A DNA stretch of 64,000 bases, from the NCBI RefSeq assembly GCF_000745125.1, contig NZ_JQNF01000005.1, positions 248,001 through 312,000 of the forward strand. Direction: 5' to 3'. The DNA is from Carnobacterium jeotgali MS3. Lineage in GTDB: Bacteria > Bacillota > Bacilli > Lactobacillales > Carnobacteriaceae. Below are positions 1-64,000 of this stretch, in pieces. The translations under genes and the position numbers were made by a program. The notes under the pieces were generated by a model. That model saw only the letters and a list, made by a program, of their open reading frames with translations. It was not told the DNA's origin and made no database searches. Position 1 is the stretch's first letter. Every line of letters begins with the position of its first letter.

Positions 1-34
1 AAAACATCTAAATGGAGTCTGAGGTGAGACAGCT

Positions 35-466
35 ATGTTAATGGGTGAACACAAGCACAACATTGATGCAAAAGGTCGTTTAATTATGCCATCAAAGTTT
101 CGATCTGATTTAGGCGAGAAATTTATTCTAACTCGTGGATTAGATGGATGTTTGTTTGGGTACCCACAAGAATCATGGTCTGCTCTTGAAGAAAAGTTAA
201 AACAACTTCCTTTAGCAAAAAAAGAAGCTCGTGCTTTTACAAGGTTCTTTTACTCAGCAGCTATTGAATGCGAATTAGATAAACAAGGAAGAATCAATAT
301 TCCACAAACTTTAAGAGAATACGCACAATTAGAAAAAGCGTGTCATGTTATTGGTGTCTCTGAACGGATTGAAATTTGGAGTGAGACAAGGTGGAATCAA
401 GTTTCCAATGATGCTGAAGAAATGTTTGACAGTATTGCTGAAGACATGATTGATTTTGGATTCTAA
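35..466 (+). CDS. mraZ: Transcriptional regulator MraZ
   Basis: MraZ is a SpoVT/AbrB-fold DNA-binding protein that binds repeats in front of the dcw operon and usually restrains its own operon. The 143-residue length is normal for the family. The N terminus has the family signature with the run [15 protein letters not shown] at about residues 9-23, and a second half-repeat, [13 protein letters not shown], lies around residues 82-94. The ATG at 35 is preceded by GAGGTGAG at 21-28. It is the first gene of the division and cell-wall cluster, directly ahead of rsmH. The repeats that MraZ would bind lie upstream of the window edge, so autoregulation cannot be judged here. Confidence 0.96.
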
Positions 467-535
467 TAAACAATCATTCAATTATTAAAAAAGAAAAATA
501 CTAAGAAAAAATAGTGAGTTAGGTAGGCGAAAAAA

Positions 536-1492
536 ATGACAGCATTTAATCATGAAACAGTCTTATTACGCGAAACCGTTGATGGGCTGTCGTTATCCCC
601 AGAAGGCATATACGTTGATTGTACTTTAGGTGGGGCCGGTCATAGTGAATATTTATTATCACAATTGAATGAAAAGGGGCATCTTTATGCCTTTGATCAA
701 GATGATCGTGCACTTGAAAACGCAAAAATTCGGTTAGCTGAATATGTAGAAAAAGGTATGGTTACTTTTATTAAAGCGAATTTTCGTTACATAAAAGATG
801 AATTAGCCAATTTGGGAATAAAAGAAGTTGATGGAATTTTATATGATTTAGGTGTCTCTTCCCCTCAATTAGATGAAGCAGAACGTGGATTTAGTTATCA
901 CCAAGACGCTCCATTAGATATGCGAATGGATACCGATGCTCCACTTACGGCTAAAGAAGTAATCAATGAATGGTCTTACCATGATTTGATCAGAATTTTT
1001 TACCGTTATGGAGAAGAAAAATTTTCAAAACAAATTGCTCGTAAAATTGAGGCAGCTAGAGAAATAAAACTAATCGAAACAACCAGTGAGTTGGTTGAAT
1101 TAATCAAAGCAGGAATACCTGCACCGGCTAGAAGAAAAGGCGGACATCCAGCTAAACGTGTTTTCCAAGCAGTGCGAATCGCGGTTAATGATGAGTTGTC
1201 TTCCGTTGAAGATTCCTTGGAACAAGCGATTGAGTTATTGGCAATAGGTGGACGTATCAGTGTGATATCGTTTCATTCCTTAGAGGATCGAATCGTTAAA
1301 TCAATTTTTAAAGATCACTCCAAAGGTCCTGAATTGCCACGTGGATTGCCAGTTGTTCCAGACGGATTTTTACCTGAATTAAAATTAATTACGAGAAAAC
1401 CAATTTTGCCTTCAGAACAAGAGTTAGAAGTAAATAATCGGTCAAGAAGTGCTAAGTTACGAATTGCTGAAAAACAAAATAAACTAGTGTAA
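536..1492 (+). CDS. rsmH: 16S rRNA (cytosine-1402-N4)-methyltransferase RsmH
   Basis: This S-adenosylmethionine-dependent enzyme methylates N4 of C1402 in 16S rRNA, near the ribosomal P site. The 318-residue protein opens with the typical [13 protein letters not shown], has the SAM-binding stretch [11 protein letters not shown] at about residues 27-37, [18 protein letters not shown] near 105-122, and the C-terminal [12 protein letters not shown]. All are family hallmarks. It follows mraZ by about 70 bases and precedes ftsL by 30, the standard dcw order. No alterations are visible. Confidence 0.97.
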
Positions 1493-1522
1493 ACATTAGA
1501 AAACAGAAAGGAAGTATTGGAT

Positions 1523-1906
1523 ATGCCATTAGAAAGTAATTTAGCTAGAAATCTTGAAGTCGAAGTACCCTTTCAGCCCCAGACAGCTCCTACTCCTAAA
1601 AAGGAAATAATACATACTCCTTTAACCAAAAGAATAGGGATTACAAAAGGAGAAAAAATGCTTATAAGTGCTGTCCTAATGATTCTGTTTACTTTAATTG
1701 CTGTTAGCATTTCTTTAGAAATAACGATTGCTAGTACAAATCGCACATTGCAAGATGCAACTACATCTATAGCTGAGACCACGACTGTCAATGATAATTT
1801 GAAACAGGAAGTGCAAGAATTATCTCGATATGATCGTGTATATGAAATAGCAAATAAATTCGGCCTAGAGATGAAGGAAGAAAATGTAAGGAATGTTATA
1901 AAATGA
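1523..1906 (+). CDS. ftsL: Cell division protein FtsL
   Basis: FtsL is a small bitopic divisome protein that forms a complex with DivIB and DivIC and helps activate septal peptidoglycan synthesis. The sequence shows a cytoplasmic N terminus of about 45 residues, one hydrophobic helix (MLISAVLMILFTLIAVSISL) and an extracellular coiled-coil tail with Asn and Leu repeats. An upstream TTG at 1517 is in frame, but the ribosome-binding site AAAGGAAG at 1507-1514 is only 2 bases from it and 8 bases from the ATG at 1523, so 1523 is chosen. FtsL proteins are recognised mainly by position and topology. The stop codon overlaps the start of the next gene by 4 bases (ATGA), implying translational coupling. 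Confidence 0.9.
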   Translation: MPLESNLARNLEVEVPFQPQTAPTPKKEIIHTPLTKRIGITKGEKMLISAVLMILFTLIAVSISLEITIASTNRTLQDATTSIAETTTVNDNLKQEVQELSRYDRVYEIANKFGLEMKEENVRNVIK

Positions 1907-4077
1907 CCAATAAAAATCCTCTAAAAAACAGAAAAAAGGTTGCCATACTTTTATTTTTTGGCACGATTCTTTTGCTTGTCGTTTTTGCGGGACGAATTGC
2001 ATTTATAATGGTAAAAGGTGAAGTAAACGGAGAAGATTTATCCCAAAACCTAGACAATTTATACACAAGAAGTAGCATCCTAGAAGCAAACCGAGGAACC
2101 ATATATGATGTTGGGGGGGAATCGGTTGCTATGGACGCTACTTCTTATTCTTTAGTAGCTGTTTTAACAGACGAATGGTCTAATCCTGACGAACCGCAAC
2201 ATGTAATTGACAAGAAAAAAACGGCTGAAATATTAGAAAAACATATTTCAATGAGCAAAGAAGATATTCTTACTACATTAAATCAAAAGGGTCTTTCTCA
2301 AGTCGAGTTTGGTGAAGCCGGAAAGAATTTATCATTTGATACGAAAAAAAGTATCGAAGAAGAAAATTTACCCGGTCTAGTCTTTGAAGAAACCCCAACG
2401 AGACTTTACCCAAATGGAATTTTTGCTTCACATTTAATAGGCTATGCAGCATTGCCTTCTGGAGCAGAAGATGATACGGCAACAAAAGCGAAATCAAGCA
2501 CAGATTTAACAGGAATGATGGGAATTGAATTGGCCTATGATGATATCCTAAAAGGAACAGATGGCAAAACTATTTACCAAAAAGATAGTTTTGGATATGT
2601 GATTCCTAATTCTAAAGTAGAAACAACTGAGCCGGAAAATGGCGATGACATTTACCTTACGATAGATAAACGAATGCAAGTTTATATGGAAAATGTTATG
2701 AGTGAAATAGATGAAAAATACAATTCAGCTATGGTAACCGCAACTTTAATGAATCCAGAAACAGGAGCTATTATTGCTACTTCACAAAGACCAACTTTTA
2801 ACGGAACCACTAAAGATGGTATTGATCAATTATGGCAAAATTTATTAGTAGAGAATACTTATGAGCCAGGATCAACAATGAAGATTTTAACTTTAGCAGC
2901 AGCGATTAGTGAAGGAGTTTTTGATCCAAATGCTTATTTTCAATCTGGGGTTAAAATGATTTCTGGTATACCGATACATGATCATAATCCAGCAGGATGG
3001 GGTACGATATCTTATCTAGAAGGTTTAGCGCGTTCTAGTAATGTGGCATTTGCTAACTTAATGGAAAAAATGGGTCCCGATGCTTGGAAAGAATATATGA
3101 ATGCTTTTGGTTTGGGTCAAACAACCAATTCTGGTCTAGCTAACGAGGCAAAAGGTTCAGTAGCTTTTGATTATCCTTTAGAACAAGCTAATACGGCCTT
3201 TGGTCAAGGTTTAACAGTAACGGCGTTCCAAATGCTACAAGCTTTTACTGCTGTAGCAAATGAGGGTCAAATGATGAAGCCACAATATATAAGTAAATTT
3301 GTTGATTCTGACACAGGAAAAGAAACAATCGTTGAGCCTGAAGTTGTTGGTAATCCGATTACTAAAGAAGTAGCAAATCAAACATTGTCTTATTTAAAAG
3401 AGGTTGTATATAACGAAAAAGGTACTGGGGTAGATTATCAAATTGATGGTTATGAAATAGCAGCAAAAACGGGTACTGCAGAGCTCGTCAATCCTAAAAC
3501 TAAAAAGTATTATAGTGGTGGAACCGATTATATTTACTCAGTGGCAGCAATGGCACCGGCAGATGATCCAAAAGTACTTCTTTACATTACGGTACAACAA
3601 CCAGAAATCAAGGATGGAAGTATAGCGGGAAGCGGAGTAGTTAAGGAGATTTATCATCCTATTATGAAACGGGCATTAGAATATTTATCTTTGGGAGAAG
3701 AAGAAGATGCTGAAACAAATAATGTGAAAATGCCGAAAGTTACTGGAATAGCGAAAGAAGAAGCCTTAAAATCATTAGAAGATACTCAGTTAAATGTGAC
3801 CGTTGTAGGAAATGGTGATACAATAGTACAGCAATTGCCATTACCAGAGGAAACAACTATTGAGAATCAACGTGTTGTTTTAATGACAAATGGAGCAATG
3901 ACGATGCCAGATATGATGGGTTGGTCTAAAAATGATGTTTTAAAGGTTTCTGAAATAACCGGCTTAGAATTTACATTTAAAGGTGAAGGGTACGTAGTAA
4001 GCCAAAGCTTGGAACCTAATGCGAATATGCAAGGAACGAATAAAATTACGATAGAATTAGAAACTCCACAAGGATAG
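1903..4077 (+). CDS. Division penicillin-binding protein (PBP2X/PBP2B class, transpeptidase with PASTA domains)
   Basis: A class B penicillin-binding protein: a monofunctional DD-transpeptidase that cross-links septal peptidoglycan and is a beta-lactam target. The 724-residue protein has an N-terminal membrane anchor (about residues 13-35) and a dimerisation domain. The three active-site motifs are intact: STMK with the serine near 324, SSN near 378 and KTGT near 522. Two PASTA-like domains follow from about residue 605 (MPKVTGIAKEEALKSL and MPDMMGWSKNDVLKV). The gene overlaps ftsL by 4 bases. Orthologues are called ftsI, pbpB or pbp2X depending on the genus, so no symbol is fixed here. Confidence 0.95.
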   Translation: MTNKNPLKNRKKVAILLFFGTILLLVVFAGRIAFIMVKGEVNGEDLSQNLDNLYTRSSILEANRGTIYDVGGESVAMDATSYSLVAVLTDEWSNPDEPQHVIDKKKTAEILEKHISMSKEDILTTLNQKGLSQVEFGEAGKNLSFDTKKSIEEENLPGLVFEETPTRLYPNGIFASHLIGYAALPSGAEDDTATKAKSSTDLTGMMGIELAYDDILKGTDGKTIYQKDSFGYVIPNSKVETTEPENGDDIYLTIDKRMQVYMENVMSEIDEKYNSAMVTATLMNPETGAIIATSQRPTFNGTTKDGIDQLWQNLLVENTYEPGSTMKILTLAAAISEGVFDPNAYFQSGVKMISGIPIHDHNPAGWGTISYLEGLARSSNVAFANLMEKMGPDAWKEYMNAFGLGQTTNSGLANEAKGSVAFDYPLEQANTAFGQGLTVTAFQMLQAFTAVANEGQMMKPQYISKFVDSDTGKETIVEPEVVGNPITKEVANQTLSYLKEVVYNEKGTGVDYQIDGYEIAAKTGTAELVNPKTKKYYSGGTDYIYSVAAMAPADDPKVLLYITVQQPEIKDGSIAGSGVVKEIYHPIMKRALEYLSLGEEEDAETNNVKMPKVTGIAKEEALKSLEDTQLNVTVVGNGDTIVQQLPLPEETTIENQRVVLMTNGAMTMPDMMGWSKNDVLKVSEITGLEFTFKGEGYVVSQSLEPNANMQGTNKITIELETPQG

Positions 4078-4091
4078 AAAAGGTGAATATA

Positions 4092-5570
4092 GTGAAAGCA
4101 ATTGAATTGATTAAACCATTAAAAACAACAAATTTTTCAAAGGATTTTTCCGAAAATTTAGAAATAACTAAAGTAACCCAAGATACGAGAGAAGTTGAAC
4201 CTGGTTCACTTTTTGTTTGTATTATTGGTTCTGTTCAGGATGGGCATGAACTTGCAAAAGAAGCTGTTCAAAAAGGAGCAACTTTAGTAGTGGCAAGTGA
4301 ACCAATTGAAGTAGCTGTTCCTGTTATTTATGTAAATGACACGATGAAGGCTATGGCAATTTTAGCCGCAACTTTTTATCATCACCCAAGTCAAGATTTG
4401 CGAGTAATAGGGGTTACAGGAACAAACGGAAAAACCACCGTTACGCATCTTTTGGATTATATATTCCATGACCACAAAGAAAAAACAGGCGTCATTGGAA
4501 CGATGTACCGTCGTATTGGTTCAAAAGTATACGAAACAAAAAACACAACACCAGATAGCATCACTTTACAAAAGACATTACGTGAAATGCAAGATAGCGG
4601 TGTAGCTACTTGTTCTATGGAGGTTTCTTCTCACTCGCTGGTTCAGGGTAGAGTATGGGGAACGGATTTTGATATTGCGATTTTTACTAATTTAAGCCAA
4701 GATCACCTAGAGTATCATCATACTATGGAAAAATATGCTGAAGCAAAAAGTTTATTGTTCTCACAATTAGGAAATGGGTATCAACAAGGCAAACCAAAAT
4801 TTGCTATTTTAAATTTTGATGATCCAGTGGGTAGAAGTTTTGAAGAAAAAACAGCTGCTCGTGTATTCTCATATGGGATCGATCAACCAGCAGATTTTAA
4901 AGCAACTGATCTGAGTATCACAAATAGAGGAACACGGTTTAATTTAAATTTTGAAAATCGAGTATATGAAGTACAATTGCAATTAGTTGGCAAGTTCAAT
5001 GTATCAAATGCTCTAGCTGCAATAGCAGGAGCCTATGCTGCCGGACTTGATCTGACTTCTGTTATTCAGTCTATCGAAAAAATAAGTGGTGTAAGAGGCC
5101 GTTTTGAAATAGTTAAAGGTGATCATGACTTTGCCGTAATTGTTGATTATGCTCACACTCCAGATGGATTATTGAATGTTTTAAACGCAGTAAATGAAAT
5201 TAAAACAGGTACTGTCTTTTGTGTTGTTGGTTGTGGTGGAGATCGCGACCGCACTAAGCGCCCAATCATGGCTGAAATTGCACAACAAAACTCGGATACA
5301 GTCATTTTTACCTCGGATAACCCAAGGACTGAAGATCCTATTGCAATCTTACATGAAGTGGTCGATGGATTAGAAGAAGGGACCTATCAATTGATTCCCG
5401 ATAGAAGAGAAGCTATTCAAGCAGCAATCGAACAAGCAAACACAAATGATATTGTGTTAATAGCCGGAAAAGGTCACGAAGATTATCAAATCATTGGTAC
5501 TGAAAAAATTCATTTCGATGATGTTGAAGAAGCTAAAAGAGCAATAGATTTAAAAAAGAATAATAAATAG
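4092..5570 (+). CDS. murE: UDP-MurNAc-L-Ala-D-Glu ligase, meso-diaminopimelate type (MurE)
   Basis: MurE is the cytoplasmic ATP-dependent ligase that adds the third residue of the peptidoglycan stem peptide. The ATP loop GVTGTNGKTTVTH is intact. The amino-acid-selecting motif at about residues 409-416 is DNPRTEDP. The arginine in DNPR is the residue that grips meso-diaminopimelate in DAP ligases, whereas Lys-adding enzymes have other residues there. A DAP-type wall is therefore predicted, in line with dapF downstream. An in-frame GTG at 4083 overlaps the ribosome-binding site AAAGGTGA, so the GTG at 4092 (MKAIELIKPLK) is preferred, giving 492 residues. Confidence 0.96.
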   Translation: MKAIELIKPLKTTNFSKDFSENLEITKVTQDTREVEPGSLFVCIIGSVQDGHELAKEAVQKGATLVVASEPIEVAVPVIYVNDTMKAMAILAATFYHHPSQDLRVIGVTGTNGKTTVTHLLDYIFHDHKEKTGVIGTMYRRIGSKVYETKNTTPDSITLQKTLREMQDSGVATCSMEVSSHSLVQGRVWGTDFDIAIFTNLSQDHLEYHHTMEKYAEAKSLLFSQLGNGYQQGKPKFAILNFDDPVGRSFEEKTAARVFSYGIDQPADFKATDLSITNRGTRFNLNFENRVYEVQLQLVGKFNVSNALAAIAGAYAAGLDLTSVIQSIEKISGVRGRFEIVKGDHDFAVIVDYAHTPDGLLNVLNAVNEIKTGTVFCVVGCGGDRDRTKRPIMAEIAQQNSDTVIFTSDNPRTEDPIAILHEVVDGLEEGTYQLIPDRREAIQAAIEQANTNDIVLIAGKGHEDYQIIGTEKIHFDDVEEAKRAIDLKKNNK

Positions 5571-5582
5571 GAGCGAAAAACA

Positions 5583-6548
5583 ATGCAGTGGACAGAAATG
5601 GTAATTGCAATTGTGAGCGGATTTGCCTTAACTATTATGGCTATGCCAATCGTGATTGGATTTTTCAGAACAAAACAATTAGGTCAAACGACTAGAGATG
5701 AAGGCCCCAAATGGCATGAAGTAAAAACAGGAACTCCAACAATGGGAGGAATCGTTTTTCTAGTAGCCGCTATTATATCAACTATCTGGGTTGCTATATG
5801 GCAGAATGTCCTTTCGTTAGGCATTTTATTATCCTTATTCATCTTAATCTTGTATGGGTTACTTGGTTTTTTAGATGACTTTATTAAAGTGTTTAAAAAG
5901 AGAAATCTAGGGTTAACGTCTAAACAAAAATTAATCGGTCAAATACTCGGTGGAGTACTCTTTTTTATTGCTTACAATTATGATGGACTGCCGACTGAAC
6001 TAGCTTTTCCGTTTTTAGGAACAGTTGATATTGGCTGGTTCTATGGACTATTTATTATTTTTTGGCTAGTTGGGTTTTCAAATGCCGTTAACTTAACAGA
6101 TGGTTTAGATGGATTAGTAGCTGGAACAGCAAGCATTGCCTATGGTGCATATGCAATAATTGCTTGGAATCAACAACAGTTGGATGTTTTAATTATTTGT
6201 TTAACTGTTATCGGCGGATTGATTGGCTTTTTCTTTTTCAATAAAAAACCCGCTAAAATATTTATGGGTGATGTAGGCTCATTAGCTTTAGGTGGCGGAT
6301 TAGCAGCTATTTCAATTTTGTTGCATCAAGAATGGTCACTTCTTTTGATCGGTCTTGTATTTGTTATGGAAACAGCCAGTGTTATGATTCAAGTGACTTC
6401 TTTTAAATTGAGAGGCAAAAGAGTCTTTAAAATGAGCCCTATTCATCACCATTTTGAAATGAGCGGCTGGAGCGAATGGCGTGTTGTTTTAACTTTTTGG
6501 GCAATTGGTTTAATAGCTGCAATAGCTTGTCTAGCGATTATTCTATAA
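5583..6548 (+). CDS. mraY: Phospho-N-acetylmuramoyl-pentapeptide transferase MraY
   Basis: MraY transfers phospho-MurNAc-pentapeptide from UDP to undecaprenyl phosphate at the inner face of the membrane, making lipid I. The 321-residue protein has about ten hydrophobic segments. Conserved family signatures are present: KWHEVKTGTPTMGG, GFLDDFIKV, NAVNLTDGLDGL, FMGDVGSLALGG and PIHHHFE. The ATG at 5583 follows a GGAG-containing ribosome-binding site 12 bases after murE, so the two are probably co-translated. Nothing unusual is seen. Confidence 0.97.
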   Translation: MQWTEMVIAIVSGFALTIMAMPIVIGFFRTKQLGQTTRDEGPKWHEVKTGTPTMGGIVFLVAAIISTIWVAIWQNVLSLGILLSLFILILYGLLGFLDDFIKVFKKRNLGLTSKQKLIGQILGGVLFFIAYNYDGLPTELAFPFLGTVDIGWFYGLFIIFWLVGFSNAVNLTDGLDGLVAGTASIAYGAYAIIAWNQQQLDVLIICLTVIGGLIGFFFFNKKPAKIFMGDVGSLALGGGLAAISILLHQEWSLLLIGLVFVMETASVMIQVTSFKLRGKRVFKMSPIHHHFEMSGWSEWRVVLTFWAIGLIAAIACLAIIL

Positions 6549-6619
6549 GACTAACTGTAAGAGTATAAATACTTTTTAAATTATAAAAAATCCTTATCTT
6601 GAGAAAAAGAGGTTTAGTG

Positions 6620-8005
6620 ATGAAAAACATAAAACGTTATGAACATAAAAAAGTTTTAGTTTTAGGATTAGCTTTAAGTGGTGTGAATGCTGCTAAATTA
6701 TTGCATTCTTTAGGGGCATTAGTGACCGTGAATGATTACAAAAATTTTGATGAGAATCCTGAAGCTCAAGAATTGTTAGAATCGGGAATACGAGTAGTTA
6801 CAGGAGGTCATCCTGTTGAATTATTAGATGAAGATTTTGAATGGATCGTGAAAAACCCAGGAATTATGTATAATAATCCTATTATTGTGAAGGCGATTGA
6901 AAAAGGTATACCTGTCATTACCGAAGTCGAATTAGCTTATGAAGTAGCTGAGAGCATGGTTATAGGTATTACGGGTACCAATGGAAAAACAACTACTACA
7001 ACAATGATTGCTGAATTATTAAATGCAGAACGTTCTAAAGGACAAGCATATGTGGCAGGGAACATTGGAACTCCAGCCAGCTTGGTGGCTCAAAAAGCGA
7101 CTAAAGATGATGAAATCATTATGGAATTGTCTAGTTTTCAGTTGATGGGTATCACTGAGTTGAAACCCCATATTGCTGTGATTACAAATATTTATTCTGC
7201 TCATTTAGACTATCATGGAACAAGAGAAGAATATGTAGCAGCAAAAATGACAATCACCAAAAATCAAACAGAAGAAGATTATTTAATTTTAAACTGGGAT
7301 CAGCCTGAGTTAAGAGCTTTGTCTGAAAAAAGTAAAGCCACAATCATTCCTTTTTCAAGAAAAGAAATCTTAGACAATGGCGTATACCTGCAAGATGATG
7401 TTATTTATTATCAAGGTGAGCCTGTAATGGCCAAAGAAACAATCTTGGTTCCTGGTGATCATAATGTTGAGAATGCAATGGCAGCTATTGCTGTAGCTAA
7501 ATTATTAAATCAAGAAAACGGAGCTATTCGTGCGACATTAGAAAAATTTACGGGCGTAAAACACCGGACTCAATTTGTAACAGAGTTCGAAGAAAGACGT
7601 TTTTACAATGATTCAAAAGCTACCAACACTTTGGCAACAGAGAATGCATTAAAAGGGTTTGACGTACCAGTTATTTTATTAGCAGGTGGATTGGACCGCG
7701 GAAACGATTTTGATGACTTGATTCCAGCTATGAGTGGAAAAGTAAAAGCTTTAATTGTTTTTGGAGAAACGGCAACGAAGTTAGCTGAAACAGGCGAAAA
7801 AGCTGGAATTCCAACGATTATTGATGTTCAAAATGTTGAAGCAGCTGTACCGGTAGCCTACGAATTAAGTGAAGCAAAAGATGTCATTTTACTCTCTCCT
7901 GCATGTGCCAGTTGGGACCAGTATAGAAGCTTTGAGGTCCGTGGAGATGCCTTTATTCATTCTGTTGAGCAACTAGTTGAAGACGCAATAGAAGAGGAGG
8001 AATAG
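6620..8005 (+). CDS. murD: UDP-N-acetylmuramoylalanine-D-glutamate ligase MurD
   Basis: MurD adds D-glutamate to UDP-MurNAc-L-alanine in an ATP-dependent cytoplasmic reaction. The protein has the N-terminal UDP-binding region (VLVLGLALSGVNAAKLL), the ATP loop GITGTNGKTTTTTM near residue 117, and the C-terminal ligase domain with NDSKATNTLAT and LSPACASWDQY. The frame opens at a TTG at 6599, but AGAGG at 6608-6612 sits 7 bases before the ATG at 6620, which gives a 461-residue product matching family length, so that start is chosen. It lies between mraY and murG as in Bacillus. Confidence 0.96.
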   Translation: MKNIKRYEHKKVLVLGLALSGVNAAKLLHSLGALVTVNDYKNFDENPEAQELLESGIRVVTGGHPVELLDEDFEWIVKNPGIMYNNPIIVKAIEKGIPVITEVELAYEVAESMVIGITGTNGKTTTTTMIAELLNAERSKGQAYVAGNIGTPASLVAQKATKDDEIIMELSSFQLMGITELKPHIAVITNIYSAHLDYHGTREEYVAAKMTITKNQTEEDYLILNWDQPELRALSEKSKATIIPFSRKEILDNGVYLQDDVIYYQGEPVMAKETILVPGDHNVENAMAAIAVAKLLNQENGAIRATLEKFTGVKHRTQFVTEFEERRFYNDSKATNTLATENALKGFDVPVILLAGGLDRGNDFDDLIPAMSGKVKALIVFGETATKLAETGEKAGIPTIIDVQNVEAAVPVAYELSEAKDVILLSPACASWDQYRSFEVRGDAFIHSVEQLVEDAIEEEE

Positions 8006-8025
8006 GCCAATTGGTCTAACAACTA

Positions 8026-9129
8026 ATGAAAATATTATTGTCCGGTGGTGGGACTGGAGGACATGTTTATCCAGCACTAGCACTTATGCGCCGTATACAA
8101 GAAGTTGATCCAACAGCTGAGTTTTTATATGTCGGAACTGAAAAAGGCCTAGAAAGCAGAATTGTAAAAGATTATAATATTCCATTTGCTGCTGTCAAAA
8201 TCCAAGGGTTTAAACGTTCAATTTCTTTTGATACCCTAAAAACAATTCAGCTATTTATCAATAGCATTAAACAAGCTAAGAAAATTGTTAAAGATTTTCA
8301 ACCCGATGTTGTTATCGGAACTGGTGGATATGTCTGTGCTCCAGTAGTCTATGCTGCATCAAAACTAAAAATCCCTAGCATTATTCATGAACAAAATAGC
8401 GTGGCCGGTGTAACAAATAAATTTCTTGCACGCTATGTGACTAAGATTGCTGTTTGTTTTGAAGAAGCCAAAATGGAGTTTTCAAAATACCCTGAAAAGG
8501 TCTGTTTTACTGGTAATCCTAGAGCACAAGAAGTTAGTACAGTTCAAAAAAAAGCCGCATTAGAAGCTTATAATTTAGATTCTGAAAAACCAACTGTTTT
8601 AATTTTTGGTGGAAGCAGAGGAGCTAAAAAAATTAATGATGCTTTTATTGAGGCTCTGCCAGAGTTAGTTACTAAAAACTATCAAGTTTTAATGGCTACG
8701 GGAGATATTCATTTTGATACCATTAAAAGCCAATTGGCTAAAATGGCAAATGATAAGTTTAATGTGTCGGTTGTTTCATACATTCCAAATATGCCAGAAG
8801 TTTTTTCAACCGTTTCGTTGGTTGTTTCTAGAAGTGGTGCTACAACTTTAGCTGAACTTACTGCTTTAGGGTTGCCTAGTGTCTTAATTCCTAGTCCATA
8901 TGTTACGAATGATCATCAAACAAAAAATGCAGAAAGCTTAGTGAATAAGCATGCTGCACTTTTAATTAAAGAGCCAGAACTAACGGGTAAACGATTAATT
9001 CAAACGTTAGACGAATTAATGATGAATCCAACTAAACGTCATGAAATGGCAAAAAATGCTAAAAAGATAGGCATGCCGTTTGCTTCAGATCGATTAATTG
9101 ATGTGATAAATGAAATCGTGGGAAAATAA
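8026..9129 (+). CDS. murG: N-acetylglucosaminyltransferase MurG
   Basis: MurG is the peripheral membrane glycosyltransferase that adds GlcNAc to lipid I to form lipid II. The 367-residue, two-Rossmann-domain protein starts with the glycine-rich loop SGGGTGGHVYPALAL and has IGTGGYVCAPV, HEQNSVAGVTNK, GGSRGAKKIND and SRSGATTLAEL. The start at 8026 has no good ribosome-binding site at normal distance. The nearest purine-rich run is inside the murD 3' end, about 22 bases upstream, so translation may depend on coupling to murD. Confidence 0.96.
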   Translation: MKILLSGGGTGGHVYPALALMRRIQEVDPTAEFLYVGTEKGLESRIVKDYNIPFAAVKIQGFKRSISFDTLKTIQLFINSIKQAKKIVKDFQPDVVIGTGGYVCAPVVYAASKLKIPSIIHEQNSVAGVTNKFLARYVTKIAVCFEEAKMEFSKYPEKVCFTGNPRAQEVSTVQKKAALEAYNLDSEKPTVLIFGGSRGAKKINDAFIEALPELVTKNYQVLMATGDIHFDTIKSQLAKMANDKFNVSVVSYIPNMPEVFSTVSLVVSRSGATTLAELTALGLPSVLIPSPYVTNDHQTKNAESLVNKHAALLIKEPELTGKRLIQTLDELMMNPTKRHEMAKNAKKIGMPFASDRLIDVINEIVGK

Positions 9130-9153
9130 CCTTTATTAAAGGAGGATAGATGC

Positions 9154-10101
9154 ATGAAAAAAGAATCTAAAAAACAAGTTAAGTTGCATCTTTCTTCCTT
9201 GAAAAAAGGAAGAAAGAAAGAAAAAAAAATAGTCGTTGATGAGCACGCTAAAATTCGAGAAACAAGAAATCAATCAAATAAAAATCCAAAATCGTTAGAA
9301 GATACTATGCCAAAATTAAAGAAACAACGTCAAAAGAAATTGATTACACGATTGATTGCGCTTATTTTATTATTTTCATTTGCAATTTTAGTAGTTGTGT
9401 ATTTTATAAGCCCCTTAAGCAAGGTTGATATGCTTTCTGTTAGCGGAACAAAAGAAGTTGCAGATCAAGAAATAATTGATGTTAGTCAAATTAAATCGGG
9501 AGACAACCTTTGGAAAGTTTTCTTTGAGAGAAAAGAAATCTCAAAAAATCTCTTGTCTGAGTTGCCGCAAGTGAAATCTATGAAGATTAGTTTTGATGGT
9601 CTGAATGATTACATTATAAAAATTGAAGAGTATCAAACAGTTGCTTATTTAGCTGAAGAAAACAAGTACTACAATATTCTGGAAAATGGGAAAATTGTAA
9701 ATGAAAGTAGAAAAGTATCTATTGGAAATCCACCAATATTTAAAAGTTTTGAAGAAAATAAAGCTTTAAAGGCAATGATTGAGCAATACAAATTGCTAAA
9801 CGAGAATATTCAAAATAGCATTTCAGAAGTGGAATACACACCAAGTGAGATAGATGATTATCTAATTAAGTTATACATGAATGATGGAAATGAAGTGGTC
9901 GCTTCTATTCCGTCCTTTGCTGAAAAAATGATTTATTACCCTGATATGGTAAAAAAAATTGGTGATCAAAAAGGAACATTCAATATTGAAGTTGGAGCCT
10001 ATTTTTCTCCTTTTGAATTCAATAATGAAAAAAAAGAAGAACCGAAAACAATTTCTGATGAAAATAGCGTAAAACTCGATTTAGACGCAGAAATACAGTA
10101 A
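9154..10101 (+). CDS. divIB: Cell division protein DivIB (FtsQ family)
   Basis: DivIB is a bitopic membrane protein of the divisome that works with FtsL and DivIC. The 315-residue protein has a long, strongly basic cytoplasmic N terminus (many Lys and Arg to about residue 65), one hydrophobic helix (about 66-88), then a POTRA-type domain that begins PLSKVDMLSVSGTKEV, and an acidic tail. An ATG at 9150 is out of frame, and the ATG at 9154 has GGAGGATAG upstream. It closes the murein-synthesis part of the cluster. Confidence 0.93.
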   Translation: MKKESKKQVKLHLSSLKKGRKKEKKIVVDEHAKIRETRNQSNKNPKSLEDTMPKLKKQRQKKLITRLIALILLFSFAILVVVYFISPLSKVDMLSVSGTKEVADQEIIDVSQIKSGDNLWKVFFERKEISKNLLSELPQVKSMKISFDGLNDYIIKIEEYQTVAYLAEENKYYNILENGKIVNESRKVSIGNPPIFKSFEENKALKAMIEQYKLLNENIQNSISEVEYTPSEIDDYLIKLYMNDGNEVVASIPSFAEKMIYYPDMVKKIGDQKGTFNIEVGAYFSPFEFNNEKKEEPKTISDENSVKLDLDAEIQ

Positions 10102-10152
10102 AATAGAATAGGTGAAAAGGTTTTGTCTAAATAGAAAAAAATGCTGAAATAC

Positions 10153-10182
10153 TTCGTAAATTGGTAACGCTTATGTTAAAAT
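10153..10182 (+). promoter_or_regulatory. Candidate ftsA promoter with extended -10
   Basis: TG-T-TAAAAT at 10174-10182 is an extended -10 element, with a poor -35 (TTCGTA, 10153-10158). The same dodecamer TTATGTTAAAAT also occurs upstream of mreB (52094-52105) and mreC (53412-53423). GGTAAC and TGTTAA at 10163-10168 and 10174-10179 are separated by 5 bases and resemble a WalR box with one mismatch. The promoter would let ftsA-ftsZ be expressed independently of the mur genes. Confidence 0.45.
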
Positions 10183-10235
10183 TGGTATTACTATAGGTTT
10201 TAATAAAATAATGATGAAATAGGAGGTTTCAATGA

Positions 10236-11567
10236 ATGGGAACTACTGAAATGTATGTAAGTCTAGATATTGGAACCACTTCAATAAAAGTAGTCGTAGC
10301 TGAATACATTAATGGCCAAATGAATATTATTGGAGTAGGAAATGAAAAATCAGAAGGTTTAAATCGTGGAATTATCGTTGATATCGATAAAACCGTACAA
10401 TCAATTAATAAAGCTATTAAACAAGCAGAACAAAAAGCAAATGTAGATATTCATAATGTTATTGTAGGCATTCCAAGTAATTCGGTAGAAATAGAAGCTT
10501 GTCATGGAATGATAGCCGTATCCGGAGAAAATCGTGAAATTACTGAAGAAGATGTCCAAAATGTTTTGGCAGCTGCTATGGTAAAATCGGTTCCGCCTGA
10601 AAGAGAAATTTTAACCATATTGCCTGAAGAGTTTATCGTAGATGGTTTTGATGGAATCAAGGATCCTAGAGGGATGATTGGCGTTCGATTGGAAATGCAT
10701 GCAGTCATGTTGACTGGCCCCAAAACGGTTATACATAACACCAAACGTTGTGTAGAAAAAGCCGGTCTGCAAATTCAAAATATTGTCTTGCAACCTTTGG
10801 CAGCTAGCAGTGTAGCTATGTCTAGTGGTGAAAGAGATTTCGGTACTATATTGGTTGATTTAGGCGGTGGACAAACAACGGCTTCAGTTATGCATGATCA
10901 TCAATTGAAATACACAAGTGTAAATCAAGAAGGTGGAGATTACGTAACGAAAGATATATCGGTTGTTTTGAATACGACTATTGAAAATGCAGAACGCATT
11001 AAACGTGACTATGGGTATGCTTTGCCTGAGGAAACGTCTCAAGAAGAAAAATTCCCGGTCGAAGTGATTGGCAAGAGTCAGCCAGTAAAAATGGATGAAC
11101 GGTATTTGTCAGAGATTATAGAAGCTCGATTGGTTCAAATTTTTGAAAAAGTCAAAAATGAATTGGATAAAGTAGGAGCGAGAGAATTACCTGGTGGAGT
11201 TATTTTAACGGGTGGTGCTGCTGCGTTACCTGGTACAGTGGAATTGGCTGAAGATATCTTTGAAATACCAGTGAAGCTTTATATACCCAATCAGATGGGT
11301 ATGCGTTATCCTGCATTTACCACTGGGATCGGGTTAATCCAATATGAAGCCAACTTGGATGAAATCCATCAAATTGTTAAAGAATACCAGTTGGGTATTG
11401 CAAAAAAAGAAACTTCTTCATATAACGCTAAATCAGAATACTTATCAGAAAATGATGAGATAAATTCTTTAGAATTCGAAAGAGAAAAACCCGTAAAAAA
11501 AGAAAAGAATAAAGAAGATAAGTGGAGCACTAAAGCAAAAAGCTTCATCTCAAACTTTTTTGATTAA
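10236..11567 (+). CDS. ftsA: Cell division protein FtsA
   Basis: FtsA is an actin-like ATPase that tethers FtsZ filaments to the membrane. The 443-residue protein begins with the phosphate-1 loop [15 protein letters not shown], contains [12 protein letters not shown] (phosphate 2) and [10 protein letters not shown] (adenosine site), and ends with a basic, amphipathic tail ([13 protein letters not shown]) that fits the membrane-targeting helix. Of two close ATGs, 10232 runs into a stop after five codons. The ATG at 10236 follows AGGAGG at 10221-10226. It is followed 35 bases later by ftsZ. Confidence 0.97.
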
Positions 11568-11602
11568 ATAGCTACATTCAAATTGTATTAGGAGGAAATG
11601 GA

Positions 11603-12859
11603 ATGGACTTAGAATTTGATACAAATCCAGCTAATGGAGCAATAATTAAAGTAATAGGTGTCGGTGGAGCAGGGAATAACGCTGTTAACCGCATGATTGA
11701 TGAAAATGTTCAAGGTGTAGAATTTATTGTAGTAAATACTGACTTGCAAGCATTAGCAGGATCAAATGCTGAAGTTAAAATACAATTAGGGCCAAAATTG
11801 ACTCGTGGACTTGGAGCAGGAGCAAACCCAGAAATTGGACGTAAAGCAGCTGAAGAAAGTGAAGAACAGATTGCTGAAGCTTTGCGCGGAGCAGATATGA
11901 TTTTCGTAACGGCCGGTATGGGTGGCGGAACAGGTACTGGAGCTGCACCTATTGTAGCCCGTATTGCTAAAGAACAAGGAGCTTTAACTGTTGGTGTTAT
12001 TACTAGACCCTTTACTTTTGAAGGACCTAAACGTGGACGTTTTGCTGCAGAAGGTGTAGCACAAATGAAAGAACACGTAGATACTTTAGTCATTATTTCT
12101 AATAATCGCTTACTAGAAATCGTTGATAAGAAAACACCAATGCTTGAAGCATTTCATGAGGCAGATAATGTTTTACGACAAGGTGTACAAGGAATTTCAG
12201 ATTTAATTACATCACCTGGATATGTAAACTTAGATTTTGCTGACGTAAAAACAGTGATGGAAAATCAAGGGTCAGCATTGATGGGAATTGGAATGGCTAG
12301 TGGTGAAAACCGAACAGTTGAAGCAACTAAAAAAGCTATTTCTTCTCCATTGTTAGAGGTATCCATTGATGGAGCAGAATCGGTATTGTTAAATATTACG
12401 GGTGGTTCTGATTTGACATTATTTGAAGCACAAGATGCATCAGATATCGTTTCATCTGCATCTACTACAGAAGTTAATATTATTTTTGGGACTTCAATCA
12501 ATGAAAACCTTGGTGATGAAGTTATTGTTACAGTTATTGCAACAGGTATTGATATAAATAAAGCCAAAGAAGTAAAACCACAAACATCTGAACGAAATAG
12601 AAATAGCGCTACGCAAAGAAACATCCCTGAAGCGTCTGCTCCACAAGCAGATCAAGCAAAAGATCCATTTGGTGATTGGGATATTCGTCGTGAACCTAGT
12701 TTACGTGACCAAAGAAAAGCTCAATCAAATGATTTGAATCAACAAAGTGAAAAACCTGAATTTGATATCTTTAAACGTGAAGAGAAACAAGAGCAAGATA
12801 ACCATCAGGATGAGGAAAATCTTGATACTCCTCCATTCTTTAGAAGACGCCGTAAATAA
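11603..12859 (+). CDS. ftsZ: Cell division GTPase FtsZ
   Basis: FtsZ is the tubulin-like GTPase that polymerises into the Z ring. The 418-residue protein has the N-terminal nucleotide site ([17 protein letters not shown]), the tubulin signature GGGTGTG at residues 107-113, NTDLQAL, and the T7-loop region [12 protein letters not shown] variable Gln/Asp-rich linker of about 75 residues is followed by the conserved C-terminal peptide ending [10 protein letters not shown], which binds FtsA, SepF and EzrA, all encoded in this window. The ribosome-binding site AGGAGGAAA precedes the ATG. Confidence 0.98.
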
Positions 12860-12861
12860 AA

Positions 12862-13533
12862 ATGTCCGTAAAAGAAAATAGTCAAAAAATCGAGCAGCTA
12901 TTAGATGTGTCATTGGCCAAATCCAGTCGAAAACGTTCTGATGTGCAAGTAATTGCAGTAACCAAAAGTGTTTCTAGTGAACAAGCTGTTGAAGTAATTG
13001 AAGAAGGCTATCTACATCTTGCTGAGAATCGACCTGAAGGTTTAGCATTAAAACAAAAAGAGTTAAGTGATCACAGATTAGTTTGGCATTTCATTGGAAA
13101 TCTACAAGCAAGAAAAGTTAAGAAAGTAATCAATGATATTGATTACTTTCATGCGCTTGACCGTTTGTCTTTAGCTGAAGAGATTGAAAAAAGAGCAAAT
13201 AAAGTTGTTTTGTGTTTTGTTCAGGTTAACGTTACAGGGGAAGAAACCAAAAGTGGCGTTAGCCCAGAGCAACTTGATGCATTTATAACGAGCCTTTCAC
13301 AGTACTCAAAAATAAAAATAGTGGGTCTAATGACTATGGCACCACTGAATGCGAGTGAGATGGTCATTCGTTCTGCTTTTGTTCATTTAAGAAAATTGCA
13401 AGAATCAATTAAAGATAAAGCTCTGCCATATGCGCCTTGTACTGAACTTAGTATGGGAATGAGTAAAGATTTCACAATTGCTGTCGAAGAAGGAGCAACT
13501 TTTGTTCGAATTGGAACGTCTTTTTTTGAATAA
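12862..13533 (+). CDS. ylmE: PLP homeostasis protein YlmE (YggS/PROSC family)
   Basis: A pyridoxal-phosphate-binding, alanine-racemase-fold protein without known catalysis that buffers free PLP. The 223-residue protein has the PLP-lysine region VIAVTKSVSSEQA (Lys near residue 34), GNLQARKVKKV, VNVTGEETKSG and the phosphate-binding end ELSMGMSKDFTIAVEEGATFVRIG. It starts 2 bases after the ftsZ stop and precedes sepF, as in other Firmicutes. The initial MSVKEN segment lacks a clear ribosome-binding site, which suggests coupling to ftsZ. Confidence 0.94.
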   Translation: MSVKENSQKIEQLLDVSLAKSSRKRSDVQVIAVTKSVSSEQAVEVIEEGYLHLAENRPEGLALKQKELSDHRLVWHFIGNLQARKVKKVINDIDYFHALDRLSLAEEIEKRANKVVLCFVQVNVTGEETKSGVSPEQLDAFITSLSQYSKIKIVGLMTMAPLNASEMVIRSAFVHLRKLQESIKDKALPYAPCTELSMGMSKDFTIAVEEGATFVRIGTSFFE

Positions 13534-13566
13534 AAATCGATTAGGAGTAAAACGAAATCGATTTAA
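13533..13566 (+). repeat. Inverted repeat between ylmE and sepF
   Basis: AAATCGA and TCGATTT lie either side of a 17-base spacer just before the sepF ribosome-binding site (AAGGAGG). No T run follows, so it does not look like a terminator. It may be an mRNA stem protecting or processing the sepF transcript, but that is a guess. Confidence 0.3.
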
Positions 13567-13581
13567 AAAGGAGGACTTTAA

Positions 13582-14067
13582 ATGGGAATGTTAAGTAATT
13601 TCACTCAATTTTTCGGCTTAAATGATGAAGAAGAGTTTGAAGTAGAACAAGTAGCTGATACTAAAGAAAAGATACAACTAAGTGCTAAAAAAAATGATGA
13701 AAAACGTGAATTGAAAAATCAACGAGCGTTTAACACTCGTCGTGAACCTGCAACAACGAATAAGGTAGTCTCAATGAAAAATCCTGAAAATCCTTATCAA
13801 TCAAAAATTGTTGTATTTGAGCCTAGAGTTTACTCTGAAGTTCAAGAGATTGCTGATTTACTGCTTAGTAATCAATCAGTGATTTTAAATTTCACTCGGA
13901 TTGAAGAAGATCAGGCTAAAAGAATCGTTGATTTCTTAACGGGTACAATCTACGCTATAAGTGGAGATATTCAACGAATTGGAGAAGAAATTTTCCTATG
14001 CACACCTAAGAATGTCGAAATTGATGGTGTCTTATCTGATGTCATGCAAGAAAAAGAGTTTTACTAA
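13582..14067 (+). CDS. sepF: Cell division protein SepF
   Basis: SepF is an FtsZ-binding protein that forms rings, helps arrange FtsZ filaments and can anchor them to the membrane. The 161-residue protein starts with an amphipathic membrane-binding helix (MGMLSNFTQFFGL), has a charged linker to about residue 70, and a C-terminal globular domain with IVVFEPRVYSEVQEIADLL and ILNFTRIEEDQAKRIVDFL, typical of SepF. AAGGAGG precedes the ATG. Confidence 0.96.
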   Translation: MGMLSNFTQFFGLNDEEEFEVEQVADTKEKIQLSAKKNDEKRELKNQRAFNTRREPATTNKVVSMKNPENPYQSKIVVFEPRVYSEVQEIADLLLSNQSVILNFTRIEEDQAKRIVDFLTGTIYAISGDIQRIGEEIFLCTPKNVEIDGVLSDVMQEKEFY

Positions 14068-14088
14068 AGAAAAGAGGAAAAATAAATA

Positions 14089-14376
14089 GTGGCTTATTTT
14101 ATATCATTACTATATACAGTACTTTCTAAAGGCTTAGATATTTATTCCACGCTTATTGTAGTTTATATCTTAATGTCATGGTTTCCTGGGGCTTATCAAT
14201 CTAAATTCGGCCAAATATTAGCAACGATTTGTGAGCCATATCTAAATTTTTTCAGAAGATTTATTCCACCAATTGGCATGATCAGCTTTTCGGGAATTGT
14301 TGCATTGATTGTTTTAAATTTAGCTAAAAGCGGTTTGTTTTCACTCTTTCAGTTGATTATAAGAATTATTTATTAA
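14089..14376 (+). CDS. ylmG: YggT family membrane protein YlmG
   Basis: A small integral membrane protein of 95 residues with two hydrophobic stretches, separated by the family signature SWFPGAYQSKFGQIL and PYLNFFRRFIPPIGMI. YlmG proteins sit between sepF and ylmH across Firmicutes, and their precise role is unsettled. The start is a GTG at 14089 (GTG-GCT-TAT) behind AAAGAGGAA. It is probably co-transcribed with its neighbours (21 bases from sepF, 20 to ylmH). Confidence 0.92.
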   Translation: MAYFISLLYTVLSKGLDIYSTLIVVYILMSWFPGAYQSKFGQILATICEPYLNFFRRFIPPIGMISFSGIVALIVLNLAKSGLFSLFQLIIRIIY

Positions 14377-14396
14377 GTAAGGGAGGTGTTTTTCTT

Positions 14397-15179
14397 ATGA
14401 TTGAAAATGTCTATCAACATTTTAGAAAAGAAGAGCAATCCTTTATTGATAGTGTTATTGGTTGGATAAGAAGTGTAGAAGACCAATATACTCCTTACTT
14501 AACAAATTTTTTAGACCCACGACAATTGCATATCGTTAAAACAATAGTTGGGAAAAATAGTGACATCACTATTCATTCTTTTGGTGGCTATGAGGCGGCA
14601 GAGCGAGTGAGAGCTTTCATCTGCCCCGCCTATTTCACACCAAAACAAGAAGATTTCGAAGTAACTATTTGTGAAATACGGTACCCTACAAAATTTGCTT
14701 CATTATCTCATGGAAAAGTATTAGGTACATTGCTTTCAACTGGGTTAAAAAGAGATTATTTTGGAGATATCATATCAGACGGATCGCGTTGGCAAGTATT
14801 TGTCGAAAATTCAACAAAAAGTTATATTGAGCAACAAGTTGTTAGCATTGGTAAAGTTGCGGTTCGAATGGAAGAAAGAGCGTATACAGATATTTTAATA
14901 CCGATAGATAATTGGTCAATCGAAAACCAAACGGTTTCATCTATGCGATTGGATACGCTCGTTTCTAGTGTGTTTAAGATTTCTAGGCAACGTGCCAAAC
15001 AAATGATTGAATCTGGCAAAGTGAAATTAAATTGGGTAGAATTAACTCGACCGGATTTTGAAATTGGTTTGTTAGATATTGTTTCAGTTCGCGGTTATGG
15101 ACGATTGCAAGTACAAGAAATAGAAGGCAAAACTAAAAAAGATAAATGGCGCCTTCAGTTAGGTGTCTTGTACAAATAA
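14397..15179 (+). CDS. ylmH: S4-domain RNA-binding protein YlmH
   Basis: The 260-residue protein has an N-terminal domain (HFRKEEQSFIDSVIGWI, LDPRQLHIV) and a C-terminal S4 RNA-binding domain from about residue 185 (MRLDTLVSSVFKISRQRAKQMIESGKVKLN). In Bacillus, YlmH has been linked to rescue of obstructed 50S ribosomal subunits, and the family is also tied to division by position. GGGAGGTG precedes the ATG. It closes the ylm part of the operon. Confidence 0.93.
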   Translation: MIENVYQHFRKEEQSFIDSVIGWIRSVEDQYTPYLTNFLDPRQLHIVKTIVGKNSDITIHSFGGYEAAERVRAFICPAYFTPKQEDFEVTICEIRYPTKFASLSHGKVLGTLLSTGLKRDYFGDIISDGSRWQVFVENSTKSYIEQQVVSIGKVAVRMEERAYTDILIPIDNWSIENQTVSSMRLDTLVSSVFKISRQRAKQMIESGKVKLNWVELTRPDFEIGLLDIVSVRGYGRLQVQEIEGKTKKDKWRLQLGVLYK

Positions 15180-15261
15180 CCAGTAACTCATTTACATGTG
15201 AGTAAGTTTATGATAATTTAGTAGTAAAGCACGTTAAATTTGAAAATTGGAGGTGTCTTAT

Positions 15262-15957
15262 ATGGTGTTGACTCCCTTGGATATACATAACAAAGAGTTC
15301 CCTGTCAAGATGCGAGGCTACGATCAAGATCAAGTAAATGATTATTTGGACCAAATTATTAAAGACTACGAAATCGTTTTAAAAGAAAAGCGTGAATTAG
15401 AAAAACAATTGCAATTTTCTGAAGAAAAAGTAGGACATTTTAACAATCTTCAAGATGCTTTAAACAAATCAATTATTGTTGCTCAAGACGCAGCAGATCG
15501 ATTAAGAGAAAATGCAGCTAAAGAAGCAAATATTATAGGGCTTGAAGCTGAAAAACATGCGGATCGTTTATTAGATGAAGCTGTTGCTAAAGCTAAGAAA
15601 ATTACAACAGAAACAGATGAATTGAAGAAGCAAAGCAGAGTCTTTAAACAACGTTTACAGATTATGATAGAATCACAATTAGAGATGGTCAAAAACTCTG
15701 AATGGGATGATTTATTAAGACCGGCTGAAGAAGAGGTTCTTAATATTCCAACATTAAAAGAAATATTAAGCGTTAGTCAAAGTAAAGATAATGCAGTGAA
15801 TGCTGATGTTGAAGCAAGTAATCATACAATTGAAGAAGATGACGCTGAAGTAGTTGAAAAAACGACTGAGGTTAGTAATGCTAATTCAGAACACAACCAT
15901 GAAGAAGAACAAGATTCAATAGAAGGAACATTGCCAGCTATTGAGTTGCCTAAATAA
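15262..15957 (+). CDS. divIVA: Polar and septal scaffold protein DivIVA
   Basis: DivIVA is a coiled-coil scaffold that recognises strongly curved membrane at poles and septa and recruits partners such as the Min system encoded at 54.9 kb. The N-terminal lipid-binding domain is clear (LTPLDIHNKEFPVKMRGYD, then QVNDYLDQIIKDYE), followed by a long heptad-rich coil to about residue 150 and an acidic tail. The open frame extends to a TTG at 15247, but that codon lies inside the ribosome-binding site TTGGAGGTG. The ATG at 15262 gives 231 residues. Confidence 0.95.
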   Translation: MVLTPLDIHNKEFPVKMRGYDQDQVNDYLDQIIKDYEIVLKEKRELEKQLQFSEEKVGHFNNLQDALNKSIIVAQDAADRLRENAAKEANIIGLEAEKHADRLLDEAVAKAKKITTETDELKKQSRVFKQRLQIMIESQLEMVKNSEWDDLLRPAEEEVLNIPTLKEILSVSQSKDNAVNADVEASNHTIEEDDAEVVEKTTEVSNANSEHNHEEEQDSIEGTLPAIELPK

Positions 15958-15977
15958 ATTTAAAAAAGTAAATCAGT

Positions 15978-16213
15978 GAATGGAACAGAAAAACGATAGA
16001 ATACTAATTTAAGCGAGTTAGAACCCAGTGAAAGTCTAACAGTCCCTTCTATTTGTAAGATCCTCCATGAGTGTTAATTTGAACTAGAGTAAAATTAACC
16101 GTTTAATTGGCGTTATACAATTACTTAAGAGATGAAAAAGTCAGTAGTTACTTTTTCTCTAAATTTGGGTGGTACCACGAAGATTTCGTCCCTCTAGGGA
16201 TGGAGTCTTTTTT
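15978..16213 (+). promoter_or_regulatory. T-box leader of ileS, isoleucine specifier ATC
   Basis: The leader has all T-box parts: a Stem I base pairing ATGGA (15980-15984) with TCCAT (16064-16068), distal Stem I motifs (GCGAGTTAG and CAGTGAAAGTCTAAC), the T-box core GGGTGGTACCACG at 16167-16179, and a 12-bp terminator hairpin followed by T residues (about 16182-16212). By analogy with the Bacillus glyQS leader, the specifier is the triplet one base before the closing stem, at 16060-16062, which reads ATC (Ile). The base after it is C rather than the usual purine. Uncharged tRNA-Ile would stabilise the antiterminator and switch ileS on. Confidence 0.9.
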
Positions 16214-16314
16214 TATTGGCAAGAATAGTTGCAATTGATAAATCTCAGCTGTATGATGAGCATGTCATTTTTAAATGAGTGAGATAAATATAATAAATAA
16301 GGGGTAGATTTTTA

Positions 16315-19083
16315 ATGAAAATGAAAGAAACATTACAATTAGGAAAAACAAATTTCCCAATGCGTGGAAATTTACCAGTTCGTGAACTAGAGTGGCAAAA
16401 AAACTGGGAAGAACTAGATATTTATGGACAACGTCAAAAAATCAATGAAGGTAAACCAACATTCGTCTTACATGATGGTCCTCCATATGCAAATGGAAAT
16501 ATTCATATCGGACATGCTTTGAATAAAATTAGTAAAGATATCATTGTTCGTTACAAATCTATGTCTGGATTCCGTTCTCCTTACGTTCCTGGATGGGATA
16601 CTCATGGATTGCCTATTGAGCAAGCATTAACGAATAAAGGCGTGAAACGCAAAGAAATGAGTATTGCTGAATTTCGTCAATTATGTGAAGAATATGCTTG
16701 GGAACAAGTGAATAAACAAAAAGAAGATTTTAAACGTTTAGGTGTAGCTGGAGAGTGGGACCATCCATATGTAACACTTACTAAAGAATACGAAGAAGCA
16801 CAAATTCGTGTGTTTGGGAAAATGGCTGAAAAAGGGTATATCTATAAAGGGTTGAAACCTATTTATTGGTCACCATCTAGTGAATCAGCCCTTGCAGAAG
16901 CAGAAATTGAATACAAAGATGTTAAGTCAGCTAGTATTTATGTAGCATTTAAGGTAGTTGATGGAAAAGGCTTAATCGATGAAGATACATCTTTTGTTAT
17001 TTGGACAACGACACCATGGACTATTCCGTCAAACCTTGCCATTACCGTTAATCCTGATTACGATTATTCAGTTGTTGTAGCAGATGGTAAAAAATATGTT
17101 GTAGCAAAAGATTTGATTGAAACTGTAGCACAAGAAATTGGTTGGAATCAAGTTGAGACGATTCAAGAATTAAAAGGGAAAGAGTTAGAGTTAATGACGG
17201 CTCAACACCCAATGTATGATCGTACGTCTCTTTTGATTTTAGGAGACCACGTTACTCTTGAAGCTGGTACTGGACTTGTTCATACTGCTCCAGGACATGG
17301 GGATGATGACTTTATTGTGGGTCAAAAATACAAATTAGGTGTTTTATCACCCGTCGATGATAAAGGTTGTTTTACAGACGAAGCTCCAGGATTAGAAGGT
17401 ATTTTTTACGATAAAGCGAATAAAGTAATTACAGAATGGTTGGAAAAAGAAGAAGCTCTATTGAAGTTAAACTTCTTTACCCATAGCTATCCACATGACT
17501 GGAGAACTAAGAAACCGGTTATTTTCCGTGCTACACCGCAATGGTTCGCATCTATTGATAAGTTCCGCGGAGATATTTTAGAAGCTGTTGAAGGCGTTGA
17601 ATGGGTCCAAAAATGGGGCATGCAACGTTTGTATAACATGGTTCGTGATCGTGGAGATTGGGTTATTTCACGTCAACGCGCATGGGGAGTACCTTTACCA
17701 ATTTTTTATGGTGAAAATGGCGAATCTATCATCACACCTGAAACCATTGAACATGTAGCTGCTTTATTTGGAGAATACGGTTCAAATATTTGGTTTGAAC
17801 GTGAAGCCAAAGATTTATTGCCAGCAGGATTCACTCATCCTTCAAGTCCAAATAATACCTTTACAAAAGAAACGGATATTATGGATGTATGGTTTGATTC
17901 TGGCTCATCACATGAAGCTGTTTTAAGAGCAAGAGAAAACTTAACTTTCCCAGCGGATATGTATCTTGAAGGTTCAGATCAATACCGAGGTTGGTTCAAT
18001 TCAAGTATTACAACTAGTGTTGCTATCAATGGAGTAGCACCTTATAAAACCGTACTATCTCAAGGAATGGTTTTAGATGGCGATGGACGTAAGATGAGTA
18101 AATCAATAGGAAATACGATTGCACCAAGCAAAGTAATCAAACAAATGGGAGCTGACATCATACGTTTGTGGGTTTCTAGTGTAGATACTCAAGCTGACGT
18201 ACGTGTAAGTGATGAAATCTTAAAACAAGTCTCTGAAGTTTATCGTAAAATTCGTAATACAATGCGTTTCTTATTAGCTAATACGGATGATTACGATCCA
18301 TCAGTAAATAAAGTTTCCTTTGAAGATTTAAGATCGGTAGATAAATATCTAATGATCCGATTAAACCAATTAGTAGAAAAAGTGGAAGGTCATTATGAAA
18401 AATATGAGTTCTCTTCTATCTATCAGTTGATTAACAACTTCTGTACAGTTGATCTATCTCAATTTTACTTGGATTTTGCTAAAGATGTTGTTTATATTGA
18501 AGCGGAAGATTCTTATGAACGTCGTGCAATGCAAACTGTCTTTTATGAAGTCTTAGTGAAAATCACAAAATTATTGACACCTATTCTTCCTCATACAGCT
18601 GAAGAAATTTGGTCATTTTTAAGTGAATCAGAAGAGTTTGTTCAGTTAGCAGATGTGCCAGCTGTTGATCGTTATGAAAATGAAGCTGAACTAATGGATA
18701 TGTGGAATGCCTTTATGGATATTCGAGATGTCGTTCAAAAAGCCCTTGAAGAAGCACGTAACGAAAAAATAATTGGGAAATCTTTTGAAGCAAAAGTGAC
18801 ACTCTATCCTACAGAACAAACAAAAGATTTATTTGTTTCATTGAATAGTAATTTAGCTCAATTATTGATTGTTTCAGAATTAGAACTAGCAGAATCGATT
18901 GAAAATGCACCAAGTAATGCTATTCGTTCTGAATCAGTTGCAGTAGTTGTCGAACATGCTCACGGTGAAACCTGTGAACGATGTCGTGCAATCAAAGAAG
19001 ATGTGGGTTCTAATTCGAATGCACCTACACTTTGTGCTCGTTGTGCATCAATCGTTGAAGAACACTTTCCAGAAGCAGAATAA
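16315..19083 (+). CDS. ileS: Isoleucyl-tRNA synthetase
   Basis: A class I aminoacyl-tRNA synthetase that charges tRNA-Ile and edits misactivated valine. The 922-residue protein has HIGH at 64-67, a CP1 editing domain ([26 protein letters not shown]), KMSKS at 593-597, and a C-terminal zinc site made of two CxxC pairs (CERC and CARC), typical of the Bacillus-type enzyme. The ATG at 16315 is preferred over the one at 16321 because GGGG at 16301-16304 is better placed and the N terminus then aligns with Bacillus IleS. It is controlled by the T-box immediately upstream. Confidence 0.98.
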
Positions 19084-19093
19084 AGTTTAGATA

Positions 19094-19137
19094 AAAATGT
19101 GCATTCAAGAGATTATGCTTGAATGCACATTTTTTAT
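19094..19137 (+). terminator. Rho-independent terminator of ileS
   Basis: A 16-bp perfect stem (AAAATGTGCATTCAAG and its complement) with an 8-base loop is followed by a T run. It ends the ileS transcript ahead of dapF. Confidence 0.93.
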
Positions 19138-19192
19138 TGTATTTTAAAATCAGGATAGGTAAAATAAGAAAAAAAGCAGGAGGTTCGGTTAA

Positions 19193-20173
19193 ATGGAATT
19201 AGAATTAATCAAGGTACACGGATCAGAAAATGAATTTTTTATTTTGGATGAAATAGTATTAGAAAGAACACTGACCGAAGCAGAATTGGTTTCTCTAACT
19301 AAGATTATCACGGATCGCTGTAACGGGCTTTTAAATGGAGCAGACGGTGTTTTATTAGTCGGGAATGCAAAGCATAAAACAACTGGTGAAAGTATGAGAG
19401 TCATCAATTATGACGGCAGTGAAGCCAGTATGTGTGGCAATGGATTAAGAACGGTTGCTCGTTACCTTTCTGAAAAACACAATCAAGATGAGTTATTAAT
19501 TGAGACGATGCATGCTGATCTCCATGTAAAAAAAGCAGAAGAATTAGGAAAAGATGTTCAAACTTTTCAAGTAGAGATTTCTCCTGTTTCTTTTAACGTA
19601 GCTAAATTGCCCTTTAATTGGAAAGATGAAACATTTATTGATCAAGAATTACCTGAATTAGCACCAGGATTACGTTTTTCAACTGTAGCAGTACCCAATC
19701 CTCATTTGATTAGTTTCGTTGACCATAAAACAATAAAAAGCTCATTGCTTAAAGAACTGGCCACTTATTTAAATGGAGCAAATCCTTATTTTCCTGACGG
19801 AGTAAATGTTAGTTTCGTTGAAGAACTAGGCAATCAAAAAATATTTGTTCGCACATTTGAAAGAGGAGTAGGGTTTACAAATGCTTGTGGGACGGCAATG
19901 GCCGCTAGCAGTCTAATGTATGTATTGTTAAAAGATGGTAAATTAGAAGAAAAAATTCAAGTAACTAATCCCGGTGGTATGGTGCAAACAATCGTTCATC
20001 AGAAAGAGAATGGAAATTATTGGATGGATCTGATTGGTAATGCAACATTTCTTAGCAAAGTTATTATTTCTTTAGAAGATATTCTAAACCATCAGTTAAC
20101 TAATGGTGAAGTCATCTTGCTGAATGAAGATAAAACTTACCGTGAGTTTATTGAAGGTCTTTCAACCATTTAA
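19193..20173 (+). CDS. dapF: Diaminopimelate epimerase
   Basis: DapF converts LL- to meso-diaminopimelate, the wall cross-linking residue used by MurE here and the direct precursor of lysine. The 326-residue protein has the two catalytic cysteine loops of the family: MCGNGLRTVARYL (Cys near residue 81) and NACGTAMAASSL (Cys near 233). The N-terminal motif, KVHGSENEFFILDE, departs from the usual HGxGNDF form, as in some lactic acid bacteria. AGGAGG precedes the ATG. It stands alone between terminators and independent promoters, not in a dap operon. Confidence 0.92.
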   Translation: MELELIKVHGSENEFFILDEIVLERTLTEAELVSLTKIITDRCNGLLNGADGVLLVGNAKHKTTGESMRVINYDGSEASMCGNGLRTVARYLSEKHNQDELLIETMHADLHVKKAEELGKDVQTFQVEISPVSFNVAKLPFNWKDETFIDQELPELAPGLRFSTVAVPNPHLISFVDHKTIKSSLLKELATYLNGANPYFPDGVNVSFVEELGNQKIFVRTFERGVGFTNACGTAMAASSLMYVLLKDGKLEEKIQVTNPGGMVQTIVHQKENGNYWMDLIGNATFLSKVIISLEDILNHQLTNGEVILLNEDKTYREFIEGLSTI

Positions 20174-20221
20174 AAAAGTGAATCATTTTCAATAAAGGCT
20201 CTATTAAAGTAAAGTAACCCC

Positions 20222-20250
20222 TTGCAAAATGAAAAAACCTGAGTTATAAT
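20222..20250 (+). promoter_or_regulatory. Promoter of the 20.3 kb csp gene
   Basis: TTGCAA (20222-20227), a 17-base spacer and a consensus TATAAT (20245-20250) form a strong vegetative promoter. It implies an 80-base 5' untranslated leader, normal for cold-shock mRNAs. Confidence 0.85.
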
Positions 20251-20337
20251 AAACCTGTAATCGATTTCATTACTTTGAGAAATAAGTAGTCAAAAAAGAA
20301 TCAATTGCAAAATGAATAATCGGAGGTACAGTGAATT

Positions 20338-20538
20338 ATGGAAAAAGGAACGGTAAAATGGTTTAATGCAGAAAAAGGTTTTGGCTTTATTGAAGTTGAA
20401 GGTGGAGACGACATCTTTGTACATTTCAGTGCAATTACAGGAGACGGCTTTAAATCATTAGAAGAAGGCCAAGCTGTTGAATTTGAAATTGTTGAAGGAA
20501 ACCGCGGAGCTCAAGCTGCAAACGTTGTAAAACTATAA
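20338..20538 (+). CDS. Cold-shock protein (CspA family)
   Basis: A 66-residue single cold-shock domain that binds single-stranded RNA and DNA and acts as an RNA chaperone. Both RNA-binding motifs are intact: KGFGFIE (RNP1) and DIFVHFSAI (RNP2). It begins [14 protein letters not shown] and ends ANVVKL. It differs from the four copies at 50-51.7 kb in sequence and leader, so it is a separate, older paralogue. CGGAGG precedes the ATG. Confidence 0.96.
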
Positions 20539-20602
20539 TTTCAACTCAAACAAGTAAATAATTTCATGATAACCATGAGAAATAACTAATAGAGCTACAT
20601 TT

Positions 20603-20639
20603 AAGTACCAGCAGACCGAAAAATCTGTTGGTACTTTTT
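20603..20639 (+). terminator. Terminator of csp
   Basis: A 13-bp stem (AAGTACCAGCAGA with one G-U pair) and an 8-base loop are followed by TTTTT. Confidence 0.9.
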
Positions 20640-20676
20640 GCGCTCTATTTTATTTTTTAAAATGTTGATGTTTCTA

Positions 20677-20724
20677 TTGACTAAAAGTTAGTATCGAGTT
20701 ATTATTGTTAGCGTGCTAACAATA
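20677..20724 (+). promoter_or_regulatory. Promoter and palindromic operator of the marR-ABC exporter operon
   Basis: TTGACT (20677-20682), a 17-base spacer and TATTAT (20700-20705) form a good sigma-A promoter. A perfect inverted repeat with 10-base arms, TATTGTTAGC and GCTAACAATA, separated by GT (20703-20724), overlaps the -10 and the likely transcription start. Its size and position fit an autoregulatory operator of the MarR-type protein encoded next. The binding itself is inferred. Confidence 0.75.
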
Positions 20725-20815
20725 GTTCGTTTATTGAGCTTCTATTAAGATAATGCTAAAGATTGAGGTGAGAAAAATTTTTTTTGATGAAGAAAGCGAT
20801 AAAAAGGAAATTGGA

Positions 20816-21238
20816 ATGGAAATACGTAAATTAATGAATTTCATACAGAGAAATGTCAAGTCCAGTAATATTGAAGATAAAAGATTGTCTATGACTAAAA
20901 TGCATGGAATGATTATTGGATTTTTAAATACTTCTAAGCACAAAGATGTATTTCAAAAGGACATTGAAAAAGCTTTTTCAATGCGTCGGTCTACGACTTC
21001 AAAAATGCTGAAAAATATGGAAGAAAAAGGATTAATTGAACGGATTTCCAGTGAACAAGATGCACGAATGAAAAAATTGCAATTATCAGAAAAAGGCCAA
21101 AGTCTTGTCGAAGAAGTGAGTAGAGAATACCAAAGAATTGAAAATTTACTGACTGAAGGGTTATCGGAAAAAGAGCTTGAACAGTTTTTTACGGTAATTT
21201 ACAAAATGCAACAAAATATGTTGAAAGACATCGAGTAA
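20816..21238 (+). CDS. MarR family transcriptional regulator
   Basis: A winged-helix repressor of the MarR family, probably ligand-responsive and controlling the exporter genes behind it. The core shows the helix-turn-helix and wing typical of MarR: MRRSTTSKMLKNMEEKGLIERISSEQDARMKKLQLSEKG. The start is uncertain. The frame is open from an ATG at 20753 (161 residues), but that codon has no ribosome-binding site. The ATG at 20816 has AAAGGAAA 7 bases upstream and gives 140 residues, the usual family size. A strong GAGGTGAG at 20765-20772 points instead to an ATT at 20777 or to an out-of-frame ATG. Confidence 0.88.
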   Translation: MEIRKLMNFIQRNVKSSNIEDKRLSMTKMHGMIIGFLNTSKHKDVFQKDIEKAFSMRRSTTSKMLKNMEEKGLIERISSEQDARMKKLQLSEKGQSLVEEVSREYQRIENLLTEGLSEKELEQFFTVIYKMQQNMLKDIE

Positions 21239-21269
21239 GATTTATTTTAAGGGATGAAGGAGAACGACT

Positions 21270-23048
21270 ATGCTGAAAATATTAAAGTATTTAAAACGAA
21301 AAGAATGGCTAATGATTTTATGTAGTGTTATTTTTATCGTTACTCAAGTTTATTTAGATTTAGAATTACCAGAATACATGTCTAAAATCACTCAACTTAT
21401 CCAAATTCCAGGATCAGAAATGAATGACATTTTTAAAAATGGTGGATATATGATGTTGTGTGCCTTAGGTAGTTTAGTAGCCTCTTTCGTAACAGTGTTT
21501 TTTGTTTCAAAAGTAGCAGCCGGACTATCACGTACACTAAGAAAAGAAGTATTTACAAAAGTAGAAGGATTTTCCATGGAAGAAATCAATCATTTTTCTA
21601 CGGCAAGTTTGATTACTCGTTCTTCAAATGATGTAACACAAATACAAATGGCTATGTCATTAGGATTACAAGTATTAATCAAAGCACCAATCATGGCTAT
21701 TTGGGCCATTACAAAAATAATGGATAAATCTTGGGAATGGACTCTTGCAACAGCTGGTGCAGTAGTCGTGTTATTGCTTATCATTAGTATCGTTGTAATA
21801 TTTGCTATCCCTAAATTTAAAATTATCCAAAACCTAACTGATAATTTAAATCGTGTGACACGCGAAAACTTAACGGGATTACGTGTGATTCGTGCATACA
21901 ATGCAGAAAATTTTGAAGAAGAAAAATTTGGAAAAGCCAATAATAAATTAACAAATACAAACTTATTTATTACTAGGATTATGGCAGTTATGGGACCCGG
22001 TATGACCTTAATCATGAGTGGTCTAAGCTTATCAATTTACTGGATTGGTGCTTATTTGATTAATGATGTTCAACTAGTCAACCAGACAAGTGCTTTAGAA
22101 CGTATTACTCTATTTAGTGATATGGTCGTATTTTCTTCATATGCTGTTCAAGTTGTTCTGTCATTTATGATGTTAACAGTGGTGTTTATTATTCTACCAC
22201 GTGCATCTGTATCAGCTGGACGTATCATGGAAGTGTTGAATACAAAAGCAACTATCAAAGATGGAACGTTAACAAAAACTGCTAGTAATCAAAAAGGGAA
22301 TATTGTTTTTGATAATGTGACATTCCAATATCCAGATGCTAGTGAAGCTATCTTAAAAAATATTTCTTTCACAGCAAATAAAGGTGAAACAGTTGCTTTT
22401 ATTGGTTCTACAGGTAGTGGGAAAAGTACACTTGTTAACTTGGTTCCTCGTTTCTTTGATGTAACAAGTGGAGCAATCAAAATTAATGGTCACGATATCA
22501 GAGAATATACGCAAAAATATTTGCATTCTTTAGTTGGTTTTGTGCCGCAAAAAGCCTTCTTATTTAGTGGAACAGTTCGTTCAAATGTGAGTTATGGAGA
22601 CGCTGGTCATGAAGTTACAGAAAACGACATGAAAAAAGCTATTGAAATTGCTCAAAGTACTGATTTCGTTGAAAAAATGGAAGATGGATATGATGCTTCT
22701 ATCGCTCAATCAGGTAGCAATGTATCTGGTGGACAACGTCAACGTTTAGCTATTTCACGTGCTATTTCACGCAAACCAGAAATCTTAGTGTTTGATGATT
22801 CATTTTCAGCATTAGATTACAAAACTGACCGTGTTTTACGCGCCGCACTAAACACAGAGTTAGCAGATACAACAAAATTAATTGTTGCTCAACGTATTGG
22901 TACGATTCGTGATGCAGATAAGATTATTGTTTTAGAAGAAGGAAAAATTGTTGGAATTGGTACACATCAAGAATTGATGCAAACGTGTGAAGTCTATCAA
23001 GACATCGCTTATTCTCAACTTTCTAAGGAGGAATTAGCAGGTGAGTAA
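21270..23048 (+). CDS. Heterodimeric ABC multidrug exporter, subunit with degenerate ATP site (BmrC/LmrC type)
   Basis: A half-transporter with an N-terminal six-helix membrane domain (to about residue 320) and a C-terminal nucleotide-binding domain. Walker A is GSTGSGKST and the signature is VSGGQRQ, but Walker B ends VFDDSFSALD, with Asp where the catalytic Glu belongs. This is the pattern of the non-hydrolysing half of BmrCD, LmrCD and TM287/288. The next gene carries the complementary defect. The gene follows the MarR regulator by 31 bases and overlaps its partner by 8 bases. The drug substrate cannot be read from sequence. Confidence 0.92.
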   Translation: MLKILKYLKRKEWLMILCSVIFIVTQVYLDLELPEYMSKITQLIQIPGSEMNDIFKNGGYMMLCALGSLVASFVTVFFVSKVAAGLSRTLRKEVFTKVEGFSMEEINHFSTASLITRSSNDVTQIQMAMSLGLQVLIKAPIMAIWAITKIMDKSWEWTLATAGAVVVLLLIISIVVIFAIPKFKIIQNLTDNLNRVTRENLTGLRVIRAYNAENFEEEKFGKANNKLTNTNLFITRIMAVMGPGMTLIMSGLSLSIYWIGAYLINDVQLVNQTSALERITLFSDMVVFSSYAVQVVLSFMMLTVVFIILPRASVSAGRIMEVLNTKATIKDGTLTKTASNQKGNIVFDNVTFQYPDASEAILKNISFTANKGETVAFIGSTGSGKSTLVNLVPRFFDVTSGAIKINGHDIREYTQKYLHSLVGFVPQKAFLFSGTVRSNVSYGDAGHEVTENDMKKAIEIAQSTDFVEKMEDGYDASIAQSGSNVSGGQRQRLAISRAISRKPEILVFDDSFSALDYKTDRVLRAALNTELADTTKLIVAQRIGTIRDADKIIVLEEGKIVGIGTHQELMQTCEVYQDIAYSQLSKEELAGE

Positions 23049-24846
23049 AAAAAATAAAAACATTCCAGAAAATGGTCCAATGTCAAGTAGAAAACCGGAT
23101 AATTTTAAAGAATCTATTGGTAAGTTAGTAAATTACTGTAAATCTTATATGATTTATATAATAATAGCATTTGTATTTGCTATTATCGGTACCGTATTTA
23201 ATTTAATAGGTCCTGATCGTCTTAGTGAAATTACGGATGTGATCACTGAAGGTATTACAGGGGAAATTGATTTAGAAAGAATTAAAAGTATTGCATTATT
23301 ATTAGTGACATTATACGTTCTTGGAGTTATTCTGTCTTATTTCCAAGGGTTTATTATGGCAACGGTCACTCAAAATGTAACGAAGAAATTACGTACAGAT
23401 ATTTCGTCAAAAATCAATCGGTTGCCTTTACGCTACTTTGACAGTAACAATCATGGTGATATTTTAAGCCGTGTTACAAATGATGTCGATACAATTGGCC
23501 AAACATTAAACCAAAGTTTGGGTCAATTAGTGACAGCTATTAGTTTGTTTACAGGTTCGTTGATTATGATGTTTTATACAAATGTACCGATGGCTATTGC
23601 GGCTATTTTGTCAACTATTCTAGGTTTTTCATTAATGATTATGATTATTAAACAATCTCAAAAATACTTTAGACAACAACAAAAGAGTTTAGGGGAATTA
23701 AATGGTCATGTAGAAGAAATCTATACGGGGCATAATATTGTAAAATCATTTAATGGTGAAGAAGCAGCTATTAAAGAATTTAATGTCATCAATGACACTT
23801 TATTCGATAGCGCATGGAAATCGCAATATATTTCTGGTCTAATGATGCCTTTAATGAATTTCATTGGGAACTTTGGATACGTCGTTGTGTGTGTAGTAGG
23901 AGCTTATTTAGCGTTTAATGATCAAATTACTTTTGGTGTGATTGTTGCCTTTATGATGTATATCCGTTTCTTTACACAACCTCTTTCTCAAATTGCGCAA
24001 GCTTTTACAAGTTTACAATCGGCAGCAGCAGCTAGTGAACGTGTTTTCAACTTCTTAGAAGAAGAAGAATTAGAAGTTGAAACAGGAAAACCAACTTCAT
24101 TAGGTACGGTCAAAGGAAATGTGACATTTGATCATGTTAAGTTTGGTTACAATCCTGATCGCTTAATCATCAATGATTTTTCTCTAGAAGCTAAAGCCGG
24201 TCAAAAAATTGCAATTGTAGGTCCTACAGGCGCAGGTAAAACAACATTAGTAAACTTATTGATGCGTTTTTATGAAGTGAATAGTGGAGAAATCTACATT
24301 GATGGAACACCCATCTCTAGTGTGACACGTGAAGCTTTGCATGAACAATTCTGTATGGTATTACAAGATACTTGGTTGTTTGAAGGAACAGTGAGAGAAA
24401 ATATCGTCTACAGCAAACAAGGAGTAACCGATGAAGCAGTTGTCAATGCTTGTAAAGCAGTTGGTGTTCATCACTTTATTCAAACATTGCCACACGGTTA
24501 CGATACGATTCTAGATGATACAACAAGTTTATCAGCTGGTCAAAAACAATTAATGACAATTGCTCGTGCTATGGTAGCAGATGCACCATTATTGATTTTG
24601 GATGAAGCAACAAGCTCAGTGGATACGCGTACTGAAATTATTATTCAAAATGCAATGGATCACTTGATGAATGGAAGAACATCATTTGTGATTGCTCATC
24701 GTCTATCTACAATTAAAAATGCAGATTTAATTATTGTGATGAAAGACGGAGATGTAGTAGAAAGTGGAAACCATGAAGTTTTATTGGAACAAAATGGTTT
24801 TTATGCTGATCTTTATAATAGTCAATTTGATCAAGAAGAAGAATAA
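23041..24846 (+). CDS. Heterodimeric ABC multidrug exporter, catalytic subunit (BmrD/LmrD type)
   Basis: The 601-residue partner half-transporter. Walker A (GPTGAGKTT), the Walker B catalytic Glu (LLILDEATSSVD) and the switch His (IAHRLS) are intact, but its signature is LSAGQKQ instead of LSGGQ. Combined with the Asp Walker B of the first subunit, one composite ATP site is degenerate and one is consensus, as known for asymmetric exporters. The start is a GTG at 23041 inside the end of the previous gene, behind GGAGG. The structured RNA element at 24.86 kb begins 15 bases after its stop. Confidence 0.92.
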   Translation: MSKKNKNIPENGPMSSRKPDNFKESIGKLVNYCKSYMIYIIIAFVFAIIGTVFNLIGPDRLSEITDVITEGITGEIDLERIKSIALLLVTLYVLGVILSYFQGFIMATVTQNVTKKLRTDISSKINRLPLRYFDSNNHGDILSRVTNDVDTIGQTLNQSLGQLVTAISLFTGSLIMMFYTNVPMAIAAILSTILGFSLMIMIIKQSQKYFRQQQKSLGELNGHVEEIYTGHNIVKSFNGEEAAIKEFNVINDTLFDSAWKSQYISGLMMPLMNFIGNFGYVVVCVVGAYLAFNDQITFGVIVAFMMYIRFFTQPLSQIAQAFTSLQSAAAASERVFNFLEEEELEVETGKPTSLGTVKGNVTFDHVKFGYNPDRLIINDFSLEAKAGQKIAIVGPTGAGKTTLVNLLMRFYEVNSGEIYIDGTPISSVTREALHEQFCMVLQDTWLFEGTVRENIVYSKQGVTDEAVVNACKAVGVHHFIQTLPHGYDTILDDTTSLSAGQKQLMTIARAMVADAPLLILDEATSSVDTRTEIIIQNAMDHLMNGRTSFVIAHRLSTIKNADLIIVMKDGDVVESGNHEVLLEQNGFYADLYNSQFDQEEE

Positions 24847-24919
24847 AATAAAAGGATCTATATTTTTTAGTGTTGATAGATGAATTCAGTTCATGCTTAA
24901 TACTTCTGGAGGAATAGGA

Positions 24920-24937
24920 TTGCTTGAAGCCTTGTAA
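24920..24937 (+). CDS. Micro-ORF M-L-E-A-L in RNA copy 1
   Basis: The codons TTG CTT GAA GCC TTG TAA follow GGAGG at the ideal 7-base spacing. The second element has TTG CTT GTA GCC CTG TAG at the same position and spacing (51831-51848), so the start, length and stop are kept while the Leu codon and stop codon change synonymously. This looks like a leader peptide or a ribosome-loading site. Whether it is translated is unknown. Confidence 0.4.
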   Translation: MLEAL

Positions 24938-25082
24938 AGTATTCAATGCGAATGACACAGCCTTAACGCTTTAGCGATTAAGCTGTGTTTGAGGCTTAAG
25001 ACGGTACCAGGGCTCTTACAAGCAAATCCGTCTATTCCGAAAGAATTTTTAGAAGCAGCCACACTATTTGACGAAGAGCCAA

Positions 25083-25124
25083 ACAAAAAAACCGTTCAAG
25101 AAATTTCTTGAACGGTTTTTTTGT
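25083..25124. terminator. Bidirectional terminator after RNA copy 1
   Basis: A perfect long palindrome centred at 25103/25104 has the GC-containing core AACCGTTCAAG paired with CTTGAACGGTT, flanked by A and T runs. It serves the RNA on the plus strand and the convergent glsB-like gene on the minus strand. Confidence 0.92.
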
Positions 25125-25146
25125 TTCTTTATTAAATTAGTTATTT

Positions 25147-25395
25147 TTAACCTTTACGTCTTCCAACGATAAGAGAAAAAATGAAAATTAAAATAATAGC
25201 TCCAATTAATGCTGGAATAATCGCAAACCCACCAATAATTGGGCCAAAGTCGCTTAATAATGAACTACCGATCCATGAACCGATAAATCCAACGATAATG
25301 TTACCGATGATACCTCCTGGCACATCTTTACCAACTATCATACCTGCGATAGCTCCTAAAATTCCACCTACAATTAATGACCAAATAAATCCCAT
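25147..25395 (-). CDS. GlsB/YeaQ/YmgE family small membrane protein
   Basis: An 82-residue, glycine-rich membrane protein of the transglycosylase-associated / GlsB family, often induced by envelope or general stress. It has three hydrophobic segments with the family run GGILGAIAGMIVG, then VPGGIIGNIIVGFIGSWIG, and ends in a basic RRKG. The frame extends upstream by 25 codons, but AAGGAGG lies just before the ATG at 25395, so that start is chosen. It converges on the RNA element and shares its terminator. Confidence 0.87.
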   Translation of the reverse strand: MGFIWSLIVGGILGAIAGMIVGKDVPGGIIGNIIVGFIGSWIGSSLLSDFGPIIGGFAIIPALIGAIILIFIFSLIVGRRKG

Positions 25396-25504
25396 GATCT
25401 TGTCCTCCTTCAAAAAAATGTTTTTCTTTACTACACTTATTAGTATAGTCACATTCTGTTCACATATCAAATGATATGCACTTCATGAAAAAAATAACTA
25501 AAAA

Positions 25505-25554
25505 AAGCAATTGAAATAAAAAGCAATAGCCAATGCTTTTTATTTCAATTGCTT
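25505..25554 (-). terminator. Terminator of the xpaC-telA operon
   Basis: A perfect stem of about 21 bp (containing GCAATTGAAATAAAAAGCA and its complement) with an 8-base loop lies just behind the telA stop. On the minus strand it is followed by a run of T. Confidence 0.9.
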
Positions 25555-25559
25555 AGTTG

Positions 25560-26780
25560 TTAGCTTTTATCTGTGGTAAGTTCCAATAACTTATCACGTA
25601 AAGAAGTTTCCATAACAGATAGTTCACGTTCTGCTTCTTTTCGTTTAACACGGCCATCTTGTTGGATTTGTAGTGTTTCTTGTAAAGTCTCAATTAAATC
25701 ATTTTGTGTTTGTTGCAACGTTTCGATATCAATGATGCCACGTTCGTTTTCTTTTGCTGTTTCAATAGAAGAAATTTTCAACATTTCAGAATTCTTTTTC
25801 ATCAGATCGTTCGTGGTTTCAGATACTTGCCGTTGAGCAGTGACAGCATCTTTTTGGCGAAGCAGAGTAAGAGCAATCGCAATTTGATTTTTCCATAATG
25901 GAATCGCCATATTGATTGAAGATTGAATTTTTTCTGCTAGAGCTTGATTGGTATTTTGAATCAAACGAATTTGAGGAGCTTGTTGAATTGTCATTTGACG
26001 CGCTAGCTTCAAGTCATGCGTCCGTTTTTCTAAGCGATCTAAAAATTGATTCAAATCATTTACTGTTTGTACGTCCATTTGATTGGTACTTGTCTCAGCC
26101 TTTTTAACCGCTTCTGGAATAAGGGTGTTGAGCAACTCGTCAATTTTCAATTCTCCAGCAGCGATGTAAATATTTAAGGCATCAAAATAATCTTTGTTCT
26201 TCGTATACAGTTGCTCTAACATTAAATTATCGTTTAATAAGCCCGCTTTTTCTTTGTCTAGTTTGACAGAAATTTTATCGATTTGAGCACCGATTTTTTG
26301 GTATTTAGCGGTCATTTCATAAATCGATTTTTTTACACGACCAAAGATTTTTTTGAAGACATTGCTATCCTCAGCTCGTAAATCTTCTGGATTAGCTTCA
26401 TTCAAGCGATACATTAAATCATTTAAGGTGTCCCCAATTTCTCCTGTATCTTGGTTCTGAACGTGATTTAACATAGAATGCGAAAATTCTCCAAGTTTTT
26501 GTTGAGCAGCAGAACCATACATCATGACAGATTGAGCATTTGTTACATCTATTTGTTCAGCTAAAGATCTAGCCTGTTCTTGTCGTTCCTTTGGTAAGCT
26601 ATCAATCAAGCGTGGTTCTTGCTCTGTTTGAATCATTTCTTTTTCAATTTGTGCTTGTTTTTGCAATACAGGAGCATTTGCCGAAGCATCTCCGAACGGA
26701 TTAGCTAATAAGCTTTCTAATTCAGAGTCGACTTCTTTAACTGTAGCAGGTTGTTTAATTGCATCATTTTCTGTACTCAT
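25560..26780 (-). CDS. telA: TelA/YaaN family protein (annotated toxic anion resistance)
   Basis: A 406-residue cytoplasmic, largely helical protein of the TelA family (YaaN in Bacillus). Members were named for tellurite resistance but often act in envelope-stress and cell-size phenotypes, and the biochemical role is not settled. Family features include [44 protein letters not shown] and [23 protein letters not shown] precedes the ATG. It lies 19 bases behind xpaC, the same pairing as Bacillus xpaC-yaaN. Confidence 0.9.
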
Positions 26781-26799
26781 CTTACCATCTCCTTAAAGA

Positions 26800-27504
26800 T
26801 TATAATTCTTCTGATTCAATTGAATGTGCATGTCCATTATCGCGTTCAATAGCCTTCTTTGCAAGTTCTACCTCTATGGCCATATCTTCAAAATCATCAG
26901 ATTTAAAAAGAACATAATCTTCGGCAATTAATTGGCACATTTCATCAATCGTAGTGGCACTTTCGTCAAGAATATCAAAGGTCGATTTATTTTTCACTTC
27001 ATGTTGGCTGATTTCCAAATATTTATCTGTTAAATCGGTTAAAGAAGGAAGATGGACATATAAAAATTTATCGACTTCATGTAAACGATTTGGTTCTGCG
27101 GTGATGCCTTTAAATAAAGATTTAGCTAATTGAATAGTGTTGTTGCGTTTTTCAATTGCTTCTAGTTTAGAAACACTGTTTAAGTTTTTTTCTAAGCGCA
27201 ATAATTTTAATTTAGCTGTATGCATTGTTTCTCTAAAAAATTGAATTTCTTCTTTAGACATGCCTTTAGCTTTATAAAAAGCTTCTTTTTCGGGAGATAG
27301 CCGTTTTAGTTTTTTAGAAGGATCAGAATTTTCATTTAAAGATTGTTTATAAATAAAGAATGCGCCTATAGCTATACTGATAATCAGGGACAAGAACAAA
27401 TTGAAATCGAAAAGAACGTAAATGACAACAAAAATTAAAATAGTTGTTACACTTGTTAAGGTGTAGTAAATGATGTCTCCTATATTTTTCATGTTTTTTT
27501 TCAT
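26800..27504 (-). CDS. xpaC: XpaC family membrane protein
   Basis: A 234-residue protein with two hydrophobic helices near the N terminus (about residues 12-50) followed by a helical cytoplasmic domain (RLSPEKEAFYKAKGMSKEEIQFFRETM). It matches the XpaC family, named from 5-bromo-4-chloroindolyl phosphate hydrolysis. Real substrates are unknown. A GTG at 27513 is in frame, but GGAG sits 8 bases before the ATG at 27504. It is co-transcribed with telA. Confidence 0.85.
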   Translation of the reverse strand: MKKNMKNIGDIIYYTLTSVTTILIFVVIYVLFDFNLFLSLIISIAIGAFFIYKQSLNENSDPSKKLKRLSPEKEAFYKAKGMSKEEIQFFRETMHTAKLKLLRLEKNLNSVSKLEAIEKRNNTIQLAKSLFKGITAEPNRLHEVDKFLYVHLPSLTDLTDKYLEISQHEVKNKSTFDILDESATTIDEMCQLIAEDYVLFKSDDFEDMAIEVELAKKAIERDNGHAHSIESEEL

Positions 27505-27713
27505 ACTATTCACTCCATTAATTTATTTTTTGAAATAATTTTTAAGTTTATTTTCCTTAAGCTTATTTTAGCATAAATGTTTATAAAACTACTATCAGAC
27601 CTAAGGACGATTTCTTGCTACAACTAATGAAGTGGAGTTACTGATAGAGGTGTGCTAAATTTCTTACAAAAGTTTATGATGCGACTAATAGCAGTTGTTG
27701 AAATAAGACTTAA

Positions 27714-27742
27714 TTGAAAAAAAAGAAAATGAAAGGTATGAT
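27714..27742 (+). promoter_or_regulatory. nudF operon promoter
   Basis: TTGAAA (27714-27719) and TATGAT (27737-27742) with a 17-base spacer give a good sigma-A promoter ahead of nudF-small ORF-mtnN. The rest of the 270-base gap between the divergent xpaC and nudF genes shows nothing else that I can name. Confidence 0.75.
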
Positions 27743-27778
27743 AAGACAAAAGAACAAATGATATAAGGAGGGACTTCA

Positions 27779-28330
27779 ATGGAGTTCGAAGAAAAAACAC
27801 TTTCTAGCAAGACGATTTATAATGGGAATCTAGTTGATTTTGTAGTAGATACTGTTCAATTGCCCAATGGAGGAACTTCCACTAGAGAATTAATCAAACA
27901 TCCTGGTGCAGTAGCTATTATGGCAATCACAGCAGATGATAAAATGATTTTTGTTAAACAATACCGAAAGGCCGTTGAACAAGTCTTACTAGAAATACCT
28001 GCTGGTAAAATTGATCTCACAGATGAAAATCCAATCGAAACGGGAAGAAGAGAACTTGAAGAAGAAACAGGATATCAAGCTAAAACGTTTGAATTAGAAA
28101 CATCTTTTTATACTTCCCCTGGTTTTGCTAATGAATTAATTTATATTTACACAGCTCGTGAATTAACAAAAGTTGAAGAGCCTCTTGCTCAAGATGAAGA
28201 TGAGTTTATTGAACTAGTTTACTTAACTTTTGATGAAGCTTGGGAAGCCTACGAAAAACACTTGATTTACGATGCTAAAACAGTATATGCTCTTCTTGCT
28301 TGGAAATTAAAATTAGCAACAATGAAATAG
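27779..28330 (+). CDS. nudF: Nudix hydrolase, ADP-ribose pyrophosphatase type
   Basis: This enzyme hydrolyses ADP-ribose and related nucleoside diphosphate sugars to AMP and a sugar phosphate. The 183-residue protein has the Nudix box with GRRELEEETGY near residue 90 and the upstream VRQYR-like strand (FVKQYRKAVEQVLLEIPAGKI) typical of the NudF subgroup. The box has one extra residue in its first loop. GGAGGG precedes the ATG. It starts a three-gene operon ending with mtnN, a common arrangement in Lactobacillales. Confidence 0.93.
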   Translation: MEFEEKTLSSKTIYNGNLVDFVVDTVQLPNGGTSTRELIKHPGAVAIMAITADDKMIFVKQYRKAVEQVLLEIPAGKIDLTDENPIETGRRELEEETGYQAKTFELETSFYTSPGFANELIYIYTARELTKVEEPLAQDEDEFIELVYLTFDEAWEAYEKHLIYDAKTVYALLAWKLKLATMK

Positions 28331-28349
28331 AAAGGATGATTTTTGTCAG

Positions 28350-28601
28350 ATGGATCCAAAAACGAGAGCAGAAATCAAAAAAGAAAATCAATTGAAAGAA
28401 CTAGAAAAAAAGAAAAGAGACAAAGAACGAGAACGAGTCGAGCGTGACTATCAGAAACAATTAGAAAAAGAAGGTATTGTTACAAAGAGTCGTAAAAGTG
28501 AAAATGATAAGATTCGTGATAGAGGACGTAAATTAAACAAAATTATTCTGGTTGTAGCAATACTGCTGGTTATCGTTTTGGCAATTGTATTTATTTTTTA
28601 A
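28350..28601 (+). CDS. Small charged protein with C-terminal membrane anchor
   Basis: An 83-residue protein of unknown function. About 60 residues are extremely rich in Lys, Glu and Arg (for example ELEKKKRDKERERVERDYQ), probably helical or coiled, and are followed by a single C-terminal hydrophobic helix (KIILVVAILLVIVLAIVFIF). It would be tail-anchored with a charged cytoplasmic domain. It lies between nudF and mtnN, 19 bases from each, so it is certainly in that operon. An AAAGGATG sequence precedes the ATG. Confidence 0.8.
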   Translation: MDPKTRAEIKKENQLKELEKKKRDKERERVERDYQKQLEKEGIVTKSRKSENDKIRDRGRKLNKIILVVAILLVIVLAIVFIF

Positions 28602-28620
28602 ACTAGAAAGGAATTGACTG

Positions 28621-29313
28621 ATGAAAATTGGAATTATTGGCGCCATGCAAGAGGAAATAACGGTACTTAAAAATAGCATGAGAGATAAACGCGAGTGGGT
28701 AGAGGCAAATGCTTCATTCACGTCTGGAAAAATTGAGCAGATAGAGGTGGTTTTAGTTCAATCCGGTATAGGCAAGGTCAATTCAGCAATTGCTGCAACC
28801 CTCTTATTAGCGAGACATGAAGTTGATGTTATTATTAATACTGGATCTGCTGGAGGAATCGGGGAAGGTCTAGCTGTAGGAGATGTCGTAATCTCAACTG
28901 AACTTGCTTACCACGATGTTGATGCAACTGTTTTTAACTATGTCATTGGACAAGTTCCACAGATGCCAGCTCGTTATCAAGCAGACAATTTTCTTGTAGA
29001 ACAAACAAAAGAAGCGGCTGTAAAAGTTGGTTTGAAAACAGTACAAGGATTAATTGTTACGAGTGATTCTTTTGTTGCGGATAAAAAAGTTGTTCAAAAA
29101 ATTAAACACCATTTTCCAGATGCGCTAGCTTCTGAAATGGAAGGTGCAGCAATAGCTCAAGTTTGTTACCAGTTCAAAAAACCTTTTGTAATCGTAAGAG
29201 CTATGTCTGATGTAGCAGATGAAGAAGCAGGGATGAGCTTTGACGAATTCATTATTGAAGCAGGTAAAAAATCTGGTCAAATGGTCTTAGAGTTACTAAA
29301 AAATTTAGCTTAA
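28621..29313 (+). CDS. mtnN: 5'-methylthioadenosine/S-adenosylhomocysteine nucleosidase
   Basis: Removes adenine from SAH and MTA. The S-ribosylhomocysteine released is the substrate of LuxS, encoded 3 kb away. The 230-residue protein begins MKIGIIGAMQEEI, has NTGSAGGIG, VTSDSFVADK, the substrate-binding SEMEGAAIAQVC and the catalytic Asp in RAMSDVADEE. AAAGGAATTG precedes the ATG. It ends in a strong terminator. Confidence 0.97.
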   Translation: MKIGIIGAMQEEITVLKNSMRDKREWVEANASFTSGKIEQIEVVLVQSGIGKVNSAIAATLLLARHEVDVIINTGSAGGIGEGLAVGDVVISTELAYHDVDATVFNYVIGQVPQMPARYQADNFLVEQTKEAAVKVGLKTVQGLIVTSDSFVADKKVVQKIKHHFPDALASEMEGAAIAQVCYQFKKPFVIVRAMSDVADEEAGMSFDEFIIEAGKKSGQMVLELLKNLA

Positions 29314-29314
29314 T

Positions 29315-29362
29315 AAAAAAGGAAGAAACACAGGATTTTTCATCTGTGATTCTTCCTTTTTT
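29315..29362. terminator. Terminator between mtnN and the convergent GNAT gene
   Basis: AAAAAGGAAGAA plus ACACAG pairs with CTGTG and TTCTTCCTTTTT around a short loop. T runs occur on both strands, so it can end both convergent transcripts. Confidence 0.9.
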
Positions 29363-29376
29363 GATTAAGCAACGGA

Positions 29377-29859
29377 TTAATCGTTAGCGAGTTGTTTATA
29401 GGCGATTTCAGTGTATACTTCATAACCAAATTGAGAGTAGACATTTTTTGCAATTTCATTTTGAGACCAATAGTGAAGTTCTACTTGTTTAATAGCTCTT
29501 TCTTTTGCAAAGGTATCGGCAAAAGCCAAAAGTTCTTTGCTTAAACCTTTGCCTTGATAGGCCGGCATAATTAAGACATGGTGTACATATAGTCGGGTAT
29601 ATCCATAACGGTAGACAGTTTCTGGTAGGGCTTCTTCTTCTAGCCAAAGATAAGCTGCAATTTGCTCAGTTTCTTGTTGGTCATCAATCCAAAGAAAAAC
29701 TTGTTGTTTTGGGTTTTTAAACGTTTCTTGAAAATGATGTGAGATTTCCTCTTCGTTATAAGGTTTAAAAAAATCAGGATACAATTCTTGATGTTTGTTT
29801 TGCATAACATCGCTTAATTTAGCCATTAGTTGGGCATCTCTTGTTTCAATTATTTTCAT
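29377..29859 (-). CDS. GNAT family N-acetyltransferase
   Basis: A 160-residue acetyltransferase of the GNAT fold. The acetyl-CoA loop is clear: VHHVLIMPAYQGKGLSKELL (the Q/R-x-x-G-x-G motif), followed by VELHYWSQNEIAKNVYSQFGYEV, the usual fourth motif. The acceptor substrate cannot be predicted. It has no operon partners and converges on mtnN. Confidence 0.85.
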   Translation of the reverse strand: MKIIETRDAQLMAKLSDVMQNKHQELYPDFFKPYNEEEISHHFQETFKNPKQQVFLWIDDQQETEQIAAYLWLEEEALPETVYRYGYTRLYVHHVLIMPAYQGKGLSKELLAFADTFAKERAIKQVELHYWSQNEIAKNVYSQFGYEVYTEIAYKQLAND

Positions 29860-30077
29860 ATAAAGGCCTCGCTTAGTTTTATTTTCTAAATAAATAGACT
29901 TTACTAGTTTATCATGAGTTCAAATGAAAATAAAAAAATTCTGTTTTAATAACTAAAATAATCTTAAAAAAAATAATTTGGTTGCTATGAAAACGGAAAC
30001 GTTTTAAAATAAAGTGTAAAGCACACTCATTCATTTGAGTTTATTTTTATAGTCTATTAGCAGAAAAGAGGCTTTCA

Positions 30078-30641
30078 ATGGTGACTATTTTAGAAACAGA
30101 AAATCTATTACTGGTACCTTATCAATTGTCGTATATTGAAGCTACAATTATTGGCGATGAAAAATTAAGTGAGGTGTCTGGATTCAGTGTTGCGCAAGAA
30201 TGGCCTGGTGTAGAATTTTTCTTTTATTTGCCGTATGTATTGGAAGCCGTAAAAGAAGATAGAACAAAGGAAAAATGGACTCACTTAATAGTACTTAAAT
30301 CTGAAAATAAGATTATTGGAGAAGTGAGTGCACAAGGCACGCCAGAACTAACGGGTGAAGCTGAATTAGGTTATGGAATAGTAGGGCACTACTCAGGAAA
30401 TGGTTATGCCACAGAAGGAGCCAGAGCTTTTTTAAGCTGGCTTGTGTCTGAAGAAATAAAAAAAATAAAAGCTAAAACTTATTTATATCACAAAAAATCC
30501 CAACATATTTTAAAAAAATTAGGATTTGTAAAAACAGGAGAAGGATACTTTACTGGTGGCGATCGTGTAGCATATTTTGAATGGAAACCAAATCATACAT
30601 TACAATCCGAAAAGAGTAGACAAGACAAAAAAGCTCATTGA
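30078..30641 (+). CDS. GNAT family N-acetyltransferase (RimJ/RimL-like)
   Basis: A 187-residue GNAT protein. The acetyl-CoA motif is GYGIVGHYSGNGYATEGARAF, and the C-terminal motif is HKKSQHILKKLGFVKTGEGYF, characteristic of RimJ/RimL-type acetyltransferases. The substrate is unknown. The coding end lies inside the terminator shared with yueI. Upstream, 29989-30006 holds AAAACG-GAAA-CGTTTT, a small palindrome that could be an operator. Confidence 0.82.
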   Translation: MVTILETENLLLVPYQLSYIEATIIGDEKLSEVSGFSVAQEWPGVEFFFYLPYVLEAVKEDRTKEKWTHLIVLKSENKIIGEVSAQGTPELTGEAELGYGIVGHYSGNGYATEGARAFLSWLVSEEIKKIKAKTYLYHKKSQHILKKLGFVKTGEGYFTGGDRVAYFEWKPNHTLQSEKSRQDKKAH

Positions 30642-30665
30642 AAAATAATGAGCTTTTTTGTCTTG
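30621..30665. terminator. Bidirectional terminator between GNAT gene and yueI
   Basis: A 19-bp stem (CAAGACAAAAAAGCTCATT and its complement) with a short loop starts inside the last codons of the GNAT gene and ends 3 bases from the yueI stop. Confidence 0.92.
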
Positions 30666-30667
30666 TC

Positions 30668-31108
30668 TTAAGAAAATAGTTTTTTGAAGAATGAAGGTTT
30701 CTGTTCTTCCTTTTCTGGAGGAGTGCTGACAGGGTATTTAATAGACACATCCACTACTTCTTCATTGACAGCAGTAGAGGAGACGTAGATTAGTCCCAGT
30801 GGGCTTCGCTGAGCTCCTTCATCAGATACAATCCGAAAAGGGCAGTCGTTCTTTTGACTTAATTTGATGTAGGGGCTTAGGAGCTTCATATCGATTTGTC
30901 CATTCAATAATAATTGTTGGTTGGGATGAAGCTGCATTTCTTTTTCCAGAGCAGCGATATAATCATCAGAAATAAGTTGTTCGGTGGTCATAGATAAGTA
31001 AACGCGTTCTCTAAGACTGCCAAAATATTTATTTCTTTCATCTGGATTCGTTTTTTTGTTGCCATAAATTCCTTTTGATAGGTAGTCTTGAGTCTCTCTG
31101 TCAGCCAT
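30668..31108 (-). CDS. yueI: YueI family protein (DUF1694)
   Basis: A 146-residue cytoplasmic protein resembling Bacillus YueI. It begins with a segment of the type QDYLSKGIYGNKKTNPDE, continues RNKYFGSLRERVYLSMT, and contains PFRIVSDEGAQRSPLGLIYVS. The function is unknown; the fold resembles ribosomal L7Ae-type helper domains only in size. GGGGT precedes the ATG. It appears monocistronic. Confidence 0.82.
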   Translation of the reverse strand: MADRETQDYLSKGIYGNKKTNPDERNKYFGSLRERVYLSMTTEQLISDDYIAALEKEMQLHPNQQLLLNGQIDMKLLSPYIKLSQKNDCPFRIVSDEGAQRSPLGLIYVSSTAVNEEVVDVSIKYPVSTPPEKEEQKPSFFKKLFS

Positions 31109-31417
31109 TTTAAAAACCCCTTTTTAGGTTAATTTAAAATTTAGTATAGCATGAACGTGTATGAAAGAAAACTTTTTAAGGATACTCATTTTTACACAAA
31201 ACTACATAAAAAATTGCTTTTTTAAATAGAATTCTATAAAATCGGCTATAGTAGTGGGAAAATATGGAACATTTATTCCATTCGAAAATAAAAAAAGTTG
31301 TTTGATCCAGATAGTAATTATGTATCAATTAGCTGGACTAAATCAACCCAATCAATGGTTGATAGAAGAAAATAAAACAACTATTGAATAACTTAGTTGT
31401 GCACTTGGAGTGAGAAA
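31109..31417 (+). promoter_or_regulatory. yktB promoter and hairpin-containing leader
   Basis: TTGCTT (31214-31219), 17 bases and TAAAAT (31237-31242) form a promoter. The implied leader of about 170 bases contains ATGGAA/TTCCAT (about 31263-31281) and ATCAACC/GGTTGAT (about 31341-31363) inverted repeats but no T run. I see no coding frame. A regulatory leader is possible but unproven. Confidence 0.45.
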
Positions 31418-32062
31418 ATGAAAAATTGTACGTTTACTAAAGAAGATTTTGCTGTCTTTGCAATTGAAGGACTAGAACCAAGAATGTCAGCTATTCGAAA
31501 ACAAATCCAACCAAAATTCCGGATATTAGGACAAGAATTCGCAAAAGCTTTAGCTATTGAATTAAACAAAGATAGCCTGCCGGTTCATATTGCACAGCAT
31601 ATAAGAAGAACAAAAAATGCTCCGAAAGATACATGGATGGCAATTGGAGGAGATAGTAGAGGGTATAAAAAATACCCACATTTTCAACTAGGCATATATG
31701 AGACACATCTTTTTATTTGGCTTGCTTTTATTGATAATCCTTTACATGAGGAAAAAATGGCTCTTCAAATTATCGAAGATCCATCATTATTAGCCAAAGT
31801 GCCTGATGATTATGTTGTTTCATGGGATCATACAAAAGAGTCAGTTGTACCTGTTCGCGAAGCCAATTTATTAAATGGACTGATTCGATGGCAGACAGTT
31901 AAAAAGGGAGAATTCTTAATTGGTAGACAGATTTTAGCTAATGATCCACTTTTATTGGATCCAGAAATGACACAACGCTATATATTAGATACTTTTATGC
32001 AGTTAGTACCCTTATATAAGCAAGCTTATAGCGTATATGAAATAAAAAAAAGTACTGTTTGA
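31418..32062 (+). CDS. yktB: YktB family protein (DUF1054, UPF0637)
   Basis: A 214-residue protein of the conserved Firmicutes YktB family, without known biochemistry. Features include FAIEGLEPRMSAIRKQIQPKF and WMAIGGDSRGYKKYPHFQLGIY. The frame opens earlier (31397), but GGAGTGAG at 31407-31414 is 7 bases from GGAG to the ATG at 31418, so that start is used. It is monocistronic, with a strong terminator behind. Confidence 0.85.
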   Translation: MKNCTFTKEDFAVFAIEGLEPRMSAIRKQIQPKFRILGQEFAKALAIELNKDSLPVHIAQHIRRTKNAPKDTWMAIGGDSRGYKKYPHFQLGIYETHLFIWLAFIDNPLHEEKMALQIIEDPSLLAKVPDDYVVSWDHTKESVVPVREANLLNGLIRWQTVKKGEFLIGRQILANDPLLLDPEMTQRYILDTFMQLVPLYKQAYSVYEIKKSTV

Positions 32063-32074
32063 AAGCAGTAAATT

Positions 32075-32116
32075 AAAAAGGGTTCACGCGAAGAGAATCG
32101 CGTTGAACCCTTTTTA
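32075..32116. terminator. Terminator between yktB and luxS
   Basis: AAAAAGGGTTC-CGCG pairs with CGCG-GAACCCTTTTT around an 8-base loop. It lies between convergent genes and can work for both. Confidence 0.92.
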
Positions 32117-32125
32117 AAAAAATTA

Positions 32126-32590
32126 TTAAGCAAATACGATATGCCATTCATTGCGTTTTGCTAAGAAATCTTTGGCTAATTTTTGTGCGCCTTCTAAAGT
32201 GTGATGAGCTGCCCAGCCACATTGCGTTTCATTGCTTGCTGGAACTTCAGTTGCCACTAAAACATCTTCCATTGTTTTTTGTAAAACATCTAAAATTTCA
32301 TCATAGTCTTCATGATTGATTACCGTTAGATAGAAACCTGTTTGGCATCCCATAGGACCAAAATCGATAATATAATCTGCATGGTTACGAATTAATTCAG
32401 CAGTTAAGTGTTCTAACGAATGAATACTCATCATATCCATATGTTCTTTGTTTGGTTGTGAAAAACGAACATCATATTTTAAAATTTTATCGCCATTTAA
32501 ACCAATTTTTTTGTCTGCTAATCTAACATAAGGGGCTTTAACTTTTGTGTGATCTAAGTTAAAACTTTCTACGTTCATTTTATTTGCCAT
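32126..32590 (-). CDS. luxS: S-ribosylhomocysteine lyase LuxS
   Basis: LuxS splits S-ribosylhomocysteine into homocysteine and DPD, the precursor of autoinducer 2. It acts after MtnN in the activated methyl cycle. The 154-residue protein has the metal-binding HSLEHL near residue 57, [12 protein letters not shown] (catalytic Cys near 83) and the third metal ligand Cys in [15 protein letters not shown] precedes the ATG at about 10 bases. It is monocistronic. Confidence 0.97.
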
Positions 32591-32695
32591 AAACTAATCA
32601 CTCCTCAATTTGTAACGCTATTTAAATTCCTAGTATTTAGTGTACCATTTTTCATTAAATACTAAACCTATTTTATTTCTTAGCGCTAAATAAAA

Positions 32696-32721
32696 AACGC
32701 TGAATGTAAAATCTCAGCGTT
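32696..32721 (-). terminator. Terminator overlapping the small-protein stop codon
   Basis: AACGCTGA and TCAGCGTT form an 8-bp perfect stem whose first arm on the minus strand contains the TGA stop. A T run follows on the minus strand (TTTTTTA). Confidence 0.8.
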
Positions 32722-32884
32722 CATCCTCTTTGTTGTTATTCTTTTTCTCGTTTAATTTACGAACAATAAATTCATAATGTATAAGTGCATTAAAATCATC
32801 TTGATAGTGAATAACTATTTTAGACTTATTGCTTTTTAGTTTGACAGAAGGACCAGTAACTTCTATTACTGTATTATTAGACAC
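32714..32884 (-). CDS. Small hypothetical protein, 56 residues
   Basis: A short minus-strand gene starting with GTG at 32884 behind AAAAAGGAG and ending in TGA at 32714-32716. It encodes MSNNTVIEVTGPSVKLK..., ending in a charged tail (KKNNNKEDER). No membrane helix, cysteine pair or signal is present. Gene status rests on the good ribosome-binding site, the open frame and the terminator that starts at its stop codon. The function is unknown. Confidence 0.65.
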   Translation of the reverse strand: MSNNTVIEVTGPSVKLKSNKSKIVIHYQDDFNALIHYEFIVRKLNEKKNNNKEDER

Positions 32885-33199
32885 AACGTACACTCCTTTT
32901 TAGTGGAATAAAATTAGTAAATGGGAACGGTTAAAAATAATTGAATACAAGAAATAAATAATTGCTAGGTTATTAATTAGTAAAGTTTAACACAAAAATA
33001 CACAGATTAAAATATACTTGAACTACTTTGTTTGTTTTCTCATCAAATTCATATAAATGCCCGTAAATCATCATTGGAAACGGTTGTTTTTTTGAAAACA
33101 CAAGCAAATTAGTCTATTAACTAAGCGTTTTTTTTTTGAATTACACACACGATTACCCATTCAATAGTTATTATTCTTTAATCAAATTGAAAAATAAAA
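32885..33199. other. AT-rich intergenic stretch before the insertion sequence
   Basis: No open frame, repeat or recognised RNA was found in these 315 bases. It contains several homopolymer runs and GGAAACGGTTGTTTT near 33072, which only loosely resembles a catabolite-response element. The original terminator of rpsD, displaced by the insertion sequence, would be expected here on the minus strand, but I cannot see a convincing one. Confidence 0.4.
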
Positions 33200-33224
33200 A
33201 AAGAGGCTGGGACAAAACCTAGCT

Positions 33225-33269
33225 AAAAAGCATCCAGAAAAGTTTAAATGACTTTTCTGGATGCTTTTT
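33225..33269. terminator. Hairpin at the left end of the insertion sequence
   Basis: A 19-bp stem (AAAAAGCATCCAGAAAAGT and its complement, 7-base loop) followed by T lies between the left inverted repeat and the transposase promoter. It would block transcription entering from outside. Confidence 0.88.
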
Positions 33270-33280
33270 ATAATACAAAA

Positions 33281-33337
33281 AGAAACCCCTTTGATATAAT
33301 GTAAATAACCACAAATACAATTATCGGAGGGGTTTCT
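33281..33337 (+). promoter_or_regulatory. Transposase promoter and ribosome-site sequestering inverted repeat
   Basis: TG-A-TATAAT (33292-33300) is an extended -10. AGAAACCCCT at 33281-33290, upstream of this promoter, is perfectly complementary to AGGGGTTTCT at 33328-33337, which contains the transposase ribosome-binding site. Only transcripts that enter from outside contain both arms, so only they would hide the ribosome site. Confidence 0.75.
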
Positions 33338-33338
33338 A

Positions 33339-34862
33339 ATGTATAAAAAATATACCACGAATCAAACAAGCTTGCCAATAGAATTGTCTTGTTTATTGTC
33401 TCCAAACCATATTATTTTTGAAATTCATGAATTTATTGAATCAATGGACAACACGTTGTTTTCTCAACTTGATTCTTCCGAGGGAAGACCTGGTTATCAT
33501 CCAAGGTTACTAATAAAAGTACTTCTCTTTGCTTATTCAGAAGGGATTTATTCTGGCCGGAAAATTGAAAAAATGATGACGGAAAACATAGCCATGATGT
33601 GGGCAGTTAGTAACGAAGTTATCTCCTATCGAACAATCAACCGATTTCGTTCTTCTGAAAATTGCCAAAAGTTATTACCTGAATTATTTACTGAATTTAC
33701 GGTTAAACTCAAAACAGAAAATCTTATCTCTATGAATGAACTATTTATAGATGGAACTAAAATAGAGGCTAACGCCAATAAATATTCCTTTGTATGGAAA
33801 AAAGCTATAGACAGATATGCAACTTCTCTCAGAATGAAGACGAAACAATATTTTGTAGACGAAATTCAACCACTGGTTGAAGAATCTATGGTGATAGATG
33901 ATTTAGAGGATATTTCTATTGGCGAACTTGAGGATTTGACAACCCTAATCGAAAAAGAAATCAATCAATTGACTACTGATATTGAAGATCATCCTGTTCA
34001 TGGAAAGAACCCCAAGAAACAAAAGAGACGAAGATTAAAAAAACATTTACGTAAATTGAAAAATGATTTCATCCTACGCAAAAGAAATTATGAAGCCCAT
34101 GATAAAGTGTTTAATGGTCGTAATAGCTTTTCTAAGATTGATTTAGAGGCTACTTTTATGAGAATGAAAGACGATCATATGATGAACGGCCAGTTAAAAG
34201 CGGCGTACAATATTCAAATCGGTACTGAAAATCAATTTGTATTAGCTTATGATGCTTTTCCAAATCCAACGGATACACGGACACTCATTCCGTTTGTTGA
34301 ATCATTAGATTACTTGCCAAAAATGATTATTGCAGATGCTGGTTATGGCAGTGAAGAGAACCTAAATTTTCTGAATGATATCGGAGTAAATCATCTCATA
34401 AAATATAACCTCTTTGATAAAGAACAAACACGATCCTATAGTAGCTCTTCAAGAAATAGAAAAAACTGGACTTATCATTCCGAAGGAAATTACTTTATAC
34501 ATCCAGATGGTACAAATTATTATTTTAACTATATAAGTCACAAGAAAAACAGTAGTGGATTTCATCAGGATAGTCATGTTTATAGACCGGATAATCCAGA
34601 GGAGGCAGAACAAAAAGCCTTCTATTACAATTGGCATTATGAAGCTTTAAAAGAAATAGAAGCGACTAAGCTTTTATCACCTGAAGGCTCCAAGATTTTT
34701 GCGAGACGCAAAATCGAGGTAGAGCCAGTTTTCGGGCAGGTAAAAGCTAATTTAGGTTTCACTCGCTTCCATTTGCGTGGGAAAGAGAAAATTAAAGTCG
34801 ATATAGGTTTGGCTTTTATGGCTAATAACTTCAAAAAATATAGAAAAACAAAGGCGATTTAG
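33339..34862 (+). CDS. IS1182-family transposase
   Basis: A 507-residue DDE transposase. The N-terminal DUF772-type region (RPGYHPRLLIKVLLFAYSEG) is followed by LFIDGTKIEANANKYSFVW (first Asp), IIADAGYGSEENL (second Asp) and the C-terminal RKIEVEPVFGQVKANLGF with the Glu, then RFHLRGKEKIKVDIGLAFMANNFKK. The reading frame is intact. GGAGGGG precedes the ATG. Nothing suggests passenger genes. Confidence 0.95.
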   Translation: MYKKYTTNQTSLPIELSCLLSPNHIIFEIHEFIESMDNTLFSQLDSSEGRPGYHPRLLIKVLLFAYSEGIYSGRKIEKMMTENIAMMWAVSNEVISYRTINRFRSSENCQKLLPELFTEFTVKLKTENLISMNELFIDGTKIEANANKYSFVWKKAIDRYATSLRMKTKQYFVDEIQPLVEESMVIDDLEDISIGELEDLTTLIEKEINQLTTDIEDHPVHGKNPKKQKRRRLKKHLRKLKNDFILRKRNYEAHDKVFNGRNSFSKIDLEATFMRMKDDHMMNGQLKAAYNIQIGTENQFVLAYDAFPNPTDTRTLIPFVESLDYLPKMIIADAGYGSEENLNFLNDIGVNHLIKYNLFDKEQTRSYSSSSRNRKNWTYHSEGNYFIHPDGTNYYFNYISHKKNSSGFHQDSHVYRPDNPEEAEQKAFYYNWHYEALKEIEATKLLSPEGSKIFARRKIEVEPVFGQVKANLGFTRFHLRGKEKIKVDIGLAFMANNFKKYRKTKAI

Positions 34863-34891
34863 CCTAAAGAATTTACTTAATCAGTTGAAAA

Positions 34892-34939
34892 AACTAAAAA
34901 AACGTTAATTGCAAAAATGCAATTAACGTTTTTTTAGTT
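34892..34939. terminator. Terminator at the right end of the insertion sequence
   Basis: A long stem with GCA/TGC at its top (AACTAAAAAAACGTTAATTGCA-type arms, 4-base loop) is followed by T-rich sequence in both directions. It can end the transposase mRNA and, on the other strand, the rpsD mRNA. Confidence 0.9.
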
Positions 34940-34984
34940 ACTGGGAGGTTTTGTCCCAGCCTCTTTAATTTAAGCAAGATTTTA

Positions 34985-35590
34985 TTAACGAGAGTAGTAC
35001 TCAACGATGATTGTTTCATCGATCTCAGCAGATAATTCATCTCTTAATGGTAGACGGTTGTATGAACCTTCTAATTTTTCAACATCGAAAGTTACGTAGT
35101 CAGGACGGCCGAATAATGATTCAGCAGCTGATTTAATAATTTCCATGTTTTTAGATTTTTCACGAACAGAGATAACTTGTCCAACTGAAACGCTGTATGA
35201 TGGAATATCAACGCGTTTGCCATCAACAAGGATATGACCGTGGTTTACTAATTGACGTGATTGACGACGAGTAGTAGCTAAACCTAAACGGTAAACAACA
35301 TTATCTAAACGTTGTTCTAAAAGGATCATGAAGTTTTCCCCATGTTTACCTTCTTTGATTTTACCAGCTTTTAAGAATAAGTTACTGAATTGACGTTCAT
35401 TCATACCAAACATGTGACGCAATTTTTGTTTTTCTTGTAATTGAAGACCGTATTCTGTTAATTTTTTACGGCTGTTTGGACCATGAGGACCTGGAGCGTA
35501 AGGACGGCGTTCGATTTCTTTACCTGTGCCAGAAAGTGAAATGCCTAGACGACGAGAAACTTTCCAACTTGGACCTGTATAACGTGACAT
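34985..35590 (-). CDS. rpsD: 30S ribosomal protein S4
   Basis: A primary 16S rRNA-binding protein of the small subunit and a translational regulator of its own mRNA in Bacillus. The 201-residue protein begins [20 protein letters not shown] and has the S4 domain [34 protein letters not shown]. It lacks the N-terminal zinc cysteines, as in the zinc-free form common in this group. TTGGAGGAA precedes the ATG. The gene order ytsP-like, rpsD, ezrA matches Bacillus. Confidence 0.98.
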
Positions 35591-35800
35591 AATGTAATTC
35601 CTCCAATAAATGTTTTTTGGAGTAAAATAATAAGTTGAAGTTCAGTATTTCGTGCAGTCCATTTTTCAATCTTCACCTTTGCAGCCATAGGTTACGCAAT
35701 TGCACCATTACTGGCAATGAACTGTTGACGTGAATACCACTCTCACGCTGCATTATTTTACACATCTGCAAGTATACGCTATAAATCATTAGTAAGTCAA
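35591..35800 (-). promoter_or_regulatory. rpsD promoter and long leader, putative S4 autoregulatory site
   Basis: On the minus strand, TTGACT (35795-35800), 18 bases and TATACT (35771-35776) make a good promoter, giving an untranslated leader of about 170 bases. In Bacillus the rpsD leader folds into a pseudoknot bound by S4. The length and position fit that role, but I have not verified the specific fold. Confidence 0.65.
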
Positions 35801-35809
35801 GCCATTGTA

Positions 35810-36277
35810 TTATATAATCGAAGGATCTAAAAGAATTTGAACAAATTTTTCTAAATAATTTTGGTCAACTTCATCAAAACGGTTGGTAATGGGAGCGTCA
35901 ATATCTAAGACTCCAATAGTACGACCATCTTTAATCAAAGGAACAACAATTTCAGATTGGCTAGCTGCATCACAAGCAATGTGTCCAGGGAATTGATTAA
36001 CATCTTCAACGAAAATACTCTCTTCTTTAGAGAAAGCTGTTCCACAAACCCCTTTGTCACGTTGAATCCTGATACAAGCTACTTTTCCTTGGAAAGGTCC
36101 TAAAACAAGTTCGTCAGAAGCTGGTTCATATAAGTAAAATCCAGCCCAGTTGATAGTAGGTAAATTTTCAAATAATAGAGCCGCTGCATTGCTTAAGTTG
36201 GCGATAAGATTAGTTTCATCACCGATTACGGCACTTAATTGTTTATTTGTTAATGAATAAGTAGATTCTTTTGTCAT
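35810..36277 (-). CDS. msrC: Free methionine-(R)-sulfoxide reductase, GAF domain
   Basis: A 155-residue single GAF domain that reduces free Met-R-sulfoxide with thioredoxin. The three cysteines of the family are present: VACIRI, GVCGTAF and HIACDAASQSEIVVPL. It corresponds to YtsP in Bacillus, where it also neighbours rpsD and ezrA. GGAGTG precedes the ATG. Confidence 0.92.
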   Translation of the reverse strand: MTKESTYSLTNKQLSAVIGDETNLIANLSNAAALLFENLPTINWAGFYLYEPASDELVLGPFQGKVACIRIQRDKGVCGTAFSKEESIFVEDVNQFPGHIACDAASQSEIVVPLIKDGRTIGVLDIDAPITNRFDEVDQNYLEKFVQILLDPSII

Positions 36278-36363
36278 ATATACACTCCTTAAAAAATTGA
36301 TAACAGCACTCAGTAAAATTAATAAATTAATAGATTGAGGTGTGAGAATAATTTCTTCTATGT

Positions 36364-36369
36364 TATAAT
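36364..36369 (+). promoter_or_regulatory. Candidate ezrA promoter -10
   Basis: TATAAT at 36364-36369 with TG one base upstream (TG-T-TATAAT) is an extended -10. No clear -35 is present. The implied leader is about 120 bases. Confidence 0.45.
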
Positions 36370-36495
36370 ATACAATAGGTGTTTTTATAAGTAAATCCTT
36401 ATTAAAAAATTAGATCAATTACATTAGTACATAAAAAATAATTATTTTTGTGAAATTAAAATGAAGCTAGCAGTAACTCAATCGGAGGGTTTAAA

Positions 36496-38217
36496 ATGAA
36501 AATGGAAATTATCTTAATTAGTATCATTGTAATAGCTGTTGCAGCTTATGTAACCAGTTATTTTATGAAAAAAAAGCATTATCAAACGATAAACAAATTG
36601 GAACAACAGAAATTCGAATTAATGGATACGTCAGTTGCTGAAACGATTCAGAATGTTAAGAATTTGTCTTTAACGGGGCAAACAGAGAAAAACTTTGAAC
36701 AGTGGAAAGACAAATGGAAACAAATTGAGTTGACTGCATTTCCAGATATAGAAAACCTATTATTTGATGCTGAACAAGCGACAGACCGATTGCAGTTAGT
36801 AAAAGCTAGCAAAGCTGAAACTAAAAGCAGCGAGCTGATAGAAAATACCAAAAAGAAAATTAAAGAAATTCAGTTAGCGTTGAACGAACTATTAAAAAGT
36901 GAAGAAAAAAATAATCAAGCTATAAAAAAAGTGCAAGAAATGTATCAAGGCATACGAAAAAAATTATTGACTCAAAGCTTTTCATTTGGTCCAGCGTTGG
37001 ACAAACTTGAAAACAGACTCACTTTTTTGGAATTAAGTTTTGCTAATTTTTCTGAACTGACTACTTCTGGAGATCACATAGAAGCTGAAGAAGTGTTGAA
37101 AAAAGTTAGTATTGAGACAAAAGATTTAAATGATGCGGTTGTTACTATTCCAAATTTAGTTAAAGAAGTCAATACTGAGTTTCCATCTCAAGTCCAAGAA
37201 TTAAAAGAAGGTTATCATGAACTAAAAGATGTGCAACACTTTATTTTCTTAGAAGACACGTTAACAGCTGATATTGCGGAAATTGAACAAGATGTAAAAC
37301 AAAGTGGAAAATTAATTAAGCAATGTGAAATTGAAAAAGTTGAAAAATTAAATTCAATTATTGAAGAAAAAATTAATCATTTGTATGATGTTATGGAAGC
37401 AGAGATAACGGCTAAAGAAATGGTAGCAAAAGAGCAACCTATTTTGGCAGAATTTATTACATTTGTGAACAAAAGAAATCAACAATTATTGATTGAAATT
37501 GACCGCGTATCTCAAAGTTATACACTGGATGATACTGTTCTAAAACAAACAAAAGACATGCAAGAACAATTAGAAGAAGTTCAGCTGGATTTTGAAACAT
37601 TTATGAGTGGCATCGAAAAAAACCAAGCTGTATATACAGTTGTAGCAGACAGTTATGCTGAAAGTGGCGAAAAATTAACTCAGATTGAGAAAAAACAAGA
37701 AGCGTTAATTAATCAACTAACAGACTTGCGTAAAGAAGAAACAGAAGTAAAAGAAAAAATTGATGATTTTGAGTTTAATATGCGTGGCATCAAACGCTAT
37801 ATTGAAAAACAGCATTTGCCTGGACTGCCTGAAGAATACTTAGATCTGTTTTTTGTCACGACAGAACGTATTGAAAAATTAGCTAAAGAACTAAACAAGT
37901 TGAAAATCGATATGACAGAAATCAAAAACATGTGTGAAATGTGTGAAGATGATGTTGAATTGCTAATTGATAAAACAGAAGAAATAGTGGATAGTGCATT
38001 GTTAACAGAATATATGATGCAATATGCTAATCGATACCGAAATGACCATCCTCAGATTGGAGAAGCTATTTTAGAAAGTAATGACTTGTTCAATAAGGAA
38101 TTTCAATACAAGGAATCACTTGAAGTAATTTCTACGGCATTAGAAGCTATTGAACCTGGTTCGTTCAAAAAAGTCGAAACTCAGTATTTTGAAGAAAAAG
38201 CTAGAAATGCTAAATAA
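36496..38217 (+). CDS. ezrA: Septation ring formation regulator EzrA
   Basis: EzrA is a bitopic membrane protein with a spectrin-like cytoplasmic domain that binds FtsZ, prevents extra Z rings and helps coordinate PBPs. The 573-residue protein has one N-terminal membrane helix (about residues 3-22), then long helical coiled-coil repeats (KVQEMYQGIRKKLLTQSFSFG, EKLTQIEKKQEALINQL). The ATG at 36496 follows GGAGGG. A second ATG two codons on is possible. It is monocistronic, with a terminator behind. Confidence 0.95.
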   Translation: MKMEIILISIIVIAVAAYVTSYFMKKKHYQTINKLEQQKFELMDTSVAETIQNVKNLSLTGQTEKNFEQWKDKWKQIELTAFPDIENLLFDAEQATDRLQLVKASKAETKSSELIENTKKKIKEIQLALNELLKSEEKNNQAIKKVQEMYQGIRKKLLTQSFSFGPALDKLENRLTFLELSFANFSELTTSGDHIEAEEVLKKVSIETKDLNDAVVTIPNLVKEVNTEFPSQVQELKEGYHELKDVQHFIFLEDTLTADIAEIEQDVKQSGKLIKQCEIEKVEKLNSIIEEKINHLYDVMEAEITAKEMVAKEQPILAEFITFVNKRNQQLLIEIDRVSQSYTLDDTVLKQTKDMQEQLEEVQLDFETFMSGIEKNQAVYTVVADSYAESGEKLTQIEKKQEALINQLTDLRKEETEVKEKIDDFEFNMRGIKRYIEKQHLPGLPEEYLDLFFVTTERIEKLAKELNKLKIDMTEIKNMCEMCEDDVELLIDKTEEIVDSALLTEYMMQYANRYRNDHPQIGEAILESNDLFNKEFQYKESLEVISTALEAIEPGSFKKVETQYFEEKARNAK

Positions 38218-38250
38218 TGAGAATTAAATGAATCGAATGAGAAAAAAGGC

Positions 38251-38286
38251 AAACAGAGTGGTGAATAAAACTGCTCTGTTTTGTTG
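38251..38286 (+). terminator. Terminator of ezrA
   Basis: AAACAGAG pairs with CTCTGTTT around a 15-base loop and is followed by a T-rich tract. Confidence 0.75.
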
Positions 38287-38307
38287 TGTTGAAAGACTAA
38301 ATACGTC

Positions 38308-38335
38308 TTGTATTCAAAAAAGTTTTTGTTATAAT
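38308..38335 (+). promoter_or_regulatory. Promoter of the nifS-thiI operon
   Basis: TTGTAT (38308-38313), 16 bases and TATAAT (38330-38335), with TG one base before the -10. Confidence 0.65.
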
Positions 38336-38387
38336 AAGTAAAGAATTTTTGAGTGCGGAACAACCTAAGAGAAAGTGTGACAATAAA

Positions 38388-39527
38388 ATGATTTATTTCG
38401 ATAATAGCGCAACAACTAGTATAGATAAAGATGTTCTACAGACCTTTGAAAAGGTAAGCCAAACCATTAATGGCAATCCTTCCAGTTTACACCAATTAGG
38501 TGACTATGCTGACGGTTTACTTCAACAATCTAGAAAGCAAATAGCTGATTTACTCCACGTTTTACCTGAAGAAATCTATTTTACAAGTGGTGGAACGGAA
38601 GGGGATAATTGGGCTATTAAAGGAACGGCAATTGAAAAACGACAATTTGGAAGACATATTATCACGACATCTGTTGAGCACCCAGCGGTCAAAGAATCAG
38701 TTGGTCAGTTGAAGATGTTGGGATTTGATGTGACGATATTACCCGTTGATCATAGCGGTAGAGTAGCCGTTTCTGATTTGAAAGAAGCTTTAAGATCGGA
38801 CACTATTCTGGTTTCAATAATGGCTGTGAATAATGAAGTTGGAAGCATTCAACCTATTGGAGAGATTGAGGAAGTGTTAAAAAATTACCCAAGAGTCCAT
38901 TTTCATGTGGATGCTGTACAAGCAATTGGGAAAATTCCTTTTTTATTAGGCAGCGAATCTAGAATCGACTTAGCGACTTTTTCTGCGCATAAATTTCATG
39001 GTCCTAAAGGGATGGGCTTTATGTATATCAAAAAAGGTAAAAAAATCGCTCCACTCTTAAATGGAGGTGGGCAAGAATCTGGCAGACGGAGTGGTACAGA
39101 AAATGTAGCCGGAGCAGCAGCGATGGCTAAGGCTTTACGTTTGGTACTTGAAAAAACAGAAGAAAAACAAAAGAGTCAAAAAGAAATAAAAACCTATCTA
39201 ACGGAAAAATTAGCAGGATATAAAAAAGTTTCAATTTTTTCACAAAAGGAAGGTGCTCCTCATATTTTATGTTTCGCTTTAAAAGGAATCAGAGGAGAAG
39301 TTATGGTTCATGCTTTTGAAAAAAAAGAAATTTATATTTCGACAACAAGTGCGTGTTCTAGCCGTAATGGGACAACTTCCAGTACATTAGTAGCAATGAA
39401 TGTACCTGAAAAAATAGCCACAAGTGCTGTGCGTATTAGTTTAACAGATACAAATAAATTAGAAGAAGCAAAGATTTTTATGGAAGAATTTGATCATTTG
39501 TATCAACAATTTAAAGATATCAAATAG
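38388..39527 (+). CDS. Cysteine desulfurase (NifS/IscS family, NifZ type)
   Basis: A PLP enzyme that takes sulfur from cysteine as a persulfide and passes it to ThiI for tRNA 4-thiouridine synthesis, as NifZ does in Bacillus. The protein begins MIYFDNSATT, has the PLP lysine in ATFSAHKFHGPKGMG, and the active cysteine in TTSACSSRNGTTSS. The frame is open from a TTG at 38349, but homologues start at MIYFDNSATT, so the ATG at 38388 (379 residues) is chosen despite a weak ribosome-binding site (AGAAAGTG). thiI follows after 34 bases. Confidence 0.93.
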   Translation: MIYFDNSATTSIDKDVLQTFEKVSQTINGNPSSLHQLGDYADGLLQQSRKQIADLLHVLPEEIYFTSGGTEGDNWAIKGTAIEKRQFGRHIITTSVEHPAVKESVGQLKMLGFDVTILPVDHSGRVAVSDLKEALRSDTILVSIMAVNNEVGSIQPIGEIEEVLKNYPRVHFHVDAVQAIGKIPFLLGSESRIDLATFSAHKFHGPKGMGFMYIKKGKKIAPLLNGGGQESGRRSGTENVAGAAAMAKALRLVLEKTEEKQKSQKEIKTYLTEKLAGYKKVSIFSQKEGAPHILCFALKGIRGEVMVHAFEKKEIYISTTSACSSRNGTTSSTLVAMNVPEKIATSAVRISLTDTNKLEEAKIFMEEFDHLYQQFKDIK

Positions 39528-39561
39528 ATCAGAGGATTAACAGAGGGGAAGTAACTAGCAC

Positions 39562-40779
39562 ATGCAATACGATGAAGTAATGATACGCTATGGCGAACTA
39601 TCAACAAAAGGAAAGAATAAGAAAATTTTTATCAAACAATTGGCTCATAATGTAAAGTTTGCTTTGCATGATTTTGAAGCATTGAAAGTCCACGGAGAAC
39701 GCGACCGGATGCATTTAGAATTAAATGGTTCAGACAGTGATGCTGTTCTGGAAAGATTAGAATCTATTTTTGGCATTCAAACATACTCTCCAGTTAGACG
39801 CATAGAAAGAGATCTCGAACTTGTAAAAAAAGTTGCTGTTGAAATGATAAAAGAATTATATACAGAAGGAAAAACATTCAAAATCGCTACTAGACGTTCA
39901 GATCATGATTATGAGCTAGACACAAATGATATGAACCAACTGCTTGGAGCTGAAATTTTCAGTAAAATTGAAGGCATAAAAGTTCAAATGAAGAAACCAG
40001 ATATTACCTTGCGAGTAGAAATTCGTAATGAAGGTTTCTTTCTTTCAAGCAGAACCATTTTAGGAGCAGGAGGTTTACCTGTCGGATCAAGTGGCAGGGG
40101 AATGCTGATGTTATCTGGCGGAATTGATTCACCAGTCGCCGGTTATTTAACTATGAAACGCGGTGTAGATATTGAAGCTGTTCATTTTCATAGCCCGCCC
40201 TATACAAGTCCACGTGCTCTTCAAAAAGCAAAAGATCTTGCTGCTAAGTTAGCTGCTTTTTCAGGGAGTGTTCAATTTATTGAAGTACCGTTTACTGAAA
40301 TTCAAGAAGAAATCAAAAAAATCGTTCCAGAAGGTTACTTAATGACAGTTACGAGAAGGTTAATGATGAGATTGACTGATCGTATTCGTGAAGAACGGAA
40401 AGGCTTAGCAATCATTAATGGAGAATCACTAGGACAAGTTGCTTCACAGACGTTGCATAGTATGATAGCCATTAACGATGTGACGGCTACTCCCGTTATT
40501 CGACCAGTTATTTCGATGGATAAAAATGAAATTATTGAAATTGCTCAAAAAATAGATACGTTTGAGCTATCGATTCAACCATTTGAAGATTGTTGTACAA
40601 TTTTTGCACCGCCATCACCTAAAACGCAACCTAAATTAGAAAAAGCACGTAAGTATGAATCTAGACTTGATGTTGAAGGGTTAATAGAAAGAGCAATGAA
40701 TGGCTTAGTGATTACAAAAATTACTGTTGGAGACACATTAGAAGCACAACAAAAAGCTGATTTTTCAAGTTTGCTATAA
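39562..40779 (+). CDS. thiI: tRNA 4-thiouridine synthase ThiI
   Basis: ThiI adenylates U8 of tRNA and inserts sulfur from the desulfurase encoded just upstream. The 405-residue protein has the N-terminal ferredoxin-like and THUMP domains ([33 protein letters not shown]) and the PP-loop ATPase motif [15 protein letters not shown] near residue 187. It lacks the C-terminal rhodanese domain found in enteric ThiI, as is usual in Firmicutes. GAGGGGAAG precedes the ATG. Confidence 0.97.
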
Positions 40780-40796
40780 AAATCAGCTAAAACGCT

Positions 40797-40838
40797 GAAA
40801 AAGGACTGAATGCATCGTATGTGCTTAGTCCTTTTTTT
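40797..40838 (+). terminator. Terminator of nifS-thiI
   Basis: AAAAAGGACT pairs with AGTCCTTTTT around a partly paired loop, followed by T residues. Confidence 0.85.
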
Positions 40839-40925
40839 GTAGCTTTACTAGCATTAATTTATCAGATGTAACATGATGTTTGAGTGGTTATTCTTAAAAG
40901 GTGAATTGAGACAGGAGGATGTAAA

Positions 40926-42524
40926 GTGAAGTTATGGAAAAATGGTCTTTTTTATACAATGGAAAACGAAGGAGAAACCGTTTCAGCTGTGATCACTGAT
41001 AATGAGAAAATAGTAGCTGTTGGCGAGGAAGCAGAGTTGAAAAAAAACTTTGTTAAACATTTGACTGAAGAGATTGATTTAAATGGAGAAATAGTTTTTC
41101 CTGGTTTTGTAGACAGCCATTTACATTTGTTGTGGTATGGCTTGAGTCTTGCTCGTTTAAATTTAAATCAATTGAAAAGTAAAACAGAAAGCATGGCTAA
41201 GATACGAGAAGCCGTTCAGCGGTTATCGCCTAATGAATGGTTATTCGTGGAAGGTTACAATGAAAATGAATGGCAAGATGACTCAACACCTATAACCAAA
41301 ATAGACTTAGATGCTATCTCAACAAATCACCCCCTATTGGTTCGTAGAATTGATTATCATAATGTTGTGATCAACACGCCGTTGATCAATAAAATTGGAA
41401 TCAAAGATGGGCAGATCTATAATGGTGGTGGAGAGATCCAATTAGATCAAGAAGGTAAAGTCACTGGGGTTTTAAAAGATGAGGCTACAAATTTAGCTAT
41501 AAACGCTTTTCCAATGGCAACACCAAAAGAGCAAGAGGAATACTTAACATTAGCAATTGAAGATTTATGGGCAAAGGGAGTAACGGGTGGTCATTCTGAA
41601 GACTTGCATTATTTTAACGGCTTTGAAGGAACGTTGAAGACGTTTCACGATGTCATTGAAGAGAAAGAAAAAGCTTTTCGGGTTCATTTACTAATTCATC
41701 ATGAGGAACTGAAAGCATATAATCATTCCGAGGAAAGTTTTCTAGATGGCAATCCTTTTATAGAATTAGGTGCTATGAAAATATTTTATGATGGAACTGT
41801 TGGATCTCAAACAGCATTAATGAGTCGGCCTTATGCTCGGAGCACTAATTATGGTCTACAAGTTCAAACAGATGAAGTTTTTGTTTCTTTAATAAAAGCT
41901 GCACGCAAAGCTGAGTTACCGGTAGCTATCCACATATTGGGAGATCATGCGTTTAAAAAAGTAATAGAAACACTTCGTGAGTATCCGCCGCTAATTGGCC
42001 AACTCGATCGTATGATTCATACACCTTGGTTGAATAAAGAACTGCTAAAGGAAGCAAAAGATTTGCCGTTGATTTTTGATTTACAGCCGCAATTTATGAG
42101 CAGTGATTTGCCTTGGGCGCTTGATGTTTTAGGTGAAAATCATCCGCCATTAGTTTTTGCTTGGAAGAGTATAAAAGATGCTGGGTTTCCTATTGCTGGA
42201 GGAAGTGATGCTCCAGTTGAAATACCTAATCCTTTTTATGGCATACACGCAGCTGTTACAAGAACTGTAAGAGGAACAGAAAGTACCAAAAGGTATTTTC
42301 CAGAAGAGGAATTATCAGTATTTGAAGCTCTGTCTCTCTATACCACAGGAAGTGCTGCGGCTGGATATAAAAAAAATTCTAGAGGGAAAATAAAATCAGG
42401 TTATCTAAGTGATTTTACTATTTTAAAACAGAACCCTTTTAAAGTGAAAACCGAATTTTTATGTGACATAGAAGTTTCAAAGACCGTCATAGGTGGCGAG
42501 ATAGTATTTCAAAATAATGATTAA
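40926..42524 (+). CDS. Amidohydrolase family protein (YtcJ-like)
   Basis: A 532-residue metal-dependent hydrolase of the amidohydrolase-3 family. Metal-binding motifs are visible: FVDSHLHLLW (HxH, near residue 66), AIHILGDHAF and GGSDAPVEIPNPFYGIHAAV (catalytic Asp). Relatives are annotated as imidazolonepropionase-like or N-substituted formamide deformylases, but the substrate is not predictable. GGAGGATG precedes the GTG start. It stands alone between terminators. Confidence 0.88.
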   Translation: MKLWKNGLFYTMENEGETVSAVITDNEKIVAVGEEAELKKNFVKHLTEEIDLNGEIVFPGFVDSHLHLLWYGLSLARLNLNQLKSKTESMAKIREAVQRLSPNEWLFVEGYNENEWQDDSTPITKIDLDAISTNHPLLVRRIDYHNVVINTPLINKIGIKDGQIYNGGGEIQLDQEGKVTGVLKDEATNLAINAFPMATPKEQEEYLTLAIEDLWAKGVTGGHSEDLHYFNGFEGTLKTFHDVIEEKEKAFRVHLLIHHEELKAYNHSEESFLDGNPFIELGAMKIFYDGTVGSQTALMSRPYARSTNYGLQVQTDEVFVSLIKAARKAELPVAIHILGDHAFKKVIETLREYPPLIGQLDRMIHTPWLNKELLKEAKDLPLIFDLQPQFMSSDLPWALDVLGENHPPLVFAWKSIKDAGFPIAGGSDAPVEIPNPFYGIHAAVTRTVRGTESTKRYFPEEELSVFEALSLYTTGSAAAGYKKNSRGKIKSGYLSDFTILKQNPFKVKTEFLCDIEVSKTVIGGEIVFQNND

Positions 42525-42549
42525 TCAGTAGTAGAGTACGTTTTACTAT

Positions 42550-42582
42550 GAAGATGGCTAATAAGGGTCATCTTCTTTTTTT
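42550..42582 (+). terminator. Terminator of the amidohydrolase gene
   Basis: GAAGATG pairs with CATCTTC around a 12-base loop and is followed by seven T residues. Confidence 0.85.
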
Positions 42583-42585
42583 GTT

Positions 42586-42645
42586 CAATATAATTGTGAT
42601 TAACATCACAATTATATTGAGTTAATCGCTAAAAGATGATATGAT
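42586..42645 (+). promoter_or_regulatory. rex promoter with overlapping Rex box
   Basis: A perfect inverted repeat with 15-base arms (42586-42600 and 42605-42619) contains TTGTGA-N6-TCACAA, the Rex operator consensus. Its right arm overlaps the -35 (TTGAGT, 42617-42622). After 17 bases comes TATGAT (42640-42645). Rex bound here would block its own promoter when NAD+ is high relative to NADH. Confidence 0.88.
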
Positions 42646-42677
42646 AATTAAGAAATTGAATGTCAGGAGGAGAAAAT

Positions 42678-43343
42678 GTGGAACTAAATCCCAAGATACA
42701 CCAAATTCCAAATGCAACGGCTCATAGGCTACCTATTTATTATCGGTCTTTAAAAAAATTGAATGAAGCGGGTGTAGAGCGTGTTAAATCAAAAGAATTA
42801 AGTCAGATGACACAAATTCCTTCTGCGACGATCCGACGTGATTTTTCGCATTTTGGTGAATTAGGCAGAAGTGGATATGGTTATGAAGTTGTTTATGTAA
42901 CAGAAGTTTTTCGTGAATTGTTAAATGTGAATAATATCATTAATGTTGTACTTGTCGGAGCTGGAAACCTTGGACAAGCGATATTAAGAAATAACTTTAA
43001 AAAAGAAAGAAATATCATCATCAAAGGTGCTTTTGATAATGATTCAAGTCAATTTGGGAAAGAAATTTCAGGTATCCAAATTTTACCAATGGAACAAATG
43101 AAGGATTTTATTATAAGTGAACAAATTTGTACAGCTATTTGTGCTGTACCTAGTGAGGTATCTCAAGAAGTAGTGGAACAACTGATTGATGCAGGTATTA
43201 CTTCTATTTTAAACTTTGCACCAGGAAGAATAAAAGTGCCCGTTAACATTCAAATGAAGTATATTGATTTTTCTAGCGAAATTTTTACCATGGTTTACCA
43301 AAATGAAGCTCTTTACCCGGCTAACTTAGTTGAAGAAGACTAG
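42678..43343 (+). CDS. rex: Redox-sensing repressor Rex
   Basis: Rex senses the NADH/NAD+ ratio and represses fermentation and respiration genes when NADH is low. The protein has an N-terminal winged helix (LSQMTQIPSATIRRDFSHFGELG) and a Rossmann NAD domain (VVLVGAGNLGQAIL near residue 84). The frame opens at an ATG at 42660 that lies ahead of the ribosome-binding site GGAGGAG. The GTG at 42678, giving 221 residues, is correctly spaced. An ATG at 42676 is out of frame. Autoregulation is implied by the Rex box upstream. Confidence 0.96.
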   Translation: MELNPKIHQIPNATAHRLPIYYRSLKKLNEAGVERVKSKELSQMTQIPSATIRRDFSHFGELGRSGYGYEVVYVTEVFRELLNVNNIINVVLVGAGNLGQAILRNNFKKERNIIIKGAFDNDSSQFGKEISGIQILPMEQMKDFIISEQICTAICAVPSEVSQEVVEQLIDAGITSILNFAPGRIKVPVNIQMKYIDFSSEIFTMVYQNEALYPANLVEED

Positions 43344-43406
43344 GATTACAGCTGAAAAAAAGTGAAAAAGCAGAACGGATTAGATTCGTTATTTTATGCT
43401 GGAATA

Positions 43407-43435
43407 TTGCTTTAAAAAAGGATTCTTCGTATACT
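43407..43435 (+). promoter_or_regulatory. tpx promoter
   Basis: TTGCTT (43407-43412), 17 bases and TATACT (43430-43435). It lies inside the upstream extension of the tpx reading frame, which supports the downstream start. Confidence 0.8.
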
Positions 43436-43470
43436 ATTCTAAGAGAAGTTATAGAATAGGGAGTGTTCGT

Positions 43471-43962
43471 ATGGAGATAACGAGAAAAGGTACACCGTAT
43501 AAATTAAAAGGGGTACAACCAAAAGTTGGCAATAAAGCACCTGATTTTGAAGCAGGAAATTTAACAGATGAACAAATTAAGTTAAGTGACTTTGCTGGTA
43601 AAGTGGTATTAATCAGTGTGGTACCAGATATCGATACGCGAGTATGTGCGTTGCAAGCAAAAGAATTTAATAAAATTGCGAGTGAATTAGAGGGTGTCCA
43701 ACTAATTACGATTTCTAATAATTCCAAAGAAGAACAAGCTGATTGGTGTGCTGGAAAAGATATTTCAATGGAAATGTTGCACGACAGCAATTTAGAATTT
43801 GGCGAAGCGTATGGTTTAGTAATGGAAGAGCTAGAAAAGTTAGCTCGTTCAGTGTTCGTAATCAACCCTAAAGGCGAAATTACTTATCAAGAAATTGTTT
43901 CAGAGATGTCTAGCGAGCCCGATTATGATCAAGCTATCAAAGCGGCAAGAGCTGCGCGCTGA
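43471..43962 (+). CDS. tpx: Thiol peroxidase Tpx (atypical 2-Cys peroxiredoxin)
   Basis: Reduces hydroperoxides using thioredoxin. The 163-residue protein has the peroxidatic site VVPDIDTRVCALQAKEF (the usual DTxVC motif, Cys near residue 58) and a second cysteine in ADWCAGKDI at the resolving position. LEKLARSVFVINPKGEI is also typical. The frame extends to 43396, but GGGAG lies 7 to 8 bases before the ATG at 43471, and a promoter sits inside the extension. Confidence 0.93.
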   Translation: MEITRKGTPYKLKGVQPKVGNKAPDFEAGNLTDEQIKLSDFAGKVVLISVVPDIDTRVCALQAKEFNKIASELEGVQLITISNNSKEEQADWCAGKDISMEMLHDSNLEFGEAYGLVMEELEKLARSVFVINPKGEITYQEIVSEMSSEPDYDQAIKAARAAR

Positions 43963-43981
43963 TAAAACAGTAAGAAGCATA

Positions 43982-44010
43982 TTGAAATATAGCTTTTTTA
44001 ATGCTACTAT
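43982..44010 (+). promoter_or_regulatory. valS promoter
   Basis: TTGAAA (43982-43987), 17 bases and TACTAT (44005-44010) with a TG one base upstream of the -10, just ahead of the T-box leader. Confidence 0.7.
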
Positions 44011-44028
44011 ATAAAAATAAAAGGCAAT

Positions 44029-44297
44029 GAACAAGAGGAGTAATTTTATTTGCTGGCTTTGAGAGAATAGAACAGATGCTGAGAGTTCTTAGTCACAGTA
44101 AAATGAAGGTAGCTTGGGAGCTGGCAAGGTGAAAGTAAAGTAACTTTGTTCGGAGTAACGATCCGTTAAAAATGGAACTAAGAGGTATACTTTTGAAGAT
44201 AACAAAAGTGTGCAATATAGGTGGTACCGCGAATGAACAGCATTCGTCCTAATAATAATTTATTATTAGGATGGATGCTTTTTTTGTTTTTCAGATT
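44029..44297 (+). promoter_or_regulatory. T-box leader of valS, valine specifier GTA
   Basis: Stem I closes with CAAG against CTTG (44113-44116). The triplet one purine before the closing stem, GTA at 44109-44111, is a valine codon. The T-box core AGGTGGTACCGCG is at 44219-44231. A terminator stem from 44239 to 44289 (arms with CGTCCTAATAATAA and its near complement) ends in T residues. Uncharged tRNA-Val would favour the antiterminator. Confidence 0.92.
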
Positions 44298-44327
44298 GAT
44301 TAAGTGAAAGTATAAAGGAGAGATAAA

Positions 44328-46973
44328 ATGACAGACGAATTGAAAATGTCTACTAAATATCAACCGAATGAAGTAGAAGCTGGTCGTTATGATAAATGGG
44401 TAGAAAAAGGCTTGTTTAAACCAAGTGGGGATAAGACGAAAGAACCTTATTCTGTGGTTATTCCGCCTCCCAATGTAACTGGTAAACTGCATTTAGGTCA
44501 TGCTTGGGATACAACTCTGCAAGATATCATTGTTAGACAAAAAAGAATGCAAGGGTACGATACATTATGGTTGCCAGGAATGGACCATGCTGGAATTGCA
44601 ACTCAAGCAAAAGTGGAAGCGAAACTTGCTGAGGATGGAATTTCACGTTACGATCTTGGACGCGAGAAATTTATTGATACCGTATGGGATTGGAAAGAAG
44701 AATATGCAAGTGTTATTCGCGAGCAGTGGGCAAAAGTTGGGATTTCAGTTGACTATAGCCGCGAACGTTTTACGTTAGACGATGGATTATCTGAAGCGGT
44801 ACGGAAAGTATTTGTTACAATGTACAATAAAAAATTGATTTATCGTGGAGAATACATCATCAACTGGGATCCAAAAGCTAAAACGGCTTTATCTGATATC
44901 GAAGTGATTCATAAAGATGTTGAAGGTGCTTTTTACCATATGAGTTATCCTTTAACAGATGGAAGTGGAGTAGTTGAAATTGCTACGACCCGACCTGAAA
45001 CGATGTTAGGTGATACAGCAATTGCGGTACATCCTGAAGATGAACGTTACAAACACTTAGTCGGTAAGACCGTTATGTTGCCATTGATGAATCGTGAAAT
45101 TCCTATCATTGCAGATGAGTATGTTGAGATGGATTTCGGTACAGGTGTAGTGAAAATAACTCCTGCTCATGATCCTAATGACTTTGAAGTTGGGAAACGT
45201 CATGATTTGCCACAGATAAATGTGATGAATGATGATGGTTCAATGAATGAGTTAGCTGGTAAGTATGAAACGATGGATCGATTTGCAGCTCGTAAAGCTA
45301 TCATAAAAGATTTAGAAGCTGAAGGACGACTAATCAAAATTGAAAAAATGATACACAGTGTTGGTCATTCAGAACGTACTGGTGTTGTAGTAGAACCGAG
45401 ATTATCCACACAATGGTTTGTAAATATGGCTCCATTGGCTAAAGAGGCTATTGAAAGCCAAGGTACAGAAGATAAAGTGAACTTTGTACCAGAACGTTTC
45501 GAAAACACGTATATGCGTTGGATGGAAAATGTTCATGATTGGGTTATTTCACGTCAATTATGGTGGGGTCACCGTATTCCAGCTTGGTACCATAAAAAAA
45601 GTGGCGAATTATATGTAGGAATGGAAGCTCCTGAAGATAGTGAAAATTGGATGCAAGATCCGGATGTTTTGGATACTTGGTTTAGTTCAGCACTATGGCC
45701 TTTTTCTACAATGGGATGGCCAGATGAAGAATCTGAGGATTTCAAACGTTATTTCCCTACAAATACACTTGTAACAGGATACGACATCATTTTCTTCTGG
45801 GTTAGCCGTATGATGTTCCAAAGTATAGAATTTACTGGAAAACGTCCGTTCAACAATGTATTGATCCATGGTCTTATTCGTGATACTGAAGGTCGGAAAA
45901 TGAGCAAATCCCTAGGAAACGGAATCGACCCTATGGATGTTATTGAAAAATATGGAGCTGATGCACTACGTTGGTTCTTGTCAAATGGTTCTGCTCCAGG
46001 GCAAGATGTTCGTTTCAGCTATGACAAAATGGATGCTGCTTGGAACTTCATCAATAAAATTTGGAATGCTAGCCGTTTTGCTTTAATGAATATGGAAGAC
46101 TTTACTGTCGATCAAATTGATTTGACTGGTGAAAAAACAGTTGCGGATAGATGGATTTTAACTAAGTTAAATGAAACAGTTGAGAAAGTAACCGATTTAT
46201 TTGAACGCTTTGAATTTGGTGAAGCTGGACGTCATTTGTACCACTTTATCTGGGATGATTTTTGTGATTGGTACATCGAAATGAGTAAAGAAGTATTGTT
46301 TGGCGAAGATGAAACTGCGAAGCAAATGACTAGAAGTATATTAGCTTATGTATTGGATCAAACGTTACGTCTATTGCACCCAATTATGCCTTTTGTTACA
46401 GAAGAGATTTGGGAAAATATTCCTCATGAAGGAGAATCATTGGTAGTAGCTGAATATCCAGTCGTACATCCGGAATTATCTGACGAAGCAGCAACGAAAG
46501 GTATGGATGTATTGATGGAATTAATTCGTTCCGTTCGTAATAGTCGTGCGGAAGTAAATACACCTTTGTCTAAAAAAATTGAACTTTTAATCAAAACAAA
46601 TGATCAAACCGTTGAACAATTCTTGAAAGCTAATACATCTTATATCGAAAGATTCTGTAATCCTGAGACTTTGACGATTTCAAGCGAAATAGAAGCTCCT
46701 GAAACAGCAATGTCAGCTGTGATCACAGGTGCTGAGATATACTTGCCGTTAGCTGGATTGATTAATTTGGAAGAAGAAATCGCTCGTCTGAATAAAGAAT
46801 TAGACAAGTGGAGTAAAGAAGTTAAACGAGTTGAAGGGAAACTAGCAAATAAAAGATTTGTAGAAAGTGCTCCTGATGCAGTAGTTGAAGCTGAAAAGGC
46901 TAAACACGTTGATTATCTTGAAAAACAAGTTGCAGTAACCGAACGTATAAAAGTATTAGAAAACCAGCTTTAA
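44328..46973 (+). CDS. valS: Valyl-tRNA synthetase
   Basis: A class I synthetase that charges tRNA-Val and edits threonine. The 881-residue protein has [15 protein letters not shown] with the HIGH-type motif HLGH at 55-58, the editing-domain [17 protein letters not shown] at 524-528, and a C-terminal coiled coil ([21 protein letters not shown]) that contacts tRNA. AGGAGAG precedes the ATG. It is controlled by the T-box upstream. Confidence 0.98.
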
Positions 46974-46996
46974 TCGTTAAAAATCGATAAAATATA

Positions 46997-47040
46997 AAAA
47001 CGAGCAAAAACTAGGATACAGTTAGTTTTTGTTCGTTTTT
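46997..47040 (+). terminator. Terminator of valS
   Basis: AAAACGA and CAAAAACTA pair with TAGTTTTTG and CGTTTT, with a small internal loop and a T run. Confidence 0.88.
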
Positions 47041-47051
47041 ATTGTAAGCTA

Positions 47052-47080
47052 GTGAAAAAGACGTTAGGGTAGTTTATAAT
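47052..47080 (+). promoter_or_regulatory. folC promoter
   Basis: A consensus TATAAT (47075-47080) with a weak -35 GTGAAA (47052-47057) at 17 bases. Confidence 0.5.
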
Positions 47081-47117
47081 TAGTTAGGATAGAATATAGA
47101 AAAAGTGGAGGTAAATC

Positions 47118-48422
47118 ATGTTTGCTACCTATGAAGAAGCACTGAACTGGATTCATACTACTAGAACGTTTGGCAAAAAACCAGGACTAAAACGAATGGA
47201 ATGGATGTTAAGCCAAGTAGGGCATCCGGAAAGAAAATTTAAATCAATCCATATTGCGGGAACAAATGGTAAAGGTTCTACGTTGGCTTTTTTAAGAGGC
47301 ATGCTGGAAGCTAATGGCCAAATAGTTGGAACCTATACGTCTCCTTATATTGAACTATTTAACGAGCGCATTAGTGTCAATGGTGATCCTCTATCCGACG
47401 CCGAAATTTTACGTTTAGCGAATATTGTCTATCCATTAACTAAAGAGCTGGAAAAAACAATACTTGGTGAACCAAGTGAATTTGAAATTATTACGATGAT
47501 GATGCTGCTTTATTTTGGTGAAGGCCATGCGGATGTCGTTTTGATAGAAGTAGGTATTGGAGGGACGTATGACTCGACAAATGTTATCACTCCAATCGTT
47601 TCAGTTATTACAACTATCGGATTAGACCACATGAATTTGCTTGGAGATACATTGTCTGAAATTGCAGGAAATAAAGCAGGTATTATTAAAGCAACTGTTC
47701 CTGTAGTAATTGGTAAGATAGGAAAAGAAGCAATGACAGTTATTGAAAATAAGGCTGCTGAACAAGATAGCACATTGCTAAAATACAATCAGGATTTTTT
47801 TGTTACAAAATGGCAAACTCTTCCGACGTGGGGAGAACAGTTTGTCTTTGAAGACGATTTTATCCGTCTCAGCCCCATTCAAATAGAGATGTTAGGTCGT
47901 CATCAAGTGGAGAATGCTGCTGTAGCTGTTGAAACTTTACGAGTTTATAGTCACGAAACTGGATTAGCTATAAATCATGAAAAGTTGCTTAGTGGTTTAA
48001 AACATACTTTTTGGCCTGGAAGATTCGAAAGAATAAACGAACAACCCTTGTTGGTGTTAGATGGCGCTCATAATGAACACGCAATGAAAACACTAATTGA
48101 AACAATTAAAAAGAATTTTGCGCAACAAGAGGTTTATATTATTATGGCTACTATGCGAGATAAAAATATTCAAGGAATGGTAGATCAGCTAGAAGAAATA
48201 CCGAATAGTCATCTGATACTTACGAGTTTTGATTATCCTAGAGCAGCTGGAATAGAAGAGTTAAGTAAGGTTGCGCTAAAGAACGGAGCAGTAACAGAGC
48301 ACTGGCAAAAGGCGCTAGTAGATTCGCTTAATGAGATGGATGAAACTGGTATCGTGCTTGTAACGGGTTCGCTCTATTTTATTTCTGAAGTCAGGAAATA
48401 CCTAAATGAAACGAATGATTAA
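47118..48422 (+). CDS. folC: Folylpolyglutamate synthase / dihydrofolate synthase
   Basis: A Mur-ligase-like enzyme that adds glutamate to folates. The 434-residue protein has the ATP loop HIAGTNGKGSTLAFL near residue 45, SPYIELFNERISVNG, and VLDGAHNEHAMKTL in the C-terminal domain. GGAGG precedes the ATG. It lies between valS and the HAD gene, the Bacillus order. Dual function versus FPGS only cannot be judged from sequence. Confidence 0.96.
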   Translation: MFATYEEALNWIHTTRTFGKKPGLKRMEWMLSQVGHPERKFKSIHIAGTNGKGSTLAFLRGMLEANGQIVGTYTSPYIELFNERISVNGDPLSDAEILRLANIVYPLTKELEKTILGEPSEFEIITMMMLLYFGEGHADVVLIEVGIGGTYDSTNVITPIVSVITTIGLDHMNLLGDTLSEIAGNKAGIIKATVPVVIGKIGKEAMTVIENKAAEQDSTLLKYNQDFFVTKWQTLPTWGEQFVFEDDFIRLSPIQIEMLGRHQVENAAVAVETLRVYSHETGLAINHEKLLSGLKHTFWPGRFERINEQPLLVLDGAHNEHAMKTLIETIKKNFAQQEVYIIMATMRDKNIQGMVDQLEEIPNSHLILTSFDYPRAAGIEELSKVALKNGAVTEHWQKALVDSLNEMDETGIVLVTGSLYFISEVRKYLNETND

Positions 48423-48450
48423 AACTTAAATAAACTATGGGGGTAAGAAA

Positions 48451-49110
48451 ATGGCTAAAGTTGAAGCTGTAATTTTTGATATGGATGGTCTGATGTTCGA
48501 TACAGAAGTTCTTTATTATGAAGCTAGTAAAGCAGTTGCAAAAAAGAATGATTTAACCTACACATGGGAATTTCACGAAAAGTATATTGGGATTTCTGAT
48601 GAAGAATTCCACAAAGCAATCCACTTGAAATATGAAACTAAACAAGCTGAAACACTGATTAATGAGAGTGGTAAAGCCTTACTTGAACATGTTGAAATTA
48701 ATGGGCTACGCAAGAAAAAAGGGTTACTTGAATTGTTGGATTATTTAGAAAGCAATTCAATCAAAAAAATTGTTGCCTCAAGCAGCATCAAGTCACTGGT
48801 CACTTTATTTTTAGAAAAGGAACAGTTATCGCACTATTTTGATGCTATTATTGGGGGAGATGAAGTCTCACGTGCAAAGCCGAGTCCTGAGATATACGAA
48901 AAAGCATGGAAGAAAGTGGCTATACCTAAAGAAAAAACGCTTGTGTTAGAGGATTCGCTTAATGGGATTCGCGCAAGTTATGATGCCAACATACCGGTTA
49001 TTATGATCCCAGATCTAATACAACCGACGGATGAAGCTAAAGAAAAAACTGTAGCGATTCTTGATGATTTAAGCGCTGTAAAAATGTTTATTGCACAACA
49101 AAATCAATAA
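48451..49110 (+). CDS. HAD-superfamily hydrolase, beta-phosphoglucomutase-like
   Basis: A 219-residue haloacid dehalogenase-type phosphatase or phosphomutase (subfamily IA). Motif I is FDMDGLMFDTE (nucleophile Asp near residue 10), motif II is VASSSI, motif III includes RAKPSPEIYEKAW, and motif IV is LEDSLNGIRAS. The small-molecule substrate is not predictable. GGGGGTAAG precedes the ATG. It is 28 bases behind folC. Confidence 0.88.
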   Translation: MAKVEAVIFDMDGLMFDTEVLYYEASKAVAKKNDLTYTWEFHEKYIGISDEEFHKAIHLKYETKQAETLINESGKALLEHVEINGLRKKKGLLELLDYLESNSIKKIVASSSIKSLVTLFLEKEQLSHYFDAIIGGDEVSRAKPSPEIYEKAWKKVAIPKEKTLVLEDSLNGIRASYDANIPVIMIPDLIQPTDEAKEKTVAILDDLSAVKMFIAQQNQ

Positions 49111-49127
49111 ATAAAAAATAAAATCGA

Positions 49128-49176
49128 CTTCTCCTTTTTCGCGGATAGTAATATTGTGAAAAAGGAGGATTTTTTT
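49128..49176 (+). promoter_or_regulatory. Hairpin covering the radC ribosome-binding site, possible attenuator
   Basis: CTCCTTTTTC (49131-49140) pairs perfectly with GAAAAAGGAG (49158-49167), with two further pairs (T-G, T-A) at the base and a 17-base loop. The 3' arm is the Shine-Dalgarno sequence of radC, and seven T residues follow. The same stem can thus act as a terminator for the HAD transcript or hide the radC ribosome site. Confidence 0.6.
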
Positions 49177-49869
49177 ATGACAATGAAAAGTACACATCTG
49201 ATTAATGAAGTGCCCAGTCAATCAAGGCCGAGAGAAAGGTTAGAGTTGTATGGTGAAAAAGCTCTTGCTAATCATGAATTGCTTGCTATATTGCTGAGGA
49301 CAGGTACAAAAGGAACCAATGTTGTAACACTTGCTATGGTAATGCTCAATCATTTTGAAGATCTTTATCATTTGAAAACAGCTTCAAGCCAAGAATTGAT
49401 GACTATTTCTGGGATTGGGAAGGTAAAAGCACTCGAATTAAAAGCAGCTATTGAAATAGGTGTCCGCATTTCACAAGCTTCACAAATTAAAATCGGTCAA
49501 ATTACTTCTAGCACAAAAGCTGGCGAGATGCTTTTAGTAGAAATGCAGGGATTGCAACAAGAAAATGTCGTCGTTCTTTATTTAAATACCAAAAATGAAA
49601 TCATAAAAAAAGAAACGATTTTTATTGGTGGGCTGAATTCGTCAGTTGCACATCCAAGGGAGATTTTTAGGGGAGCTGTGAGGTATTCAGCAGCAAGGAT
49701 AATTGTAGGGCACAATCACCCTTCGGGTAATCCTGAACCTTCTGAAGCGGATATTCAGTTTACACGTAGGATGTCCGAATGTGGAGAACTGATGGGAATT
49801 GAACTGCTAGATCATATCATTATTGGGGAACAGGAATTTATCAGCTTAAAAGAAATTGGAGTCTGCTGA
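49177..49869 (+). CDS. radC: RadC family JAMM-domain protein
   Basis: RadC (YsxA) proteins carry a JAMM metalloprotease-like fold; the old link to DNA repair is doubtful. The N-terminal helix-hairpin-helix region (SRPRERLELYGEKALANHELLAILLRTGT, with MTISGIGKVKALELKAAIE) and the metal motif GHNHPSGNPEPSEADIQFT are intact. A GTG at 49156 is in frame but upstream of AAGGAGG (49162-49168). The ATG at 49177 (230 residues) is correctly spaced. In Bacillus the next gene is mreB. Here the csp array and an RNA element intervene. Confidence 0.93.
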   Translation: MTMKSTHLINEVPSQSRPRERLELYGEKALANHELLAILLRTGTKGTNVVTLAMVMLNHFEDLYHLKTASSQELMTISGIGKVKALELKAAIEIGVRISQASQIKIGQITSSTKAGEMLLVEMQGLQQENVVVLYLNTKNEIIKKETIFIGGLNSSVAHPREIFRGAVRYSAARIIVGHNHPSGNPEPSEADIQFTRRMSECGELMGIELLDHIIIGEQEFISLKEIGVC

Positions 49870-49905
49870 AAATATACAATTTGTTTAAGGGATTATACAT
49901 AATGG

Positions 49906-49934
49906 TTGCTTAATTAAAATACTCATGCTATACT
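49906..49934 (+). promoter_or_regulatory. Promoter of csp array unit 1
   Basis: TTGCTT (49906-49911), 17 bases and TATACT (49929-49934) with TG one base upstream. The same promoter recurs in units 2 and 3. Confidence 0.85.
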
Positions 49935-50045
49935 TACGTTGAGTTTTTGTTAGGTAGAAAATAGAATTGTTTCAGAACATTCCAATTCGCACCGCAAGCA
50001 AGAATATCACTATATGTGCTACAAGGCACGAGGAGGAATTTCATT

Positions 50046-50246
50046 ATGGAACAAGGTACAGTAAAATGGTTTAACGCAGAAAAAGGTTTTGGATTTATCG
50101 AACGTGAAGGAGCAGACGATGTATTCGTACATTTCTCAGCTATCCAAACTGACGGATTCAAATCTTTAGAAGAAGGACAAACAGTAACTTTCGACGTTGA
50201 AGAAGGAAACCGTGGACCTCAAGCAGCAAACGTAAACAAAGCTTAA
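50046..50246 (+). CDS. Cold-shock protein, array copy 1
   Basis: A 66-residue cold-shock domain ([34 protein letters not shown]) with intact RNA-binding motifs. It has Glu-Glu-Gly-Gln-Thr at positions where copies 2 and 3 have Asp-Glu-Gly-Gln-Ala. The frame extends upstream, but GAGGAGG lies directly before the ATG at 50046. The leader of about 105 bases ends in a GTGC/GCAC hairpin just before the ribosome site. Confidence 0.96.
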
Positions 50247-50267
50247 TTCAAAATTAAAATTGTTTGA

Positions 50268-50298
50268 GAAGTTAGTCTTAGGACTAGCTTCTTTTTTT
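50268..50298 (+). terminator. Terminator of csp copy 1
   Basis: GAAGTTAGTC pairs with GACTAGCTTC (one G-U) around a 4-base loop, followed by seven T residues. Confidence 0.9.
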
Positions 50299-50500
50299 GT
50301 TTTACAATAGTTAGTCTGGTGACTAAAAATCGCCTACACTATTTTTATAGGCGTTTCGTCAAAATAGTATGGATGTTTCTGATCGCTATACCGTTAGATC
50401 AAGAAATAGTTACTAATCTTAAACAGATTAAACGCGGATAAATGCTCTTTGAATAAAAGAAAGTTCGTAAAAATAATCTCTAATTATTAAAGAAATGTAC
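50299..50500. other. Unique spacer between csp copies 1 and 2
   Basis: This is the only part of the first three array units that is not repeated. It holds two small inverted repeats, TTAGTC/GACTAA (50311-50326) and CGCCT/AGGCG (50331-50353), but no open frame, promoter or RNA that I recognise. Confidence 0.4.
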
Positions 50501-50507
50501 ATAAAGG

Positions 50508-50536
50508 TTGCTTAATTAAAATACTCATGCTATACT
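50508..50536 (+). promoter_or_regulatory. Promoter of csp array unit 2
   Basis: TTGCTT (50508-50513), 17 bases and TATACT (50531-50536), extended by TG. It is identical to unit 1. Confidence 0.85.
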
Positions 50537-50566
50537 TACGTTGAGTTTTTGTTAGGTAGAAAATAG

Positions 50567-50848
<282 letters not shown>

Positions 50849-50869
50849 TTTAAAATTAAAATTGTTTGA

Positions 50870-50901
50870 GAAGTTAGTCTTAGGACTAGCTTCTTTTTTT
50901 T
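50870..50901 (+). terminator. Terminator of csp copy 2
   Basis: The same stem as after copy 1, followed by a T run. Confidence 0.9.
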
Positions 50902-50930
50902 GTTTTGTTAAAAGAAAATGTGCAAAACGG

Positions 50931-51271
<341 letters not shown>

Positions 51272-51292
51272 TTCAAAATTAAAATTGTTTAA

Positions 51293-51323
51293 GAAGTTAG
51301 TCTTAGGGCTAGCTTCTTTTTTG
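51293..51323 (+). terminator. Terminator of csp copy 3
   Basis: GAAGTTAGTC pairs with GGCTAGCTTC around TTAG, with one A-to-G change still pairing as G-U. Confidence 0.88.
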
Positions 51324-51345
51324 TTTAAAATACGATGTGTTTCTC

Positions 51346-51374
51346 TTGAAATATTAATAAATGGATGCTACAAT
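51346..51374 (+). promoter_or_regulatory. Promoter of csp array unit 4
   Basis: TTGAAA (51346-51351), 17 bases and TACAAT (51369-51374), extended by TG. It is diverged from units 1-3. Confidence 0.8.
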
Positions 51375-51486
51375 TACTGTAATGTTTTTGTTAAGGATCA
51401 CGTAGAATTGTTTTAAAACAGTCTGAGTCGTACCGTTAGCAAGAATATCAATATATGTGCTATAAGGCACGAGGAGGAATTTCATT

Positions 51487-51687
51487 ATGGAACAAGGTAC
51501 AGTAAAATGGTTTAACGCAGAAAAAGGTTTTGGATTTATCGAACGTGAAGGAGCAGACGATGTATTCGTACATTTCTCAGCTATCCAAGGCGAAGGATTC
51601 AAATCTTTAGAAGAAGGACAAGCAGTAACTTTCGACGTTGAAGAAGGAAACCGTGGACCTCAAGCAGCAAACGTAAACAAAGCATAA
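51487..51687 (+). CDS. Cold-shock protein, array copy 4
   Basis: A 66-residue cold-shock domain with [15 protein letters not shown] where the others have AIQTDGF. The coding DNA is nearly the same as copies 1-3, but the leader is clearly older: its first 60 bases have diverged, while the segment AGCAAGAATATC and the GTGC/GCAC hairpin before GAGGAGG are kept. The terminator is unrelated. Confidence 0.96.
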
Positions 51688-51711
51688 GCTTATAAAACTT
51701 TAATTTGTTTA

Positions 51712-51742
51712 AAACCTAGTGATTCTTCACTAGGTTTTTTTT
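51712..51742 (+). terminator. Terminator of csp copy 4
   Basis: AAACCTAGTG pairs perfectly with CACTAGGTTT around a 6-base loop, followed by T residues. Confidence 0.92.
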
Positions 51743-51764
51743 GCTATGAAATAGTGCCAAAAGA

Positions 51765-52030
51765 GGCTCGATACTTTTTAGTGTGGATAGATGAATTTAA
51801 TTCATGCTTAACACTTCTGGAGGAATAGGATTGCTTGTAGCCCTGTAGGAAAATGAAAGGGTAGCACTGTGGGCACTCATGCCCAAGTCTATCATGTTTG
51901 TAAGCGGCTGAAGCAGCAACAACCATGACAACTTTAGGCTTAAGACGGTACCAGGGGCTCTTACAAGCAAATCCGTCTATTCCGAAAGAATTTTTAGAAG
52001 CATTCACACTATTTGACGAAGAGCCCTAAA
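51765..52030 (+). ncRNA. Candidate structured RNA, copy 2, with micro-ORF
   Basis: Related to 24861-25124. The 5' hairpin changes to AGTGTG/AACACT and ATGAATT/AATTCAT, keeping pairing. GGAGG (51819-51823) precedes a five-codon ORF at 51831-51848. The middle is longer and unrelated in sequence, with hairpins such as TGGGCA/TGCCCA (51870-51885). The 3' domain is nearly identical: AGACGG (51943-51948) with CCGTCT (51973-51978), crossing GGGCTCTT (51955-51962) with AAGAGCCC (52019-52026). No strong terminator follows, unlike copy 1. It lies 270 bases before mreB in the same direction, so a role as a leader is possible. Confidence 0.6.
51831..51848 (+). CDS. Micro-ORF M-L-V-A-L in RNA copy 2
   Basis: TTG CTT GTA GCC CTG TAG, 7 bases behind GGAGG. 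Against copy 1, one codon changes the residue (Glu to Val), one is a synonymous Leu change and the stop switches TAA to TAG. Translation is not proven. Confidence 0.4.
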   Translation: MLVAL

Positions 52031-52093
52031 AGATTGTTTGATTTTTTAGTAGACTGTTTCATTTTGGTTACTTATATATGGAATTACTTAAAT

Positions 52094-52230
52094 TTATGTT
52101 AAAATATAAAAAATACAGATGTCTTAACTAAAAAAATACAGTATGATGGTTTCGGTTAGAGCATTCTATTCTTTTTTTTGCTATACTGTTTAAGTGTCTA
52201 CCTTTCAGTATTAAATGATAGAGATATAAT
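52094..52230 (+). promoter_or_regulatory. mreB upstream region with three candidate -10 elements
   Basis: Three possible promoters lie before mreB: TG-T-TAAAAT at 52097-52105 (shared motif with ftsA and mreC), TG-C-TATACT at 52179-52187, and TATAAT at 52225-52230. The -35 elements are weak for all three. Multiple promoters are plausible, since the gene is otherwise isolated from radC. Confidence 0.45.
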
Positions 52231-52297
52231 GGCTATGAAATTGAAAAAATAAAACTTTAAGTATGAAGATCAGGTATATTTGAGAGGATGAAATTAT

Positions 52298-53311
52298 TTG
52301 TTTAGATTTGGTAATAAAGATATAGGAATTGACTTAGGTACTGCAAATACAAATGTATTTGTTGCAGGAAAAGGGATTGTATTAAGAGAACCTTCAGTAG
52401 TTGCTAAAGATGCTGTAACAGGAGAAATAGTTGCAGTTGGTGAAGATGCAAGAAACATGATTGGGAGAACACCCGGTTCAATAGTTGCCATTCGTCCCAT
52501 GAAAAATGGAGTTATCGCGGATTATGATACAACAGCGGCAATGATGAAATATTATATTGAAAAAGCAATAGGTAAATCAACCTCTAAACCATTTGTTATG
52601 ATTTGTGTGCCTAGTGGTGTAACAGAAGTTGAAAAGAGAGCAGTTGTAGATGCAACAAGAATGGCAGGAGCAAAAGATGCTTTTATCATTGAAGAACCTT
52701 TTGCAGCAGCAATCGGAGCAGGACTACCTGTTATGGATCCTACAGGAAGCATGGTTGTAGACATCGGTGGTGGAACGACAGATGTAGCCACTATAGCATT
52801 AGGCGGAATCGTTAGTAGCCGTTCTATTCGTTTAGCTGGAGATCGCATGGACGATGTGATTATTCACTATGTACGTAAAAAATTTAATTTGCTTATTGGT
52901 GAACGTACAGCTGAACAAATTAAAATTCAAATTGGATGTGCTTCTGTTGAAAAAGCAGCAGAATACGGAGTCATGGATATCCGTGGTCGTGATTTGTTAA
53001 CAGGATTGCCACAAACGATTGAAATTTCAGCAGTTGATATCGCTGAAGCCATTCAAGAAGTTGTAGAAGGTATTATCGTTGCAGTTAGAGAAACGCTTGA
53101 AGAAACTTCACCTGAAATTTCAGCAGACGTTATCGATCATGGAATTGTCTTAACTGGTGGTGGTGCACTACTAAAAAATATAGGCGACGTCATCGCTGAT
53201 GAGACAGATGTTCCTGTTTTTGTCGCAAATGAACCATTAGATTGTGTTGCACTTGGTACAGGTGAGTCACTAAAACACATTGATATTTATAAAAAGAGAG
53301 CAAATAGATAA
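52298..53311 (+). CDS. mreB: Rod shape-determining actin homologue MreB
   Basis: A bacterial actin that forms membrane-bound filaments guiding side-wall peptidoglycan synthesis. The 337-residue protein begins with an amphipathic MFRFG and the phosphate-1 loop [13 protein letters not shown], has [19 protein letters not shown] and [15 protein letters not shown]. The start is a TTG at 52298 behind GAGAGG, about 8 bases away. MreB indicates a rod-shaped cell. Confidence 0.97.
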
Positions 53312-53411
53312 GCAAGCCTAAATAAGGTTATAAAGGTGCGGGAAGTTTATTTTCTTCCCGCATATTTTCATGTAAAAAAAGAAGTAACTTAGGCAAGTTA
53401 TTTAGGTTAAC

Positions 53412-53423
53412 TTATGTTAAAAT
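53412..53423 (+). promoter_or_regulatory. Candidate mreC promoter, extended -10
   Basis: TTATGTTAAAAT, with TG one base before TAAAAT. It matches the ftsA motif base for base. The -35 is weak. Confidence 0.45.
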
Positions 53424-53456
53424 AAAGGAAGCCTGTAAAATTAATGAGGTGATGTT

Positions 53457-54308
53457 TTGAATCAGTTTTTTTCAAATAAAAAGCTAATCATTTTGTTAGT
53501 AAGCATGATCGTCTCTTTAGGTCTGATAGCTTTTTCAATCACAGGGAGCGGAAATATTCCTATCATTCAACAGCTTACTAATGATATTACAGCAGTTGTG
53601 TCTCGTGTAGTAGCAAAACCAACGAATGCAGTTGTTGATTTTTTAGAATCAGTAGATGGTCTAAAAAACACGTATGAAGAAAATCAATTGTTAAAATCAA
53701 AAATCGATAAATTGTACGAAACAGAAGTAGAAATTGCAGATTTAAAAGAAAATAATGACAAACTTAAAGAACAATTAGATTTAACGGCGACTCTATCTGA
53801 TTATGAATCTATTAATGGTGCAGTACTCAGTCGTAACCCAGACAGTTGGGTCGATCAAATTGTTGTGGATAAAGGAAGTCAAAACGGTATAGAGTTAGAT
53901 ATGTCGGTAATGTCAGGAAATGGACTGATAGGACGTGTTGTTGAAGTCAATCCTACTAGTTCTAAAGTTCAATTAGTCACAACGCTAGATCAAAATAATA
54001 ACCGAGTTGCATCATCTGTTAACACAGAAGAAGGCGTTGTACATGGTATCATTAACGGATACGATGCTGAAACAAATCGGTTGGTAATGAAACAAATTAC
54101 TACTGAAGCGACATTAAAAGAAGGCGACCAAGTGATGACATCTGGTTTAGGAGGCGTATCTCCTAGTGCATTATTGATTGGAACAATCGATGAAGTTAAA
54201 TTAGATTCTTTTGGGCTATCTCAAGAAGCCTATATCATTCCAGCAGCAGATACGAATGATATTCGGTATGTCACCTTTATTAAACGAACCGCTGAAAGTG
54301 GTGAGTAA
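53457..54308 (+). CDS. mreC: Rod shape-determining protein MreC
   Basis: A membrane-anchored elongasome protein that regulates PBP2-RodA activity. The 283-residue protein has one N-terminal helix (LIILLVSMIVSLGLIAFSITG), a coiled coil (about residues 68-105) and a beta-rich domain with SWVDQIVVDKGSQNGIELDM and VMTSGLGGVSPSALLIG. It starts with TTG behind GAGGTGATG. It is directly followed by mreD. Confidence 0.95.
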   Translation: MNQFFSNKKLIILLVSMIVSLGLIAFSITGSGNIPIIQQLTNDITAVVSRVVAKPTNAVVDFLESVDGLKNTYEENQLLKSKIDKLYETEVEIADLKENNDKLKEQLDLTATLSDYESINGAVLSRNPDSWVDQIVVDKGSQNGIELDMSVMSGNGLIGRVVEVNPTSSKVQLVTTLDQNNNRVASSVNTEEGVVHGIINGYDAETNRLVMKQITTEATLKEGDQVMTSGLGGVSPSALLIGTIDEVKLDSFGLSQEAYIIPAADTNDIRYVTFIKRTAESGE

Positions 54309-54830
54309 ATGATGGTAAATTGGAAAACGACTACTTTAATTCCGTTAGTTATTACTTTTTTCTTTTTGCTAGATGGACTATTGATGGCCATTTTTTCAGA
54401 GCAATTTCTTGAAGGAACAAAAGTCATGACGCCAAGGTTGATTGTATTAGTGCTGATATTAATGTCATTTTATATACCAAGAAGTAGGATGATTGTTTAT
54501 GGTGTTGTTTTTGGTTTAATTTATGACAGCTATTATGTAGGGATTTTAGGAGTTTATGTGCTGTTATTTCCTTTAGTTATTTATTTAACGGAAAAACTGA
54601 AAAAAGTTCTTAACCCTAATCCTATTGTCATTGGTATGATGGTCATTATAAATTTAAGCTTGATAGAAACTTACCTTTATTTATTTTACCAATTGTTAGG
54701 ATACACAACTATTAACGGGGCAACATTTTTGGCAGATCGATTAGGACCAACGTTGCTTTTGAATTTAGTCTTATTCATTATTGTATTTTATCCCTTGAAA
54801 AAGATAACGGAACGCATTCAAGGTGAGTAG
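54309..54830 (+). CDS. mreD: Rod shape-determining protein MreD
   Basis: A 173-residue integral membrane protein with about five hydrophobic helices and the family run FGLIYDSYYVGILGVYVLLFPL. It belongs to the elongasome with MreC. The ATG immediately follows the mreC stop, with GGTGAG upstream; an ATG one codon later is equally possible. Confidence 0.92.
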   Translation: MMVNWKTTTLIPLVITFFFLLDGLLMAIFSEQFLEGTKVMTPRLIVLVLILMSFYIPRSRMIVYGVVFGLIYDSYYVGILGVYVLLFPLVIYLTEKLKKVLNPNPIVIGMMVIINLSLIETYLYLFYQLLGYTTINGATFLADRLGPTLLLNLVLFIIVFYPLKKITERIQGE

Positions 54831-54872
54831 ACAGCAGTAAGAGTAACCATTTTAGTTGAGGGAGTTGTTAAA

Positions 54873-55574
54873 GTGAAACAAAGTGTGACATTAAAAGGAA
54901 CTAAAGACAGCTTTGTATTAAGCTTGGATGAAGCAGCTTCTTTTGTATCCATCATGAAGGAATTAAATGAATTACTTGAACATCTAAATGGTGAACAAAA
55001 AAAATCTAAAGAAGTTCAAAAAGAAATCTTTTTAGAAATAAAAACGGGAAACCGATTATTGTCTGAAGAACAGCAAGAATTATTGATTGAAGAAATTAAA
55101 TTAAAAAGTACTTTTCTCATTAAAAAAATTACTTCTGACGTAGTAACTATTGAAAAGGCTATTGAATGGCAAGAAGCAGTCAGCTTACAAATGGAAGTCC
55201 AAACGATTAGAAGTGGACAAGTTTTAACAGCACCCGGCAATCTTTTGTTTGTAGGAAAGGTTCATCCTGGTGGCATGCTTCGAGCTAATGGTAGTATTTT
55301 TATTATTGGAGAATTAATGGGGATTGCTCATGCTGGATTTGAAGGAAATACAAATGCAGTGATTGTTGCAGACTTTCATACGGATGCTCAAATTAGAATT
55401 GCAGACAGTGTAGAAATTATAGAGAAAAAGAACGACCATTATGATAATGTCAGAAAAAATGAATTTGCCTATATAAATGATTTACATATTTTGGATTTTA
55501 ATTCATTGGAGCAATTAAAAAGAACACGTCCAAATCTAGATAAAGTGATAGGGGGATTAAACGAATGGGTATAG
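54873..55574 (+). CDS. minC: Septum site-determining protein MinC
   Basis: MinC inhibits FtsZ polymerisation away from midcell and is activated by MinD. The 233-residue protein has an N-terminal FtsZ-inhibiting domain (VTLKGTKDSFVLSLDE) and a C-terminal right-handed beta-helix with repeated glycines (RSGQVLTAPGNLLFVGKVHPGG, then LRANGSIFIIGELMGIAHAG). It starts with GTG and overlaps minD by 10 bases. Confidence 0.95.
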   Translation: MKQSVTLKGTKDSFVLSLDEAASFVSIMKELNELLEHLNGEQKKSKEVQKEIFLEIKTGNRLLSEEQQELLIEEIKLKSTFLIKKITSDVVTIEKAIEWQEAVSLQMEVQTIRSGQVLTAPGNLLFVGKVHPGGMLRANGSIFIIGELMGIAHAGFEGNTNAVIVADFHTDAQIRIADSVEIIEKKNDHYDNVRKNEFAYINDLHILDFNSLEQLKRTRPNLDKVIGGLNEWV

Positions 55575-56359
55575 CAATCGTTATTACATCCGGTAAAGGT
55601 GGAGTAGGTAAAACTACCTCTACTGCAAATATAGGTACAGCACTCGCTCTTCAAGGAAAGAGAGTTTGTCTGATCGACATGGATATTGGTCTAAGAAATT
55701 TAGATGTTATTCTTGGTTTAGAAAATCGCATTATCTATGATATTGTTGATGTAGTTGAAGGTCGTACAAAATTACATCAAGCTATTATTAAAGATAAACG
55801 CTTCAATGATAACCTTTATTTACTTCCTGCTGCACAAAATGCAGATAAAAATGATGTGAATGGTCAACAGATGATTGAAATTGTAGCTGAATTAAAAAAA
55901 GAATACGATTATATATTAATCGATTGTCCAGCGGGAATTGAACAAGGTTTCCAAAATTCAATTGCAGCAGCTGATCAAGCAATTCTTGTAACAACTCCTG
56001 AAATATCAGCTATTCGTGATGCAGATCGCATTATTGGCCTTTTAGAGCAAACAGAACTAGAACCACCACGTTTAATTATTAACCGCATTCGTAAACGAAT
56101 GATGCAAGATGGAGAAGTAATGGATATTGATGAAATAACTAGACACTTATCCATTGATTTATTAGGAATCGTTTTTGATGATGATGATGTCGTCCGTTCT
56201 TCTAATAAAGGCGATCCAATTGTTTTAAATCCAAAAAACCCTGCTTCTCAAGGGTATCGTAATATTGCTCGTCGTATTTTAGGTGAAACAGTCCCTTTAA
56301 TGACGTTAACAAAAGAAAAACCAACTTTTTGGCAAAAAATATTTGGCAAGCGCAAATAA
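55565..56359 (+). CDS. minD: Septum site-determining ATPase MinD
   Basis: A membrane-associated P-loop ATPase that carries MinC to the poles. The 264-residue protein has the deviant Walker A motif SGKGGVGKTTSTAN, DMDIGLRNLDVILGLENR and a C-terminal amphipathic helix (KPTFWQKIFGKRK) for membrane binding. DivIVA at 15.3 kb is the likely polar anchor via MinJ, which is not in the window. The promoter of the next operon lies in its last codons. Confidence 0.97.
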   Translation: MGIAIVITSGKGGVGKTTSTANIGTALALQGKRVCLIDMDIGLRNLDVILGLENRIIYDIVDVVEGRTKLHQAIIKDKRFNDNLYLLPAAQNADKNDVNGQQMIEIVAELKKEYDYILIDCPAGIEQGFQNSIAAADQAILVTTPEISAIRDADRIIGLLEQTELEPPRLIINRIRKRMMQDGEVMDIDEITRHLSIDLLGIVFDDDDVVRSSNKGDPIVLNPKNPASQGYRNIARRILGETVPLMTLTKEKPTFWQKIFGKRK

Positions 56360-56371
56360 ATGTGCTATAGT
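56343..56371 (+). promoter_or_regulatory. Promoter of the histidine T-box operon
   Basis: TTGGCA (56343-56348), 17 bases and TATAGT (56366-56371), with TG one base before the -10. It overlaps the minD 3' end. Confidence 0.78.
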
Positions 56372-56393
56372 GTTAAAAATGATTAAAAGCTTT

Positions 56394-56673
56394 GAAGAGA
56401 AAAAGTAAGTTTAGAAACTTTCTAGAGAGATTGCGGTGGTGGGAGCAATTAAGGAACTATACTGAAAACACATCTCTGAGCTGACAATTGAACGTAGTTT
56501 TTATTACAAGTAAATTGATTCGGGAGTACCCGTTATAGTACTAGCGTTTAGTAGTTGTGAACGCGATGAGGTAGTTTTCTGTGAAGAGACTACGAATAAA
56601 GGTGGAACCACGATATTGATATCAATCGTCCTTTGATTTTCTATTAGTAATAGAAAATCAAAGGGCTTTTTTT
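56394..56673 (+). promoter_or_regulatory. T-box leader with histidine specifier CAC
   Basis: Stem I closes with AGAGA (56396-56400) against TCTCT (56473-56477) followed by GAGC, as in Bacillus glyQS. The triplet one base before the closing strand is CAC (56469-56471), a histidine codon. The distal stem ATTGC/GCAAT encloses GGTGGTGGG. The T-box core AAGGTGGAACCACG is at 56599-56612, and a 15-bp terminator stem at 56630-56664 ends in T residues. The importer genes behind it would be induced by uncharged tRNA-His. Confidence 0.88.
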
Positions 56674-56733
56674 GTTTTTCAGGACTGCAGCTTGAAAACA
56701 ATAAATAAATTAAAAAAAGGGAGAGAATATAAA

Positions 56734-57531
56734 ATGAAAAATACAATGACAAAGGTAGTTTTAGGTTTAGGAATGGTAGGAATATTAGCAGGATGTGGAG
56801 CAGAAGAAACAGCAAAAGATTCATTCGATCAAATTAAAGAAGAAGGTACCTTAGTTGTAGGTCTAGATGACACATTTGCTCCAATGGGTTTTCGTGATAG
56901 TAATGGAGATATCGTCGGTTTCGACGTGGATTTGGCAAATGTAGTAGCTGAAAAATTGGATGTAGAAGTCGAATTTCAAGCGATTGATTGGGCTTTAAAA
57001 GAAACAGAGTTAAAAAGTGATAACATTGATGTGATATGGAATGGTTATACTATTACGGATGAAAGAAAAAAACAAGTTGATTTTAGTTCACCCTATTTAG
57101 AAAACAGTCAAATTATTATTGTTTTAGAAGATAGCGACATTCAAACTAAGGAAGATTTAAGTGGGAAAGTAGTAGCTGCCCAACAATCTTCTAGTGCAGT
57201 AGATGCTATTAATGCAGATGAGTCGAAAATAATAGAAAAATTCGCTAACCAAGAAGTTGTTCTTTATCCTTCCAATAATGATGTTTTCAATGATTTAGCT
57301 TCCGGAAGAAGTGACGCAATCGTTGTTGATGAAACGTTAGGTCGTTACTACATGAAGCAAAATGAAGAGATTAGTTATCGCGTATTAGAAGATAACTTTG
57401 GCGAAGAAGAATATGCAGTTGGTACGCGTAAAGAAGACGATAAATTAACAGAAGCTATCAATGATGCTTTAGATGAAATGAAAACTGATGGCACATTTGA
57501 TGAAATCTATGCAAAATGGTTTGCTGAATAA
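56734..57531 (+). CDS. Amino-acid ABC transporter substrate-binding lipoprotein 1 (probable histidine)
   Basis: An extracellular solute-binding protein of family 3. The 265-residue protein has a signal peptide ending in the lipobox LAGC (Cys near 21), then GLDDTFAPMGFRDSNGDIVGFDVDLA, DVIWNGYTITDERKKQVDFS and DEMKTDGTFDEIYAKWF. A TTG at 56692 is in frame but distant from any ribosome site; the ATG at 56734 has GGGAGAG. It is the first gene after the His T-box, which suggests histidine as ligand. Confidence 0.92.
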   Translation: MKNTMTKVVLGLGMVGILAGCGAEETAKDSFDQIKEEGTLVVGLDDTFAPMGFRDSNGDIVGFDVDLANVVAEKLDVEVEFQAIDWALKETELKSDNIDVIWNGYTITDERKKQVDFSSPYLENSQIIIVLEDSDIQTKEDLSGKVVAAQQSSSAVDAINADESKIIEKFANQEVVLYPSNNDVFNDLASGRSDAIVVDETLGRYYMKQNEEISYRVLEDNFGEEEYAVGTRKEDDKLTEAINDALDEMKTDGTFDEIYAKWFAE

Positions 57532-57601
57532 ATAGGATAGACAAGCATATTCTATCCTAAAACAATTAGCTTAATTTATAATTCTAAGGAGGAGAGAAGT
57601 A

Positions 57602-58405
57602 ATGAAGAAATTAATGATGATATTAAGCGTGTTTGCTGCTTCCTTTCTTCTGGTAGCATGTGGTAGTACTTCGAAGACAACAACTGAAGCTAAAGATGTG
57701 TTTTTAGGTGAACCAGGGGATACTTTTATAGTGGGCTTAGATGATACGTTTGTACCAATGGGATTTCGCGACAGTAAAGGTAATTTAGTGGGACTAGATA
57801 TTGATTTGGCAACAGAAGTAGCTAAACGCCTTGAGTTGACGATTGAATTTCAACCAATCGATTGGGCCATGAAAGAAACTGAATTAAACGCTGGCAATAT
57901 TGATGCCATCTGGAATGGGTATTCTGTTACCCAAGAGCGTAAAGAAAAAGTGAATTTTAGTATTCCTTATACTGGTGGAGGACAAATTTTTGTTGTATTA
58001 GAAGATAGCCCGATACAAACATGGGATGATCTAAAAGGAAAAACAGTGGCTGCCCAACAGTCTTCTAGTACAGTTGATTTATTAATGAACCATGAAAGTG
58101 GAATTGTCGATACCTTTGCAAATGGAGAAATTATTCAATATCCGTCATACAATGACGTGTTTAATGACTTGGATAGCAACAGAAGTGACGCTATTGCAGT
58201 GAGTGAAATATATGCACGCTATACAATGAAACAAAAAGGTGCTCAGAAATACCGTGTTCTAGATGAAAGTTTTGCGGAGGAAGATACTGCAGTAGGGGTT
58301 AGAAAGACAGACACAGTCTTTTTAGAAAAGTTGAATGCGACTTTAACTGAAATGGAAAAAGATGGAACACTGGACGAAATAAAAAGTAAATGGATCACAG
58401 AATAA
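57602..58405 (+). CDS. Amino-acid ABC transporter substrate-binding lipoprotein 2
   Basis: A 267-residue paralogue of the previous protein with lipobox LVAC, sharing LDDTFVPMGFRDSKG, IDWAMKETELNAGNIDAIWNGY and AAQQSSSTVD. The two are clearly a tandem duplication but have diverged over most of their length, so they may bind with different affinity or ligand. Both would serve the single permease and ATPase behind. GGAGGAG precedes the ATG. Confidence 0.92.
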   Translation: MKKLMMILSVFAASFLLVACGSTSKTTTEAKDVFLGEPGDTFIVGLDDTFVPMGFRDSKGNLVGLDIDLATEVAKRLELTIEFQPIDWAMKETELNAGNIDAIWNGYSVTQERKEKVNFSIPYTGGGQIFVVLEDSPIQTWDDLKGKTVAAQQSSSTVDLLMNHESGIVDTFANGEIIQYPSYNDVFNDLDSNRSDAIAVSEIYARYTMKQKGAQKYRVLDESFAEEDTAVGVRKTDTVFLEKLNATLTEMEKDGTLDEIKSKWITE

Positions 58406-58434
58406 AATTAAATAAAGAAAAGAGTGGATAAATA

Positions 58435-59070
58435 ATGGATTTAATTGCTGAGATAACCCCTAGTTTATTGGATGGATTAAAAACAACACTATTACTATTT
58501 TTAATTATCGTTGTGATAACTATTCCACTAGGATTTTTAATTGCTTGCGTAAGAGTGTATGCTCCAAAATGGTTATCGTGGATCATACAAGTTTATATCT
58601 ATATTATGAGAGGGACGCCATTGCTTTTGCAATTAATGATTGTATTCTTCGGGCTGCCTCTAGTTGGCATAACATTCGACCGTTTTACAGCAGCCGTGTT
58701 CACTTTCACAATTAACTATGCAGCGTATTATGCAGAAATATTCCGTGGAGGTATTCTTTCTATTCCAAAAGGTCAATTTGAAGCCATAAAAGTATTAGGG
58801 ATTGGGAAAATAAATGGATTTAGAAAAATTATTATTCCACAAGTCATGCGTGTTGTACTGCCTTCAGTAGGAAATGAAGTCATTGCACTAGTTAAAGATA
58901 CTTCTCTTATTTATATTTTAGGAATCGGTGAATTATTACGAGCAGGTCAGATTGCAGCTAATACCTATGCCTCTTTAATACCTTATGCAGCGGTTGGTGC
59001 AATATATTTAATAGTAACTGGATTAGTAACCTTGTTACTAAATGCGATCGAGAAAAAGTCGAATTATTAA
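58435..59070 (+). CDS. Amino-acid ABC transporter permease (HisM/GlnP family)
   Basis: A 211-residue permease with about five membrane helices. The conserved cytoplasmic ATPase-contact loop is ECIAAYYAEIFRGG-like (NYAAYYAEIFRGGILSIPKGQ) and continues EAIKVLGI, with PQVMRVVLPSVGNEVIALVKDTSL. It is a single permease gene, so the channel would be a homodimer. AAAGAGTGG precedes the ATG. Confidence 0.94.
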   Translation: MDLIAEITPSLLDGLKTTLLLFLIIVVITIPLGFLIACVRVYAPKWLSWIIQVYIYIMRGTPLLLQLMIVFFGLPLVGITFDRFTAAVFTFTINYAAYYAEIFRGGILSIPKGQFEAIKVLGIGKINGFRKIIIPQVMRVVLPSVGNEVIALVKDTSLIYILGIGELLRAGQIAANTYASLIPYAAVGAIYLIVTGLVTLLLNAIEKKSNY

Positions 59071-59085
59071 AGGAGATGATTGGGA

Positions 59086-59763
59086 ATGGGATTGAAAGCA
59101 ACTAATCTAACCAAACAGTTCAATGGAATAGATGTGTTAAGAAATTTTAATTTCACTATCGAAGCTGGAGAAATTGTCACGCTTGTTGGTAAATCAGGTA
59201 CCGGGAAAACGACGTTAATGAGAGTCCTTAATCAACTTGAAAAAGCAGATAATGGAACGATTGCGATTGATGAAAATTATTTATGTCGTGAAACGACTGA
59301 AGATAAAACAGAATATGTTTCAAGTAAAGAACGAATGGTCTACAACAATCAAATCGGTATGGTGTTTCAAGATTATCAATTATTTCCTAATCTAACCGTC
59401 TTGAAAAATTGTATTGAAGCACCATTAGATCAAAAATTACTGACAAAAGAACAAGCAATTGAAAAAGCAGAGATGCTGTTGACACAAATGAAAATTTTAG
59501 ATAAAAAAGATGTTTATCCAAGCACCTTATCAGGAGGGCAACAACAACGTGTAGCCATAGCGCGGGCTATGATGCTTAACCCTAAGATTCTTTGTTTTGA
59601 CGAACCAACTTCTGCATTAGATCGTGATTCATCAAATGAGGTTGGAAAGATGATTGAATCTATTGCCTCATCAGGTACAGGTATCTTAATTGTCACGCAT
59701 GATATAGAGTTTGCAGAAAAATTTGGAACAAGAGTTGTCTCTTCAGATGAATTTTTACGCTAA
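59086..59763 (+). CDS. Amino-acid ABC transporter ATP-binding protein
   Basis: A polar amino-acid type ATPase. The 226-residue protein has Walker A GKSGTGKTT, the Q loop (GMVFQDYQLFPNLTV), signature LSGGQQQRVAIARA, Walker B LCFDEPTSALD and switch His in IVTHDIEFA. The frame opens at a TTG (59080) too close to AGGAG; the ATG at 59086 is better spaced. It completes the hisXYZ-like importer. Confidence 0.94.
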   Translation: MGLKATNLTKQFNGIDVLRNFNFTIEAGEIVTLVGKSGTGKTTLMRVLNQLEKADNGTIAIDENYLCRETTEDKTEYVSSKERMVYNNQIGMVFQDYQLFPNLTVLKNCIEAPLDQKLLTKEQAIEKAEMLLTQMKILDKKDVYPSTLSGGQQQRVAIARAMMLNPKILCFDEPTSALDRDSSNEVGKMIESIASSGTGILIVTHDIEFAEKFGTRVVSSDEFLR

Positions 59764-59819
59764 AAAGAATTGAAAATACACTTGTTTTGCTATTTTTAAA
59801 GATTTGGTTAAAGTATTTA

Positions 59820-59848
59820 TTGACGAAGGACATGCAATTTGGTATGAT
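59820..59848 (+). promoter_or_regulatory. rplU operon promoter
   Basis: TTGACG (59820-59825), 17 bases and TATGAT (59843-59848). Confidence 0.85.
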
Positions 59849-59855
59849 GTTAATG

Positions 59856-59945
59856 TTGTAAATGTGTAGCACCACAACTACAACCGCACGGGAATGAGTT
59901 TAAGTCCTTTATGGCGCTCATGATGGCGAGTCTAAGTCTAACAAG
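59856..59945 (+). promoter_or_regulatory. Ribosomal protein L21 leader
   Basis: The leader between the promoter and rplU has the Firmicutes L21-leader features: an early hairpin with GTAGCACC and CTACAACCGCACGGGAATGAG, followed by GGCGCTCATGATGGCGAG. It probably binds L21 to control rplU-prp-rpmA. The match is by recognition of conserved blocks, not by a model search. Confidence 0.75.
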
Positions 59946-59958
59946 GAGGTGCGAAAGA

Positions 59959-60267
59959 ATGTACGCAATTATTAAAACAGGTGGAAAACAAATTAAAGTT
60001 GAAGTTGGCCAAGAAATCTACATTGAAAAATTGAATGTTGAAGCTGGTGAAACTGTAGTCTTTGAAGAAGTTGTCTTAATTGGTGGAGAAGAAACAAAAG
60101 TTGGAGCTCCAACTATTGTAGGAGCTACTGTTGAAGGTACTGTTGAAAAACATGGTCTTCAAAAGAAAGTTACGACTTTTATCTACAAACCTAAAAAACA
60201 TAGTCACCGTAAACAAGGTCACCGTCAACCATATACAAAAGTTGTTATCAACGCAATTAACGCATAA
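59959..60267 (+). CDS. rplU: 50S ribosomal protein L21
   Basis: The 102-residue protein begins [18 protein letters not shown] and ends with [19 protein letters not shown], as in all L21 proteins. The frame is open from 59911, but that part is the leader. AGGAGGTG sits before the ATG at 59959. It heads the rplU-prp-rpmA operon. Confidence 0.98.
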
Positions 60268-60284
60268 GAAAGTGGTGTTCCAAT

Positions 60285-60620
60285 ATGATTCAAGCATTCT
60301 TTAAACGTAATGATAAGGAAGATATTGTTTCCTTTGAAGTTACAGGACATGCGGAGTCTGGACCCTACGGCAGTGATATAGTCTGTGCGGCTGTCTCAGC
60401 ATTAGTTATAGGAACAACAAATAGCATTTCGGTTTTATCAGGTGTTTCGCCATTGGTAGAAACAAATGAAGAAGTTGAAGGCGGCTATTTATACGTTGAA
60501 CTTTTAAGCGAATTGACTGAAGAACAGTTGAAAATCTCACAGATTCTTCTGGAGAGCCTTCAATTATCTTTAACAGGAATAGTTGAAGAGTATCCGAAAT
60601 ATGTCAAACTTGCACAATAA
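60285..60620 (+). CDS. prp: Ribosomal-processing cysteine protease Prp
   Basis: Prp (YsxB) removes the short N-terminal extension of L27 in Firmicutes. The 111-residue protein has the catalytic His in VTGHAESGPYGSDIVCAAVSAL and the catalytic Cys twelve residues later in the same motif. It lies between rplU and rpmA. The target site is visible in the next gene. Confidence 0.95.
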   Translation: MIQAFFKRNDKEDIVSFEVTGHAESGPYGSDIVCAAVSALVIGTTNSISVLSGVSPLVETNEEVEGGYLYVELLSELTEEQLKISQILLESLQLSLTGIVEEYPKYVKLAQ

Positions 60621-60647
60621 AAAATTATAATAGGAGGTGCAACTCAT

Positions 60648-60932
60648 ATGTTAAAAATGAATCTACAATTCTTCGCCCATAAAAAAGGTGGCGGTTCTAC
60701 AACTAACGGACGCGACTCAAACTCTAAACGTTTAGGCGCTAAACGTGCAGATGGACAAACTGTTTCAGGTGGTTCAATTTTATTCCGTCAACGCGGAACT
60801 AAAATTTATCCAGGTGTTAACGTTGGAATTGGTGGAGACGATACTTTGTTTGCAAAATGTGACGGAGTTGTTCGTTTCGAACGCAAAGGCCGCGACAAAA
60901 AACAAGTTTCTGTTTATCCAGCAGCTCAATAA
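60648..60932 (+). CDS. rpmA: 50S ribosomal protein L27 with cleavable N-terminal extension
   Basis: The 94-residue protein starts [18 protein letters not shown]. The segment MLKMNLQFF is the Firmicutes-type extension removed by Prp before Ala-His-Lys-Lys, exposing the residues that reach the peptidyl-transferase centre. [17 protein letters not shown] follows. AGGAGGTG precedes the ATG. Confidence 0.98.
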
Positions 60933-60941
60933 TTTAAAATG

Positions 60942-60977
60942 AAAAGCTCTTCTATTCTTAGAAGAGCTTTTTTGACG
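60942..60977 (+). terminator. Terminator of rplU-prp-rpmA
   Basis: AAAAGCTCTTCT pairs perfectly with AGAAGAGCTTTT around 6 bases, followed by T residues. Confidence 0.92.
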
Positions 60978-61178
60978 GTTACGATGAAAACTTCAAAAAG
61001 AATAAAGGATATTAAAAAGCTTAAATTTGCTTTTGAAAATAAACTAAGCTCATGCTTGAAACCTTACAAGTTATTCGTTAGAATGGAAGAGTAGTGCCGT
61101 TTTAATAGATGACTCATTTCATTTCTTACATGACTAATACCAAGACGTTGTAAGAAAAAAAGAAAGAGGTTGAAATTA

Positions 61179-62186
61179 GTGTCTCAAAAAGAAATTGAAC
61201 AGTTATTTAATCAATTGGACGCTTCAGTCCAACTTTTGCAAAAGGAATTAGATGTTTCTTATCTAGAGGCTCTTTCAGAAACTGGTGAAAATATTCTCGT
61301 TAATAAGATTCCTCATCAGATTGATGGTTTTCCTTCAGATGAAATAGTTGGAAAATTGACGCAACTATATAAAGAAGTTTCAATAGATAACATGGAATCT
61401 GAAGACATTCGAAAAGCAATTCAATTAGCTCTTTTGAAAGCTTCAAAGACAGATGCATTGCAACCCAATCACCAGATGACACCAGATGCGATTGGCTTTA
61501 TTTTAAACTATCTAATTGAAAAATTAATTAGTGGAAAACTAGAGAAAATTCGGTTACTTGATCCAGCTGTTGGGATGGGAAATCTATTATCAACTGTTTA
61601 TAATGGATTAGTTTCAAAAAACATTTTGGTAGAGGCAGAAGGTATCGATAACGATGATTTGCTTCTAACCCTTGCGTCAGTTAGCACAACTATGCAAAGG
61701 CAAAAAGTTACGTTGACTCATCAAGATGCGTTACAAGACTTGTTAATGGATCCTGTAGACGTTGTTGTGAGTGACTTGCCCGTTGGTTATTATCCATTGG
61801 ACGAAAAAGTCAGTAAATACAAAACAGCTGCAAAAGAGGGTCATTCTTATGCGCATCATTTATTCATTGAACAAAGCTTACATTATTTGAAAGATGGCGG
61901 ATTTGGAATCTTTTTAGTTCCTGCTCAGTTATTTGAGACAGATGAGACACCTGGACTGATGAAGATGATTCAAGAAGAATCGTTTTTACAAGGGATGTTA
62001 AATCTACCAAATGAGTTATTTAAGACTAAAAACTCCAGAAAATCAATTCTTTTGATCCAAAAGAAAGGGAACAATGCTAAACAAGCTAAACAAGTTTTGT
62101 TAGCACAAATTCCAGACTTTAAAAATCAAAAAGCCATGCTTCAATTTATGCAAGAAGTAGATAGTTGGAAAAAAGAAAATATTTAA
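61179..62186 (+). CDS. ytxK: Class I SAM-dependent methyltransferase YtxK
   Basis: A 335-residue protein of the N6-adenine methylase type, with a helical N-terminal region, motif I LLDPAVGMGNLLSTVYNG near residue 128 and motif IV SDLPVGYYPLDEKVS (in place of NPPY). YtxK lies before ackA in Bacillus as well, and its target is not established. It has no restriction partner here. A TTG at 61170 overlaps the ribosome site AGAGG, so the GTG at 61179 is chosen. Confidence 0.88.
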   Translation: MSQKEIEQLFNQLDASVQLLQKELDVSYLEALSETGENILVNKIPHQIDGFPSDEIVGKLTQLYKEVSIDNMESEDIRKAIQLALLKASKTDALQPNHQMTPDAIGFILNYLIEKLISGKLEKIRLLDPAVGMGNLLSTVYNGLVSKNILVEAEGIDNDDLLLTLASVSTTMQRQKVTLTHQDALQDLLMDPVDVVVSDLPVGYYPLDEKVSKYKTAAKEGHSYAHHLFIEQSLHYLKDGGFGIFLVPAQLFETDETPGLMKMIQEESFLQGMLNLPNELFKTKNSRKSILLIQKKGNNAKQAKQVLLAQIPDFKNQKAMLQFMQEVDSWKKENI

Positions 62187-62213
62187 AAATTTACATTAGG
62201 AGATGGAAAAAAT

Positions 62214-63404
62214 ATGCCAAAAACAATTGCAATTAATGCAGGTAGTTCAAGTTTGAAATTCACATTATATGAAATGCCAGCTGAAGAAGAAATCGCTTCA
62301 GGAATAATCGAAAGAATTGGTTTGAATAATTCAATTTTTACTACGAAATATGCCGGTGAAAAATACAAAGTGGTTGAAGATATTGCAAACCATGAAATTG
62401 CTATTCAAATGGTTTTAGATAAATTAATTGAATTAAAAGTGATTGCAAACTACGAAGAAATTACAGGAGTAGGACACCGTGTAGTAGCTGGTGGAGAATT
62501 ATTTAAAGATTCTGCATTAATTACTGATGAAGTGTTAGCTCAAATCGAAGGCTTAGCTGAATTTGCTCCGTTACACAACCCAGCAAATGCTACAGGAATC
62601 AAAGCATTCAAAAAACTTCTACCAAATATTACTAGTGTAGCTGTATTTGACACATCTTTCCATACAACAATGCCTAAAGAAAATTATTTGTATAGTCTTC
62701 CAATGGAATACTATACAGACTTCGCAGCACGTAAATATGGTGCTCACGGTACTTCACATAAATATGTTTCAGAACGTGCAGCTGAAATGTTAGGCAAACC
62801 ACTTGAAGACACAAAACTGATTACATGTCACTTAGGAAACGGTGGATCTATAACAGCTGTTAAAGGTGGAAAATCAATTGATACATCAATGGGATTCACT
62901 CCTTTAGCTGGAATCACAATGGGTACGCGTACTGGTGATATCGATGCATCATTATTGCCATTCTTAATGGATAAATTAAATATCACTGATATTAATGATA
63001 TGATTTATATCTTAAATAACAAATCAGGTTTACTAGGTCTTTCTCATGTTTCAAGCGATATGCGTGATGTTGAAGATGAAGCTGAAAAAGGAAATGAAGA
63101 TGCTCAAACATCATTAGACATTTTTTATAACCGTGTTCAAAAATACATTGGTCAATATTTTGCAATTTTAAATGGTGCTGACGCAATTGTCTTTACTGCT
63201 GGAATTGGCGAAAATTCTCCAGAAACGCGTCAAATTATTATTGATGGCATGAATTGGTTTGGTGCTGAAATTGATCCTGAAGCAAATAATGTACGTGGAA
63301 AAGAACGTATTATATCTACTCCAGAATCAAAAGTTAAAGTACTATTGATACCAACAGATGAAGAAATTATGATTGCTCGCGATGTTGAAAGATTACGCGC
63401 ATAA
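62214..63404 (+). CDS. ackA: Acetate kinase
   Basis: Converts acetyl phosphate and ADP to acetate and ATP, the ATP-yielding step of acetate fermentation. The 396-residue protein begins [18 protein letters not shown] and contains [36 protein letters not shown] and [22 protein letters not shown] precedes the ATG. It is 27 bases behind ytxK. Confidence 0.98.
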
Positions 63405-63415
63405 TAAAAACAACA

Positions 63416-63450
63416 AAAAAACAACCAAATAATTTTGGTTGTTTTTTTTG
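63416..63450. terminator. Terminator between ackA and usp
   Basis: AAAAACAACCAAA pairs with TTTGGTTGTTTTT around a 4-base loop. It serves both convergent genes. Confidence 0.9.
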
Positions 63451-63465
63451 TTTGTCTAGTAAACA

Positions 63466-63924
63466 TTAGCCTTTTTTATTGTCTAAATCTGTCCGAACGA
63501 TTAATACGTCACAATTAGCATGTCGAATAACATATTCTGAAACAGATCCTATAAAGATCCGTTCTACTGCATTTAAACCAGTTGCTCCCAATAAAATCAA
63601 ATCAATTTTTTGATCTTCCGGAATTTGTTTTGCAATTAACACTTTTGGAGAGCCATATTCAATTGAATAAGTAATATCTTGAACACGATGATTTTTTGCA
63701 TAACGGACATATTCTTCTAAGGTGTTTTTAGCTTGTTCACTTGCTTTATCAGCCATAGCACCATCAAAGGTTGAAATGCTTTGAAACGCCCGAGTATCAA
63801 TAACATGTGCAAGAACTAACGTAGCAGAGTTACGAACTGCAACTTGTACAGCCTTTTTAAAAGCTATTTCAGCCTCAGTCGAACCATCCACAGCAACTAA
63901 AATTCGATTGTATTGTTGTAACAT
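63466..63924 (-). CDS. Universal stress protein (UspA family)
   Basis: A 152-residue UspA-fold protein. It begins YNRILVAVDGSTEAEIAFKKA and has the ATP-binding loop LLGATGLNAVERIFIGSVSEYVIRHANCDVLIVR, the G-2x-G-9x-G-S/T type. Upstream ATG codons at 63939 and 63930 are too close to or ahead of GGAG; the ATG at 63924 is 9 bases from it. Only about 75 bases upstream are in the window, so a leader RNA cannot be judged. Confidence 0.92.
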   Translation of the reverse strand: MLQQYNRILVAVDGSTEAEIAFKKAVQVAVRNSATLVLAHVIDTRAFQSISTFDGAMADKASEQAKNTLEEYVRYAKNHRVQDITYSIEYGSPKVLIAKQIPEDQKIDLILLGATGLNAVERIFIGSVSEYVIRHANCDVLIVRTDLDNKKG

Positions 63925-64000
63925 ATACATCCACTCCATTTCTCATGATAAAATAAATGAATTATTTCTTCCTAATCTCATTGTACTCTAAATGTATCCA

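Follow-up and report, generated by a model that had tools for sequence, protein, structure and literature searches.

A non-autonomous ISL3-type element family with a putative structured RNA in Carnobacterium jeotgali and other Lactobacillales

Two stretches in the window, a 64,000-nucleotide piece of the Carnobacterium jeotgali MS3 genome (GCF_000745125.1, contig NZ_JQNF01000005.1, positions 248,001 to 312,000), are shown by their ends and flanks and, for copy 1, by an empty orthologous site to be insertions of one short non-autonomous mobile family of about 230-260 bp, often abutting intrinsic terminators. This structural and mobility identification is held with high confidence. Comparative sequence analysis supports the view that the core of the element is a structured RNA with genuine covariation that belongs to no known Rfam family. 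The explanation as a whole, in which an ISL3-type MITE family carrying this RNA is moved in trans and the RNA serves the element, is considered probable.

Both stretches had been recognised in a first-pass annotation as sharing 5' and 3' blocks with differing middles, which is correct, and both match the covariance model of the family, copy 1 at 24900-25051 (143 bits) and copy 2 at 51811-51996 (75.8 bits). The annotation placed copy 1 at 24861-25124, whereas the element proper occupies 24854-25080. The features are as follows.

24854 to 25080, plus strand: copy 1, a complete non-autonomous ISL3-type element with an internally deleted core (one core hairpin gone), defined by its ends, 8-bp duplication and the empty site in a congener.
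24846 to 24853, no strand: left target-site duplication of copy 1, AAATAAAA, identical to the right duplication at 7/8 positions.
25081 to 25088, no strand: right target-site duplication of copy 1, AAACAAAA, present once at the empty site of genome G004.
24854 to 24879, plus strand: left (L) ISL3-type end of copy 1, GGATCTATATTTTTTAGTGTTGATAG, matching the L end GGCTGTATAATTTTTGGTGTGGATG of the ISL3 insertion sequence (IS).
25059 to 25080, plus strand: right (R) ISL3-type end of copy 1, CCACACTATTTGACGAAGAGCC (reverse complement GGCTCTTCGTCAAATAGTGTGG), matching the R end of the ISL3 IS.
24911 to 24934, plus strand: 5' strand of the long core stem of copy 1, a covarying stem.
25008 to 25038, plus strand: 3' strand of the same covarying stem.
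24955 to 24988, plus strand: core hairpin A of copy 1 (ACACAGC...GCTGTGT), 99.5% paired family-wide with strong covariation (helix 7).
25085 to 25122, plus strand: host terminator of the exporter operon, outside the element; G004 has the terminator without the element.
51765 to 52025, plus strand: copy 2, a complete element with an alternative centre, defined by its ends, duplication and covariance-model match.
51757 to 51764, no strand: left target-site duplication of copy 2, CCAAAAGA, identical to the right duplication at 7/8 positions.
52026 to 52033, no strand: right target-site duplication of copy 2, CTAAAAGA.
51847 to 51935, plus strand: alternative centre of copy 2, also found in other copies, in G001 (L210) and in G215 (L343).

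The copies measure 227 and 261 bp, and a transposase ORF is absent from both; with no encoded ISL3 transposase they are not autonomous ISL3 insertion sequences. Copy 1 is a deletion variant without hairpin B and copy 2 has a different centre, so that the covarying core is largely not common to the two, and other copies represent the family better than either. The alternative centre (GCACTGTGGGCA..TGCCCAA..ATGTTTGTAAGCnGCTGAAGCAGCAACAACCATGACAA) is itself apparently structured and stands in place of the usual core in several copies, some of them from other species (L024, L028, L040, L046, L210 and L343).

A BLAST search of the own genome with copy 1 returned 52 matches at about 40 places, and the description of a two-copy element was thus mistaken; a two-copy non-coding RNA gene is ruled out by these roughly 40 copies with target duplications. 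The family is carried by all five congeners, with 5 to 54 BLAST matches and 6 to 97 covariance-model matches, the latter counts possibly including weak echoes on the reverse strand from the near-palindromic fold, of the kind seen for the window copies. The elements end in GGCTCTATACTTTTTAGTGTGG.../...CCACACTATTTGACGAAGAGCC and are flanked by 8-bp duplications: among 91 copies with locatable ends, flank identity averaged 0.69 as opposed to 0.37 (sd 0.019) for shuffled flanks, the duplication was perfect in 28, and the peak lay at k=8 only. The target octamers are rich in A+T (86%) and have no sequence consensus. An intrinsic terminator, strictly defined, adjoins 15 of the 46 sites resolved by target-site duplications (TSDs), compared with 0.7% of 1520 random positions, a lenient control as such positions are largely coding, and with none after shuffling.

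The insertion of copy 1 can be read directly from the closest congener, G004, whose exporter gene is 94% identical. There the empty site TAAAACACAAAAAA is followed directly by the same terminator hairpin, which means that the perfect terminator formerly credited to copy 1 belongs to the host. Orthologous sites in congeners are empty or differently occupied. At the site downstream of the exporter, four congeners (L435-L438) show sequence that runs into a stretch of Ts; these are apparently decayed left ends of ISL3 and suggest a recurrent insertion site. Head-to-tail tandem pairs of elements about 240-264 bp apart were seen in G001 (L156, L196, L210, L211, L212 and L218), and in L156 the duplicated unit includes a 16-bp flank.

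The assignment to the ISL3 family comes from complete insertion sequences in the same genus. The TelA neighbour, which matches a Carnobacterium MAG at 81%, points to a Carnobacterium-like genus. Genes for ISL3 transposases are present in the own genome, G001 and G004 and not in G002 and G005; the Pfam family PF01610 finds two in the own genome and gives 18 matches in G001, and NCBIfam NF033550 likewise identifies the transposases as ISL3 (302-306 bits). The complete ISs of the own genome and G001 are 1499-1524 bp long, with the L end GGCTGTATAATTTTTGGTGTGGATG, the R end GGCTCTTCGTCAAATGGTGTGGATG and perfect 8-bp duplications, and both of these distinct ends recur, with unchanged polarity, in the window element. 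Since ends, polarity and duplication length all match, the element is classified as a non-autonomous ISL3-type element (MITE). Compared with ISL3-family ISs (NF033550, PF01610), the window copies are alike in ends, L/R polarity and the AT-rich 8-bp duplication; the differences are that the window copies lack a transposase gene and that the RNA is absent from most ISL3 ISs. AT-rich 8-bp duplications and circles with a 5-bp junction have been described for enterococcal ISL3-like elements (PMC5559704), and both are also cited for ISL3-like elements from PMC3812183.

One of the ISL3 ISs of 1499-1500 bp lies within a copy of the element (L066, duplication ACTATTCA). In G001, two candidate units with ISL3 ends (L260 and L261) have perfect 8-bp duplications and measure 2567 bp, more than the 1500-bp IS; the extra length is possibly passenger DNA. 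Copies in another family, L331 and L333, keep the ISL3 ends with perfect TSDs, and some Aerococcus-type copies (L316-L320) have no recognisable ISL3 ends. The latter, together with L327 and L329, share other outer boundaries, TGAGCAGG...CATGCTCA, without ISL3 ends.

Between their ends, most copies carry an RNA-like fold in which a long stem closes a junction with hairpins A and B (RNAalifold, 114 copies) and the sequences GAAUUA, UUUGA, GAGAC..GGCUC and CGGUnCC are nearly fixed. In a tree-based count, pairing was kept in 64 of 70 double changes, compared with 4-16 of 11-28 when the partners were slid. Across families, 93.6% of pair cells in alignment A2 were paired as opposed to 66.9% after shuffling. 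Both sides had changed in 471 cells, compared with 113 in shuffled and 67-123 in slid controls. Having been fitted to the model, A2 leans towards structure, a bias that the register and shuffle controls and the unfitted tree alignment guard against. The covariation thus exceeds both the phylogeny and the register controls. It is strongest in the internal hairpins A and B (helices 7, 9 and 10), which are not terminal repeats, and the loop sequences are nearly invariant across families.

On the plus strand, G-U pairs outnumber A-C pairs across families (58 against 29), as expected for selection at the RNA level. Within the genus this tolerance of G-U over A-C is weaker: changes from Watson-Crick to G-U numbered 194 and those to A-C 156, compared with 286 and 287 at unpaired sites, a modest excess (Fisher p ~0.12 over all pairs). 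The structured-RNA interpretation of the first-pass annotation therefore holds for the covarying core, and not for the 5' hairpin on which it was based. Over 28 copies no kept double change was found at any pair of that hairpin, its sixth pair is mostly a G-A mismatch, and the change between G-C and G-T is one-sided. What survives of the original observation is a pair of real stretches with shared ends; its copy number, boundaries, 5' hairpin covariation and terminator do not. That annotation had taken many covarying homologues as a sign of a structured RNA and a transposon match as a sign against it, and both were obtained: covarying homologues are numerous in Lactobacillales, and the copies have ISL3-type ends and 8-bp target duplications.

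Covariance model R1 found the core in 11 of 18 genomes of the bacterial family and in 44 of 398 Lactobacillales genomes, representing 21 of 80 genera, while model R2 found it in no genome of a phylum-wide sample besides that of the window. The earlier statement that no recognised RNA family applies agrees with Rfam release 15, in which the RNA had no match at the gathering threshold and none that was meaningful at a relaxed threshold, where matches lay mostly on the host terminator. A pattern search of a named-genome collection that probably holds no near relatives gave no match, nor did a search of plasmid and phage DNA with the window element; with a divergent core, the sole match in plasmid and phage DNA was an Aerococcus tenax record. 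None of the pattern matches in IMG/VR was confirmed by the covariance model, which gave one weak match only on 80 named TelA loci. In the open-licence literature, nothing on point was found for ISL3 together with a MITE, a bridge RNA or a non-coding RNA.

The same RNA also occurs in two lineages of complete ISL3 transposons, between the stop codon of the transposase and the right end, in nine copies that all have perfect duplications (model E 2e-25 to 6e-9). Six of them, about 1.78 kb long (L350-352, L368, L379 and L411; one interrupted), belong to G104, inferred to be an Aerococcaceae genome because cores of the same family match Aerococcus tenax. The second lineage, of 1810-1818 bp, carries a divergent RNA in G035, G283 and G020 (L398-400; R2 E 4e-12 to 6e-9). 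Most other complete ISL3 ISs examined have 33-122 nt after the stop codon and no RNA, so that ISL3 transposition in general can do without the RNA.

Some further features of these transposons were recorded. Both hairpins of the divergent RNA in L398-L400 end in the same GAGAC..GGCTC motif, and the repetition suggests a duplicated binding or tertiary motif. The ISL3 ISs L403 and L406 have a 280-288-nt 3' non-coding region with a long near-perfect palindrome and no RNA there. The interrupted copy of G104, L350, contains a second transposase-like gene (417-aa ORF), apparently of a different IS family.

A mechanism can be proposed in which an ISL3 transposase moves the elements in trans. In an excised circle with a 5-bp junction, TTGACN of the R end and TATnnT of the L end would lie 7+5+5 = 17 bp apart and may form a promoter, a geometry taken from the published 5-bp junction and not from any circle observed for this element. 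A distance of 17 bp is a standard sigma-70-type spacing, and among the 46 TSD-resolved copies TATnnT is present in 43 and TTGACN in 31. Such a promoter would read the plus strand, the one favoured by G-U, through the RNA. In the own genome, the plus strand is antisense to the neighbouring genes in 20 cases, convergent in 13, sense in 5 and divergent in 4, and being mostly antisense, the element may be little transcribed without a circle promoter. The RNA might then act in the transposition of the element or its control, by binding the transposase, or by acting on the transposase transcript to stabilise or process it. Matching flanks are also found around short derivatives that have no core (L029, L030 and L039) and appear to have transposed, so that a core in cis is probably dispensable. 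That the RNA works in the element's own transposition or control rather than in a host pathway is the favoured reading, proposed tentatively. The wider proposition, that in Lactobacillales the ISL3 DDE family encodes a structured RNA working with the transposase under a circle-only promoter, and that non-autonomous elements spread by keeping it, is rather doubtful.

Part of this picture could be had without a functional RNA. MITEs often fold as long hairpins, and in an ordinary MITE the pairing would be a long imperfect terminal inverted repeat, kept by transposase recognition together with quasipalindrome (hairpin-templated) mutation. The outer stems are indeed the terminal repeats, whose pairs show no strand bias (34 G-U, 40 A-C), and pairing in these stems could be partly due to inverted-repeat recognition. 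As an account of the whole element, however, this is improbable, given covariation that peaks in the internal hairpins, nearly invariant loops, a two-to-one excess of G-U over A-C across families and a fold that persists despite unrelated stem sequences. The element resembles Correia, ERIC, RUP, BOX and EFAR repeats in being short, high-copy and intergenic with terminal inverted repeats and RNA folding, and differs from them by strong covariation between families, fixed loops, a presence in 21 genera and the occurrence of the same RNA in autonomous ISs.

There is also little probability in a host-beneficial role, with copies kept downstream of genes as 3' UTR or terminator-like elements for transcript stabilisation or termination, a role that has been suggested for some other intergenic repeats. 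It would fit the position of most copies next to a gene 3' end and the enrichment of adjoining terminators. However, those terminators are the host's and already stand beside the copies, most copies run antisense to the gene upstream (20, against 5 sense), congeners have the orthologous sites empty or differently occupied, and neither the RNA in complete ISL3 ISs nor the G-U strand is accounted for. That the RNA serves as a guide or bridge, leading the ISL3 transposase to its targets as in IS110, is very improbable, despite the structured RNA lying in the non-coding IS end beside the transposase gene and being kept by non-autonomous derivatives, since one RNA faces diverse AT-rich octamers, most ISL3 ISs have none, and the partner is not an IS110-type recombinase. 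The ISL3 transposase is a DDE enzyme, unlike that of IS110. The omega RNA of IS200/IS605 and the bridge RNA of IS110 are likewise structured RNAs encoded in an IS next to the enzyme gene; here, the enzyme family differs, no Rfam homology was found and there is no sign of guiding.

RNA-assisted transposition is best documented in IS200/IS605 and IS110-type elements. A conserved, order-wide covarying RNA linked physically to ISL3 transposons and to their MITEs would bring an RNA-bearing element into the DDE group and, with its hundreds of copies, would provide a large natural data set on the role of the RNA. It would also account for a set of repeats in lactic-acid bacteria that lack annotation.
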